NCBI GenBank assembly: GCA_943350445.1
Contig: CALRAE010000008.1
Span: 1 to 41,481, forward strand
DNA length: 41,481 nucleotides
DNA from: Candidatus Nomurabacteria bacterium
GTDB lineage: Bacteria; Patescibacteriota; Minisyncoccia; Phycocordibacterales; UBA9973
Direction of reading: 5' to 3'
Shown here: in pieces, positions 1-41,481 of the stretch
Numbering within the stretch: position 1 is the first letter of the stretch
Layout: each line of letters starts with the position of its first letter
Position numbers and translations under genes: made by a program
The notes under the pieces: generated by a model
The model's database searches: none
What the model saw: only the letters and a program-made list of their open reading frames with translations
What the model was told of the DNA's origin: nothing

Positions 1-1
1 A

Positions 2-322
2 AATAAAGATCTTTCAAAGGCGAGCCTCGAGACCCTTTCAATAGTTTTATATAAAAATGGCGTGAGTCGAGCAGAGATAGACTATATCAGGGGAGTGAAT
101 TCCAGCTTTACTCTGCGCGCGCTTTCTATTCGTGGATTAGTGGAAAAAATTACAGACCCAAAAGACAACAGACGTTTCATATACAAACCAAGCTTTGAAC
201 TTTTGTCCTATATGGGTGTAAAATCAGTGCAAGAACTGCCTGATTATTCTGAAGTTAATAGCTCTATTAATGTCGCAGTGAAAAATCTAGAGGAAGAGTC
301 TAAAAAAGAGGACTTGTGCTAA
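2..322 (+). CDS. scpB: Segregation and condensation protein B, 5'-truncated by the window edge
   Basis: The reading frame is open from base 2 to the stop at 322, so only the C-terminal ~106 residues are visible. ScpB is the winged-helix kleisin partner that works with ScpA and SMC in chromosome condensation. The visible part carries the characteristic second winged-helix segment, reading L-S-I-V-L-Y-K-N-G then S-R-A-E-I-D-Y-I-R-G-V-N-S followed by L-R-A-L-S-I-R-G-L-V, close to the family consensus (RAEIE-IRGVNS, L-ERGLI). An internal GTG at 62 is not the true start, because the homology continues upstream of it. The tail after residue ~90 is acidic and unstructured. The gene overlaps the 3' end of the opposite-strand carboxypeptidase by 4 bases (convergent). 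The identification is secure; the N-terminus lies outside the window. Confidence 0.9.
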   Translation, partial: NKDLSKASLETLSIVLYKNGVSRAEIDYIRGVNSSFTLRALSIRGLVEKITDPKDNRRFIYKPSFELLSYMGVKSVQELPDYSEVNSSINVAVKNLEEESKKEDLC

Positions 323-1155
323 AGGCATTCTTTGTTGATACCCAAAACGTAATCATTAATTAAGTCAAAGGAGGTAACGTGTTCGTCTCCCTTAAAACCG
401 ACTATATTTTTATCTGTAATTAGTCTTTTGTAATCTTCTGTAAATTTTCTTGCGAGTGGTAGATATGACCAATGCCATTTCTCTTCGTTATAGCCTGTTG
501 ACCTCAGACTTCCTTTTAGATTATAAGTCTGACAAAATCCAAAGAGGGAAGCATTCTTGTTGAGCCAAGTATATACTTTTTCACCTTCTTCTGTCTCAAA
601 AAATTTGGGAGTTACACTATTTATGTCTATTTCTGTACCCCAATGATGTCTAGAAGTTCCAGGGACAGCACTATAGTCTAATATTTTTTCAAATCTTTCT
701 TTTTCGTTTTGGATACTTTGCGATAAATCATCTCCTTCAACAAGTGTTATTCCATCCCATTTATTATTCCAAAGATTTTTTTGGTAGTCGAAATTCCTAG
801 TAGCGGAAGTTATGTTTAATTCTACCCCATCTTTTATTGCTAGGTCTGCCATTTGAGAAAAGGCATTCAAGGCTTCCTTTTTTAAATACATTTTATATCC
901 AGCTATATTATATTTTAATGGGATAATGTCAAAATCTTCTTGTTCTGAGGGTTCAAATTTACCAATTAAGTAGATTCTTAATTTGACATCTTCTCGCATT
1001 TTCTGTATGACTTTTTGATTATTTTCTTCTTGTTTTATTAAGATCTCCTCTGCTTTTTTTTCTTGTAAGTCTAGAAGAAAAGATGCAACGATGGGTGTCA
1101 GTAAAAGAAGAAACAATAGAGTTAGTAAAATTTTATTAAAGGCTGTATTGTTCAC
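319..1155 (-). CDS. Membrane-anchored D-Ala-D-Ala / LD-carboxypeptidase, peptidase M15B (VanY/LdcB type)
   Basis: The 278-residue protein has an N-terminal membrane anchor (about residues 8-28) followed by a coiled Glu/Lys-rich linker and an M15B catalytic domain. The zinc-site signatures are clear: S-R-H-H-W-G-T-E-I-D (SxHxxGxxxD, first zinc His and Asp) at about 166-175, and E-K-W-H-W (ExxHW) near residue 226 with the second zinc His. M15B enzymes trim the terminal D-Ala from peptidoglycan stem peptides outside the membrane. The family does not reveal DD versus LD specificity. The start is a GTG at 1155 sitting inside a 7-bp inverted repeat (TTGTTCA/TGAACAA, 1148-1165). It is divergent from mraY, which fits a wall-metabolism neighbourhood. 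Confidence 0.85.
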   Translation of the reverse strand: MNNTAFNKILLTLLFLLLLTPIVASFLLDLQEKKAEEILIKQEENNQKVIQKMREDVKLRIYLIGKFEPSEQEDFDIIPLKYNIAGYKMYLKKEALNAFSQMADLAIKDGVELNITSATRNFDYQKNLWNNKWDGITLVEGDDLSQSIQNEKERFEKILDYSAVPGTSRHHWGTEIDINSVTPKFFETEEGEKVYTWLNKNASLFGFCQTYNLKGSLRSTGYNEEKWHWSYLPLARKFTEDYKRLITDKNIVGFKGDEHVTSFDLINDYVLGINKECL

Positions 1156-1198
1156 TTTTGAACAATATCATACTGATGTACTTTAATCAAAAAAATGG

Positions 1199-1211
1199 TA
1201 TATTTGTCTAT
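1199..1211 (+). promoter_or_regulatory. Predicted leaderless promoter of mraY
   Basis: A TGG-TATATT extended -10-like hexamer (1199-1204) ends 7 bases before ATG 1212, the spacing expected if transcription starts on the start codon. No Shine-Dalgarno is visible. This is the main reason for choosing 1212 over the upstream ATG codons at 1158 and 1176. Inference only; no transcript data. Confidence 0.45.
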
Positions 1212-2267
1212 ATGTATTTGGATTTAATCAAAATTTTCTTGCCCACGACAGTAGCCTTTTTCTTAGGGCTTTTTTTGACTCCAGTCGCGACTCATTTTTT
1301 TTATAAATACAAAATGTGGAAAAAGTATTCACGAAGTTCCATCACGACTACTTCAGATTTTTCTAAAATTCACAATGAAAAGGATGAATTAAGAACTCCG
1401 CGAGTTGGAGGCATAATCATATGGGTTTCTGTGCTTGCAACTGTACTGATTTTTTATTTATTGTCTATGTTATTCCCGTCAGAAGGTAGTTTTGGTATGA
1501 ATTTCTTGAGTAGAAATCAAACTTTCATACCACTTTGCACCCTTCTCCTCGGATCTTTAATTGGATTATGGGATGACTTAATACAAATCTACGGAAGTGG
1601 CAGATTTGCTCGTGATGATAAATCATGGCGTAAATGGAAAGCTTCTATGGTTGCTGGACTAGCGCTCCTCATCGGAATTTGGTTTTTTTATAAATTAGGA
1701 ATGGACTCTATACATATTCCATTCGCGGGAGATATGTATCTCGGAATTTCCATCATTCCATTTTTTATAATAGTAGCTTTAGCGACTTTTTCTGGTGGAG
1801 TGATCGATGGTATAGATGGACTCTCTGGTGGAGTACTCGCATCTATTTTTGCTGCTTATTCTGCTATTGCTTATTCAAATAATCAGATCGATCTGGCTGC
1901 ATTTTCTCTTGTTATCACTGGAGCTATTTTGGCATTTTTATGGTTCAATATTCCGCCAGCTAGATTTTACATGGGGGAGACGGGGATTATGGGATTGACC
2001 ATTACATTAGCCACCTTGGCATTTCTTACAGATTCAGTTCTTCTTCTGCCGGTTGTAGCTTTACCACTTGTCATTACATCTCTATCAGTTATTTTGCAAA
2101 TTCTTTCAAAAAAATTAAGAAATGGAAAAAGATTATTTAAACTTGCCCCGATACATCACCATTTTGAGGCTATTGGCTGGTCTTCATATAAAGTTACGAT
2201 GCGTTTCTGGATTCTTTCAGCAGTTTTCGCCATTATTGGTGTGATTCTGGTTATTATAAGTAGGTAA
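1212..2267 (+). CDS. mraY: Phospho-N-acetylmuramoyl-pentapeptide transferase
   Basis: MraY makes lipid I by joining UDP-MurNAc-pentapeptide to undecaprenyl phosphate on the cytoplasmic membrane face. The protein is a polytopic membrane protein of 351 residues from ATG 1212. Visible family motifs are D121-D122, D-G-I-D-G at 199-203, the M-G-E-T-G segment near 254-258 and A-P-I-H-H-H-F-E near 312-319, followed by G-W-S-S-Y-K-V-T-M-R-F-W, which matches the E. coli C-terminal signature. Oddities against E. coli MraY: the catalytic-loop Asp of G-D-V-G is Glu here, the Asn of N-L-T-D-G is replaced by a small residue, and the Lys of DDxxK is not conserved. The frame is open up to 1158, but that would nearly touch the divergent gene. 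It is followed after 9 bases by ftsW and then murG, so the cluster is a reduced dcw-type operon. Confidence 0.93.
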   Translation: MYLDLIKIFLPTTVAFFLGLFLTPVATHFFYKYKMWKKYSRSSITTTSDFSKIHNEKDELRTPRVGGIIIWVSVLATVLIFYLLSMLFPSEGSFGMNFLSRNQTFIPLCTLLLGSLIGLWDDLIQIYGSGRFARDDKSWRKWKASMVAGLALLIGIWFFYKLGMDSIHIPFAGDMYLGISIIPFFIIVALATFSGGVIDGIDGLSGGVLASIFAAYSAIAYSNNQIDLAAFSLVITGAILAFLWFNIPPARFYMGETGIMGLTITLATLAFLTDSVLLLPVVALPLVITSLSVILQILSKKLRNGKRLFKLAPIHHHFEAIGWSSYKVTMRFWILSAVFAIIGVILVIISR

Positions 2268-2276
2268 TACTTAATC

Positions 2277-3380
2277 ATGAAGCAAAAGAAAGTAGATAGA
2301 TTCTTTCTAATAATCATCGGCTTACTACTTACCATCGGTGTTTCCATGTTTATTTCTGCTTCTTTAGGTATTTTGGTAAAAAATGAAAAAGTTTTTTATT
2401 CAGTACTATTCAGTCAGCTAGTTTTGGGTCTCGGTTTTGGTCTAATTGGAATGTATTTTTCTAGTAAGATAGAGTATAAATTGTGGCGTAAGTATTCACT
2501 TTTGATTTTCATTGGTTCTATATTACTAACCGCGTTTGTTTTTGTGCCTCATTTGGGATGGAGTCATGGGGGAGCACAAAGATGGATACAACTTGGAGGT
2601 TTTTCTTTTCAACCAGTAGAATTTCTAAAGTTTGGATTCATCATATATTTTGCGGCTTGGTTATCTTGGGCTAAAAATAAAGTACAGGATTTAAAGTTTG
2701 GAATCTTGCCGTTTACTATTATGCTTGCGGTTATCGCTCTTATTTTACTTAAACAACCAGACACCAAGAGCTTTATATTAATTTCAGTTACTGGTATTGG
2801 TATGTTATTTATTTCAGGTGTACCTATCCGATATATTTTAGGTGTGGGAATGGGAGGTATGCTTTTACTTGGAACCTTACTTTTTTTTAAGCCATATCTT
2901 CAAGAAAGAGTTAAGACATTTATTGATCCATCATCGAACCCACAAGGTTCTTCTTATCAAATTCAGCAATCGTTTATTGCCCTCGGTTCTGGGGGAATAT
3001 TTGGGAGGGGTTTTGGGCAAAGTATTCAAAAATTCAGTTATCTTCCTGAACCACAAGGAGACTCCATCTTTGCTGTTTTAGGTGAAGAATTAGGCTTTGT
3101 TGGCTCACTCGCTACTATATGTCTATATTTACTTTTTGCTTTGCGGGGTTTTCGTATTGCAAATAATTCCCCAGATCTTTTTAGTAGACTTCTTGTCTCT
3201 GGAATTGTTATACTGATTACAGCACAGTCATTTATGCACATTGCTTCAATCACTGGTGTTTTTCCATTAACAGGGGTGCCGTTACCATTCATGAGCCATG
3301 GGGGAACATCACTCATGATATATCTTGTAGCAATTGGTATCGTGTTAAATGTATCAAAATTTCAACAAAAAAATGCGTAG
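2277..3380 (+). CDS. ftsW: Peptidoglycan glycosyltransferase FtsW (SEDS family)
   Basis: FtsW polymerises glycan strands from lipid II at the division septum together with a class B PBP. The 367-residue protein has about ten membrane helices. It contains the SEDS signatures W-I-Q-L-G-G-F-S-F-Q-P-V-E-F-L-K, L-P-E-P-Q-G-D-S-I-F-A-V-L-G-E-E-L-G and the C-terminal T-G-V-P-L-P-F-M-S-H-G-G-T-S. The Asp of the P-Q-G-D motif (about residue 262) corresponds to the catalytic Asp of E. coli FtsW (D297). Position between mraY and murG favours FtsW over RodA. It starts 9 bases after mraY. Length is typical for the core family, without the long N-terminal tail of the E. coli protein. Confidence 0.92.
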   Translation: MKQKKVDRFFLIIIGLLLTIGVSMFISASLGILVKNEKVFYSVLFSQLVLGLGFGLIGMYFSSKIEYKLWRKYSLLIFIGSILLTAFVFVPHLGWSHGGAQRWIQLGGFSFQPVEFLKFGFIIYFAAWLSWAKNKVQDLKFGILPFTIMLAVIALILLKQPDTKSFILISVTGIGMLFISGVPIRYILGVGMGGMLLLGTLLFFKPYLQERVKTFIDPSSNPQGSSYQIQQSFIALGSGGIFGRGFGQSIQKFSYLPEPQGDSIFAVLGEELGFVGSLATICLYLLFALRGFRIANNSPDLFSRLLVSGIVILITAQSFMHIASITGVFPLTGVPLPFMSHGGTSLMIYLVAIGIVLNVSKFQQKNA

Positions 3381-3412
3381 TTTTATAAAATTCATAAAAG
3401 TAATAAAGTAAA

Positions 3413-4543
3413 ATGAAAATTGTCTTTACAGGTGGAGGTTCAGGCGGGCATTTCTATCCTATTATTGCTGTGGCTGAGAGAGTTAATCAAATAATAGACC
3501 AAGAAAGAATACTAAAATCTCAGCTCTATTATGTTTCAGACAATCCATATGACAAAGAGATGCTTTTTGAAAATGGACTTTTATATGAAGAGATAGGTAC
3601 CGGCAAGATGCGCACTTATTTTTCTTTGAAAAATATTTCGGACATATTTAAAACTTTTTTTGGTGTTATAAATGCTATCTTTAAACTTTTCTCAATTTAT
3701 CCTGATGTAGTGTTTGGTAAAGGGGGGTATGCTTCATTCCCAACAATTTTTGCAGCGAGAATTCTACGCATCCCTGTGGTGATCCATGAATCAGACTCTG
3801 CTCCGGGTAGGGTAAATAATTGGGCTGGGCGTTTTGCGAAAAGGGTGGCTGTATCTTTTATTGATGCTGGTCATTACTTTCCAAAAAATAAAATCGCTTG
3901 GACTGGCCAACCAATCAGGGCTGAGATAGAACATTCTGCAAATCGAAATGAAGCGCTTGAATACTTTAAATTAGAAAGTGATGTTCCGGTAATATTAGTT
4001 TTAGGTGGTTCTCAAGGAGCAGAGCTTATAAACAATACCATTCTGGATGCTCTTCCTCGTCTTATAAAAAATTATCAGATAATTCATCAGACTGGTGTAA
4101 AGAATTTTGAAACTGTTCGAGACAGAGCAGAAGTGGTTTTGATTGATGATCCGCATAAAACAAGGTACACATCTATGCCTTTCTTAAATCCACTTGCATT
4201 ACGAATGGCGGGTGGAGCTTCCACCATCATTATCTCTAGAGCTGGTTCGATGTTGTTTGAGATATCTGCTTGGGGTGTGCCAGCGATCTTGATACCTATT
4301 ACGAACACAAACATGGATCATCAAAGGAAGAATGCCTTTAATTATGCCAGAGCTGGAGCATGTAGTGTAGTTGAAGAGATGAATATGACTGCTAATATTT
4401 TGAGTTCTGAAATAGAGAGAATAACGGGGGATAAAGAGGTTTATGAACTTATGGCACAAAACGCTAAGGCTTTCAATAAGCCCGACGCGGCGATGAAAAT
4501 CGCTCGCGCATTGGTAGATATCGCTTTGAGTCATGAGAAATGA
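3413..4543 (+). CDS. murG: UDP-GlcNAc:lipid I N-acetylglucosaminyltransferase
   Basis: MurG converts lipid I to lipid II at the inner face of the membrane. The 376-residue protein has the two-Rossmann GT-B layout. The N-terminal glycine-rich loop G-G-G-S-G-G-H lies at residues 7-13. H-E-S-D-S-A-P-G-R-V-N-N (lipid I/acceptor side, E. coli H-E-Q-N-…-G-L-T-N) is near 124, the second-domain loop G-G-S-Q-G-A near 197, and the donor-binding block S-R-A-G-S-M-L-F-E-I-S-A-W-G-V-P-A near 275. Length matches the family. The stop overlaps the next start by 4 bases (ATGA), so translation of the kinase-like gene is probably coupled. murC and murD, usual neighbours, are absent here. Confidence 0.93.
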   Translation: MKIVFTGGGSGGHFYPIIAVAERVNQIIDQERILKSQLYYVSDNPYDKEMLFENGLLYEEIGTGKMRTYFSLKNISDIFKTFFGVINAIFKLFSIYPDVVFGKGGYASFPTIFAARILRIPVVIHESDSAPGRVNNWAGRFAKRVAVSFIDAGHYFPKNKIAWTGQPIRAEIEHSANRNEALEYFKLESDVPVILVLGGSQGAELINNTILDALPRLIKNYQIIHQTGVKNFETVRDRAEVVLIDDPHKTRYTSMPFLNPLALRMAGGASTIIISRAGSMLFEISAWGVPAILIPITNTNMDHQRKNAFNYARAGACSVVEEMNMTANILSSEIERITGDKEVYELMAQNAKAFNKPDAAMKIARALVDIALSHEK

Positions 4544-5532
4544 AACAAACATCTGAAATTATTTTAAATAATCAACCAAAATTATCTGAACATGAGGTAG
4601 ATCAGAAATTTAATGCGAGACGGATTAATCTTATTCCTTTCGTAAAAGAGTTTATTTCCAATCACCCGAAATTTAAAGATAAAGAAGTCCAAATTACTTT
4701 TGCTGAAAAAGGGGCCTCTTCACTTGTAAGCATAATAGAATCATCTGACGAAAAAACAATTCTGAAAGTCCCCCTCAGCCTAGCGCATTCTCTCGGTGAG
4801 GCTCAGTTTTTGAAAGTATGGGAGAAAGCAGGAGTCAAAGTGCCACATGTACTTGAGGACGGCATGATAAATGGACACGCGTATACCTTGATGGAATATG
4901 TAGATGCAAAAATATTAAAGGATGTTTATCGTAAGGGAGAAATGATAAGGAAAGAAATGTATATTGAACTTGGAAAAATTCTTCGCGTCATGCACGAGCC
5001 AGAAGCCGAGGGATACGGCCGTATTGTTGACGGAAAGGCTCAATATTTAACATTTAATGAATGGCTTGCGGGGGAGGATGTGCAGAAACATATTAAGTAT
5101 GTTCAGGAAAATAAACTACTTGGAGAAGAACATGGTTCAATATCTTTTGCATTCGAGATTCTCAAAGAACACGCTGAGAAAGAAAACAAAAGTAGTTATT
5201 GCCATGATGACTTTGGAACTGCTAATATTTTCGCCACTGAGCCGTTAACTGTTGTTGACCCCAACCCGAGATTTAATAATGGCTATATTGATTTAGGCAG
5301 AAGTATGATCATTGCTATTGCTAACAATAGTGGAAGGGCTGAAGCTGAAATCGTGGATCAATTTATTGAGGGGTATTTTGCTGGTAAACCTTTCGATAGA
5401 AGGGCTTTACAAGCTGCTATGTTACTAAACATTTACATGAAATTTCCATATCAACATAAAACAAAAAGTTTGGATAGAATGAAAAATCTGCAAACATATA
5501 TTATTCAAACTAAACATCTGTTAGAAAAATAA
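4540..5532 (+). CDS. APH/choline-kinase-fold phosphotransferase of unknown substrate
   Basis: The 330-residue protein has the aminoglycoside-phosphotransferase fold. A Lys in T-I-L-K-V-P (about residue 76) sits where the ATP-binding Lys belongs. The catalytic loop is H222-D223-D-F-G-T-A-N229 (family HxDxxxxN) and V-V-D240-P-N gives the metal-binding Asp. Substrate cannot be read from the sequence: members phosphorylate aminoglycosides, choline, homoserine, hexosamines or protein. The 4-base overlap with murG suggests a wall-related role such as sugar or precursor recycling, but that is inference from position only. A resistance role is not implied. It is not a known member of the standard dcw cluster. 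Confidence 0.75.
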   Translation: MKQTSEIILNNQPKLSEHEVDQKFNARRINLIPFVKEFISNHPKFKDKEVQITFAEKGASSLVSIIESSDEKTILKVPLSLAHSLGEAQFLKVWEKAGVKVPHVLEDGMINGHAYTLMEYVDAKILKDVYRKGEMIRKEMYIELGKILRVMHEPEAEGYGRIVDGKAQYLTFNEWLAGEDVQKHIKYVQENKLLGEEHGSISFAFEILKEHAEKENKSSYCHDDFGTANIFATEPLTVVDPNPRFNNGYIDLGRSMIIAIANNSGRAEAEIVDQFIEGYFAGKPFDRRALQAAMLLNIYMKFPYQHKTKSLDRMKNLQTYIIQTKHLLEK

Positions 5533-5541
5533 TTAAATAAA

Positions 5542-5556
5542 TGCTAAAATGGGGTT
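5542..5556 (+). promoter_or_regulatory. Predicted leaderless promoter of gltX
   Basis: Extended -10 TGC-TAAAAT (5542-5550) ends 6 bases before ATG 5557; the six bases between are GGGGTT. No ribosome-binding site fits in this space. Confidence 0.5.
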
Positions 5557-6981
5557 ATGGGAGATATTAAAGTTGTAACTAGATTTGCGCCGTCGCCTAC
5601 AGGCTTTATGCATATTGGAGGCGTTAGAACAGCGCTTTTTGCTTGGCTTTGGGCTCGAAAAAACAAAGGGACATTTATTCTTCGTATTGAAGATACAGAT
5701 AAGGCAAGGGAGGTAGAGGGTTCAATAGAACATATAATAAAGTCTTTAAGGTGGCTCGGTATTGATTGGGATGAAGGTCCAGACATTGGTGGTTTAAATG
5801 CACCTTACTTACAATCAAAAAGGTTGGATTCATATAAAAAATATGCACAAATACTCATAGATAGTGGGCACGCTTATCCTGATCCATATACAAAAGAGGA
5901 GTTAGATACATTTAGGAAAAAATCTGAACAAGAAAATAAGCCGTTTTTATATAGAGACTATCGACCAAAAGATTTTGGTGTGTGGGATGGTACTCGGGCG
6001 CTACGTTTTAAAACTCCGGAAATAAAAAGTTATCATTGGAATGATGTAGTGCGTGGGGATTTGTCTGCGGGTGTGGAAGCGCTCGACGATTTTATTTTAA
6101 TTAAAGGCGATGGATATCCGACATATAATTTTGCTCATATTATTGATGATTTAGAAATGGGTGTGACACACATTATGCGAGCTGATGAATTTATTTCTTC
6201 TACGCCGAAATTCTTGTCTTTGTATGAGGCACTAGGTATTACACCACCAATATTTGTTACCTTACCACCCATATTAGCTGATGGTGGAAATAAAAAATTG
6301 GGCAAGCGTGATGGAGCAAAAGATATATTGGATTATGCAAAAGAAGGGTATTTACCGCAAGCCATGATGAATTTCTTGGTACTGTTGGGGTGGAATCCTG
6401 GTACTGAAAAAGAAATATTTACAGAAGGAGAGTTGAAGGAGGTTTTCGATATAAATAGAATTCAGGTTTCGGGTGCTCAAGTGAATCTGGATAAGCTGGA
6501 TTGGATGAATAAAGAGCATATGAAGAAATTGTTGGCCGATGAAATACAAAACAATATTTTCTCATATTTACCGGAAGAGTTTCAGAACGAAAAACTGGTG
6601 GGAGTGGTCTTTGAAAGAATTTCAAAGTGGAGTGATGTGAAGTCTATGATTGAAGCAGGGGAGTTGGATTGTTTTTCTAAATCCAAAACGCCCCACTATG
6701 ATAAAACCAAACTTGTGTATAAAAATTCAACGCCAGAAAAAATCACCCAGAATTTAAAATCAGTGATCCAAGCCCTTGAAGCACTCAATGAAAATGACTT
6801 TACCATGGAAAATGTCAAAAACACCTTGATGCTGATAGCTGAAATCGAGGGTAACAGGGGAGAGGTCTTGCATCCAGTGCGCTATGCCCTGTCCGGTAAA
6901 GATAAGTCCCCAGATCCGTTTATAATAGCCTCTATTTTAGGAAAAAATGAAACTTTATCTCGCTTACAAAAAGCTATTTAA
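5557..6981 (+). CDS. gltX: Glutamate-tRNA ligase
   Basis: This class I aminoacyl-tRNA synthetase charges tRNA-Glu. Of 474 residues, the HIGH-type motif is H19-I-G-G after F-A-P-S-P-T-G, and the KMSKS-type motif is K-L-G-K-R near residue 247. The catalytic-site segment R-A-D-E-F-I-S-S-T-P-K corresponds to R-G-x-D-H-x-S-N-T-P-R in well-studied GluRS. W-N-D-x-V-R-G is also conserved. The C-terminal part is the all-helical anticodon-binding domain. With tRNA-Gln also in this window and no GlnRS seen, the enzyme might be non-discriminating and rely on GatCAB; that cannot be decided here. Its last 35 bases overlap the start of the M23 gene. Confidence 0.95.
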   Translation: MGDIKVVTRFAPSPTGFMHIGGVRTALFAWLWARKNKGTFILRIEDTDKAREVEGSIEHIIKSLRWLGIDWDEGPDIGGLNAPYLQSKRLDSYKKYAQILIDSGHAYPDPYTKEELDTFRKKSEQENKPFLYRDYRPKDFGVWDGTRALRFKTPEIKSYHWNDVVRGDLSAGVEALDDFILIKGDGYPTYNFAHIIDDLEMGVTHIMRADEFISSTPKFLSLYEALGITPPIFVTLPPILADGGNKKLGKRDGAKDILDYAKEGYLPQAMMNFLVLLGWNPGTEKEIFTEGELKEVFDINRIQVSGAQVNLDKLDWMNKEHMKKLLADEIQNNIFSYLPEEFQNEKLVGVVFERISKWSDVKSMIEAGELDCFSKSKTPHYDKTKLVYKNSTPEKITQNLKSVIQALEALNENDFTMENVKNTLMLIAEIEGNRGEVLHPVRYALSGKDKSPDPFIIASILGKNETLSRLQKAI

Positions 6982-8233
6982 CGTACTATTTTTAATTATT
7001 CTTGGTATTACGCCGACACTTTTTTCTTATGCAGATACCATAATAGATCTTCAAATACAAATAAATCAGAAAAATTCTGATATAGGTAATCTAGAGGAAG
7101 AAATCATGGCTTATCAGACACAACTTGATGGTCTAGGTAAGCAAAAAAACTCTCTCAATAAATCAATTCAAGAACTAGACCTAACCAAGAAGAAGCTCAC
7201 TTTAGATATCTCACTGACTCAGAAAAAAATCGATAAAACAAACCTTACTATCGCAAGTCTGAGTTCTGATATTAGTGATAAGCAAAATATTATAAATAAT
7301 AATACAGAATCGATTGCCATCGGCCTTAGGCAGACTAATGAATTTGAGCAGAGTAATATAGTTGGTACTCTATTATCTGAAGGGGATTTTACAATAATGT
7401 GGAATGATTTAGATAATATGGTTAGTGTCCATGAAAGCATTAGGAAAGATATCGTGGAACTCAAACAACTCAAGGGGAGTCTGGAAAATACTAAAAATAT
7501 TACAGTTACCGCGAAAAATGAACTTACAGCTCTAAAATCAAAACTTGCTGATCAGCAAAAGATAATTGTACAGAACACCAACGAAAAAAATAAATTATTA
7601 AAGCAAACAAAAAACAATGAAGCGAATTATCAGAAATTACTAAAAGAAAGAATTGCGCAAAGAGATGCTTTTGAGAAAGAGTTGCGTGATTATGAAGCAA
7701 AACTTCAATTTATTCTCGATCCGTCCAAACTTCCATCCTCTGGGGTTTTGAGTTGGCCACTTGATAAGATCTATGTGACTCAACTCTTTGGTAAAACCGT
7801 CGATTCGAAGCGCTTATATGCCTCGGGGACGCATAATGGAGTCGATTTTAGGGCTTCTATGGGCACTCCTTTGATGGCTATGGCAGATGGTGTAGTTTTA
7901 GGGGTTGGTGATACAGATACTACTTGCCAAGGAGCATCTTTTGGTAAATTTGTTTTTATACAATATAGCAATGGACTCTCGAGTACTTTTGGACACTTAT
8001 CACTTATAAAGGCCAATGAAGGGCAGAAAGTAAAAAGAGGTGAAGTTGTAGGATACACTGGAAACACTGGGCATACGACTGGACCACATTTACATGTGTC
8101 TTTATATGCATCTCAAGCTGTCAAAATGGATTCTAAAGCATCTGCCTCATGTGGTGGACGTATTTATAGGTTACCGGTCGCTCCAATAAACGCATATTTA
8201 GATGCAATGTATTATTTGCCACCATTACGATAG
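6947..8233 (+). CDS. Secreted murein hydrolase/activator, coiled coil plus peptidase M23 (EnvC/NlpD-like)
   Basis: The 428-residue protein has a signal peptide (about 1-28, ending near S-Y-A-D), a long coiled-coil region (about 30-250) and a C-terminal LytM/M23 domain. Zinc ligands of an active M23 enzyme are present: H296-x-x-x-D300 and H384-x-H386 in G-P-H-L-H-V. So unlike EnvC, which is degenerate, it may itself cut peptide cross-bridges. An insert with two cysteines (C-Q-G-A-S and S-C-G-G) could form a disulfide. The start overlaps gltX by 35 bases. No later ATG would keep the signal peptide, so the overlap is accepted. The role is probably cell separation or wall remodelling outside the membrane. 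Confidence 0.85.
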   Translation: MKLYLAYKKLFNVLFLIILGITPTLFSYADTIIDLQIQINQKNSDIGNLEEEIMAYQTQLDGLGKQKNSLNKSIQELDLTKKKLTLDISLTQKKIDKTNLTIASLSSDISDKQNIINNNTESIAIGLRQTNEFEQSNIVGTLLSEGDFTIMWNDLDNMVSVHESIRKDIVELKQLKGSLENTKNITVTAKNELTALKSKLADQQKIIVQNTNEKNKLLKQTKNNEANYQKLLKERIAQRDAFEKELRDYEAKLQFILDPSKLPSSGVLSWPLDKIYVTQLFGKTVDSKRLYASGTHNGVDFRASMGTPLMAMADGVVLGVGDTDTTCQGASFGKFVFIQYSNGLSSTFGHLSLIKANEGQKVKRGEVVGYTGNTGHTTGPHLHVSLYASQAVKMDSKASASCGGRIYRLPVAPINAYLDAMYYLPPLR

Positions 8234-8282
8234 GCTAATTTCTTTGATTATTTAGCAGTTTCTGTGGTAAAATAATAAGATT

Positions 8283-8474
8283 ATGATAAATAAAAAAGAT
8301 GGTGGGTTTATTAAATTAATAATTATTATAGTTATCGCTCTTCTTTTAATGAAACATTTTGGTGTTACTATAACTGGAATTTTAAATTACTTCAATCTTT
8401 CTTGGTCTGAAATAATGAGCTGGTTTGCAAAAGCTCTTGAGTGGCTTAAAAACCTTTTTAATAGTGTGAAGTAG
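8283..8474 (+). CDS. Small single-span membrane protein with Trp-rich amphipathic tail
   Basis: This is a 63-residue product. After a short basic N-terminus there is one strongly hydrophobic helix (about 11-24, I/L/V-rich). A second amphipathic helix follows, containing three Trp residues and ending in Lys (about 38-63). An extended -10-like TGG-TAAAAT (8265-8273) lies 9 bases upstream of the start. I do not recognise the family. The shape recalls small holin-like or membrane-curvature peptides, but no function is claimed. It lies between the M23 hydrolase and the xer locus, on the same strand as both. Confidence 0.55.
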   Translation: MINKKDGGFIKLIIIIVIALLLMKHFGVTITGILNYFNLSWSEIMSWFAKALEWLKNLFNSVK

Positions 8475-8481
8475 GTCAAAG

Positions 8482-8490
8482 GGTGGATAA
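8482..8490 (+). other. DnaA-box-like 9-mer (8 of 9)
   Basis: GGTGGATAA differs by one base from TGTGGATAA, the complement of the DnaA box TTATCCACA. It precedes a 30-base AT-only-like stretch (8491-8520) and a second, perfect box. Confidence 0.25.
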
Positions 8491-8523
8491 GTATATATAT
8501 ATCTTAAAATTTAATAGTAATAG

Positions 8524-8532
8524 TGTGGATAA
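8524..8532 (+). other. Perfect DnaA-box 9-mer
   Basis: TGTGGATAA is the exact complement of the consensus DnaA box TTATCCACA, and its last base is the first base of the dif-like site. By base composition about one such match per window of this size is expected by chance, so the pair with 8482-8490 is only suggestive. Confidence 0.3.
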
Positions 8533-8559
8533 GTTCGCTTTACATATATTGTGCGAAGT
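8532..8559. other. dif: Candidate dif site (Xer recombination site), 11-6-11 architecture
   Basis: The left arm is AGTTCGCTTTA (8532-8542), the centre CATATA (8543-8548) and the right arm TTGTGCGAAGT (8549-8559). The arms are partly inverted (TTCGC and GCGAA at matching positions), the length is exactly 28 bp, and the centre resembles the TGTATA/TATATA centres of known dif sites. By direct comparison 18 of 28 positions match E. coli dif, including 7 of 11 in each arm. It lies 14 bases upstream of a Xer recombinase start, and a -35 element for that gene would fall inside it, so Xer binding could also repress xer. Confidence 0.55.
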
Positions 8560-8561
8560 AC

Positions 8562-8573
8562 TACAATTAGTCT
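8562..8573 (+). promoter_or_regulatory. Predicted leaderless promoter of xer
   Basis: TACAAT (8562-8567) ends 6 bases before ATG 8574, directly downstream of the dif-like site. Confidence 0.45.
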
Positions 8574-9551
8574 ATGAAGACAGATAACACCATTCAACCA
8601 ATTATAAAATATATACTTCCCTTTCTTGATTACTGTGAAATTGAAAAGGGGCTATCAAATAATACACAACGTAATTACAATCAATACTTAAAATTATTTA
8701 CTGATTGGCTGAAGATAACTAATAGAGAAAATATTCTTCCGAGGGATTTAACAGCAGACCATATTTGGGATTATCGTTTATATTTAGCTCGAAGCTATAA
8801 AACACATTCTGGAGGATATTTAGGTAAGAAATCTCAAAATTACTATTTAATTGCAGTACGTGCCCTTCTTGATTTCCTTGCTGATCGTAATATAGATACA
8901 CTTCCCTCCTCAAAGGTAAAATTAGCTAAACAAAAAACTGAAGAAACAATTTCTTTTCTGGAAGTTCGCGACATTGAATCAATGCTAAGGGTTCCTGACA
9001 CAAAAACTCCCATAGGTCTTCGTGATCGTACAGTTATGGAACTATTCTTTTCTTCTGGAATGCGTATTTCCGAACTAGTAGCACTTAATGTAGATCAGAT
9101 GTCCTTTTTGAAAGATAAGAATCCAGAACGTACATTCGAACTTTCTATTATTGGAAAAGGAAAACATATGCGAACTATTTTTATTTCTCCTCACGCAGCT
9201 CTTTGGCTTCGAATTTATTTGCTGTCTCGAAAAGATGCTCAAAAGCCTTTATTTATAAATTATAGAGGAAAGGATATCGATGATGACCACAGACTTACTC
9301 CTCGTTCAATACAGAAAATGATTTCACGATGTTCAATGCTCGCGGGGATTTCAAAAAAAGTGACGCCACATACACTTCGTCATACTTATGCCACCGACCT
9401 ATTGGGTAATGGAGCTGATTTACGAAGCGTGCAAGAGCTCTTGGGTCATAAAAACGTAGCAACGACGCAGATCTATACCCACGTTACAAACAAACAACTT
9501 AGAAATATACATGAGAAATTTCATGGAGGAAAAGAGCTTGGTAATAAATAG
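8574..9551 (+). CDS. xer: Tyrosine recombinase of the XerC/XerD family
   Basis: Xer recombinases resolve chromosome dimers at dif. The 325-residue protein has an N-terminal SAM-like core-binding domain (about 10-105) and a catalytic domain. The catalytic set is complete: R164 in G-M-R-I-S-E-L, Lys in G-K-G-K-H-M-R near 197, H266-x-x-R269, H292 in L-G-H-K-N and the nucleophile Y301 in I-Y-T-H-V. Length is slightly above XerC/D (about 300). C versus D cannot be assigned; reduced bacteria often carry a single Xer. It lies just downstream of a dif-like site, an arrangement also known for xerH/difH and xerS/difSL. Phage or integron integrase is less likely given the compact domain set and housekeeping surroundings. 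Confidence 0.9.
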   Translation: MKTDNTIQPIIKYILPFLDYCEIEKGLSNNTQRNYNQYLKLFTDWLKITNRENILPRDLTADHIWDYRLYLARSYKTHSGGYLGKKSQNYYLIAVRALLDFLADRNIDTLPSSKVKLAKQKTEETISFLEVRDIESMLRVPDTKTPIGLRDRTVMELFFSSGMRISELVALNVDQMSFLKDKNPERTFELSIIGKGKHMRTIFISPHAALWLRIYLLSRKDAQKPLFINYRGKDIDDDHRLTPRSIQKMISRCSMLAGISKKVTPHTLRHTYATDLLGNGADLRSVQELLGHKNVATTQIYTHVTNKQLRNIHEKFHGGKELGNK

Positions 9552-9662
9552 TTATATGTCCACATTTGATATAATTAGCGATATTTTTTATTCAGGCACA
9601 CATGCATTTAGAGGAGAGAATGATTCAATTTTGGATATAGCCTTTCTTAGGGTAAATATGTT

Positions 9663-10043
9663 CTATCTACAAGAGCCAGAAAGTCCATATCCTGCACCCT
9701 CTGCTTCTTCTTTTGTCGTGAAATAAACCCTGTTTTCTTGTTTAATGGTTTTGCCACCCGAGCATCCGATAGAATAATATTTTGTTCCCCTATTTGAGGC
9801 AAAAAAATTTTTCCCTATGAGATTAGTCACTAATGTTGTTTTTTTGGATGAATTTATTGAGGAAATAATATTAGATTCCTGGATTCCATTTTGATCTGTG
9901 TATTCAATTTTAATGCCCGAGGAGTCTATGGTCTTAGATAGTCTACCTAGCTCAAATGAGCCCAAACCCACCAATATAACGATAATAACGGCCAAAATGT
10001 CTTTCCCCTGCTCGCTTTGCATAAATTGCTTGATTTTTTCCAT
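9663..10043 (-). CDS. Single-span membrane protein with Ada-like metal-binding C-terminal domain
   Basis: The 126-residue protein has one membrane helix (about 16-34), a Ser/Thr/Asn-rich extracytoplasmic segment and a C-terminal module of about 45 residues. That module reads F-A-S-N-R-G-T-K-Y-Y-S-I-G-C, then E-N-R-V-Y-F-T-T-K-E-E-A-E-G-A-G-Y and a final S-C-R. The pattern matches the Ada N-terminal zinc-binding fold (N-x-N-S-K-x-H-x-P-x-C ... F-x-s-x-e-E-A-x-x-A-G-Y-x-P-C-x-x-C), but only two Cys remain where the DNA-repair domain uses four. Metal binding is therefore uncertain. The role is unknown; proteins of this type occur in CPR genomes as far as I recall. A weak -10 (TATACA) lies 5 bases upstream of the start. 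It converges with xer. Confidence 0.65.
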   Translation of the reverse strand: MEKIKQFMQSEQGKDILAVIIVILVGLGSFELGRLSKTIDSSGIKIEYTDQNGIQESNIISSINSSKKTTLVTNLIGKNFFASNRGTKYYSIGCSGGKTIKQENRVYFTTKEEAEGAGYGLSGSCR

Positions 10044-10111
10044 AGAATTGTATATACTTTTGTTGTTCTTAATTATAAAGGAATACTTTTGGTGCGACGT
10101 CGCTCGGATAT

Positions 10112-10137
10112 TATAAACATATTATCACATGTTTATA
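10112..10137. repeat. Perfect 9-bp inverted repeat upstream of rpmA
   Basis: TATAAACAT (10112-10120) and ATGTTTATA (10129-10137) are exact complements separated by 8 bases, 34 bases before the rpmA start and in the gap to the divergent gene. It could be an operator or a promoter-overlapping hairpin; nothing decides between them. Confidence 0.4.
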
Positions 10138-10171
10138 TACTCCTCGCTAGTCGACATAACATTAAACATAT

Positions 10172-10444
10172 ATGGCACATAGAAAAGCCGGCGGTACCGC
10201 AAAAAATTTAAGAGATTCAAATCCACAATACCTAGGTGTGAAGCTTTACGATGGTGAAAAGGCACAACGTGGCTCTATCATCATTCGTCAGCGTGGCACA
10301 CATACTATGGCTGGCACAAACGTCGGCATGGGTAAGGACCATACCCTCTTCGCACTCAAAGATGGTACAGTGAAGGTAAGTACTCGACGCAAGACTTCCT
10401 TCGACGGAAAGAATATGGTCAAGAAAGTAGTTAATGTCATATAA
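10172..10444 (+). CDS. rpmA: 50S ribosomal protein bL27
   Basis: The 90-residue basic protein begins [17 protein letters not shown] and continues L-G-V-K-L-Y-D-G-E and R-Q-R-G-T, the core signatures of bL27, whose N-terminus reaches the peptidyl-transferase centre. The start directly gives A-H-R-K-A-G-G, so no N-terminal propeptide of the Firmicutes kind is present. rplU, its usual neighbour, is not here. It is followed by an intrinsic terminator shared with rplI. Confidence 0.97.
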
Positions 10445-10456
10445 ATAAAATTAAAA

Positions 10457-10484
10457 TAAAAAATCCCCGTTCGGGGATTTTTTA
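10457..10484. terminator. Bidirectional intrinsic terminator between rpmA and rplI
   Basis: A 12-bp stem closes on a GTTC tetraloop (10469-10472): CCCC/GGGG core with A/T flanks, giving T-runs on both strands. It lies 12 bases after the rpmA stop and 5 bases after the rplI stop, serving both converging genes. Confidence 0.9.
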
Positions 10485-10488
10485 TTTT

Positions 10489-10932
10489 CTATATTTTTTC
10501 CACAACTAGTTTAAACGAAGACTTTTTGCCTTTAATAGAAATAGGGATTTCGAATTCCCCTACTTCTTTGATTGGTTTTTCAAGAACGATGAATTCTTCA
10601 CCAATGTCTGCATGATTTTGCGCTTTCATAGCCACAACAATTTCTTTCAAATGAATTGCGGAGAAAAGGTGGCCCTTGTCGTTTGCCTTGCCTTTAAGGG
10701 TGATGACTTGACCCTTAATGGCCTCCAAATTCTTCAAAAGTAGGCTTTCTTGCACTTCCCTTTCGATTGCGATTTCCTTCTTCCTTAATTCGAGTTCAGC
10801 CACAGCTTTTGGTGTGGCGATAATAGCTAATTTGCGAGGCAAGAGAAAGTTGGTCGCATATCCATCGCTAATTTCTTTTATATCGTGTTTTTTTCCGACC
10901 CTTGCTACATCATGTAAAAATATTACTTTCAT
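10489..10932 (-). CDS. rplI: 50S ribosomal protein bL9
   Basis: The 147-residue protein from ATG 10932 begins M-K-V-I-F-L-H-D-V-A-R-V-G-K-K-H-D and continues I-K-E-I-S-D-G-Y-A-x-N-F-L-L-P-R-K-L-A, the bL9 N-terminal signature. The long connecting helix and the C-terminal domain (G-H-L-F-S-A-I) follow, so the protein is full length. The frame extends to a TTG at 10959, but that would add nine residues before the conserved N-terminus. Several CPR lineages are reported to lack bL9, so its presence is of taxonomic use. A perfect 16-bp palindrome sits directly upstream of the start. Confidence 0.95.
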   Translation of the reverse strand: MKVIFLHDVARVGKKHDIKEISDGYATNFLLPRKLAIIATPKAVAELELRKKEIAIEREVQESLLLKNLEAIKGQVITLKGKANDKGHLFSAIHLKEIVVAMKAQNHADIGEEFIVLEKPIKEVGEFEIPISIKGKKSSFKLVVEKI

Positions 10933-10933
10933 G

Positions 10934-10949
10934 TGATTCTGCAGAATCA
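10934..10949. repeat. Perfect 16-bp palindrome in the rplI leader
   Basis: TGATTCTG followed directly by its complement CAGAATCA, ending one base upstream of the rplI start codon (minus strand). A GATAAT -10-like hexamer lies about 20 bases upstream of the start, so the palindrome would be in a very short 5' leader or serve as an operator. Confidence 0.45.
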
Positions 10950-10989
10950 TGTCGCGCAATTATCCATTGAAGCGCGACGCTTCCCGCTA

Positions 10990-12201
10990 TTATTTTAATA
11001 ATATCTCTATCGCTTTATCTAATTGCCGATCCTTATTCTCGTCCAAGTCTTTTCTACTTATACTTACTAGAAAGTCTGGTATTAATCCTTTTTCTGAAAT
11101 AGAGTTACCATTTGGTGTGAGCCACTTTGCCACAGTTATTTTTAAAAGAGTATCTGGCGTTATTTTTATTGCTTCTTGTACAGACCCCTTGCCGAAACTT
11201 TGAGTGCCAAGTAGTTTCGCGCGACCATTTTCTTGCATTGCTCCAGCCACAATTTCTGAAGCTGAAGCTGATCCACCATCTATTAGTATAATGAATTTTA
11301 ATCTATCATTAAATATATTATAACCCCTACTTCTATAAACCTCAGCATCCCTTTTGTTGCCATAGTCTTCAGTCACGACAATCTTACTACTTGGCAAGAA
11401 CCAACTCGAGATATCTACAGCAGCGTCCAAATACCCTCCTGGGTTACCTCGCAGATCAAGTAATAGTTTGTCTGATTTAGATTCAGCAAATTCTTTCATG
11501 GCACCACGGAAAAGGTCTGCAGAGATGGCGGAAAAACTGTAAAGTTTTACAACAAATATTCCATCTTTACGAAGTTCTGTGTCTAGCGTTGGTATATTTA
11601 TAGTATCTCTAACTATTTTTATTTCAAGTGGTTCCTTGTTTTCTTCACGCAAAATGGTTAGCGTAACCGTAGTGCCTTTTTCACCCCTTATTAATTTAAT
11701 TGCTTTTTCTACACTCAAGCCAGTAGTGATAGTCTTGTCTATCTTGAGAACTTTATCTCCTGGCTTAATATTCGCTCTATATGCCGGAGTGTCTTTCAGT
11801 GGAGCTATGACTGTAAGTGCCTTGTCTTTAATACCCACTTCCATACCTATACCAATAAAATTACCAGCTATCTCATCCTCAAAAGCCTTTGCTTCTTCTG
11901 GAGCAAAAAATACGCTGTATGGATCGTTTAAAGAGCCCATTAGGCCTGAAATTGCACCATAAACCCTATTCTGGTCAGTAACTTCATTAGTTTTTGGGTA
12001 TTTATCATTTATTGTATTCCATACTTTCCAGAAAGGGTTGAAGTCAGTTTTTGTCTCTACCTGTATATCTTTATTAGATAACCCTAATACTTTATCTATA
12101 GGGGGACGGTTGTTGTATCCAAGATTTATACCAAATATAAAAGATGCAACAATCAGCAATGCAACGAAAATAATATTTCTTGTTTTTGGAAAATTTAGCA
12201 T
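10990..12201 (-). CDS. ctpA: C-terminal processing peptidase, S41 family with PDZ domain
   Basis: The 403-residue protein has an N-terminal signal anchor (about 9-27), a PDZ domain (about 105-190; I-G-I-G-M-E-V and P-G-D-K-V-L-K-I-D) and the S41 catalytic core. The catalytic Ser is in G-G-S-A-S-A-S-E-I near residue 313 and the Lys in S-F-G-K-G-S-V-Q near 337, forming the Ser-Lys dyad. L-L-D-L-R-G-N-P-G-G-Y is also conserved. CtpA-type proteases act outside the membrane on lipoproteins, PBPs and murein hydrolases, fitting the adjacent PBP2 gene. It starts 9 bases after the small membrane gene and is probably in one operon with it and mrdA. Confidence 0.92.
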   Translation of the reverse strand: MLNFPKTRNIIFVALLIVASFIFGINLGYNNRPPIDKVLGLSNKDIQVETKTDFNPFWKVWNTINDKYPKTNEVTDQNRVYGAISGLMGSLNDPYSVFFAPEEAKAFEDEIAGNFIGIGMEVGIKDKALTVIAPLKDTPAYRANIKPGDKVLKIDKTITTGLSVEKAIKLIRGEKGTTVTLTILREENKEPLEIKIVRDTINIPTLDTELRKDGIFVVKLYSFSAISADLFRGAMKEFAESKSDKLLLDLRGNPGGYLDAAVDISSWFLPSSKIVVTEDYGNKRDAEVYRSRGYNIFNDRLKFIILIDGGSASASEIVAGAMQENGRAKLLGTQSFGKGSVQEAIKITPDTLLKITVAKWLTPNGNSISEKGLIPDFLVSISRKDLDENKDRQLDKAIEILLK

Positions 12202-12210
12202 GTTTAAGTT

Positions 12211-12435
12211 TTATACTTCCCCTTCTTTAAAAAATTTATTTTCTGAAAAATTATCAAATTTCTTTTCCTCCTTAACTTCTCTTGTTTTTGATTCTTGCAG
12301 GAAGATATAACTGATAAAGACAAGGCTGAGCCCAGACACCGTTCCTAGAATATTTTTCCAAGAATAAGGAAAACCTAAATGCGGCAATACTGCGATCCAG
12401 ATACCAAAAAATAATAAAATATAAGCTTTACGCAT
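12211..12435 (-). CDS. Small two-span membrane protein between mrdA and ctpA
   Basis: From ATG 12435 the product is 74 residues: two hydrophobic helices (about 3-19 and 30-48) and a charged Lys/Glu-rich tail. The start is chosen because TACAAT (12442-12447, minus strand) ends 6 bases before this ATG, the spacing seen at many genes here. The frame is open to ATGs at 12453 and 12474. I do not recognise the family. It lies between the elongation PBP and CtpA, 9 bases before ctpA, so a wall-related accessory role is possible. Confidence 0.5.
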   Translation of the reverse strand: MRKAYILLFFGIWIAVLPHLGFPYSWKNILGTVSGLSLVFISYIFLQESKTREVKEEKKFDNFSENKFFKEGEV

Positions 12436-12488
12436 AACTGTATTGTATTTCATAAATACATAAAATGCAAACACTTAAGTACACTATT

Positions 12489-14207
12489 TTACTTAAAATA
12501 TTCAGGTGTATAGACAGACATCCAGTCAAGTAAACCACTCATAACACTAGAGGCATTTACGCTGTTTGTTTTTGGACCGGATTCCATCATTATAGTAAAA
12601 GAATATTTCGGTTTTTCATATGGGAAAAAACCAATAACCCAAGAGTTCACTCTATTTTTTAGGACTCCGATCTGAGCTGTACCAGTTTTGGCTGCCACTT
12701 GCACATAGGGTACATTTAAAGCTACTGCTGTGCCATAAGTAACTGCTTGTCGCATACCCTCATGCACTACATCAAAATATTCTTTTTTTAGATCTATTGT
12801 GGAAAATTTATTCTCCTTGTCTTTATCAGACAGCATAAAATGCGGAGTTAAAAGTTTGCCTTTGTTGGCGATAGCGGAAACAGCTCGGGTAATTTCCATT
12901 GGTGTAACTTGGAATCCATATTGTCCGATAACTGTATGATAAGTATTTCCAATACGCCAAGGGTCCCCTTTGAAATTCTTTATTTTCCACTCAGGGCTTG
13001 GAATTATCCCATTTTTTTCATCTGGTAGGTCAATCCCTGTTTTATCTTCGAAACCAAACATCTTTGCATATTTTTCTATATTCTCTATACCAAGCCCCTT
13101 CTGATCTTCAAATCCCCCACCAATTTCATAAAAGTAAATATCAGATGATACCGCTATTGCCTCTGCCATATTTGTCCAACCGTTTACCCTCCAGTCTTTA
13201 AAAACTGTTTTTTGGTCTGGAAAATAAGGATTAGGTACTGAGATAGAACCAGTTGAAAGAATTTTTTTATATTGGTCGATGACACCTTCCGTGAGTGCCC
13301 CTAAGGCAAAAAATGGTTTAACAATTGATCCTGGTGTGTAAAGCCCAGATACTGTTCTATCTAAAAATGGATTCTTTTTGTCGTTTAAATAACCGTTGAT
13401 CTTCTTTACATCTTTTCCTAAAGAAAGTATTTCTGAATCATACTCTGGGAAGCTAGTTGAAGCTATAATTTCTCCATTATTTACATTCATAATAACACCA
13501 GACCCACCAATGAAATCATTACTACGTGATAGGTCTCTAATTGAATTGAATAATTCTCTTTGAATTCTAGAATCAATTGTGGTCATTAAATCACTTCCAC
13601 GTTTCGGGATATTTATAATATTTTCTGATTGAATAACCCCTTGAGAATTAGTCTCTATAATTTTTGACCCATTCTCTCCCCGTATTTCATCATTATATTG
13701 CTTCTCAAGACCATCTTTACCAACAAAGTTGGTTTGCCAGTAATTCCCCCTGCTATCTTTTGTTGGATAACTAACATAACCAAGCACATGTGAAAATCCG
13801 GATACCATATAGCTACGAATATAAGACAGATTCTCACTAAAGACTCCACTACCTACTTCTTCCTTATCTGTCTTTTTATTCCAAGCCAACTCTTGTCCGT
13901 TTCGATCATAAATTATTCCTCTTTCGGTAAAGATGTTTATTTTCTCCAGCGTGTTGTTATCACTTCTTTGTTTATAGAAGTCTCCATTTTGTATTTGTAA
14001 ATAAACCAAGCGGGCGCTAAATATGAATGCGACTAAAATAAATGAGACTCCAAGGAAAGTAATGGTTTTTTTTGGAATTGGTTTTTCGATTCTACCCTCA
14101 AATTGTTGTCGGTCAAAATTCTCTATATTCTTTGAATCGAGAAAGATCTCATCTGGTTCAACAAAAGTATCTCGTGCCCTATTTCTTCTTAATTTTTTAA
14201 AAGTCAT
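12489..14207 (-). CDS. mrdA: Penicillin-binding protein 2 (class B transpeptidase)
   Basis: PBP2 cross-links peptidoglycan during elongation with RodA. The 572-residue protein has a cytoplasmic tail of about 50 residues, a membrane helix (about 51-70) and a pedestal domain with R-G-I-I-Y-D-R-N-G. The transpeptidase domain has S-I-V-K (nucleophile Ser near 292, after Y-T-P-G), S-S-D near 353 in the SxN/D position and K-T-G-T-A near 505. The class B PBP2 loop G-F-E-D-K-T-G-I-D-L-P is also present. The upstream MreD-like gene supports PBP2 over FtsI. rodA, mreB and mreC are not in the window. Confidence 0.9.
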   Translation of the reverse strand: MTFKKLRRNRARDTFVEPDEIFLDSKNIENFDRQQFEGRIEKPIPKKTITFLGVSFILVAFIFSARLVYLQIQNGDFYKQRSDNNTLEKINIFTERGIIYDRNGQELAWNKKTDKEEVGSGVFSENLSYIRSYMVSGFSHVLGYVSYPTKDSRGNYWQTNFVGKDGLEKQYNDEIRGENGSKIIETNSQGVIQSENIINIPKRGSDLMTTIDSRIQRELFNSIRDLSRSNDFIGGSGVIMNVNNGEIIASTSFPEYDSEILSLGKDVKKINGYLNDKKNPFLDRTVSGLYTPGSIVKPFFALGALTEGVIDQYKKILSTGSISVPNPYFPDQKTVFKDWRVNGWTNMAEAIAVSSDIYFYEIGGGFEDQKGLGIENIEKYAKMFGFEDKTGIDLPDEKNGIIPSPEWKIKNFKGDPWRIGNTYHTVIGQYGFQVTPMEITRAVSAIANKGKLLTPHFMLSDKDKENKFSTIDLKKEYFDVVHEGMRQAVTYGTAVALNVPYVQVAAKTGTAQIGVLKNRVNSWVIGFFPYEKPKYSFTIMMESGPKTNSVNASSVMSGLLDWMSVYTPEYFK

Positions 14208-14216
14208 TTGATTTAT

Positions 14217-14495
14217 TTAATGCTGTTCAAGCCGTAGTTTGTCTTTTAATAATTGGATAACAATAAAACAAACTAGTGTTACAAGGAAAGAAACGGGTGT
14301 GAAGGTTGAATCTCCACTTAGGGAAGGTCCAACCTTCACACCAAAAAGCAAGTCTGAAAGGAGAAGTAGGAAAACAGCTTCTATAAAAAACTTAAAATAA
14401 GCCATACTAGTCAAAGCTAAAATTACGGTCACCCAAAATGGCGCAAAAAATACCGAAAGTAAAAGTAAAATAGAAGCTAAGATCCTTAAAACCAT
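14217..14495 (-). CDS. Small polytopic membrane protein, possibly a reduced MreD
   Basis: The 92-residue, very hydrophobic product has three or four predicted helices. It lies 9 bases upstream of the PBP2 start on the same strand, where mreD commonly sits. L-L-L-L-S-D-L-L-F-G-V-K resembles the weakly conserved MreD core. MreD proteins are usually about 160 residues, so if it is MreD it is strongly shortened. Assignment is by position and topology only. It starts 9 bases after the purB remnant, which puts it downstream of the purine block. Confidence 0.4.
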   Translation of the reverse strand: MVLRILASILLLLSVFFAPFWVTVILALTSMAYFKFFIEAVFLLLLSDLLFGVKVGPSLSGDSTFTPVSFLVTLVCFIVIQLLKDKLRLEQH

Positions 14496-14504
14496 AAGCT
14501 TATC

Positions 14505-14915
14505 TTACCTTGAAGCGAGTCGGGACGCCAGACCTGTATAATTTTCTGGCGTTAACTTTAGAAGCTCTTTTTTTATTTTATCACTGACATCTAATTTTTC
14601 TATAAATGCCTGAATATCAGAAAGTGTAACTTCTTTACCACGGGCTAAATCTTTTAATTTTTTATAGGGCATCTCGGCTCCTTTACGACGGAGGATTGTC
14701 TGTATTGCTTCGGTGATGACTTCTGGGTGTGCCATCAAATCTTCTTTTATTTTGACCTCATTCACTTTTATTTTTCCTAACCCCTTAATTAAAGAATTAT
14801 AAGCTAAATATGAGTGCCCAAAAGCTGTGCCGAATGCACGTTCCACAGTAGAATCTGAAAGATCACGCTGAAGTCTAGAAATTGGAAGCTTGCGAGTAAA
14901 AAATTCAAATTTTCT
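14505..14915 (-). pseudogene. purB: Adenylosuccinate lyase, C-terminal remnant
   Basis: The frame is open from just after a TAA at 14916-14918 to the stop at 14505, about 136 codons. It encodes only the C-terminal helical part of PurB: F-F-T-R-K-L-P-I-S-R-L-Q-R-D-L-S-D-S-T-V (E. coli K-L-P-V-S-R-W-Q-R-D-L-T-D-S-T-V) and then A-Y-N-S-L-I-K-G-L through P-E-V-I-T-E-A-I-Q-T to the end. The homology runs up to and slightly into the 3' end of purD, while the first two thirds of PurB, including the signature loop and catalytic residues, are absent. It therefore looks like a deletion that joined purD to the inside of purB. GTG 14846 is the only obvious later start. No enzyme activity is expected. Confidence 0.8.
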
Positions 14916-16200
14916 TTATTTCTAACGCAGATTGACCTATATCTTTTCTGTATTGCATCCCTTCAAATTTAATCTTTTCAATAGCCCTATAAGCCTTCTC
15001 GAGCGCTTCTTTCATGGAGCCACCAATAGCAGAAACTCCGAGCACCCGTCCGCCATTAGTTGTTAGGTCTTGCCTAACAACTTTTGTGCCTGCGTGGAAG
15101 ATGACGACGTCAGTCTGCATTCCTGCTTCAACTATTCCAGAAATTATATTCCCTTTTTCATAAGTACCCGGATATCCACCGGAAGCGAGGGCGATATTAC
15201 AGGCAAAAGTATTTTCCTTCCATTTAATTTTTAAATCAGAAATTTTTCCATCAATGCTGGCATCCACAATGTCTAGCAGGTCAGTATCTAATAGTCTCAT
15301 ATATGTCTGAGTCTCTGGATCTCCAAAACGCGCATTAAATTCAAAAACCTTTGGGCCTTCTTTGGTGAGCATGATTCCTGGGTACAATATTCCTACAAAT
15401 GGTCTGCCTTCTTTTGCCATGCCTTCGATTGTTGGTTTAACGATTTCTTTTTCGATTTTTTTCATCATGGCACTGCCTACGAAAGGCGGTGGTGCGATCA
15501 CCCCCATCCCTCCAGTATTTGGACCCACATTTCCATCAAATATACGCTTGTGGTCTTGCGATGGAGGGAACATTTTCCAAGACTGTCCGTCAGAGATGGC
15601 ATGGGCAGAGATCTCTATCCCGTCAAGGTATTCTTCTATCACTACTTCATTACCAGCATTTCCAAAAATCTTATTTATGAGCACATCTTCGAGGGTTTTT
15701 AAGGCTTCTTCTTTAGTTTGAGCGACCGTCACACCTTTACCGAGAGCCAAGCCGCTTGCTTTGATAACTATGGGTAGTGATCCTTTTTCCACATACATCT
15801 TTGCTTTTTTGAAATCAGTAAAGACTTCGTACTTGGCGGTAGGGATGCTGTGCCTCTTCATGAAATCTTTGGCATATGCCTTAGACCATTCAAGTTCGGC
15901 GGCACCCTTTGTTGGACCCCAGATACGTAACCCTTCTACTTGAAAGGCATCTACTATACCAAGAGCTAGGGGGTCATCAGGTAAAGCCAAAGTAAGATCT
16001 ATTTTCTCTTTTTGAGCAAATTCTACTAGTTTTGCGATATCAGTAGCAGAAATAGAAACGTTTGTGCCTAATTCAAGAGTTCCAGCGTTTCCAGGCGCAA
16101 AATATAAATCTCCAGCCCGTTCATACTGAGCCACCTTCCACCCCACAGCATGTTCCCTGCCCCCACTACCAATTATTAAAATCTTTTGTTTTTGCAACAT
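14905..16200 (-). CDS. purD: Phosphoribosylamine-glycine ligase
   Basis: PurD joins phosphoribosylamine and glycine with ATP to give GAR, step 2 of purine synthesis. The 431-residue protein is full length with I-G-S-G-G-R-E-H-A near the N-terminus, the ATP-grasp central domain (V-I-K-A-S-G-L-A-L-G-K-G-V, E-E-Y-L-D-G-I-E-I-S), Q-D-H-K-R, N-T-G-G-M-G and the metal site E-F-N-A-R-F-G-D-P-E-T-Q. It starts 9 bases after purN. Its stop codon lies inside the region of purB homology. Intact by eye, although the pathway around it is not. Confidence 0.95.
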   Translation of the reverse strand: MLQKQKILIIGSGGREHAVGWKVAQYERAGDLYFAPGNAGTLELGTNVSISATDIAKLVEFAQKEKIDLTLALPDDPLALGIVDAFQVEGLRIWGPTKGAAELEWSKAYAKDFMKRHSIPTAKYEVFTDFKKAKMYVEKGSLPIVIKASGLALGKGVTVAQTKEEALKTLEDVLINKIFGNAGNEVVIEEYLDGIEISAHAISDGQSWKMFPPSQDHKRIFDGNVGPNTGGMGVIAPPPFVGSAMMKKIEKEIVKPTIEGMAKEGRPFVGILYPGIMLTKEGPKVFEFNARFGDPETQTYMRLLDTDLLDIVDASIDGKISDLKIKWKENTFACNIALASGGYPGTYEKGNIISGIVEAGMQTDVVIFHAGTKVVRQDLTTNGGRVLGVSAIGGSMKEALEKAYRAIEKIKFEGMQYRKDIGQSALEIKKI

Positions 16201-16209
16201 TATCTTAGT

Positions 16210-16872
16210 TTAGTCTAAATACACAGATGTCGCCTGTGTATTTGTTAATTTTTCTAAAACTTGCACATACATTTGATTCTCTTTTTTTTTAAGTCTACTA
16301 TATAAAGATTCAACATTGTCGTTATCTTCAACTTTTTCAAAAGTTCTTCCTAAAACTGGTCCAAAATCAAAATTTAGCGTTAAAAAATGAATTGAAGATC
16401 CGACGAAGGTGGATTTTTTGTCTAAAAAATTCTTGATGGCTTTGGTAGTGAGCATGCTTTTATTCCAGAGCGCTTGAGTTCTATCAGGATTTTTCACCGC
16501 ACCATCTGTAGTGTCTGGGATAAGTCCAGGGTGCAAATTTAAAATTTTATTTGGAAAAGCTAGAATCACTTCGTCTAAAATAATTTGTTTCCAACCAGCC
16601 AGACAAATATACAATATGTCTTTTTTTGGATTTATTTTTTGTAAAAGTGAAAGCAAGACCTCCTTCTTTGGGCATATTTCTATTTTTAGATTATGCTTTC
16701 TGGCGCGTTCTAGTCCTGGTGCGTTTTCTTTATCAGAAATGACGCCGTAAATTTCAGCATTTATTTTGCCTGATTCAACTCCATTAATAATTGCCTGAAG
16801 GTTCGTGCCTGTACCGGCATCAGAAATCAGAATTGCAATTTTAAGTTTTTTTTTGTTAGTCTTTTGGGACAT
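16210..16872 (-). CDS. purN: Phosphoribosylglycinamide formyltransferase
   Basis: PurN transfers the formyl group of 10-formyl-THF to GAR, step 3 of purine synthesis. The 220-residue protein shows S-D-A-G-T-G-T-N-L-Q-A-I near the N-terminus, the catalytic N-L-H-P-G-L-I-P (Asn and His of N-x-H-P) and S-S-I-H-F-L-T-L-N-F-D-F-G-P-V with the catalytic Asp. It has an insert after the N-x-H-P motif (P-D-T-T-D-G-A-V-K-N-P-D-R-T-Q) relative to E. coli PurN. The start overlaps purF by 17 bases, indicating translational coupling. Confidence 0.9.
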   Translation of the reverse strand: MSQKTNKKKLKIAILISDAGTGTNLQAIINGVESGKINAEIYGVISDKENAPGLERARKHNLKIEICPKKEVLLSLLQKINPKKDILYICLAGWKQIILDEVILAFPNKILNLHPGLIPDTTDGAVKNPDRTQALWNKSMLTTKAIKNFLDKKSTFVGSSIHFLTLNFDFGPVLGRTFEKVEDNDNVESLYSRLKKKENQMYVQVLEKLTNTQATSVYLD

Positions 16873-18313
16873 TGTAATTTATCTCTTTTTTTCTTTCATA
16901 AATCGAAATCGGATACACCCCATCGAAAGATGAAAGTGAGAATTTTGATTTTGGCATTCCGGTCGCTGCCACCATACCCTCAATAGATAAATAAGACAAG
17001 GAAGTCGCCCCAAGAAAATCTCGTATCTGTACCATTGTTTTATGTGAAGCAATTAGCTCAGACTGATTTGGAGTATCAATTCCATAAAAATCAGGAAACT
17101 TGATCGGGGCAGAACTAACCAAGAAATGTACTTCTTTGGCTCCAGCTTCAAAAAGCATCTTTACTATTTGCTTACTGGTTGTGCCGCGGATAATAGAATC
17201 ATCCATGACTCCTATTTTTTTACCCTTGATAACACTCTCGAGTGGGCTCAATTTCATCCTAACTTTTTCTGCCCTCAATTCTTGGGTAGGTTCGATAAAT
17301 GTACGGTTGATGTAACGATTTTTTGCAATTCCCATCTCAAATGGAATACCGGATTCTTCTGCATAGCCTATGGCAGCTGAGATGGCTGATTCTGGCACAG
17401 GAATAATAATATCTATCTCGTTTACTCCATTTCGATGATGTTTTCTGTTTTCCCGAGCGAGCATACGCCCTAGATTCTTTCTGACTTCGTATACAGATTT
17501 CTTTAACATGACACTGTCGTAACGTGCAAAATAGACGAATTCAAAAATATCAAACTTTGGCTTTGGTTTAGCTATTTTCTTACTACTTATGACTATTTTC
17601 TTGCCTACTTTCTTAATAATCACCATCTCTCCAGGCTCTATCTCTCTTATAAATTTAGCCCCTAGAGTATCTAGAGCGCATGTTTCAGAACAGATGATTA
17701 CTTCATCACCCCTTTTACCCAAAACAAGTGGACGAATACCACAAGCATCCCTAAAGCCAACCATTATATTTAACCCAAGTGCCACACAAGAAAATGCTCC
17801 AGTAAACAAAGGATACGCTTTAATTACAGCATCCGAAAGTGAACTTCCCTTTTTCATATAAACGGCGATAGCCAGAGTCATGAGCTGTGAGTCAGACATG
17901 TCCTTGGTTATCTCATTATTCTTTTTTAAAAAATTAACTATTTTAGTAGTACTTGGCAGGTTGCCATTGTGACCCAAAGCAAAAAGATTGTCATATAAAA
18001 ACGGTTGGGCATATTCAACGTTATTCCCACTCGATGTGGAGTAACGATTGTGACCAATCGCTGCGAACCCAGGGAGTTTTTTTAAAATATCTTCAGTATA
18101 AATTTGGCTAACTAGACCTCCATCTTTATATAAACGAAGCTTGGTACCATCAGTGGTCGCAATGCCTGAATGTTCTTGCCCGCGGTGTTGTAAGGCAAAT
18201 AATCCAAAGTATGTCTCTCGGGCGGTTTTATTTATGCCCTCAGTTCCCGCAGAATCACCATTTCCAAAAATCCCAAAGACCGCACACTTTTCATTTAAAT
18301 CTTTATCGTTCAT
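16856..18313 (-). CDS. purF: Amidophosphoribosyltransferase
   Basis: PurF commits PRPP to purine synthesis. The 485-residue protein carries the Ntn-type glutaminase nucleophile C10 (K-C-A-V-F-G-I-F-G), implying removal of a nine-residue propeptide. Glutaminase residues R-G-Q-E-H-S-G-I and the G-H-N-G-N-L loop follow. The phosphoribosyltransferase PRPP loop G-V-M-D-D-S-I-I-R-G-T-T-S lies near 366. There is no obvious Fe-S Cys set. The gene looks intact. It lies 15 bases after the purQ remnant and overlaps purN. TATAAT lies directly against its ATG, too close to serve this start. Confidence 0.93.
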   Translation of the reverse strand: MNDKDLNEKCAVFGIFGNGDSAGTEGINKTARETYFGLFALQHRGQEHSGIATTDGTKLRLYKDGGLVSQIYTEDILKKLPGFAAIGHNRYSTSSGNNVEYAQPFLYDNLFALGHNGNLPSTTKIVNFLKKNNEITKDMSDSQLMTLAIAVYMKKGSSLSDAVIKAYPLFTGAFSCVALGLNIMVGFRDACGIRPLVLGKRGDEVIICSETCALDTLGAKFIREIEPGEMVIIKKVGKKIVISSKKIAKPKPKFDIFEFVYFARYDSVMLKKSVYEVRKNLGRMLARENRKHHRNGVNEIDIIIPVPESAISAAIGYAEESGIPFEMGIAKNRYINRTFIEPTQELRAEKVRMKLSPLESVIKGKKIGVMDDSIIRGTTSKQIVKMLFEAGAKEVHFLVSSAPIKFPDFYGIDTPNQSELIASHKTMVQIRDFLGATSLSYLSIEGMVAATGMPKSKFSLSSFDGVYPISIYERKKEINYNVPKD

Positions 18314-18326
18314 ATTATAAAAAAAT

Positions 18327-18402
18327 AATTAGTACAAAGTTTTCGCCTGCGAGGACTGTCTGAGCGAAGCGAGTTCCGTATCCAGAAAATTTTGTACTAA
18401 TT
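18327..18402. repeat. Palindromic insert at the 3' end of the purQ remnant
   Basis: The 17-base arms AATTAGTACAAAGTTTT (18327-18343) and AAAATTTTGTACTAATT (18386-18402) pair at 16 of 17 positions, the exception being a G-T wobble. The 42-base loop contains GAGGACTGTC and GAGCGAAGCGAG. The element provides the stop codon of the remnant and ends 13 bases before the purF start, so it could also act as an intra-operon hairpin. Confidence 0.7.
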
Positions 18403-18754
18403 GTTTTTTAAAGTAATTAATCGCGTTTTTAAAAATCTGTAATCCTGCTCTTTTTTTAGAAAACTTCTTATTCATCTGCCACAACGGACTCTGGTGAGAA
18501 AACATCGCTCTCTCTGGGTGTGGCATCATCCCTAAGACCCTCCCATTATATGCCAAAACACCCGCAATGTCATGGTCTGAACCGTTAGGATTGTGTTCTA
18601 AATTTTGATACTTGGTTATAGCACCTTTTGTATACTTAAAAGCTATTTCTTTATCTTTACTCATCTTAGAGTATTCTTTTTTGGAAATTACATAGCGTCC
18701 TTCGCCGTGCGCTATCGGTAGGGATATCTTTTTAATACCCTTGAGCCAATTTTT
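18329..18754 (-). pseudogene. purQ: FGAM synthase glutaminase subunit (PurQ / PurL C-terminus), C-terminal remnant
   Basis: The frame is open from just after a TAG at 18755-18757 to the stop at 18329, about 141 codons. It contains the end of a PurQ-type class I glutamine amidotransferase: L-P-I-A-H-G-E-G-R-Y-V, then N-P-N-G-S-D-H-D-I-A-G-V and V-L-G-M-M-P-H-P-E-R-A-M, with the catalytic His and Glu of P-H-P-E. The nucleophile Cys half is missing. The last ~25 codons and the stop are supplied by a palindromic insert (18327-18402). An ATG at 18664 would start only 111 residues. No purL, purM or other partner is nearby. Remnant status is inferred from missing domains. Confidence 0.75.
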
Positions 18755-18968
18755 CTAGTTATTTTTTGGAAAAATTAGAATAAATAAGGTAAGAATCTAT
18801 CTGCTTAGCCCCACCCTTTAGCATCACATAGATCCGTGAAATCATATAGACCTATTATATTATATGGTTACTAAAGACAAATACGGTCTTCTGTGTTGCT
18901 TTTTATCTTATTTATGTTACTATTATGGCGAATTTCATTGTTCTCCGAAACATTCTCACCATCACAAA

Positions 18969-19517
18969 ATGACACCTTACTTAAATCTGTCGAGCTTTGC
19001 TGGTGGTGGTAAAACCACTGTCGCAAAGTTGCTAATTGCAAATTACAGTTGCGTTGTGATTCCAAAAATCACGACACGATCCCGTCGCAAGACGGAAGAA
19101 ATTCCAGAATACATTTATGTATCTCAGGAGGAATTTGTATATCGAGAGAGAAAAGGACATTTCCTCTCAGTAACTAGAAATGGTGACTTCTTTCACGCCA
19201 TTCCCTGTATAGAATACTGGCCAGTAGTCCCTGCTGGCACAGAGCTGATTCTGTCCTTATTTGGATCAGAATCCAGAATTGTGCAGAGGCAAGTTCCACA
19301 TATGAAGCTTTGTTTTATTAGTTGCCGAAACAAACACCTACTCTATGAGAGGTTGCTCCACCGATGTGAAATCGATGGTGGCAACTTTAAAGAAAAGTGG
19401 GTAAAAAATGAAAGATACTTTGCTACAGCCATTGAAGATCAATACGACTTCGTGGTTTATAATGACACAACTCCAGAGGAATGTGTCGAACAAATAAGAA
19501 AACTCATCAAACGCTGA
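18969..19517 (+). CDS. P-loop kinase of the guanylate-kinase-like type
   Basis: From ATG 18969 the product is 182 residues with an N-terminal P-loop S-F-A-G-G-G-K-T-T. A guanylate-kinase-like segment follows, P-K-I-T-T-R-S-R-R-K-T-E-E-I-P-E-Y-I-Y-V-S (compare T-T-R-x-P-R-x-G-E-x-x-G-x-x-Y-x-F-V-S in GMP kinase). The lid region and C-terminal helices look degenerate relative to Gmk, so the substrate may not be GMP. The frame continues up to ATG 18864, and a TATTAT lies 5 bases before that codon. The extra 35 residues, Cys/Tyr/His-rich, do not look like a conserved domain. Codon use looks richer in G/C than its neighbours, so recent transfer is possible. Confidence 0.55.
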   Translation: MTPYLNLSSFAGGGKTTVAKLLIANYSCVVIPKITTRSRRKTEEIPEYIYVSQEEFVYRERKGHFLSVTRNGDFFHAIPCIEYWPVVPAGTELILSLFGSESRIVQRQVPHMKLCFISCRNKHLLYERLLHRCEIDGGNFKEKWVKNERYFATAIEDQYDFVVYNDTTPEECVEQIRKLIKR

Positions 19518-19604
19518 TATCGTAATATCCGAGTAGTCCACGATACGGATGTTGTTTCAGAATGTAGTTCTGACTGACGAGCTCAAAAGAGCGAAACAAT
19601 TCTA

Positions 19605-20165
19605 TTATATATTTTTTAGATAGTTCAAGACGTGTGGCAACTCATGGGTTGGTACAAATCGATGGAATAAAGACATATCCTCCTTTTTTAGATTTGATAA
19701 AAATTCAAAAGAAAATTTATTAAAACCATCAGTTTCTTTAGGATCTGCTTTTATTTCTACTTCAGTTATTGATTTTTTGTAAATATATACTGATCTAGTA
19801 AAATTATTTATTTTTGCTCTATGTTTATGCTCTGAAAGACCTCGAAATTTAATAAGCAAGCATAGATCCTCTGGGGATACAGAAATTCCTGATTCTTCTT
19901 TTGTCTCTCGAACGGCTGCAGTAATATAATCTTCATCTTTATCTACATGACCTCCTATAGATGCATCAAACAAGCCTGCTGATGATTTATGTGCAGCACT
20001 TTTTGGAAAATATAAATTTTTATCTTTATCGAAAAGCCAAACATGCACTTCGCGGTGTAGTAAACCCAATTGATGTATCTCAGATCGCAGTCTCGACTCT
20101 ATGACCACATCTTCTTCGTTTACCACATCAAGAAATTCTTTATTTTCGGAATTTAAATTAATCAT
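19605..20165 (-). CDS. Nudix hydrolase, IPP-isomerase-like subgroup
   Basis: The 186-residue protein has a complete Nudix box: G-H-V-D-K-D-E then seven residues and R-E-T-K-E-E-S-G-I (GX5EX7REUXEEXGU), near residues 72-94. H-R-E-V-H-V-W-L-F near the N-terminus is like the IDI/YfcD-type Nudix proteins. These hydrolyse nucleoside diphosphate derivatives or isomerise IPP; this one lacks enough evidence for either. TATAAT (20174-20179, minus strand) ends 8 bases before the start codon. Confidence 0.8.
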   Translation of the reverse strand: MINLNSENKEFLDVVNEEDVVIESRLRSEIHQLGLLHREVHVWLFDKDKNLYFPKSAAHKSSAGLFDASIGGHVDKDEDYITAAVRETKEESGISVSPEDLCLLIKFRGLSEHKHRAKINNFTRSVYIYKKSITEVEIKADPKETDGFNKFSFEFLSNLKKEDMSLFHRFVPTHELPHVLNYLKNI

Positions 20166-20234
20166 GCATGGATATTATACTGGAAAAGTATAATATAGCA
20201 AAAATAACGAATTTACGTTAATATAGCTTGTAAT

Positions 20235-20777
20235 ATGAAGTTTATTTTTGATTTTGATGATGTGTTGTTCCACAGCACTCCAAGATTTAAAGAGCACTTG
20301 CGAGTTTCTTTAGAAAAAGCGGGTATTCCTCGCATGGAAGTAGAAAAATACACTGAAAGCCTTAAAGGTAAAGGTTTTTCACTGAAAGAATTTTTAAACA
20401 AGTTTTCTGTGAATTTGGATTGGTATGAAGAAATACTTAGAAATAGCGAGGAATTTATAAATCAGGATTTATTTAAAATAATAAGAAAACTCGGGCGGAA
20501 AAATTGCTACATTGTAAGTTATGGCAATGAAGAATTTCAATTAGATAAAATAAAGAAAGCTGGCATTGAAGCGTTTTTTTTAGAAATTATTGTGGTACCT
20601 GAAAGTAAAAAGGGGGAGATAGAAAAAATATGTGCTAAACATAAAGATGAACAAGTTATATTTATTGATGATAAGATCAAAAATCTTGAAAACTTAGACC
20701 TGAAAAAATATCCAAATCTAAAAACTATTCTATACGATGAACAAGGTCTTGAGAAATTTAAATCTATTTTATTATAG
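20235..20777 (+). CDS. HAD-superfamily hydrolase
   Basis: The 180-residue protein begins M-K-F-I-F-D-F-D-D-V with the nucleophile D6 and D8 of motif I. A Ser in V-S-Y-G-N (motif II position) follows, then a Lys in E-S-K-K-G and F-I-D-D-K (motif IV) near 140. A helical cap of about 75 residues is inserted after motif I. Substrate is unknown. The 3' end overlaps the DUF2914 gene by 14 bases (convergent). Confidence 0.75.
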   Translation: MKFIFDFDDVLFHSTPRFKEHLRVSLEKAGIPRMEVEKYTESLKGKGFSLKEFLNKFSVNLDWYEEILRNSEEFINQDLFKIIRKLGRKNCYIVSYGNEEFQLDKIKKAGIEAFFLEIIVVPESKKGEIEKICAKHKDEQVIFIDDKIKNLENLDLKKYPNLKTILYDEQGLEKFKSILL

Positions 20778-21849
20778 TCTTAAGAATGGGATCAAAATCA
20801 ACTAGAATAACATTAAATCTTAAACGTCCAATGATTTGCCCTGATTCTGTTTTGATATTTACTCGCCATCTACCAGGTGCTAAATCTGAACGGGTGGAAT
20901 AGGTCCGGAATCCTCCGTCTCGTCCACCGATGACCGGTAAGTTGACGAGACGCTCTGTCTTCCATTCTTCTGATACCTCATTTAAATGTTGCCACTCATG
21001 GACAATGCTAATGTTTAAATTTTTTGGAGAGAAAATAGCACTAAATGCGTAAACGGATTTCCCGACCACATGCTTAAAGTCAGGATAGGGATTGAAATAA
21101 TTACCCCAACCATGGTCTTCATAAGTAACCTTATAGTTTTCATTTTCTCTTTGCATCGAGTGATAAACACCGGCGTCTTTTAGTGATAGAGGTATTGGTG
21201 GAATCAGATTGTTGAAATATAGAAAATTTACCAAAAGTAAGACGCTTAAGATAAGGAAAAACACCAGCCTTTTACTTTTATCAAATTTATCTTTATTAAA
21301 ATAAAATAAAATTTTTATAAAAATTCTTATCGCAATCAGACTAACCACCCCAGAAAGTATGAAAACCCATGACCCTATTTTATGAAGTAAAACTGGAACC
21401 AGAAAGATAGCAAACCAATAAATCGAAAGAAAGAATAAGCTAATTTGGAAACTAAGCCTCACATAGTGCTTTTTTAGGAATTCATTTGCGATAAAAATAA
21501 GAGCAAGTAGAGCTATAAATGGCCATGCCACCATAATATCTGCACTTCTAAAATAGAGAATTAAATAAGCTGAAAATATTCCTCCGAAGGCAAACTGTAA
21601 GATGTTTACATACCAAAAATGAGCCTTGCTTGGATCCCTCTCATCACCCTCCTCACTATGCTTTGTGTGAGTCAGAATAATGAAAATACCAATCAAAATT
21701 AAGTAAGCTATAATCCAGAGATTTTCCCAAAGCGCATCTACACGTTTTAAAGTGAAAGCATCAAAAATAAACCCTCCTACAAGAAAGAGGGATGAAATAC
21801 GGTGTTCAAAACGACCATAAAATTTTTGAAGTGAGCTTATTAAAAACAT
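20764..21849 (-). CDS. Polytopic membrane protein with C-terminal DUF2914 domain
   Basis: The 361-residue protein has about eight membrane helices in its first 225 residues. The soluble C-terminal domain ends in G-G-R-D-G-G-F-R-T-Y-S-T-R-S-D-L-A-P-G-R-W-R-V-N-I, matching the DUF2914 pattern (G-G-x-x-G-x-R-T-x-S-x-K ... G-x-W-R-V). DUF2914 has no known function; the soluble part probably lies outside the membrane. Extended -10 TGC-TATAAT (21856-21861, minus strand) ends 6 bases before the ATG. Confidence 0.7.
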   Translation of the reverse strand: MFLISSLQKFYGRFEHRISSLFLVGGFIFDAFTLKRVDALWENLWIIAYLILIGIFIILTHTKHSEEGDERDPSKAHFWYVNILQFAFGGIFSAYLILYFRSADIMVAWPFIALLALIFIANEFLKKHYVRLSFQISLFFLSIYWFAIFLVPVLLHKIGSWVFILSGVVSLIAIRIFIKILFYFNKDKFDKSKRLVFFLILSVLLLVNFLYFNNLIPPIPLSLKDAGVYHSMQRENENYKVTYEDHGWGNYFNPYPDFKHVVGKSVYAFSAIFSPKNLNISIVHEWQHLNEVSEEWKTERLVNLPVIGGRDGGFRTYSTRSDLAPGRWRVNIKTESGQIIGRLRFNVILVDFDPILKTIIK

Positions 21850-21861
21850 TTTTTAATTATA
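21850..21861 (-). promoter_or_regulatory. Predicted leaderless promoter of the DUF2914 gene
   Basis: TATAAT preceded by TGC, with six bases (TAAAAA) between the hexamer and ATG 21849. It is one of the cleanest examples of the recurring -10/start-codon arrangement. Confidence 0.5.
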
Positions 21862-21893
21862 GCAAAAAGTTTTGCATGTGGTATTATTTATAT

Positions 21894-22346
21894 TTATGGA
21901 TCTAAGTTATTCTCTTTGATTATTCTTTGAACAGCTTCAAATTTATCATCTGCATTGGTAACTACTTCATTAAAAATATTTTCCAATCCATACTCTTTTA
22001 CCTCAGGAAGTAATGTTTCTGGGAAATCAGAACTTACGACAGCGAGAAAATAACCACTTTCCTTATATTTATGTAAGAGTTTTACCATTTCAGAAAATGG
22101 GGCTGATTTTGGGCAGTCTTTATCTAATTGAATTTCTGAAAAAAATTTGACTCGATCCCTTTCGCTATAACCTTCAGGTAAGTATTTTTGATAAAAAAGA
22201 GCGGGTGGCTGTTTCCAATTTTCTCTAAATTCCGCTAGGCTTATTTTTCCAACGTTATATTTTTAAAATATTTTGTTAGTGATCCAAAGTTGACCCGTAA
22301 CAGTATCCCTTACTACACCCGACCAATCAAAAATTACAGCTTTCAT
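21894..22346 (-). pseudogene. Broken HAD-family hydrolase gene
   Basis: Reading from ATG 22346 gives M-K-A-V-I-F-D-W-S-G-V-V-R-D-T (HAD motif I) and then an in-frame TAA at codon 28 (22263-22265). The same frame continues for 122 codons with a HAD cap, V-V-S-S-D-F-P (motif II) and G-L-E-N-I-F-N-E-V-V-T. It stops at N-N-L-D-P, just where motif IV (F-I-G-D-x) should follow. So there is one internal stop and the loss of the last ~50 residues. ATG 22088 could start only a fragment. A TATACT -10 6 bases before ATG 22346 is still present. A sequencing error at the TAA is possible but would not explain the missing end. Confidence 0.75.
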
Positions 22347-22368
22347 ATATTCAGTATATCAAATTTCC

Positions 22369-22674
22369 TTAGATAAATTTATGGATTCCCAATTGAACAA
22401 CATGCTGCACTAATCCAAATATCATTAAAAATAAAAAAGCTCCAGCGAAAGATTGACCTAGTACTTTTGAAATCAATACTATTGCAACAATAATTGCAAT
22501 AAGCCAACCAATAATTCCAACATAAATTGGAATAAAGCTTAATACTGGGAGAGCGATAGCTAATACTAATGCTCTTAACCAATTATTTTGATCCTTTGAG
22601 TTAAACGCTGAAAGATAGACAAGTAACAAAACAAAAAGGATTCCAATTTCAATAAATAAATTTGTTGTTAACAT
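22369..22674 (-). CDS. Small membrane protein, three predicted helices
   Basis: The 101-residue hydrophobic product has helices at about 6-23, 34-72 (probably two spans) and 77-96. No recognised motif. TAAAAT (22681-22686, minus strand) ends 6 bases before ATG 22674. Function unknown; neighbours are a broken HAD gene and a GIY-YIG gene, which do not suggest a pathway. Confidence 0.55.
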   Translation of the reverse strand: MLTTNLFIEIGILFVLLLVYLSAFNSKDQNNWLRALVLAIALPVLSFIPIYVGIIGWLIAIIVAIVLISKVLGQSFAGAFLFLMIFGLVQHVVQLGIHKFI

Positions 22675-22753
22675 AGGGTTATTTTACACTGAATTATATT
22701 TTTATCCAAGATGCGCATGGTCATTCCAACCAAAGTAATTTTTTTTCATAGAT

Positions 22754-22993
22754 TTATTTATTAAGTAACTCCAGCTTCTTTTCTCTTTTCCAGCCTTTAA
22801 TCTGAGCTTCTCTTTTTAAAGCTGAAGATCTATCTGCGTGTTCTTCTTTATACACTATTCGAACAACTTCTTTAGAGCTTGTATAATGCCCACCCATTCC
22901 GTTTTTGTGTTCATTAAACCTACGATCAAGATCGTTTGTGATTCCAGTATAAAGCGACTTATCTTTACATTCAATAATATATACAAAATACAT
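22754..22993 (-). CDS. GIY-YIG domain protein (UPF0213/YhbQ-like nuclease fold)
   Basis: The 79-residue single-domain protein has V-Y-I-I-E-C (GIY equivalent), L-Y-T-G-I-T-N-D-L-D-R-R (YIG equivalent with the catalytic Arg), H-K-N-G and the C-terminal E-A-Q-I-K-G-W-K-R-E-K-K-L-E-L. This matches the small URI/YhbQ group. Such proteins have a nuclease fold but an unclear cellular role. It starts just beside a CCCTTCGACAAGCTCAGG-type repeat. Confidence 0.85.
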   Translation of the reverse strand: MYFVYIIECKDKSLYTGITNDLDRRFNEHKNGMGGHYTSSKEVVRIVYKEEHADRSSALKREAQIKGWKREKKLELLNK

Positions 22994-22998
22994 ATACG

Positions 22999-23074
22999 CC
23001 CTTCGACAAGCTCAGGACACTTCAGCTCGCGTGCAAAAAAGGATTGCACTGATCGAGTAAAGCGAGCCGAAGTG
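22999..23074. repeat. Self-complementary repeat abutting tRNA-Gln
   Basis: CACTTCAGCTCGC (23018-23030) pairs with GCGAGCCGAAGTG (23062-23074) at 12 of 13 positions. An inner stem GTGCAA/TTGCAC (23031-23036, 23044-23049) is nested inside. The left flank is CCCTTCGACAAGCTCAGG, a motif seen in dispersed repeats of many bacteria. The element ends exactly at the tRNA discriminator base. Confidence 0.65.
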
Positions 23075-23145
23075 CTGGGAGACCTGGATTCGAACCAAGA
23101 TAACCTCCTTCAAAGGGAGGTGTCCTACCATTAGACGATCTCCCA
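23075..23145 (-). tRNA. tRNA-Gln (anticodon TTG)
   Basis: A cloverleaf of 71 bases: acceptor TGGGAGA/TCTCCCA, anticodon stem CCTCC/GGAGG around loop CTTTGAA (anticodon TTG at loop positions 3-5), T-arm with GGTTCGAATCC, discriminator G73 as usual for tRNA-Gln. CCA is not encoded (CAC follows). It lies upstream of GIY-YIG and downstream of dnaX on the same strand. Confidence 0.92.
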
Positions 23146-23202
23146 ATAGGTAGAAAACACTATCATTTATAACACAAATCTCATTAAAAATACAGGTTTA
23201 AA

Positions 23203-24240
23203 TTATTCCTTCCCTAAAATTTTCACCAAGGCGAGTTCGAGGGGTAATTCAGCTATAAATGTATTGTCTATGTTTTGATAAGCTTCAAGAAGTATTGAAA
23301 GAGCCGGAGAGCGAAGCATGCCGTCTTTATCTTCTTTCACCAGACCTTGTAAAAATTCGATATCACCATCCGACAAATCCCCCACCATCTCATTTTTAAG
23401 TTTTGGCGCGTAGCGCAAGATTATCGCCATACGAAATTTAGTGACTATGAGTTTGAGATATAACCTCATGTCTAGATTCTCTTCGGAGGCAGTTCGTACC
23501 GCCTTAATTCCTTTTTCTATATTCTTCTCAGCAATGGCAGAAATAAAATCGTTTACGAGGGTAGTCTTTGGCGCTCGTGTAATAACCTCCACGTCTTCCC
23601 TTTTTATTTTCTTACCCTTGGTGAAGTTTAGAATCTTTTGCAATTCACCTAGTCCATCACGGAATGAGCCGTCAGCTAAAATGGCTAGAAGTTCGGCACT
23701 ACCAGCGTCGAGTTCAAAGCCTTCCTTTTTTGCCACATCAATCATCATCTTGCGACAAACAGTATCGGAAGCTTTTTTGAAAGTGAAAACTTGGCAACGG
23801 GAAATAATAGTCTCTGGGACTTTGTGTAGTTCCGTCGTAGCTAAAATAAAAATTACATGCTTTGGAGGCTCTTCGAGAGTTTTTAGTAATGCACCCCAAG
23901 CATCCTTTGAGAGCATGTGCACCTCGTCGATAATATAAACTTTATATTTCGAATCAAAAGGCAAGACCCGCACACCATCCCGAAGCTCCTTCATGTCCTC
24001 GATGCCCCTATTCGAAGCGGCATCTATCTCATACATATCGTTCGTCGATACTCCGATACTCGTGGCAAAAATACGAGCGACAGAAGTCTTGCCTGTGCCC
24101 CGTGTGCCGACAAAAAGATAAGCGTGGGAGACTTTTTCATTGTCCACTGAGCTTTTTAGTACATCCACAATATGATCCTGCCCAAGGACTTCCTTGAAAC
24201 TCTTTGGGCGATATTTTCGATATAGTGCTGTGTGTTCCAT
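23203..24240 (-). CDS. dnaX: DNA polymerase III clamp-loader subunit (gamma-length DnaX)
   Basis: The 345-residue AAA+ protein loads the sliding clamp. Y-R-K-Y-R-P-K-S-F-K-E-V-L-G-Q is at the N-terminus, Walker A is G45-T-R-G-T-G-K-T-S53, Walker B is I-I-D-E-V-H-M-L, sensor 1 is I-L-A-T-T-E and the arginine finger region is I-I-S-R-C-Q. Two differences from the E. coli type: the four-Cys zinc module normally after A-R-I-F-A is replaced by a short loop (S-I-G-V-S-T-N-D-M-Y-E-I-D-A-A-S), and there is no tau C-terminal extension. It follows dus by 17 bases. Confidence 0.93.
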   Translation of the reverse strand: MEHTALYRKYRPKSFKEVLGQDHIVDVLKSSVDNEKVSHAYLFVGTRGTGKTSVARIFATSIGVSTNDMYEIDAASNRGIEDMKELRDGVRVLPFDSKYKVYIIDEVHMLSKDAWGALLKTLEEPPKHVIFILATTELHKVPETIISRCQVFTFKKASDTVCRKMMIDVAKKEGFELDAGSAELLAILADGSFRDGLGELQKILNFTKGKKIKREDVEVITRAPKTTLVNDFISAIAEKNIEKGIKAVRTASEENLDMRLYLKLIVTKFRMAIILRYAPKLKNEMVGDLSDGDIEFLQGLVKEDKDGMLRSPALSILLEAYQNIDNTFIAELPLELALVKILGKE

Positions 24241-24257
24241 AAATTCCAGTTATTGTA

Positions 24258-25301
24258 TCAAATTTTACCTAAAAATTCATTAACTAGCGCTTCCACTTGT
24301 GATGTATTTTCAGTTTCCATCAACTTCATGCGAAGTTCTTTGGCGCCATCGAAACCATTGCAGTATGCTTTGTAGTGCTTTTTCATGATGGCGAAGTTTT
24401 TATGCTTGCCAAGTTTTTCTTCGAAAAGTTTTGTGTGCTCCACCATTACTTTTAGTTTTTCTTGAATTGACGGGACGAAAATACTTCTAATTTCTCGTCC
24501 CTGCGCCCTTCCCCCGAGTACAGGGGTGGGACCCTCGGGAAGCTCGAAATCAGAAGTATCTTCATGCCTAAACAACCATGGATTCCCAAAGATAGCTCTT
24601 CCGAGCATGGCTCCGTCACAGCCAGATTCTTGCACTTTTTGTTTACCATCTTCTAGATTCAAGACATCACCATTCCCTAAAATTAAAGTGTCCTTTTTAA
24701 GTTCCTCACGAATCTCTACTACCCTTTTCATTAATTCCCAATGCGCTGGTACGTCAGACATTTCTTTACGAGTGCGTAGATGTACAGTCAGTACAGCGAT
24801 ATCTTCTTTTAAGAGTTCTGGGATCCAAGTATCAATTTCATTCTTGTTGTACCCAATACGAGTCTTTACGGAGACAGGTAGTCCGCCTCCACCCTCTATA
24901 GCAGCTCGGATACACTCTCGCGCAAGCTCTGGATTCTTGATCATCGCCGCACCCGAGCATTGCTTCTCTATAGATTTATCAGGACAACCCATATTTATAT
25001 CTATACCGTCAAAGCCAAGTTCTTTACAGAGCTCTGCTGCCTTTTTTATATTCTCTGGTTTTGATCCGAATATCTGCGCCACTATCGGGTGTTCATTTTC
25101 TCCGTAGACAAAATCAATCAAAAGTTTTTCTCTGGCGATAGGATGCGCCAAGCCATCGGCCGAAACGAATTCAGTCCAAAAGACATCCGGCTTGCCGTGT
25201 TTGGCGATAACCTGCCGAAAAGCACAGTCAGTGACGTCCGCCATTGGCGCCAAGACAAATATTGGCTTTTTTAATTTACCCCAAAATCCCAAATCTTTCA
25301 T
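24258..25301 (-). CDS. dus: tRNA-dihydrouridine synthase (DusB-like)
   Basis: This FMN enzyme reduces uridines in tRNA D-loops. The 347-residue protein has P-M-A-D-V-T-D near the N-terminus, the catalytic-Cys segment D-I-N-M-G-C-P, K-T-R-I-G-Y, V-H-L-R-T-R (TVHgRT-like) and G-R-A-I-F-G-N-P-W, then the C-terminal helical domain (K-K-H-Y-K-A-Y). Residues about 248-277 (F-E-L-P-E-G-P-T-P-V-L-G-G-R...) form an extra loop encoded by a palindromic insert, in frame. The start overlaps ftsQ by 4 bases. Confidence 0.92.
   Translation of the reverse strand: MKDLGFWGKLKKPIFVLAPMADVTDCAFRQVIAKHGKPDVFWTEFVSADGLAHPIAREKLLIDFVYGENEHPIVAQIFGSKPENIKKAAELCKELGFDGIDINMGCPDKSIEKQCSGAAMIKNPELARECIRAAIEGGGGLPVSVKTRIGYNKNEIDTWIPELLKEDIAVLTVHLRTRKEMSDVPAHWELMKRVVEIREELKKDTLILGNGDVLNLEDGKQKVQESGCDGAMLGRAIFGNPWLFRHEDTSDFELPEGPTPVLGGRAQGREIRSIFVPSIQEKLKVMVEHTKLFEEKLGKHKNFAIMKKHYKAYCNGFDGAKELRMKLMETENTSQVEALVNEFLGKI
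24472..24559. repeat. In-frame palindromic insert inside dus
   Basis: Outer arms ATACTTCTAATTTC (24481-24494) and GAAATCAGAAGTAT (24546-24559) pair except at one position. A second stem GGGACGA/TCGTCCC (24472-24478, 24495-24501) uses the left arm as its loop. The centre has CTTCCCCCGAG/CTCGGGAAG (24508-24518, 24534-24542) and is far more G/C-rich than the gene. It encodes about 29 residues between the barrel and helical domain of Dus without breaking the frame. Confidence 0.65.
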
Positions 25302-26167
25302 TTGAATTTATAATATACCTTATTTCCGAACCTTAAATCAATATACAGAAGTGAGGAATATTTATCTTTAAAACCAGATAATAGAGGCTCCGTACTTAAG
25401 ACAGCATCTAAATTCCCCGCTACAGTCTCAAAATCAGAACTTATTTTAAAAAGTATCTCCGGTCCGACTGCTTGTGTCTTGCTAGAGAGAGTTATGCGTA
25501 CATCTCCATCATCTTGTAGATACATTATCGCTGGCTTCATACCCATAAGTGCAAGCGTCCTTTTAAATACAGCAAGTTTTATAAAATTTGCGGGTGAAAA
25601 ATATAAACCAGATGGAATACCTGTGTTAAAAGGTATAGAACCATAAAATTTAAAATACACTTCTCCAGAAAAATACGGAGCTTCATTAAATATATATCCG
25701 GATTCATCCAAGAAATAACATTGAGGCTTTTCTTTACTATCTACCGCTGGTGGAACATCCCCACACCATGTGTAAAGTGCTGTCCGCTCAACAACAGACA
25801 CGACTAAAGTTTTATTATCTTTCACTCTAAAGCTCATCCCTTTAACCCTCTTAGATATATTAAAAATTTCTTTAGTTATATCTTTTTTGGGATATAAAAA
25901 TATATTTGTCTTTGGAAAAAACCAAAAATAATTTCCAGCAATCTCTTTTTCTACTATCGGCCTGATGTCTTCACTCGTCATAACCTTATTGCCCTCTATT
26001 TCCACACTACTTATATTAAGTTTTTCTAGATTAGAGATATATGCGAAGAGAGCAAATATACAAGAAAGCACCACAAAAGAAAGCGCCGTCTTCATAAAGA
26101 TAATTTTTCTTCGATGTTTTTTCAACCCTAGAAGACTTGGAGAATTTAAGACGTGCCTCTTTTGCAT
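25298..26167 (-). CDS. ftsQ: Cell-division protein FtsQ/DivIB-like, POTRA domain
   Basis: The 289-residue bitopic protein has a basic cytoplasmic segment (about 1-24), one membrane helix (about 25-44) and a POTRA domain beginning L-N-I-S-S-V-E-I-E-G-N-K-V-M-T-S-E-D-I. A beta domain follows with F-L-D-E-S-G-Y-I-F and a C-terminal R-F-G-N-K-V-Y-Y-K. FtsQ links early and late divisome proteins. The order serS-ftsQ-dus-dnaX is unusual, as ftsQ normally sits with ftsA/ftsZ. It lies 22 bases after serS. Confidence 0.78.
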   Translation of the reverse strand: MQKRHVLNSPSLLGLKKHRRKIIFMKTALSFVVLSCIFALFAYISNLEKLNISSVEIEGNKVMTSEDIRPIVEKEIAGNYFWFFPKTNIFLYPKKDITKEIFNISKRVKGMSFRVKDNKTLVVSVVERTALYTWCGDVPPAVDSKEKPQCYFLDESGYIFNEAPYFSGEVYFKFYGSIPFNTGIPSGLYFSPANFIKLAVFKRTLALMGMKPAIMYLQDDGDVRITLSSKTQAVGPEILFKISSDFETVAGNLDAVLSTEPLLSGFKDKYSSLLYIDLRFGNKVYYKFK

Positions 26168-26189
26168 ACTATTTAATTTAGTAGAAAAT

Positions 26190-27503
26190 CTACTTGGTTA
26201 TGAAATCCCTACCCCCCATATATTTTCGCAAAACTTCGGGAATTTTGATCGAGCCGTCTGCTTGCTGATAGTTTTCAATGATTGCTATAAGTGTCCTTCC
26301 AACTGCACAAATCGTAGCATCATTCATATGCACAAGTTCTATTTTACCATCAACGCGTTTTACTCTCGTGTTTAGTCTGCGTGATTGGAAACTGGTCATA
26401 AGGTCTGCTGTGTGTGTCTCTCTATATGTGTTCTGACCGGGCATCCAAGTATTTATGTCTATCTGTCTATAGTCCGGCTTGCCCATATCTCCAGTACAGA
26501 TCGCAAGCACTTGATATGAAAGATTTAAAGATTGCAGAAAGTGTTCTTGGATAGCAACCAAGAATTCTTGCTCTTGAATAGAAGTCTCAGGTAAACAAAA
26601 ACTTTCCATTTCGAGCTTTTCAAATTGATGCATTCGTAAAATTCCTTTTACATCCTTACCATGACTTCCCGCTTCACGTCGAAAAGCCGGAGAGTATCCG
26701 ACATACCGCACAGGCATTTGCTTTTCTTCTAGAATTTTACCCATATGCATGGGCCCAAGGGTGTGTTCAGCGCTACCTATCAAATACATGTCATCCACTT
26801 CCATATGATATTTATCTTCCTTTGGATCAAGTCTCGCCATCTTTAGATAGGTATTAGCTTTTACCATAAATGGAGGTATCACTGGCACGAAAGGCTTGGT
26901 GCTTACATTTATATTTTTTGCCTGCGCAATTTTTTCTAAAGTACTTTGGTTGGTAAGTATTTCAAATAAATAATTTATTAAAGCAAATTGTAACAAAACT
27001 AAATCGCCTTTTATATAAGTAAATCTTGTACCTGAAACCTCACTCGCAGTTTCATTGTCTAAGACATCTAGCGCTTTTCCAATCTCATAATGTTCCTTTG
27101 GAGTAAAATTAAAAACTGGCTTTTCCCCCCAACTTCTTATAACTACATTCCCAGACTCATCTGGACCCTCTGGTGTATCTGGTGAAGCCACGTTTGGTAT
27201 CTGCAACATCAAAGCCTGCCACTCCTCCATAATTTTCTTTAGTTTTTCTTCTTTCCCTTTTATCTCTTCTTTCACTCCGCGCATCTCTTCGATCAACTGG
27301 ATTTTAAGAGCAGAATCTTGATCACGAGCTATATCATTTGAGACTCTGTTTACTTCTGCTCGAAGGTCTTCCACTTCTTTGAGTTCTTTCAAGCGTTCAT
27401 CATCAAGAGTAATTAATTTAGAGATATCGACGACAACCCGCTTCTTTTGAGCTGCAGCCTCTACAATATCTTTGTTTTCACGAATGAATTTTATATCCAG
27501 CAT
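26190..27503 (-). CDS. serS: Serine-tRNA ligase
   Basis: Class II synthetase of 437 residues. It has an N-terminal antiparallel coiled-coil tRNA-binding arm (about 30-110), motif 2 in Y-S-P-A-F-R-R-E-A-G-S-H-G-K-D-V-K-G-I-L-R and Q-F-E-K-L-E-M, and motif 3 in G-R-T-L-I-A-I-I-E-N-Y-Q-Q-A-D-G-S-I-K-I-P-E-V-L. The usual T-x-E of the serine pocket and N-D-A-T-I are recognisable. Length is typical. It is first in a serS-ftsQ-dus-dnaX operon. Confidence 0.95.
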   Translation of the reverse strand: MLDIKFIRENKDIVEAAAQKKRVVVDISKLITLDDERLKELKEVEDLRAEVNRVSNDIARDQDSALKIQLIEEMRGVKEEIKGKEEKLKKIMEEWQALMLQIPNVASPDTPEGPDESGNVVIRSWGEKPVFNFTPKEHYEIGKALDVLDNETASEVSGTRFTYIKGDLVLLQFALINYLFEILTNQSTLEKIAQAKNINVSTKPFVPVIPPFMVKANTYLKMARLDPKEDKYHMEVDDMYLIGSAEHTLGPMHMGKILEEKQMPVRYVGYSPAFRREAGSHGKDVKGILRMHQFEKLEMESFCLPETSIQEQEFLVAIQEHFLQSLNLSYQVLAICTGDMGKPDYRQIDINTWMPGQNTYRETHTADLMTSFQSRRLNTRVKRVDGKIELVHMNDATICAVGRTLIAIIENYQQADGSIKIPEVLRKYMGGRDFITK

Positions 27504-27539
27504 AATTTATATTATATAACAAAATGCTATAATTACAAA
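27504..27539. promoter_or_regulatory. Divergent overlapping promoters of serS and dprA
   Basis: Within 36 bases lie TATAAT on the minus strand (27511-27516, 7 bases before the serS ATG) and extended TGC-TATAAT on the plus strand (27528-27533, 6 bases before the dprA ATG). Both predict transcription starting on the start codon. Each -35 region would lie in or near the opposite gene. Confidence 0.6.
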
Positions 27540-28400
27540 ATGGAAATCAAAAAACTGTTAAAAAATAAATTCCCAAAAGCGCTTTTAGAAATACCTCAGC
27601 CACCAAAAGAACTTTGGATAATTGGTGAACTTCCATCACAGGATTTAATACATCTTTGCATTGTGGGATCGAGGAAATTCACTTCTTACGGAAAAGAAAT
27701 ATGCGAAAAGATAATTGCTGGACTCAAAGGCTACCCGATAGTTATAGTTTCTGGTTTTGCAATGGGTATAGACACTATTGCTCATAAAAAAGCAATGCAG
27801 ATTGGATTGCCGACAATTGTATTCCCTGGTTCCGGACTCTCTAATGAGGCAATGTATCCAAAAACAAATGTACGACTAATGGCTGAGATAGTCGAAAGTG
27901 GTGGTTGTTTAATCTCAGAATTTGAACCAGACTTCAAGGCGACTCAGTGGAGTTTCCCAATGAGGAATAGACTGATGGCTGGCATTTCCAAGGCGGTACT
28001 TATCATAGAAGCGGAGGAAAGATCTGGAACACTCATTACCGCTAGACTGACAACAGAATATAATAGAGACCTGTTGGTGGTGCCTGGTTCAGTTTTTTCT
28101 TCTAACTCAAAAGGGACAAATAAATTATTGCGAGCTGGTGCTACGCCTGTCACAAATGCTGAAGATGTATTAGAGGCTCTTGGTTTCGAGCAAGAAAAGC
28201 CGGTAGAATTACAACAAAGACTTTTTGCAGATTTATCGCCAGAAGAAAAAAAGATTACAGAAATACTCCGCGAACCCACCTCGAGGGATGATTTAATTCG
28301 CGCACTTAAACTGCCAACTCCGACCGTTAATGCATTAATCTCTGTAATGGAAATAAAAGGATTGATAAAAGAAGAGCTTGGAGAAATTCGACTGACTTAA
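27540..28400 (+). CDS. dprA: DNA-processing protein A
   Basis: DprA loads RecA on incoming single-stranded DNA during natural transformation. From ATG 27540 the product is 286 residues: a short N-terminal segment, the Rossmann-like DprA fold (I-V-G-S-R-K-F-T-S-Y-G, S-G-F-A-M-G-I-D-T-I-A-H, F-P-G-S-G-L, S-E-F-E-P, F-P-M-R-N-R-L-M-A-G-I-S, E-A-E-E-R-S-G-T-L-I-T-A) and a C-terminal winged helix. The N-terminal SAM domain of longer homologues is absent. The frame opens further upstream to 27447, but that lies inside serS and ignores the promoter. A DNA-uptake lifestyle is plausible for CPR. Confidence 0.93.
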   Translation: MEIKKLLKNKFPKALLEIPQPPKELWIIGELPSQDLIHLCIVGSRKFTSYGKEICEKIIAGLKGYPIVIVSGFAMGIDTIAHKKAMQIGLPTIVFPGSGLSNEAMYPKTNVRLMAEIVESGGCLISEFEPDFKATQWSFPMRNRLMAGISKAVLIIEAEERSGTLITARLTTEYNRDLLVVPGSVFSSNSKGTNKLLRAGATPVTNAEDVLEALGFEQEKPVELQQRLFADLSPEEKKITEILREPTSRDDLIRALKLPTPTVNALISVMEIKGLIKEELGEIRLT

Positions 28401-28450
28401 AATTAGTACAAATTTGCCAAAGAATTAAATTTTATGTAATACTGTGTGTG

Positions 28451-30667
28451 ATGAAGTTATTAATTGTAGAATCACCATCGAAAGCAAAGACAATCGAAAA
28501 ATATCTCGAGGGAGCTTTTACCGTGCGTGCGTCTGTCGGACATATTCGCGATTTACCAAAATCAAATAAGAAAGCTATCGACATCGAAGGGGGCTTTGTT
28601 CCTTATTATGAAATTTCTAAAGGTAAAGAAAAAGTTGTTCATGAATTACAAGGTTTGGCAGAGAAAGCAAGTGAAATAATATTGGCAACTGACCCCGACC
28701 GTGAAGGTGAAGCCATCGCTTGGCACATAGAGACACTCTTAAAACAAGACAAAAAAGTGAAAGCGTCGATAGAACGAGTGACATTTCATGAAATCACTAA
28801 AAAAGCCATAGAGGAAGCTTTAAAACATCCACGTAAAATTGATACAAATCTAAGAGAAGCTCAAGAGGCACGTAGAGTCCTAGATCGTCTAGTGGGTTAT
28901 GATCTATCGGGTCTGATTTGGAAAAAGGTACGATATGGACTATCAGCAGGACGTGTACAATCCCCCGCGCTACGTATAATAATGGAACGAGAACGCGAAA
29001 TACGGGCCTTTATTCCGGAAAAGTTTTGGAAAATATCTGGTCTATTTGAGACCTTAAAAAATGAAAAAATAATACTCACCTGTTCTAAAGAACCACGGGA
29101 TGAAAAATTGGTTACAGAAATAATGGAAGCGGGTAAAAGTGGAAAATGGTTGGTAAGTGAAGTTAAAGAATCAGAGCAAAAACGTTCCTCTCGAGCTCCT
29201 TTTACTACTTCTACTTTACAACAGACAGCGAGTTCACGTTTGGGTTATTCACCTTCACGCACAATGCAAATAGCACAAAAGCTTTACGAGAGTGGACATA
29301 TAACATATATGCGTACAGATAGTACGAATTTATCCCTAGATGCACAAAATCAAATCGTTGCATTTGTTAAAAAGAAGTATGGCGAAGAATATGCAGAAGC
29401 CAAAACCTATAAAACTAAATCAAAAAATGCTCAAGAGGCCCATGAAGCAATTCGTCCCACCCATATAGAAAATATGATTGCGGGTACTGATGAACAGCAG
29501 AGGCTCTACCAATTGATCTGGGAGAGAACAATCTCATCACAAATGACTGATGCGAAATTATTAAAAACAAAAATTGGAGCAATTATAAAAGGCCGTGAAG
29601 ATCTGCCGGACTTTTCTGCAAATGGCTCTCGCCTACTTTTCCCTGGATGGCTCAAGGTAGATAGTGATGCGCGAGGTGATGATGTAGAATTACCAAAATG
29701 TAATGTCGGGGAAGAATTAAAATTATTAAATTTGATAAACGAGGAAAAATTCACTGAGCCGTTAGGTAGATACAGTGAAGCCGGGCTTGTGAAAGAACTA
29801 GAAAGTCGGGGTATCGGCCGACCATCTACATATGCCTCTATTATGCGAACTATCGAAGAGCGCGGTTATGTGAGAAAAGAAGGCAAAACACTCTTCCCTA
29901 CTGATGTCGGTGAAGTTGTGTCAGATTTCTTGGAAAAACATTTCATGAATTATATCTCAGATAGTTTTACAGCCGAAATGGAAGATGAATTAGATGAAAT
30001 ATCAAGAGGTGAACGTCAGTATGAAAAAACATTGCGGGACTTTTATGGTCCATTCTTGAAAGATGTAAAATCAAAAGAAAAACTAGAAAAAGCTACAAAC
30101 TTGGGTGATGCGCCAGAAAATATAAAATGTCCTAAATGTAGTTCAGCAATGATTATTAAACTCTCCCGAGCAGGCAAATTCTATTCTTGTTCAAAATATC
30201 CAGATTGTGATGGAGCTCTAATGCTCGATGGCACAGAATTAAAAGGTCCAGAAGAGACTGGAGAGATGTGTCCAGATTGTGGCGAAAAGAAAGGAAAGTC
30301 TGGAGGAGGAAAACTGGTTATAAAAGAAAGGCGTGACGGGACTGGTAGTTTTATTTCTTGTTCCCGCTATCCAAAATGTAAGTTTATCAAGAAAAATGAA
30401 GCAGATGAAGCAAAGAAGCGTACTGGTGTGGCATGCCCCACTTGTAAAGTGGGAGATATATCAGAGAGACGTGGTAGATTTGGTATTTTCTACTCTTGCT
30501 CAAATTATCCAGATTGTAAGTTTGCGATCAAAGCCAAACCTACAGGCAAGATTTGTACTAAATGTGACAGCCTAATAATGGAAGGCACAAAAACTATTCC
30601 AGAACGTTGTTCTAATAAAGCATGCATTATGCACAATCCTCATAAAATACCAAAAATTGAAGCATAG
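28451..30667 (+). CDS. topA: DNA topoisomerase I
   Basis: Type IA topoisomerase of 738 residues from ATG 28451 (the preceding GTG is in frame but unnecessary). The TOPRIM domain has I-V-E-S-P-S-K-A-K-T-I near residue 5 and D-P-D-R-E-G-E-A-I-A-W-H. The active-site Tyr is in Y-M-R-T-D-S-T near 286. The C-terminus carries four Cys-rich ribbons: C-P-K-C...C...C, C-P-D-C...C...C, C-P-T-C...C...C and C-T-K-C...C...C. A TAATAC hexamer lies 8 bases before the start. It relaxes negative supercoils during transcription and replication. Confidence 0.95.
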   Translation: MKLLIVESPSKAKTIEKYLEGAFTVRASVGHIRDLPKSNKKAIDIEGGFVPYYEISKGKEKVVHELQGLAEKASEIILATDPDREGEAIAWHIETLLKQDKKVKASIERVTFHEITKKAIEEALKHPRKIDTNLREAQEARRVLDRLVGYDLSGLIWKKVRYGLSAGRVQSPALRIIMEREREIRAFIPEKFWKISGLFETLKNEKIILTCSKEPRDEKLVTEIMEAGKSGKWLVSEVKESEQKRSSRAPFTTSTLQQTASSRLGYSPSRTMQIAQKLYESGHITYMRTDSTNLSLDAQNQIVAFVKKKYGEEYAEAKTYKTKSKNAQEAHEAIRPTHIENMIAGTDEQQRLYQLIWERTISSQMTDAKLLKTKIGAIIKGREDLPDFSANGSRLLFPGWLKVDSDARGDDVELPKCNVGEELKLLNLINEEKFTEPLGRYSEAGLVKELESRGIGRPSTYASIMRTIEERGYVRKEGKTLFPTDVGEVVSDFLEKHFMNYISDSFTAEMEDELDEISRGERQYEKTLRDFYGPFLKDVKSKEKLEKATNLGDAPENIKCPKCSSAMIIKLSRAGKFYSCSKYPDCDGALMLDGTELKGPEETGEMCPDCGEKKGKSGGGKLVIKERRDGTGSFISCSRYPKCKFIKKNEADEAKKRTGVACPTCKVGDISERRGRFGIFYSCSNYPDCKFAIKAKPTGKICTKCDSLIMEGTKTIPERCSNKACIMHNPHKIPKIEA

Positions 30668-30699
30668 AGATAGGTCTGTTTTTAGCTTGATTTTCTTGT

Positions 30700-30712
30700 T
30701 ATAATATAAAGT
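30700..30712 (+). promoter_or_regulatory. Predicted leaderless promoter of rsh
   Basis: TATAAT (30700-30705) ends 7 bases before ATG 30713; the intervening bases are ATAAAGT. No -35 consensus at normal spacing. Confidence 0.5.
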
Positions 30713-32191
30713 ATGAGTCTAAGTGTGAACGAACTCACGAAAGAAATGGGCGAAAAAGACAAAGAGCTTATTGAAAAAGCTTATAAGTTTTCTTTGTGTG
30801 TGCATGAAGGACAAAAAAGGATGAATGGAGATCCATTCTTTACTCATTCTTTTGAAACTGCAAAAAACTTAGTCTCACTAGGTATGGATGCATCAACTAT
30901 TGCCGCAGGACTTTTGCATGATGTTTTAGAAGATACAAAAGCAACCGAAGAAGAAATAAAAAAAGAATTTGGACCAGAGATTCTTTTTCTCGTAAATGGA
31001 GCAACAAATTTAAGTAAACTAAAATACAGTGGACATGAAAGATATGTAGAGAGTTTGAGAAAATTTTTCTTTGCTCTAGCTCATGATCTACGTGTAGTCA
31101 TAATAAAATTCGCTGACCGACTCCATAACCTACAAACATTAAAAGATCTACCCGAAGCCAAAAAACGAAGAATCGCAATAGAATCTATAGAAGTATATGC
31201 ACCACTTGCTAACCGACTTGGAATGGGAAAACTAAAGGGTGAGCTAGAAGATTTAGCCTTCCCTTTTGCTTACCCAAAAGAACATGCACAAATAGATAAC
31301 ATACTTAGAGATAAAAAAGACGTACATGAAAAATATCTAGAGAATATCTCAAAAAAATTGAGAGAGGAATTAGAAAAAAATAAAATAAAAGTAGTACAGA
31401 TTGATTCTAGAGTGAAACGTAAATATAGTCTATGGAAAAAACTCGTAAAATTCAAAATGAATTTAGAGGACATTGAAAAAATATATGACATGGTTGCCCT
31501 ACGAGTGGTGGTAGAGAGCGTGGAGGATTGTTATAGGGTGCTCGGAATAATACACTCAGTATGGAATCCTTTACCAGGCATAATTAAAGATTATATTTCA
31601 CTTCCTAAGCCAAATGGATACCAGTCCATACATACCACTGTATTTACTGGTTCTGGTGAGACAGCAGAAATCCAAATAAGAACAAGGGAGATGCATCGAG
31701 AAGCATCTTATGGAGTTGCATCATATTTTAGCTACAAAGAACAATATGAAAATAAACACAAAAATAATGCTAATAATAAATTAAAATTTAAATGGCTAGA
31801 GGAATTAAAAGGTTTAAATTATTCATTTAATGAATCGAAAAAATTCATTGAACATTTAAAAACGGATTTTTTTAGTGACCGCATATTCATATTTACCCCA
31901 GAAGGAGACATTGTGGATCTACCAGAAGACTCAAGTGCTCTAGATTTTGCTTATTCTATACACTCTGACATTGGAAATCATATTTCTGGGGTAAAAATAA
32001 ATGGTAAACTTTCTCCTATTTTCTCCAAATTACACAATAGAGATATTGTAGAAATAGTCACAAGAAGCGACGCCCATCCATCGAGTAAATGGCTAGAATA
32101 CACCAAGACAACTCTTGCAAAAAAACACATCAATTCATACTTAGAGAAGAATAGTTTACTGAATAAACTAAAATCTCTAGGTAAATCTTAA
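30713..32191 (+). CDS. rsh: RelA/SpoT-type (p)ppGpp synthetase/hydrolase, short form
   Basis: The 492-residue protein has an HD hydrolase domain (about 20-160; H-E-G-Q...H-S-F-E-T-A, L-L-H-D-V-L-E-D-T, F-A-D-R-L-H-N). A synthetase domain follows (about 220-350; R-V-K-R-K-Y-S-L-W-K-K, D-Y-I-S-L-P-K-P-N-G-Y-Q-S-I-H-T-T, E-I-Q-I-R-T-x-x-M-H). A TGS domain (about 385-445) ends the recognisable part, followed by the start of the helical region. The ZFD/CC and ACT/RRM modules of full-length enzymes (over 700 residues) are missing, so ribosome-coupled control may differ. Hydrolase residues are intact, so it is probably bifunctional. Confidence 0.92.
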   Translation: MSLSVNELTKEMGEKDKELIEKAYKFSLCVHEGQKRMNGDPFFTHSFETAKNLVSLGMDASTIAAGLLHDVLEDTKATEEEIKKEFGPEILFLVNGATNLSKLKYSGHERYVESLRKFFFALAHDLRVVIIKFADRLHNLQTLKDLPEAKKRRIAIESIEVYAPLANRLGMGKLKGELEDLAFPFAYPKEHAQIDNILRDKKDVHEKYLENISKKLREELEKNKIKVVQIDSRVKRKYSLWKKLVKFKMNLEDIEKIYDMVALRVVVESVEDCYRVLGIIHSVWNPLPGIIKDYISLPKPNGYQSIHTTVFTGSGETAEIQIRTREMHREASYGVASYFSYKEQYENKHKNNANNKLKFKWLEELKGLNYSFNESKKFIEHLKTDFFSDRIFIFTPEGDIVDLPEDSSALDFAYSIHSDIGNHISGVKINGKLSPIFSKLHNRDIVEIVTRSDAHPSSKWLEYTKTTLAKKHINSYLEKNSLLNKLKSLGKS

Positions 32192-32197
32192 AACTTA

Positions 32198-33190
32198 TCA
32201 AAGACTAAAATTTGATATATTGTAGAGTTCAGCATCATCTTCCTTTTTCTCTTCTTTGGATCTATCGTCTAAGGGCGTTTCAATGCTTTGGGTGTTTATT
32301 TCTAAACCAGCAGGTATGGAGTTGGCAATATGACCTTCCATCATCTCATCTGGCTTCCTTTCTGTATTCGATTTCTGTATCGAATCTAAAATAGCTCGCA
32401 GATCTTCGGTGGAAAAATAATCTATCTTTATTTGACCACCTAATTCTTTCCTATCTATGTGCACTCGAGTGCCGAGCTTTTCTTGAAATTCTTCTTCAAG
32501 TTCAGTGATTTCTGGATCTGGCATAAATTCTTTCTTGCGAACTCGATCATAAGCTATTTTTCTTGCAAGTCTTTCGGCTTCACGTACTGTAATTTTCTTG
32601 TAGACAATCTCTTTAAATAAGACGAGTTGCTCTTCCGGATGATCCGCAAGCATCAGTATTGGCCTAGTGTGCCCCTCTGTTATTTTACCCTCAGATAGGC
32701 CATTTAGGATTTCTTCCGGCAAAGACAAAATACGGAGAGAGTTAGAGACATATTCCCTACTGCGACCCATCTTCTTTGCAATTTCATTATGTGTAAATTT
32801 AAATTCACTTGCTAGACGAAAAAAGGCGCGAGCACGATCGACAGCATTCAGGTCTTCACGTTGCAAATTTTCAATGATGGCTAGTTCGAGCTTCATAATA
32901 GCAGTATCTCCTGTACGGATGATGACAGGCACTTGAGAAACATGCGCTAAAATTGCAGCACGTAGTCTACGCTCCCCTGCAATAAGTTCATACTCTGTTA
33001 CTAGCCCACCACCCTCTTTTTCCACCTCAAGACGAGAGACAGTGAGCGGCTGAAGTACCCCATATTGTTTTATGGAATCAGCTAAATCTTGCAAACGTGC
33101 AAGATCAAACTCTCGCCTTGGTTGATAAGGGTTGGGTCTTATTTTATTGGTATCAACCCAAAAAATTGAATTTGAAACTATATTAGACAT
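32198..33190 (-). CDS. parB: Chromosome-partitioning protein ParB/Spo0J/Noc family
   Basis: From ATG 33190 the protein is 330 residues. Its N-terminal CTP-binding ParB domain contains I-R-P-N-P-Y-Q-P-R-R, G-V-L-Q-P-L, G-E-R-R-L-R-A-A and E-N-L-Q-R-E-D-L-N. The HTH DNA-binding domain is F-T-H-N-E-I-A-K-K-M-G-R-S-R-E-Y-V-S-N, followed by a C-terminal dimer region and a charged tail. The frame extends to 33319, but that would run through tRNA-Leu. Extended -10 TGC-TAGAAT ends 5 bases before ATG 33190, supporting the shorter start. parA is not in the window, and I saw no parS 16-mer by eye. Confidence 0.9.
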   Translation of the reverse strand: MSNIVSNSIFWVDTNKIRPNPYQPRREFDLARLQDLADSIKQYGVLQPLTVSRLEVEKEGGGLVTEYELIAGERRLRAAILAHVSQVPVIIRTGDTAIMKLELAIIENLQREDLNAVDRARAFFRLASEFKFTHNEIAKKMGRSREYVSNSLRILSLPEEILNGLSEGKITEGHTRPILMLADHPEEQLVLFKEIVYKKITVREAERLARKIAYDRVRKKEFMPDPEITELEEEFQEKLGTRVHIDRKELGGQIKIDYFSTEDLRAILDSIQKSNTERKPDEMMEGHIANSIPAGLEINTQSIETPLDDRSKEEKKEDDAELYNISNFSL

Positions 33191-33201
33191 ACCCCATTCT
33201 A
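33191..33201 (-). promoter_or_regulatory. Predicted leaderless promoter of parB
   Basis: TAGAAT (33196-33201) preceded by TGC on the minus strand, with five bases to ATG 33190. It decides the parB start. Confidence 0.45.
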
Positions 33202-33282
33202 GCATATTAAGTTTTTTTAGAAAATTGATTTTTTGGTGTTTTGGGTGTAGAATCTGTGGATTGCCAAAGCGTGGCAAAACAA

Positions 33283-33366
33283 GCCCAGGTGGCGGAATTG
33301 GTAGACGCGATAGACTCAAAATCTATTGTTGGCAACAACATGAGAGTTCGATTCTCTCCCTGGGCA
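33283..33366 (+). tRNA. tRNA-Leu (anticodon CAA)
   Basis: Class II tRNA of 84 bases: acceptor GCCCAGG/CCTGGGC, D-loop with GGAATTGGTAGACGC, anticodon stem ATAGA/TCTAT around loop CTCAAAA (anticodon CAA), long variable arm with TTGG/CAA pairing, T-arm GAGAG-TTCGATT-CTCTC, discriminator A73. CCA is not encoded here (CAA follows), but a second copy of the 3' end 95 bases downstream is followed by CCA. Confidence 0.93.
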
Positions 33367-33481
33367 CAAAATGTACGGGGTACATTTTGTGAGAATCGAA
33401 GGCCGGAGCGCGACGGCGCGAGGCGGGGTAGCAAGATTTTTCAGTAGAAAAATACTTGTGACCGATTCTCTCCCTGGGCAC
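33349..33481. repeat. Duplicated tRNA-Leu 3' end flanking a palindromic 95-base insert
   Basis: CGATTCTCTCCCTGGGCAC occurs at 33349-33367 (inside the tRNA) and again, identical over 19 bases, at 33463-33481. Between them are a perfect hairpin CAAAATGTAC-GGG-GTACATTTTG (33367-33389), GAGAATCG (33391-33398, complementary to the start of the second copy) and a G/C-rich segment with GGAGCGCGACGGCGCGAG. There is no ORF. It looks like a short element inserted at the tRNA 3' end with regeneration of the tRNA, or an att-type duplication left by a lost element. Confidence 0.75.
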
Positions 33482-33544
33482 CAGGGTAGCTATGTAATAG
33501 CTGATTCTTAGAGAAGAGGAAACTTAAAAAGTTAAATCATTCTA

Positions 33545-34807
33545 ATGAAAAATAAAAAGAAAATGCTTACGTTGTCGGATTACTTCCCGCATGGTACGGA
33601 GTATTTTTATTCGTATCCCCTCGGAGATACTATTTTTTTCTATAATGCAGGAGATCCTGTGGCAGATGAGCTCATTTCGGCCCGACTTCTCGCTTGCGCA
33701 GGAGAAGATGTAAAAGTAGTTGTTTATAGTAGTATTTTAAGACATAAGTCTTTGGATTTACTTAGGAAAAATTCTGATATTCCTTTTATACCAAAAAAAC
33801 AAATAATAGTTTTACCTCCAACGATCAATGAACGAACCCCAGAACTTAAGAAAAATGAACTCATCACCGAAGCTCTTGTCAAAGAGACCTCTCGTAGAAA
33901 TCTTGTAATGGCACAACCAATATTAGATGAACGCTTAGTAAGTGAGTACCAGATTGATCCAAAACTAAGTATTTGGCTTAATGACAAGAAAAATCTTGAT
34001 CAATATGTTGATCCTGAATTTTTACCAAAAAGATACGCACAGTTTAGAAATGGTGAAGATTTTTTTAACTCTACAGAAAAGTTAATAGTTCCCTGTGTTG
34101 TGAAAATATCCGCCTCAAGCTCTGGTGAAGGTATTAGACTCTGCTTAAACAGAATTGACATGAAAAAGGCCAAGAAAGATTTTAAGGCTCGAGCTGGAAC
34201 AATTTTCGTTGAAGAATATATTTCCTATACTCATAACATAGGTTTTCAATGCGGTATACCTTTTAATAAAAAGAAGCCCCCACATATCATTGGCTATAAC
34301 CACCAAGTCACCGCAGCAGACGGTGAATTCTTAGGAGGTTTTATTTTTAAAGAAGAGAAAAATAGAAAAATAGAAAAAATTAAAAAAATGATAACCAACG
34401 AAATTCTACCCAAAATCCAAAAAATGGGATGGCATGGAGTTGGAGGTCTTGATGTACTTCTTACTAGAAATGGGAAATTCTATATAATTGACAGTAACTT
34501 TCGTACAACGGGAATGACTGCATATATTTTTCTTATAAAAAACAAATTGATCACAAAATCGATGGTCAGCTTTACTGCGACATTCCGAGGCTCTCGTGAA
34601 GAATTCACAGAAAAAGTGTTGTCTATCAACCAAGGCGAGCAAAAAATACTAACCATAGTTTCTCTTTCTAAAAAAGGTAACGAGTACCGATTCAACGCTG
34701 CACTCTTGTTTGATGAAAGATACGAAGTGCCATATCTAGCCGTAGACCTAATTGAAAGAGGTATCAAGTCAGAAGTTTTACAAATACTACGATTTTGGAA
34801 GTATTAA
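33545..34807 (+). CDS. ATP-grasp domain protein of unknown substrate
   Basis: The 420-residue protein has an N-terminal Rossmann-like part (about 20-125). An ATP-grasp fold follows: V-P-C-V-V-K-I-S-A-S-S-S-G-E-G-I (ATP-binding Lys and glycine loop) near 190, then I-F-V-E-E-Y-I. The metal-binding region G-G-L-D-V-L-L and Y-I-I-D-S-N-F-R-T-T-G lies near 300-325 (E/D-x-N-x-R pattern). The C-terminal 90 residues are a separate small domain. ATP-grasp enzymes ligate carboxylates to amines or thiols. The substrate is unknown. It lies 66 bases before an XRE-MurA fusion on the same strand, hinting at a shared, possibly wall-related, process. Confidence 0.72.
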   Translation: MKNKKKMLTLSDYFPHGTEYFYSYPLGDTIFFYNAGDPVADELISARLLACAGEDVKVVVYSSILRHKSLDLLRKNSDIPFIPKKQIIVLPPTINERTPELKKNELITEALVKETSRRNLVMAQPILDERLVSEYQIDPKLSIWLNDKKNLDQYVDPEFLPKRYAQFRNGEDFFNSTEKLIVPCVVKISASSSGEGIRLCLNRIDMKKAKKDFKARAGTIFVEEYISYTHNIGFQCGIPFNKKKPPHIIGYNHQVTAADGEFLGGFIFKEEKNRKIEKIKKMITNEILPKIQKMGWHGVGGLDVLLTRNGKFYIIDSNFRTTGMTAYIFLIKNKLITKSMVSFTATFRGSREEFTEKVLSINQGEQKILTIVSLSKKGNEYRFNAALLFDERYEVPYLAVDLIERGIKSEVLQILRFWKY

Positions 34808-34848
34808 AAAATTTCCCCATATTATAAAGTTATCCCCCTTGCATTATA

Positions 34849-34873
34849 TCATATATGAGATATACTTCTTGAT
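34849..34873 (+). promoter_or_regulatory. Palindromic operator candidate plus leaderless promoter of the XRE-MurA gene
   Basis: TCATATATGA (34849-34858) is a perfect 10-bp palindrome directly upstream of -10 TATACT (34861-34866), which ends 7 bases before ATG 34874. A palindrome between -35 and -10 ahead of a gene with an XRE helix-turn-helix suggests autoregulation. Inference. Confidence 0.4.
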
Positions 34874-36400
34874 ATGAAAAAAAAGGTTACAAGTGAGCAA
34901 GAAAAGATAGGGTTTTTTATAAAGGAATTACGTGAACATCGCGGAATGACTCAGGAAGATTTCGCGCGTGAGCTTAACACCTCTCAAAGTTCTATCCCCC
35001 GCATTGAGAAAGGAGAGCAGAACCTAACCACAGAATTATTGTCTAAGATTGGCAATGTTTTAAATCATAAAATAGTCTCTATCAATGATTCTATTGATTT
35101 TAAAGTGAATGGAGGTAAAAAGTTGAGCGGTACAATCAAGACTAATTTCTCTAAAAACGGTTCTGTCGGGCTTTTGTGCGCTTCCCTCTTAAATAGTGGC
35201 ACAACTACACTTCATGGTATTGCACGCATTGAAGAAGTTTATAGGGTAATAGAAATTCTTGAAAGTATTGGAGTCACCATTAAGTGGATAGACCAAAATT
35301 CTATAAAAATAACTCCACCCGAAAATTTTAATCTAAGTAAGATAAATGTAGAATCAGCCATTAAAACTCGTTCTATTGTTATGTTAATGGGTCCACTTAT
35401 ACACAAACTTAAATCTTTCTCTATCCCCCATGCTTATGGATGCAACCTAGGTAAAAGAACTATTTCTGCGCATCTTTATTCTCTTTTAGAACTTGGTGTC
35501 AAAATAAAAACAACCAATAAAAGTTATGATGTAAGCTCAAGTAAACTTAAGACTGGTCAAAATATTGTAATGTATGAAACTGGAGAAACGGCTTGCGAGA
35601 ATATTTTATTTGCCGCAGCTTTAATTCCAGGAACTACAACAATCAGCTTCATGAGTAATAATTACATGGTTCAAGAAATATGCTTCTTTTTGGAAATACT
35701 TGGTGTTAAAATTGATGGTATTGGGACTTCTACCCTAGTTGTGCACGGTATAAATAAAATAAATCAGGATGTTGAATATACAAACAGTGAAGACCCCATC
35801 GAATCAATGATGTTTATTTCTGCTGGAATATTAACAGACTCAAACATTACCATTAGCCGTTCCCCGATTGATTTCCTTGCTCTTGAGCTCGAAAAAATGA
35901 AGCGAATGGGTCTAAAATATAAAATATTGAAAAAATACTATTCATACAACGGTAGAACAAAGCTGGCCGATATCGAAATATTCCCAAGCAAGCTAAAAGC
36001 TTTACAAGATAAAATCCACGCAAATATTTACCCTGGAATAAATATAGATAATCTTCCATTCTTTGTACCTATAGCAATACGTGCAAAAGGTCAAACCATG
36101 ATTCATGACTGGTACTATGAGAACAGAGCCATATATCTAACAGAATTAAATCGTCTAGGAGCAGATATAACCCTTGCTGATCCACATAGACTCTATATCC
36201 AAGGTGGAACAGTTCTAAAACCCGCACAGGTCGTCTGCCCACCAGCACTACGACCATCTATGGTCATCCTTATCTCCATGCTTGGAGCAAGTGGTACTTC
36301 TATTCTACGAAACGTCTACATGATCAATCGTGGATATGAAGAAATAGCGCAACGTCTGAATTCTATTGGAGCTGATATTAAAATAATTAAGGGAAACTAA
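34874..36400 (+). CDS. XRE helix-turn-helix fused to UDP-GlcNAc enolpyruvyl transferase (MurA-like)
   Basis: The 508-residue protein begins with an XRE-type HTH (about 10-65; I-K-E-L-R-E-H-R-G-M-T-Q-E-D-F-A, T-S-Q-S-S-I-P-R-I-E-K-G-E-Q). An EPSP-synthase-fold domain follows from about 70 onward. MurA-type residues remain: K94-N95 of the S/A-K-N motif, C190 in Y-G-C-N-L-G-K-R-T (equivalent of the PEP-binding Cys115), D in Y-P-G-I-N-I-D-N, E-N-R and the Arg of A-L-R-P-S. So enolpyruvyl transfer to UDP-GlcNAc, the first committed wall step, is plausible. The fusion could let the enzyme act as its own transcription regulator. Whether it is the only MurA of the genome is unknown. Confidence 0.82.
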   Translation: MKKKVTSEQEKIGFFIKELREHRGMTQEDFARELNTSQSSIPRIEKGEQNLTTELLSKIGNVLNHKIVSINDSIDFKVNGGKKLSGTIKTNFSKNGSVGLLCASLLNSGTTTLHGIARIEEVYRVIEILESIGVTIKWIDQNSIKITPPENFNLSKINVESAIKTRSIVMLMGPLIHKLKSFSIPHAYGCNLGKRTISAHLYSLLELGVKIKTTNKSYDVSSSKLKTGQNIVMYETGETACENILFAAALIPGTTTISFMSNNYMVQEICFFLEILGVKIDGIGTSTLVVHGINKINQDVEYTNSEDPIESMMFISAGILTDSNITISRSPIDFLALELEKMKRMGLKYKILKKYYSYNGRTKLADIEIFPSKLKALQDKIHANIYPGINIDNLPFFVPIAIRAKGQTMIHDWYYENRAIYLTELNRLGADITLADPHRLYIQGGTVLKPAQVVCPPALRPSMVILISMLGASGTSILRNVYMINRGYEEIAQRLNSIGADIKIIKGN

Positions 36401-37350
36401 TGATTACGAAGAGAAATAACTTTTCGCGGGGTTTGGCGAGCGACGGCGAGCCAACTTCAGAATTTTTTAAGCTTAAAAAAATTCTTACCAAAGAAAAGTT
36501 CATTTCTCTTCGTAATCCAAAAGTTATTATCATTCTAGGCCAAACTGCTACAGGAAAAAGTTCTCTCGCAGTAAAAATTGCTAAAAACATTGGCGGGGAA
36601 ATAATTTCCGCTGATTCTAGACAGGTCTACAAGGGGCTCAATATTGGCACAGGCAAAATTTCTCAAAAAGAAATGAGGCAAATCCCCCACCATCTGCTTG
36701 ATGTCGCTAATCCAAAGAAACATTTTACAGTTTCCGAATACAAAGATCTTGCCGACAAAACAATAAAAGGAATACTTGCTCGTGGCAAAACCCCTATCAT
36801 TTGCGGAGGTACGGGATTTTATATTGATGCAGTGACCAAGGGTGTGGTTTTCCCCGAAGTACCGCCAAATATAAAACTAAGAAAAATTTTAGAAAAGAAA
36901 AGTGAGCTGGAACTTTTTAATATGTTACAAAAGTTAGATAAAAGACGAGCTAGTAATATAGATGCTAAAAATAAAGTTAGGGTCATTAGGGCAATTGAGA
37001 TAGTTAAAGCTCTAGGTAAAGTGCCTGAAATAACGGAGGCCACGCCTCCGTATAAATTTATAAAAATAGGACTATACTTACCATCTGATAAATTAAAAAA
37101 GAAAGTAGAAAAGAGAGTAAAAAAGATGTTTGATGATGGTCTATTGAATGAAATAAAGAAACTCAAGAAAGCTAGGATTTCTAATAAGAGACTGATAGAA
37201 TTTGGTTTTGAATATTCAGACCCAATATACGAAAAAGTCGTCTCTGAAACCCTAAAATACGCCAAGCGCCAAATGGTTTGGTTTAAACGAGATAAAGAAA
37301 TAAAATGGCTAGACGCGTCTAAGAAAATTGATTTAAGTGAAATATTTTAG
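36400..37350 (+). CDS. miaA: tRNA dimethylallyltransferase
   Basis: MiaA adds the isopentenyl group to A37 of tRNAs reading U-starting codons. The conserved protein begins at about residue 43 with V-I-I-I-L-G-Q-T-A-T-G-K-S-S (P-loop). It continues with A-D-S-R-Q-V-Y-K-G-L-N-I-G-T-G-K, G-G-T-G-F-Y-I-D-A-V and Q-M-V-W-F-K-R-D near the end. The first ~40 residues (M-I-T-K-R-N-N-F-S-R-G...) have no family counterpart and are encoded by a palindromic insert. ATG 36400 overlaps the previous stop by 1 base (TAATG), and no other ATG lies between it and the P-loop. The 3' end overlaps the aldehyde dehydrogenase by 4 bases, convergent. Confidence 0.92.
   Translation: MITKRNNFSRGLASDGEPTSEFFKLKKILTKEKFISLRNPKVIIILGQTATGKSSLAVKIAKNIGGEIISADSRQVYKGLNIGTGKISQKEMRQIPHHLLDVANPKKHFTVSEYKDLADKTIKGILARGKTPIICGGTGFYIDAVTKGVVFPEVPPNIKLRKILEKKSELELFNMLQKLDKRRASNIDAKNKVRVIRAIEIVKALGKVPEITEATPPYKFIKIGLYLPSDKLKKKVEKRVKKMFDDGLLNEIKKLKKARISNKRLIEFGFEYSDPIYEKVVSETLKYAKRQMVWFKRDKEIKWLDASKKIDLSEIF
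36402..36517. repeat. Palindromic insert covering the 5' end of miaA
   Basis: Arms 36402-36425 and 36493-36517 are inverted copies matching at 24 of 25 positions (one extra base on the right). Nested inside are GTTTGGC/GCCAAC with GAGCGACGGCGAG between them (36431-36455), and an AT-rich palindrome AGAATTTTTTAAGC/GCTTAAAAAAATTCT around an AAGCTT core. The structure would fold the miaA start codon region into a long hairpin. Confidence 0.75.
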
Positions 37351-38711
37351 TTAAACCACACATTTTTTATATTTACGAATTCTTTTATGCCGTAGGTGCC
37401 GAGTTCGCGGCCATATCCAGACTTTTTGATTCCACCAAATGGCACCCTCGGGTCAGACTTAACCATGTCGTTTACACACACATTCCCTGCTTCGATTTGC
37501 GGAATGATACGTTTAGCTTTTTCCATATCAGAAGTAAAGATCGATGCTCCGAGGCCATAGCGAGTGTCATTGGCTAACTGCACGGCTTCAGCTTCTGTTT
37601 TAAATGAAATAATTGGCAGAACTGGGCCAAAAACTTCTTCATCGTATACTGGTATACCTTTTTTCACATTTGTCATAACCGTAGGTAAATAAAAATATCC
37701 TTTTCCTTTTTTACGACTTCCACCATAAACAACTTTTGCACCGAGAGACGCTGACTTTTTAACTTGTCTTTCAACTTCTAGTAATATTTGCTCAGTGGCT
37801 AAAGGCCCAATATCTATATTTTTATCACTTGGATCCCCCACAGATAATTTAGAAAATTCTCCCACCACAGCTTTCATAAATTCTTCTTCCACGCTTTCCT
37901 CCACAATAAATCTCTTAGCAGAGATGCAACTCTGCCCAACATTTCCCTGCAAACGTGCTAATACAGCTGTTTTGGCTGCTTTGATTATGTCCACATCGGC
38001 AAATATGACAAAAGGGTCGCTTCCACCAAGCTCTAACACCACCTTCTTTATTTCTTCTCCAGCCACCCGGGCGACCTCACTTCCCGCCTTTTCGCTCCCA
38101 GTCAAAGTAATTGCGATAACCCGTGGATCTCTAATTAAAGCTTCGACACGTGCGGAAGGAAGAAGTAAATTTTGAAATACACCTTCGGGGAAACCGACAG
38201 CTCGGAAGGATTCTTCTATAGCTTCTGCGCACTGAGGTACATTCGAAGCATGTTTCAATAGGCCCACATTCCCAGCCATGATAGCTGGCACAGCAAAGCG
38301 ATATACTTGCCAAAATGGAAAATTCCACGGCATAATAGCAAGAACTACTCCAAGAGGATCGAACTCTATATATTGCTCTTTTTGGTCTGTTTGTAATACC
38401 TCATGTTTTAAAATATTTTCTGCATTATCTGCATAATAATCACACAGAGATCCACACTTTTCGATACCCGCTGGTCCAGACTTCATCGTCTTGCCCATTT
38501 CGAGCATTTGTAATTTTGAAAATTCTTCTGTATGACTCCTTAAATATTCTCCGAGCTTTCGCATAAGAGTTGCCCGCTCTTTAAAAGAAGTCTGCTTCCA
38601 AGACTTGAAAGCTTTTTCAGCCAACACTAATTTTTTCTCAAGTTCCTCGTTTGAGATTTCTTGAAATGTTTTTAGAACTTTTTCTGTTGCTGGATTTTTT
38701 GATTGGATCAT
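37347..38711 (-). CDS. NAD(P)-dependent aldehyde dehydrogenase, succinate-semialdehyde-dehydrogenase-like
   Basis: The 454-residue ALDH has M-P-W-N-F-P-F-W (active-site loop with catalytic Asn), L-T-G-S-E-K-A-G, the general base Glu in L-E-L-G-G-S-D-P-F near 226, and the catalytic Cys in G-Q-S-C near 261. E-E-V-F-G-P-V is also present, as is the C-terminal P-F-G-G-I-K-K-S-G-Y-G-R-E-L. Overall form is closest to short GabD/Sad-type enzymes. The true aldehyde is not known. It follows the acetolactate-synthase-like gene by 29 bases on the same strand, so the two may act in sequence on a 2-oxoacid-derived aldehyde. Confidence 0.88.
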   Translation of the reverse strand: MIQSKNPATEKVLKTFQEISNEELEKKLVLAEKAFKSWKQTSFKERATLMRKLGEYLRSHTEEFSKLQMLEMGKTMKSGPAGIEKCGSLCDYYADNAENILKHEVLQTDQKEQYIEFDPLGVVLAIMPWNFPFWQVYRFAVPAIMAGNVGLLKHASNVPQCAEAIEESFRAVGFPEGVFQNLLLPSARVEALIRDPRVIAITLTGSEKAGSEVARVAGEEIKKVVLELGGSDPFVIFADVDIIKAAKTAVLARLQGNVGQSCISAKRFIVEESVEEEFMKAVVGEFSKLSVGDPSDKNIDIGPLATEQILLEVERQVKKSASLGAKVVYGGSRKKGKGYFYLPTVMTNVKKGIPVYDEEVFGPVLPIISFKTEAEAVQLANDTRYGLGASIFTSDMEKAKRIIPQIEAGNVCVNDMVKSDPRVPFGGIKKSGYGRELGTYGIKEFVNIKNVWFN

Positions 38712-38740
38712 TTTATTTTATGACCTAAAATGTAACTATA

Positions 38741-40393
38741 TTATATCATTTTTACTTTTTCCAAAGCCTTATTAGCTTTTTCATAACTTATCGGACAAGC
38801 GATGATATGTACACCTTTAGCATTCAAAGTTTGCTTTAATATTTTCTCTAGATCTTCCGCCTTAGTGACTTTGTGTCCAGTAGCACCGAAACTTTCAGCT
38901 AATTTTACAAAATCAGGATTATTAAAAGAAAGTCCGAAATTAGCTAAATTCATCTTTTTTTGCTTCCAACTTATCATTCCATAGCCAGAATCATCTAAAA
39001 TAAACACTGTAAGGTCTATTTTTAACCTTACAGCCGTTTCTAAATCTCCGATACTCATCATGATGCCTCCGTCACCAGCGACCACAAGAACTTTTTTGTT
39101 GGGATATAGCAGTTTTAAAGCAATACCGGAAGGTAGACCTGCTCCCATGGTGGCGAGAGCATTATCTAAGAGTAGGCCATTTTGTTTATTTGTAACGAAA
39201 TTACGAGAAAAATAAATCTTGTACATGCCATTGTCGAGAGCCAGCATGTCACCCTTGTTTAAAACTTTACTTATGTCCCCGATCACACGTTCTGGTCGAA
39301 GTGGAAAATCAGATGCCTCGGCTAACCCTGTGATATTTTTCTTTAATGCATCCCGCACTTTATAAAAATAACTAAAATCCCACTTTGTATTAACTTTTAT
39401 TTTTTCTGTAATCTGCGAAAGAGTATTTGAAATATCTCCTATCACTTCATGTGTCGGCTGGTAGACGTCTTTAGCAACAGAAGAAAAGAAATTCACATGA
39501 ATCACTTTACAATTTTTAGCACTTTCTTTATCTAAAATAATCGGCGGCGTGTTTATCACGTCATGACCAATTAAAATTATTGCATCCGCCTGTTTGAGAG
39601 CTAAATGTACGAAGTCCCCGCCTTGTGTGCCTGTAGTGCCGACGTAAAGTGGAGAAGTCTCATCCATCGCCCCCTTGCCCATCTGAGTCGAAATGAATGG
39701 AATACTCGTTTTTTTGAAAAAGGCTTCTAACTCATTGCGTAGAGGATGTCTGTTGGCTCCTCCACCTAAAATAACGACAGGATGTTTTGCTTTTTCAATT
39801 TCAGTGATGGCTTTTTTAATTGAAACATCTTTAGCTGAAGGATTTATAATTTCAAAAGAAACAAGAGGGATAGCATCGCATGACTCTTCGGCAATATCTT
39901 CTGGTAATTCTAAGTGAACAGCACCAAGACGTTCAGACTCTGCCAGGCTCACTGCTTCGGCAAACATACTTGGCACTTTTTTACCATCCGTGATGGTCGC
40001 AGAATATTTTGTAACCAGCTTCATGATCGAAACCATGTCAACAATTTGAAATTTGCCTTGCTTACTCCTTTTGATCGGCTTCTGTCCAGTGATGACCAAA
40101 AGTGGAAAACCCCCAAGCTGTGCATACGCCACACCTGTGAGTAGATTCGTCGCCCCCGGACCCAAAGTAGAAAGCGCTACACCTATTTTCCCAGTCATAC
40201 GGCCGATAGTCGCCGCCATAAAAGCTGCCGCTTGTTCGTGACGAGTAGTGATGAAAATAATCTTAGACTTACGAATTGCCTCAAGAAAAGCCAAAGTCTC
40301 TTCCCCTGGCACGCCAAATACATATTTCACACCATGAGCTTCAAGGCATTCGACAAGCACATCCGCAGCATTTTTATTTTTAAATGTTTTCAT
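38741..40393 (-). CDS. Thiamine-pyrophosphate enzyme, acetolactate synthase large-subunit-like
   Basis: From ATG 40393 the protein is 550 residues with the three-domain TPP-enzyme layout. The N-terminal Pyr domain carries the catalytic Glu (E53 in R-H-E-Q-A-A), then G-P-G-A-T-N-L. The middle Rossmann domain is followed by the PP domain with G-D-G-G-I-M-M near 437 and I-L-D-D-S-G-Y-G-M (usual N-N/D-N of the TPP motif). There is no ilvN partner, so a catabolic acetolactate synthase or 2-oxoacid decarboxylase is possible. The frame extends to 40405, inside tRNA-Trp. The chosen ATG lies 3 bases after the tRNA 3' end. Confidence 0.85.
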   Translation of the reverse strand: MKTFKNKNAADVLVECLEAHGVKYVFGVPGEETLAFLEAIRKSKIIFITTRHEQAAAFMAATIGRMTGKIGVALSTLGPGATNLLTGVAYAQLGGFPLLVITGQKPIKRSKQGKFQIVDMVSIMKLVTKYSATITDGKKVPSMFAEAVSLAESERLGAVHLELPEDIAEESCDAIPLVSFEIINPSAKDVSIKKAITEIEKAKHPVVILGGGANRHPLRNELEAFFKKTSIPFISTQMGKGAMDETSPLYVGTTGTQGGDFVHLALKQADAIILIGHDVINTPPIILDKESAKNCKVIHVNFFSSVAKDVYQPTHEVIGDISNTLSQITEKIKVNTKWDFSYFYKVRDALKKNITGLAEASDFPLRPERVIGDISKVLNKGDMLALDNGMYKIYFSRNFVTNKQNGLLLDNALATMGAGLPSGIALKLLYPNKKVLVVAGDGGIMMSIGDLETAVRLKIDLTVFILDDSGYGMISWKQKKMNLANFGLSFNNPDFVKLAESFGATGHKVTKAEDLEKILKQTLNAKGVHIIACPISYEKANKALEKVKMI

Positions 40394-40396
40394 ATG

Positions 40397-40467
40397 CGGG
40401 CCCACGAGGAATCGAACCTCGGTCTTTCCTTTTGGAGAGGAAAATTCTACCGCTAAACTATGGACCC
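40397..40467 (-). tRNA. tRNA-Trp (anticodon CCA)
   Basis: 71 bases: acceptor GGGTCCA/TGGGCCC with one G-T pair, anticodon stem TTCCT/AGGAA around CTCCAAA (anticodon CCA), T-arm CGAGG-TTCGATT-CCTCG, discriminator G73 as typical for tRNA-Trp. CCA is not encoded. The acetolactate-synthase-like start codon follows 3 bases after the tRNA end on the same strand. Confidence 0.93.
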
Positions 40468-40481
40468 GTACCCATACACAT

Positions 40482-40506
40482 AAAACAAAACGACCATTTA
40501 GGTCGT
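40482..40506 (-). terminator. Intrinsic terminator after rpmG
   Basis: Read on the minus strand, ACGACC-TAAAT-GGTCGT (40490-40506) forms a 6-bp stem followed by a T-rich tail (TTTTGTTTT). It lies 30 bases after the rpmG stop and 14 bases upstream of tRNA-Trp, separating the two. Confidence 0.7.
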
Positions 40507-40536
40507 CTTTATTCTAGCAGAAAAAGTATTAGAAAT

Positions 40537-40695
40537 CTATTTCTTAACCTCTTTATGCTTGGTCTGCTTTTTACACCATTTGCAATACTTTTTGAGCTCG
40601 ATTTTTTTAGTTACGAGTTTCTTGTTCTTACTGGACCAGTAATTCACCCGTTTACAGGTGGTGCAGGCAAGTTTTATAAGTCTATCTTGTGACAT
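40537..40695 (-). CDS. rpmG: 50S ribosomal protein bL33, zinc-binding form
   Basis: The 52-residue basic protein has A-C-T-T-C-K-R-V-N-Y near the N-terminus, K-N-K-K and I-E-L-K-K-Y-C-K-W-C-K-K-Q-T-K-H-K-E. It thus has the two C-x-x-C pairs of the zinc form of bL33 (compare the Gram-positive R-L-E-L-K-K-Y-C-P-R-C). Start ATG 40695, stop TAG 40537. TATAAT (40704-40709, minus strand) ends 8 bases before the ATG. secE and nusG, frequent neighbours, are not adjacent. Confidence 0.92.
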   Translation of the reverse strand: MSQDRLIKLACTTCKRVNYWSSKNKKLVTKKIELKKYCKWCKKQTKHKEVKK

Positions 40696-40751
40696 GGCTA
40701 TATATTATATTAAAAACTAAGAGAAAGCAAATTTTTAAACTTACGTGGCAT

Positions 40752-40778
40752 TACTAGCGAGAACGGTTCTAGCTAGTA
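40752..40778. repeat. 27-bp near-perfect palindrome upstream of rpmG
   Basis: TACTAGC and GCTAGTA flank GAGAAC-G-GTTCTA. All 13 pairs match except one G/A, around a single central G. It lies 57 bases upstream of the rpmG start, in a 156-base gene-free stretch. Confidence 0.5.
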
Positions 40779-40826
40779 TCAAGAATGGTGGCTGTCCCCT
40801 TTATTCATTATCTGATAAGGACTTTT

Positions 40827-40845
40827 CGCAAGGACTGTCCTTGCG
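40827..40845. repeat. Short hairpin downstream of the surface-type protein gene
   Basis: CGCAAGGAC-T-GTCCTTGCG is a perfect 9-bp inverted repeat with a one-base centre, 7 bases after the stop of the gene at 40852 (minus strand). No T-run follows, so it is a weak terminator candidate at best. It shares AGGACTGTC with the insert at 18327-18402. Confidence 0.45.
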
Positions 40846-40851
40846 AGACTC

Positions 40852-41481
40852 TCATCTATAGAATTTAGCTAACCATGTAGCTTGCCACCCCCACCGACTA
40901 GTTATATTAGACACGGTGATCTGTGTTTTCGCAGCGTTGATTCTAAAAGATGGCTGCATGACTACTCCGACTTTTGAAGTGGCAAAGGATGTGTTACCCG
41001 CAGCTACTGTTACTGGAGTTCCAAAAGCTTGATCATTCCATGTGTAATTTGTTGTCCAAGAATCCCCTTGTCCCATAGTAAAACCATGAATACCTGTACT
41101 TCTAGAATTAGTTAAATCCAGATAAACTTCCATAAAATCATGGTCCTCGTCCGATGCTGGGGCAGACGCAGAGTTTCCATTACCGTACATAGTTATAGTT
41201 GCATAATCTGCTCCTCCTGTAACAACCGGGATAGTCGCAGTACCAGCTCCAGCAGAAGTGTAAGCGGTTTTTACCCCAACCAGAGTATCTCCGCCACCCG
41301 TACCTGTAGCACCCCCACCCCACCCCACCTTCCCCGTATTCTCACCAATAGCAGTAAGGACAGACCCAGCAGGTATACCAGTAACAGTCCCATCAGACTT
41401 TGTCACTGTCAGATCTGGAGTAATCAATCTCATTAGAGTAAGTATGCCTGACTTTATTTGAGGATATGATGCAACACCTAC
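40852..41481 (-). CDS. Gly/Thr/Ala-rich surface-type protein, C-terminal part only
   Basis: The frame is open to the window edge, 209 residues visible; an internal ATG at 41433 is not the likely start. The beginning (I-T-P-D-L-T-V-T-K-S-D-G-T-V-T-G) and a Gly-rich segment (W-G-G-G-A-T-G-T-G-G-G-D-T) are followed by a beta-rich region rich in Ser, Thr, Asn and Trp, with no Cys. The composition suggests an exported or cell-surface beta protein or a tail-fibre-like domain. No family recognised. It ends the convergence-free minus-strand run of this region. Confidence 0.5.
   Translation of the reverse strand, partial: VGVASYPQIKSGILTLMRLITPDLTVTKSDGTVTGIPAGSVLTAIGENTGKVGWGGGATGTGGGDTLVGVKTAYTSAGAGTATIPVVTGGADYATITMYGNGNSASAPASDEDHDFMEVYLDLTNSRSTGIHGFTMGQGDSWTTNYTWNDQAFGTPVTVAAGNTSFATSKVGVVMQPSFRINAAKTQITVSNITSRWGWQATWLAKFYR

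Follow-up and report, generated by a model that had tools for sequence, protein, structure and literature searches.

In a Candidatus Nomurabacteria genome, three complete genes of purine synthesis stand between pieces of other purine genes, and we asked whether this is an operon that was lost only recently or a residue that is kept for a reason of its own. The locus lies in a stretch of 41,481 nucleotides, called the window here. The first-pass annotation had described an operon in decay, with the order purQ'-purF-purN-purD-purB' at 14505-18754, and had left open both of those options. Family matches confirm that gene order, and its coordinates are right (Table 1). Most comparisons below are to a relative with an intact cluster, Ca. 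Nomurabacteria isolate Ike-100m-2 (CALQYS010000001.1; G008); other genomes and loci are cited by our own G and L numbers.

Table 1. Features of the purine locus in the window.
Feature	Positions	Strand	Evidence or remark
mreD-like gene and PBP2	12489..14495	-	immediate downstream neighbors of purB, as also in several relatives
purB stump, C-terminal part of PurB	14505..14912	-	PF08328 5.8e-45; NF006764 322-453/456, 2.5e-50
purD, GAR synthetase, complete	14905..16200	-	431 aa; TIGR00877 2.3e-155
Join of deletion B, last purD codons to purB codon ~326	14909..14922	-	
purN, GAR formyltransferase, complete	16210..16872	-	220 aa; TIGR00639 1.3e-30; 81% to G008
purF, amidophosphoribosyltransferase, complete	16856..18313	-	485 aa; TIGR01134 2.3e-123; 83% to G008
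Hairpin then T-run, between purQ stump and purF	18328..18402	-	z = -4.4; single copy in genome
purQ stump, C-terminal part of PurQ	18407..18748	-	G008 codons 155-275
Join of deletion A, purL codon ~46 to purQ codon ~154	18738..18750	-	short TGGCTC match
purL stump, start codon and first ~35 codons	18738..18845	-	tblastn with G008 PurL 7e-8; alignment
purL upstream region	18846..18895	-	alignment with G005, G010, G018, G052

The purQ and purB pieces are, by their family matches, true C-terminal stumps, far above chance. The purQ stump covers only positions 133-224 of the 228 in TIGR01737 (1.3e-24) and the GICNG cysteine region is gone, which agrees with the annotated loss of the nucleophile half; its open frame extends to 18329. 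We considered that it might be the tail of a fused PurL-PurQ, and this is out because purQ of the relatives is a separate gene of ~260-275 codons. The purB stump is the ASL_C domain alone and is without the catalytic two thirds, as had been stated. Its homology starts at ~14909, adjoining the end of the purD homology at 14922-14923. It had been observed that PurB homology begins inside the end of purD, and it does appear so, because the final residues of purD (EIKKI) and its stop codon are supplied by the junction of deletion B.

Two things have to be added to that first account: a stump of purL and, at another place in the genome, a PRPP synthetase gene that is broken. The purL stump was located at 18845-18741 by searching the window with the genes of the relative. 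It has an ATG at 18845, reads MISRIYVM...FSKK-stop-LEKLAQG and leads directly into the purQ stump; alignment with relatives places the nonsense codon right after FSKK. On the 5' side of the start, TTTGTCTTT-like and TATA-like blocks are common to the purL upstream regions of several relatives. This segment is probably the native promoter of the operon, still retained. A divergent guanylate-kinase-like gene (18864-19517) and a NUDIX gene (19605-20165) adjoin the purL stump, and neither was seen at the corresponding place in G008 or G052. At 34874-36400, the window also encodes an EPSP-synthase/MurA-type enzyme with a fused N-terminal helix-turn-helix domain.

The whole cluster exists in the same chromosomal place in G008, with all of its genes complete. 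The order there is rplI, S41 protease, PBP2, mreD, purB, purC, purM, purE, purH, guaA, then guaB and purA on the opposite strand, purD, purN, purF, purQ, two unknown genes, purL and, later, dnaX. The window shares this order and the flanks, with rplI, the S41 protease, PBP2 and mreD on one side and dnaX on the other, at protein identities of 79-88% (83% for PurF). It is unlike G008 in that purL, purQ and purB are reduced to stumps, truncated and ordered as in the intact operon, and in that purE, purM, purC, purH, guaA, guaB and purA are gone. The same order is found in simpler or split versions in G010, G052, G014, G037 and G048. In G018 (L098 and L099), purL and purB are each interrupted by a contig end, and these apparent losses may be assembly gaps; a C-terminal purB piece in that genome, considered as a second example of a stump, was discarded since it sits at a contig end. 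Genes of one family of cysteine-rich proteins (~560-590 aa) recur in purine clusters of this genus, in many cases separating purL from purQ or following purB (L052 3853-7235, L053, L059, L066, L067, L069, L104, L105 and others). Its members have weak matches to treble-clef zinc fingers at the protein ends.

Comparison with these layouts places two deletions with locatable joins. At the join of deletion A, the TGGCTC occurs at both deletion ends in G008. The deletion measures 6.7 kb on the G008 layout and 3.2 kb on the G052 layout, and deletion B measures 11.7 kb on the G008 layout and about 3.8 kb on that of G010. A third deletion, between purN and purD (G008 gene x249), was dropped because that gene is missing in most relatives. 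Between the two joins, a profile search of the window finds PurF, PurD and PurN of the IMP pathway all whole, with not one disabling mutation in more than 1,100 codons; the PurN score on TIGR00639 falls under the curated cut-off.

The rest of the genome does not supply the missing genes either. The source genome is a metagenome-type assembly of 617 kb in 15 contigs, estimated at 99.6% complete, and the genome-wide family searches took in AIRS, PurH, PurB, PurC, PurE, PurA, GuaB and GuaA. They returned no match in it to the AIRS domain of PurL and PurM, to which 14 of 14 control genomes were positive and which matched above cut-off in 42 of the 100 genomes searched, the source genome included. 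Neither PurH nor PurC, PurE, PurA, GuaB or GuaA was found in these searches, and for PurB they gave the stump and one negligible match, with no complete copy. The deleted DNA has matches of chance length at most elsewhere in the source genome. The searches that were blank here recovered these purine genes in relatives or control genomes. With the genes absent throughout the genome, a close relative having the complete cluster at this location, and the stumps too fresh for relaxed selection to register (see below), the description of an operon in decay stands.

PurF would need PRPP. The sole match to PRPP synthetase (Pribosyltran_N) in the genome is on another contig (C5, ~20321-21011; L116 and L142), where prs differs from the undamaged G008 gene by a TAG and a frameshift. 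This fits a genome that is abandoning nucleotide synthesis. It is not decisive, because a PF13793 match is also absent from G003, G010, G037 and G052, which have purine pathway genes. FolD is encoded in the source genome, so the cofactor of PurN may be available.

Selection was measured as omega under an MG94 codon model with four taxa, in our own implementation; fits for the purQ stump alone and for purD were among the poorly determined ones, hence the use of pooled values. With the purB and purQ stumps pooled, the two-ratio fit gave a branch omega of 0.07 (95% about 0.05-0.15) against a background of 0.085, and the three-ratio fit gave 0.124 (0.07-0.40). Relaxed selection in these stumps was not significant in either fit. 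For purF, purN and purD together, the branch omega was 0.049, and single control genes ranged from 0.02 to 0.08. Where the relatives have an invariant column, departures from it are about equally frequent in the stumps and in the intact genes. The stumps are hardly able to yield enzymes, so their apparent constraint must predate the deletions, which on this scale are then recent. By the same argument, the constraint seen in purF, purN and purD does not show that they are needed at present. The comparison of dN/dS with relatives that the first-pass annotation had proposed does give a low value for the trio; the stumps being similar, it does not discriminate, and we gave up dN/dS alone as a means of separating recent loss from retention.

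Recent reductive loss of a single de novo purine operon is the best explanation, and we consider it quite probable. It is favored by the full cluster of G008 with its shared flanks, the locatable joins, the genome-wide absences, the broken prs, the unrelaxed stumps and the nonsense codon in the purL stump. On this reading, the operon, of the order purL-purQ-purF-purN-purD-...-purM-purC-purB in a Nomurabacteria-like CPR bacterium, stopped functioning only a short time ago. Two deletions within it took everything between codon ~46 of purL and codon ~154 of purQ, and between the end of purD and codon ~326 of purB, leaving the promoter-side end, the end of purB adjoining mreD-PBP2 and the central purF-purN-purD. 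IMP, AMP and GMP would then no longer be made by this route, and purines would be needed from outside. The trio would be a passenger, intact mainly since too little time has elapsed. Of the two options in the first-pass annotation, recent loss is the favored one.

The surroundings of the deletions bear on how the remaining genes may be transcribed. The hairpin before purF is absent from G008, G010 and G052, and it has no Rfam match. The idea that it is a dispersed repeat is out, its core being single-copy in the genome. The hairpin with its U-run may lower transcription of purF-purN-purD. The purB stump ends about 10 bases short of mreD-PBP2. Deletions that spare both ends of the operon may have been tolerated because its transcription may continue into the two cell-wall genes.

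The strongest alternative is that purF-purN-purD is under selection, either for PRA, GAR or FGAR as products short of IMP or for a side activity, and that the deletions trimmed only what was useless; the side activities meant are glutamine hydrolysis by PurF and one-carbon release by PurN, and we regard either version as rather unlikely. What speaks for it is that none of the three genes is damaged and that their omega is low, that the purL upstream region is still there and that FolD is present. Then there are other genomes. A genus mate, G058, seems to keep the identical trio, and AIRS, PurB, PurH, PurC, PurE, PurA, GuaA and GuaB were not found in it. It differs from the window in that its trio lies elsewhere, beside a D-Ala-D-Ala ligase gene, with another PurN type and with no stumps seen. 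G067 and G075, from other families, have a complete PurF without AIRS and without a full-score PurD, and an orphan use of PurF in CPR bacteria is possible on this pattern. The lack of damage in the trio, which evolves as control genes do, counts against recent loss, and so do the G058 trio and these PurF genes. In a wider form, the trio would be a selected residue in some CPR bacteria, for an unknown use or for exchange with a host, kept independently here and in G058; this too we think doubtful. Against the idea stand the stumps, which cannot be enzymes and show equally low omega from constraint that predates the deletions, the breakage of the only recognizable PRPP synthetase, and the hairpin and T-run newly arisen before purF. 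The G058 contig also stops within purD, and therefore its remaining purine genes could be unassembled. Retention for another purpose, the second option of the first-pass annotation, thus finds no direct support here and keeps a small share of the probability. Complete PurF genes outside any purine cluster were observed at L096 9896-11464, L102 8373-9764 and L103 10636-12066.

It is very unlikely that the joins are chimeric, produced by assembly or strain mixing, and that living cells carry the whole operon. The metagenome-type assembly in 15 contigs would allow it. However, there are two separate joins, both inside homologous genes whose order is syntenic, a nonsense codon also interrupts the purL stump, prs is broken twice on a different contig, and the deleted genes are missing from the entire assembly. 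It is hardly credible that the stumps come from duplicated genes of which whole copies exist elsewhere in the genome, since queries by family (AIRS, PurB, PurH, PurC, PurE, PurA, GuaB and GuaA), by DNA and by a concatenated protein gave no complete copies in the source genome and did give them in relatives or control genomes.

Recent loss of the operon also has a known setting. CPR bacteria have been reported to have incomplete purine pathways (PMC11974145), and like those bacteria, the source genome is reduced and without complete purine synthesis. It is unlike them in that the deletions themselves and the remnants are readable. The literature we found makes general statements on incomplete purine pathways in CPR bacteria and none on the present arrangement. 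The locus shows a process already known, pathway loss, in good resolution; as a snapshot it is clear but ordinary. Its value is that the patchy purine pathways of CPR bacteria are usually known merely as absences, and here the event of loss can be read in two deletions with locatable joins, in-frame stumps, the nonsense codon that interrupts purL and the damage to the PRPP synthetase gene. That non-functional stumps look as constrained as working genes is a warning against taking low dN/dS of the surviving genes as proof of function.
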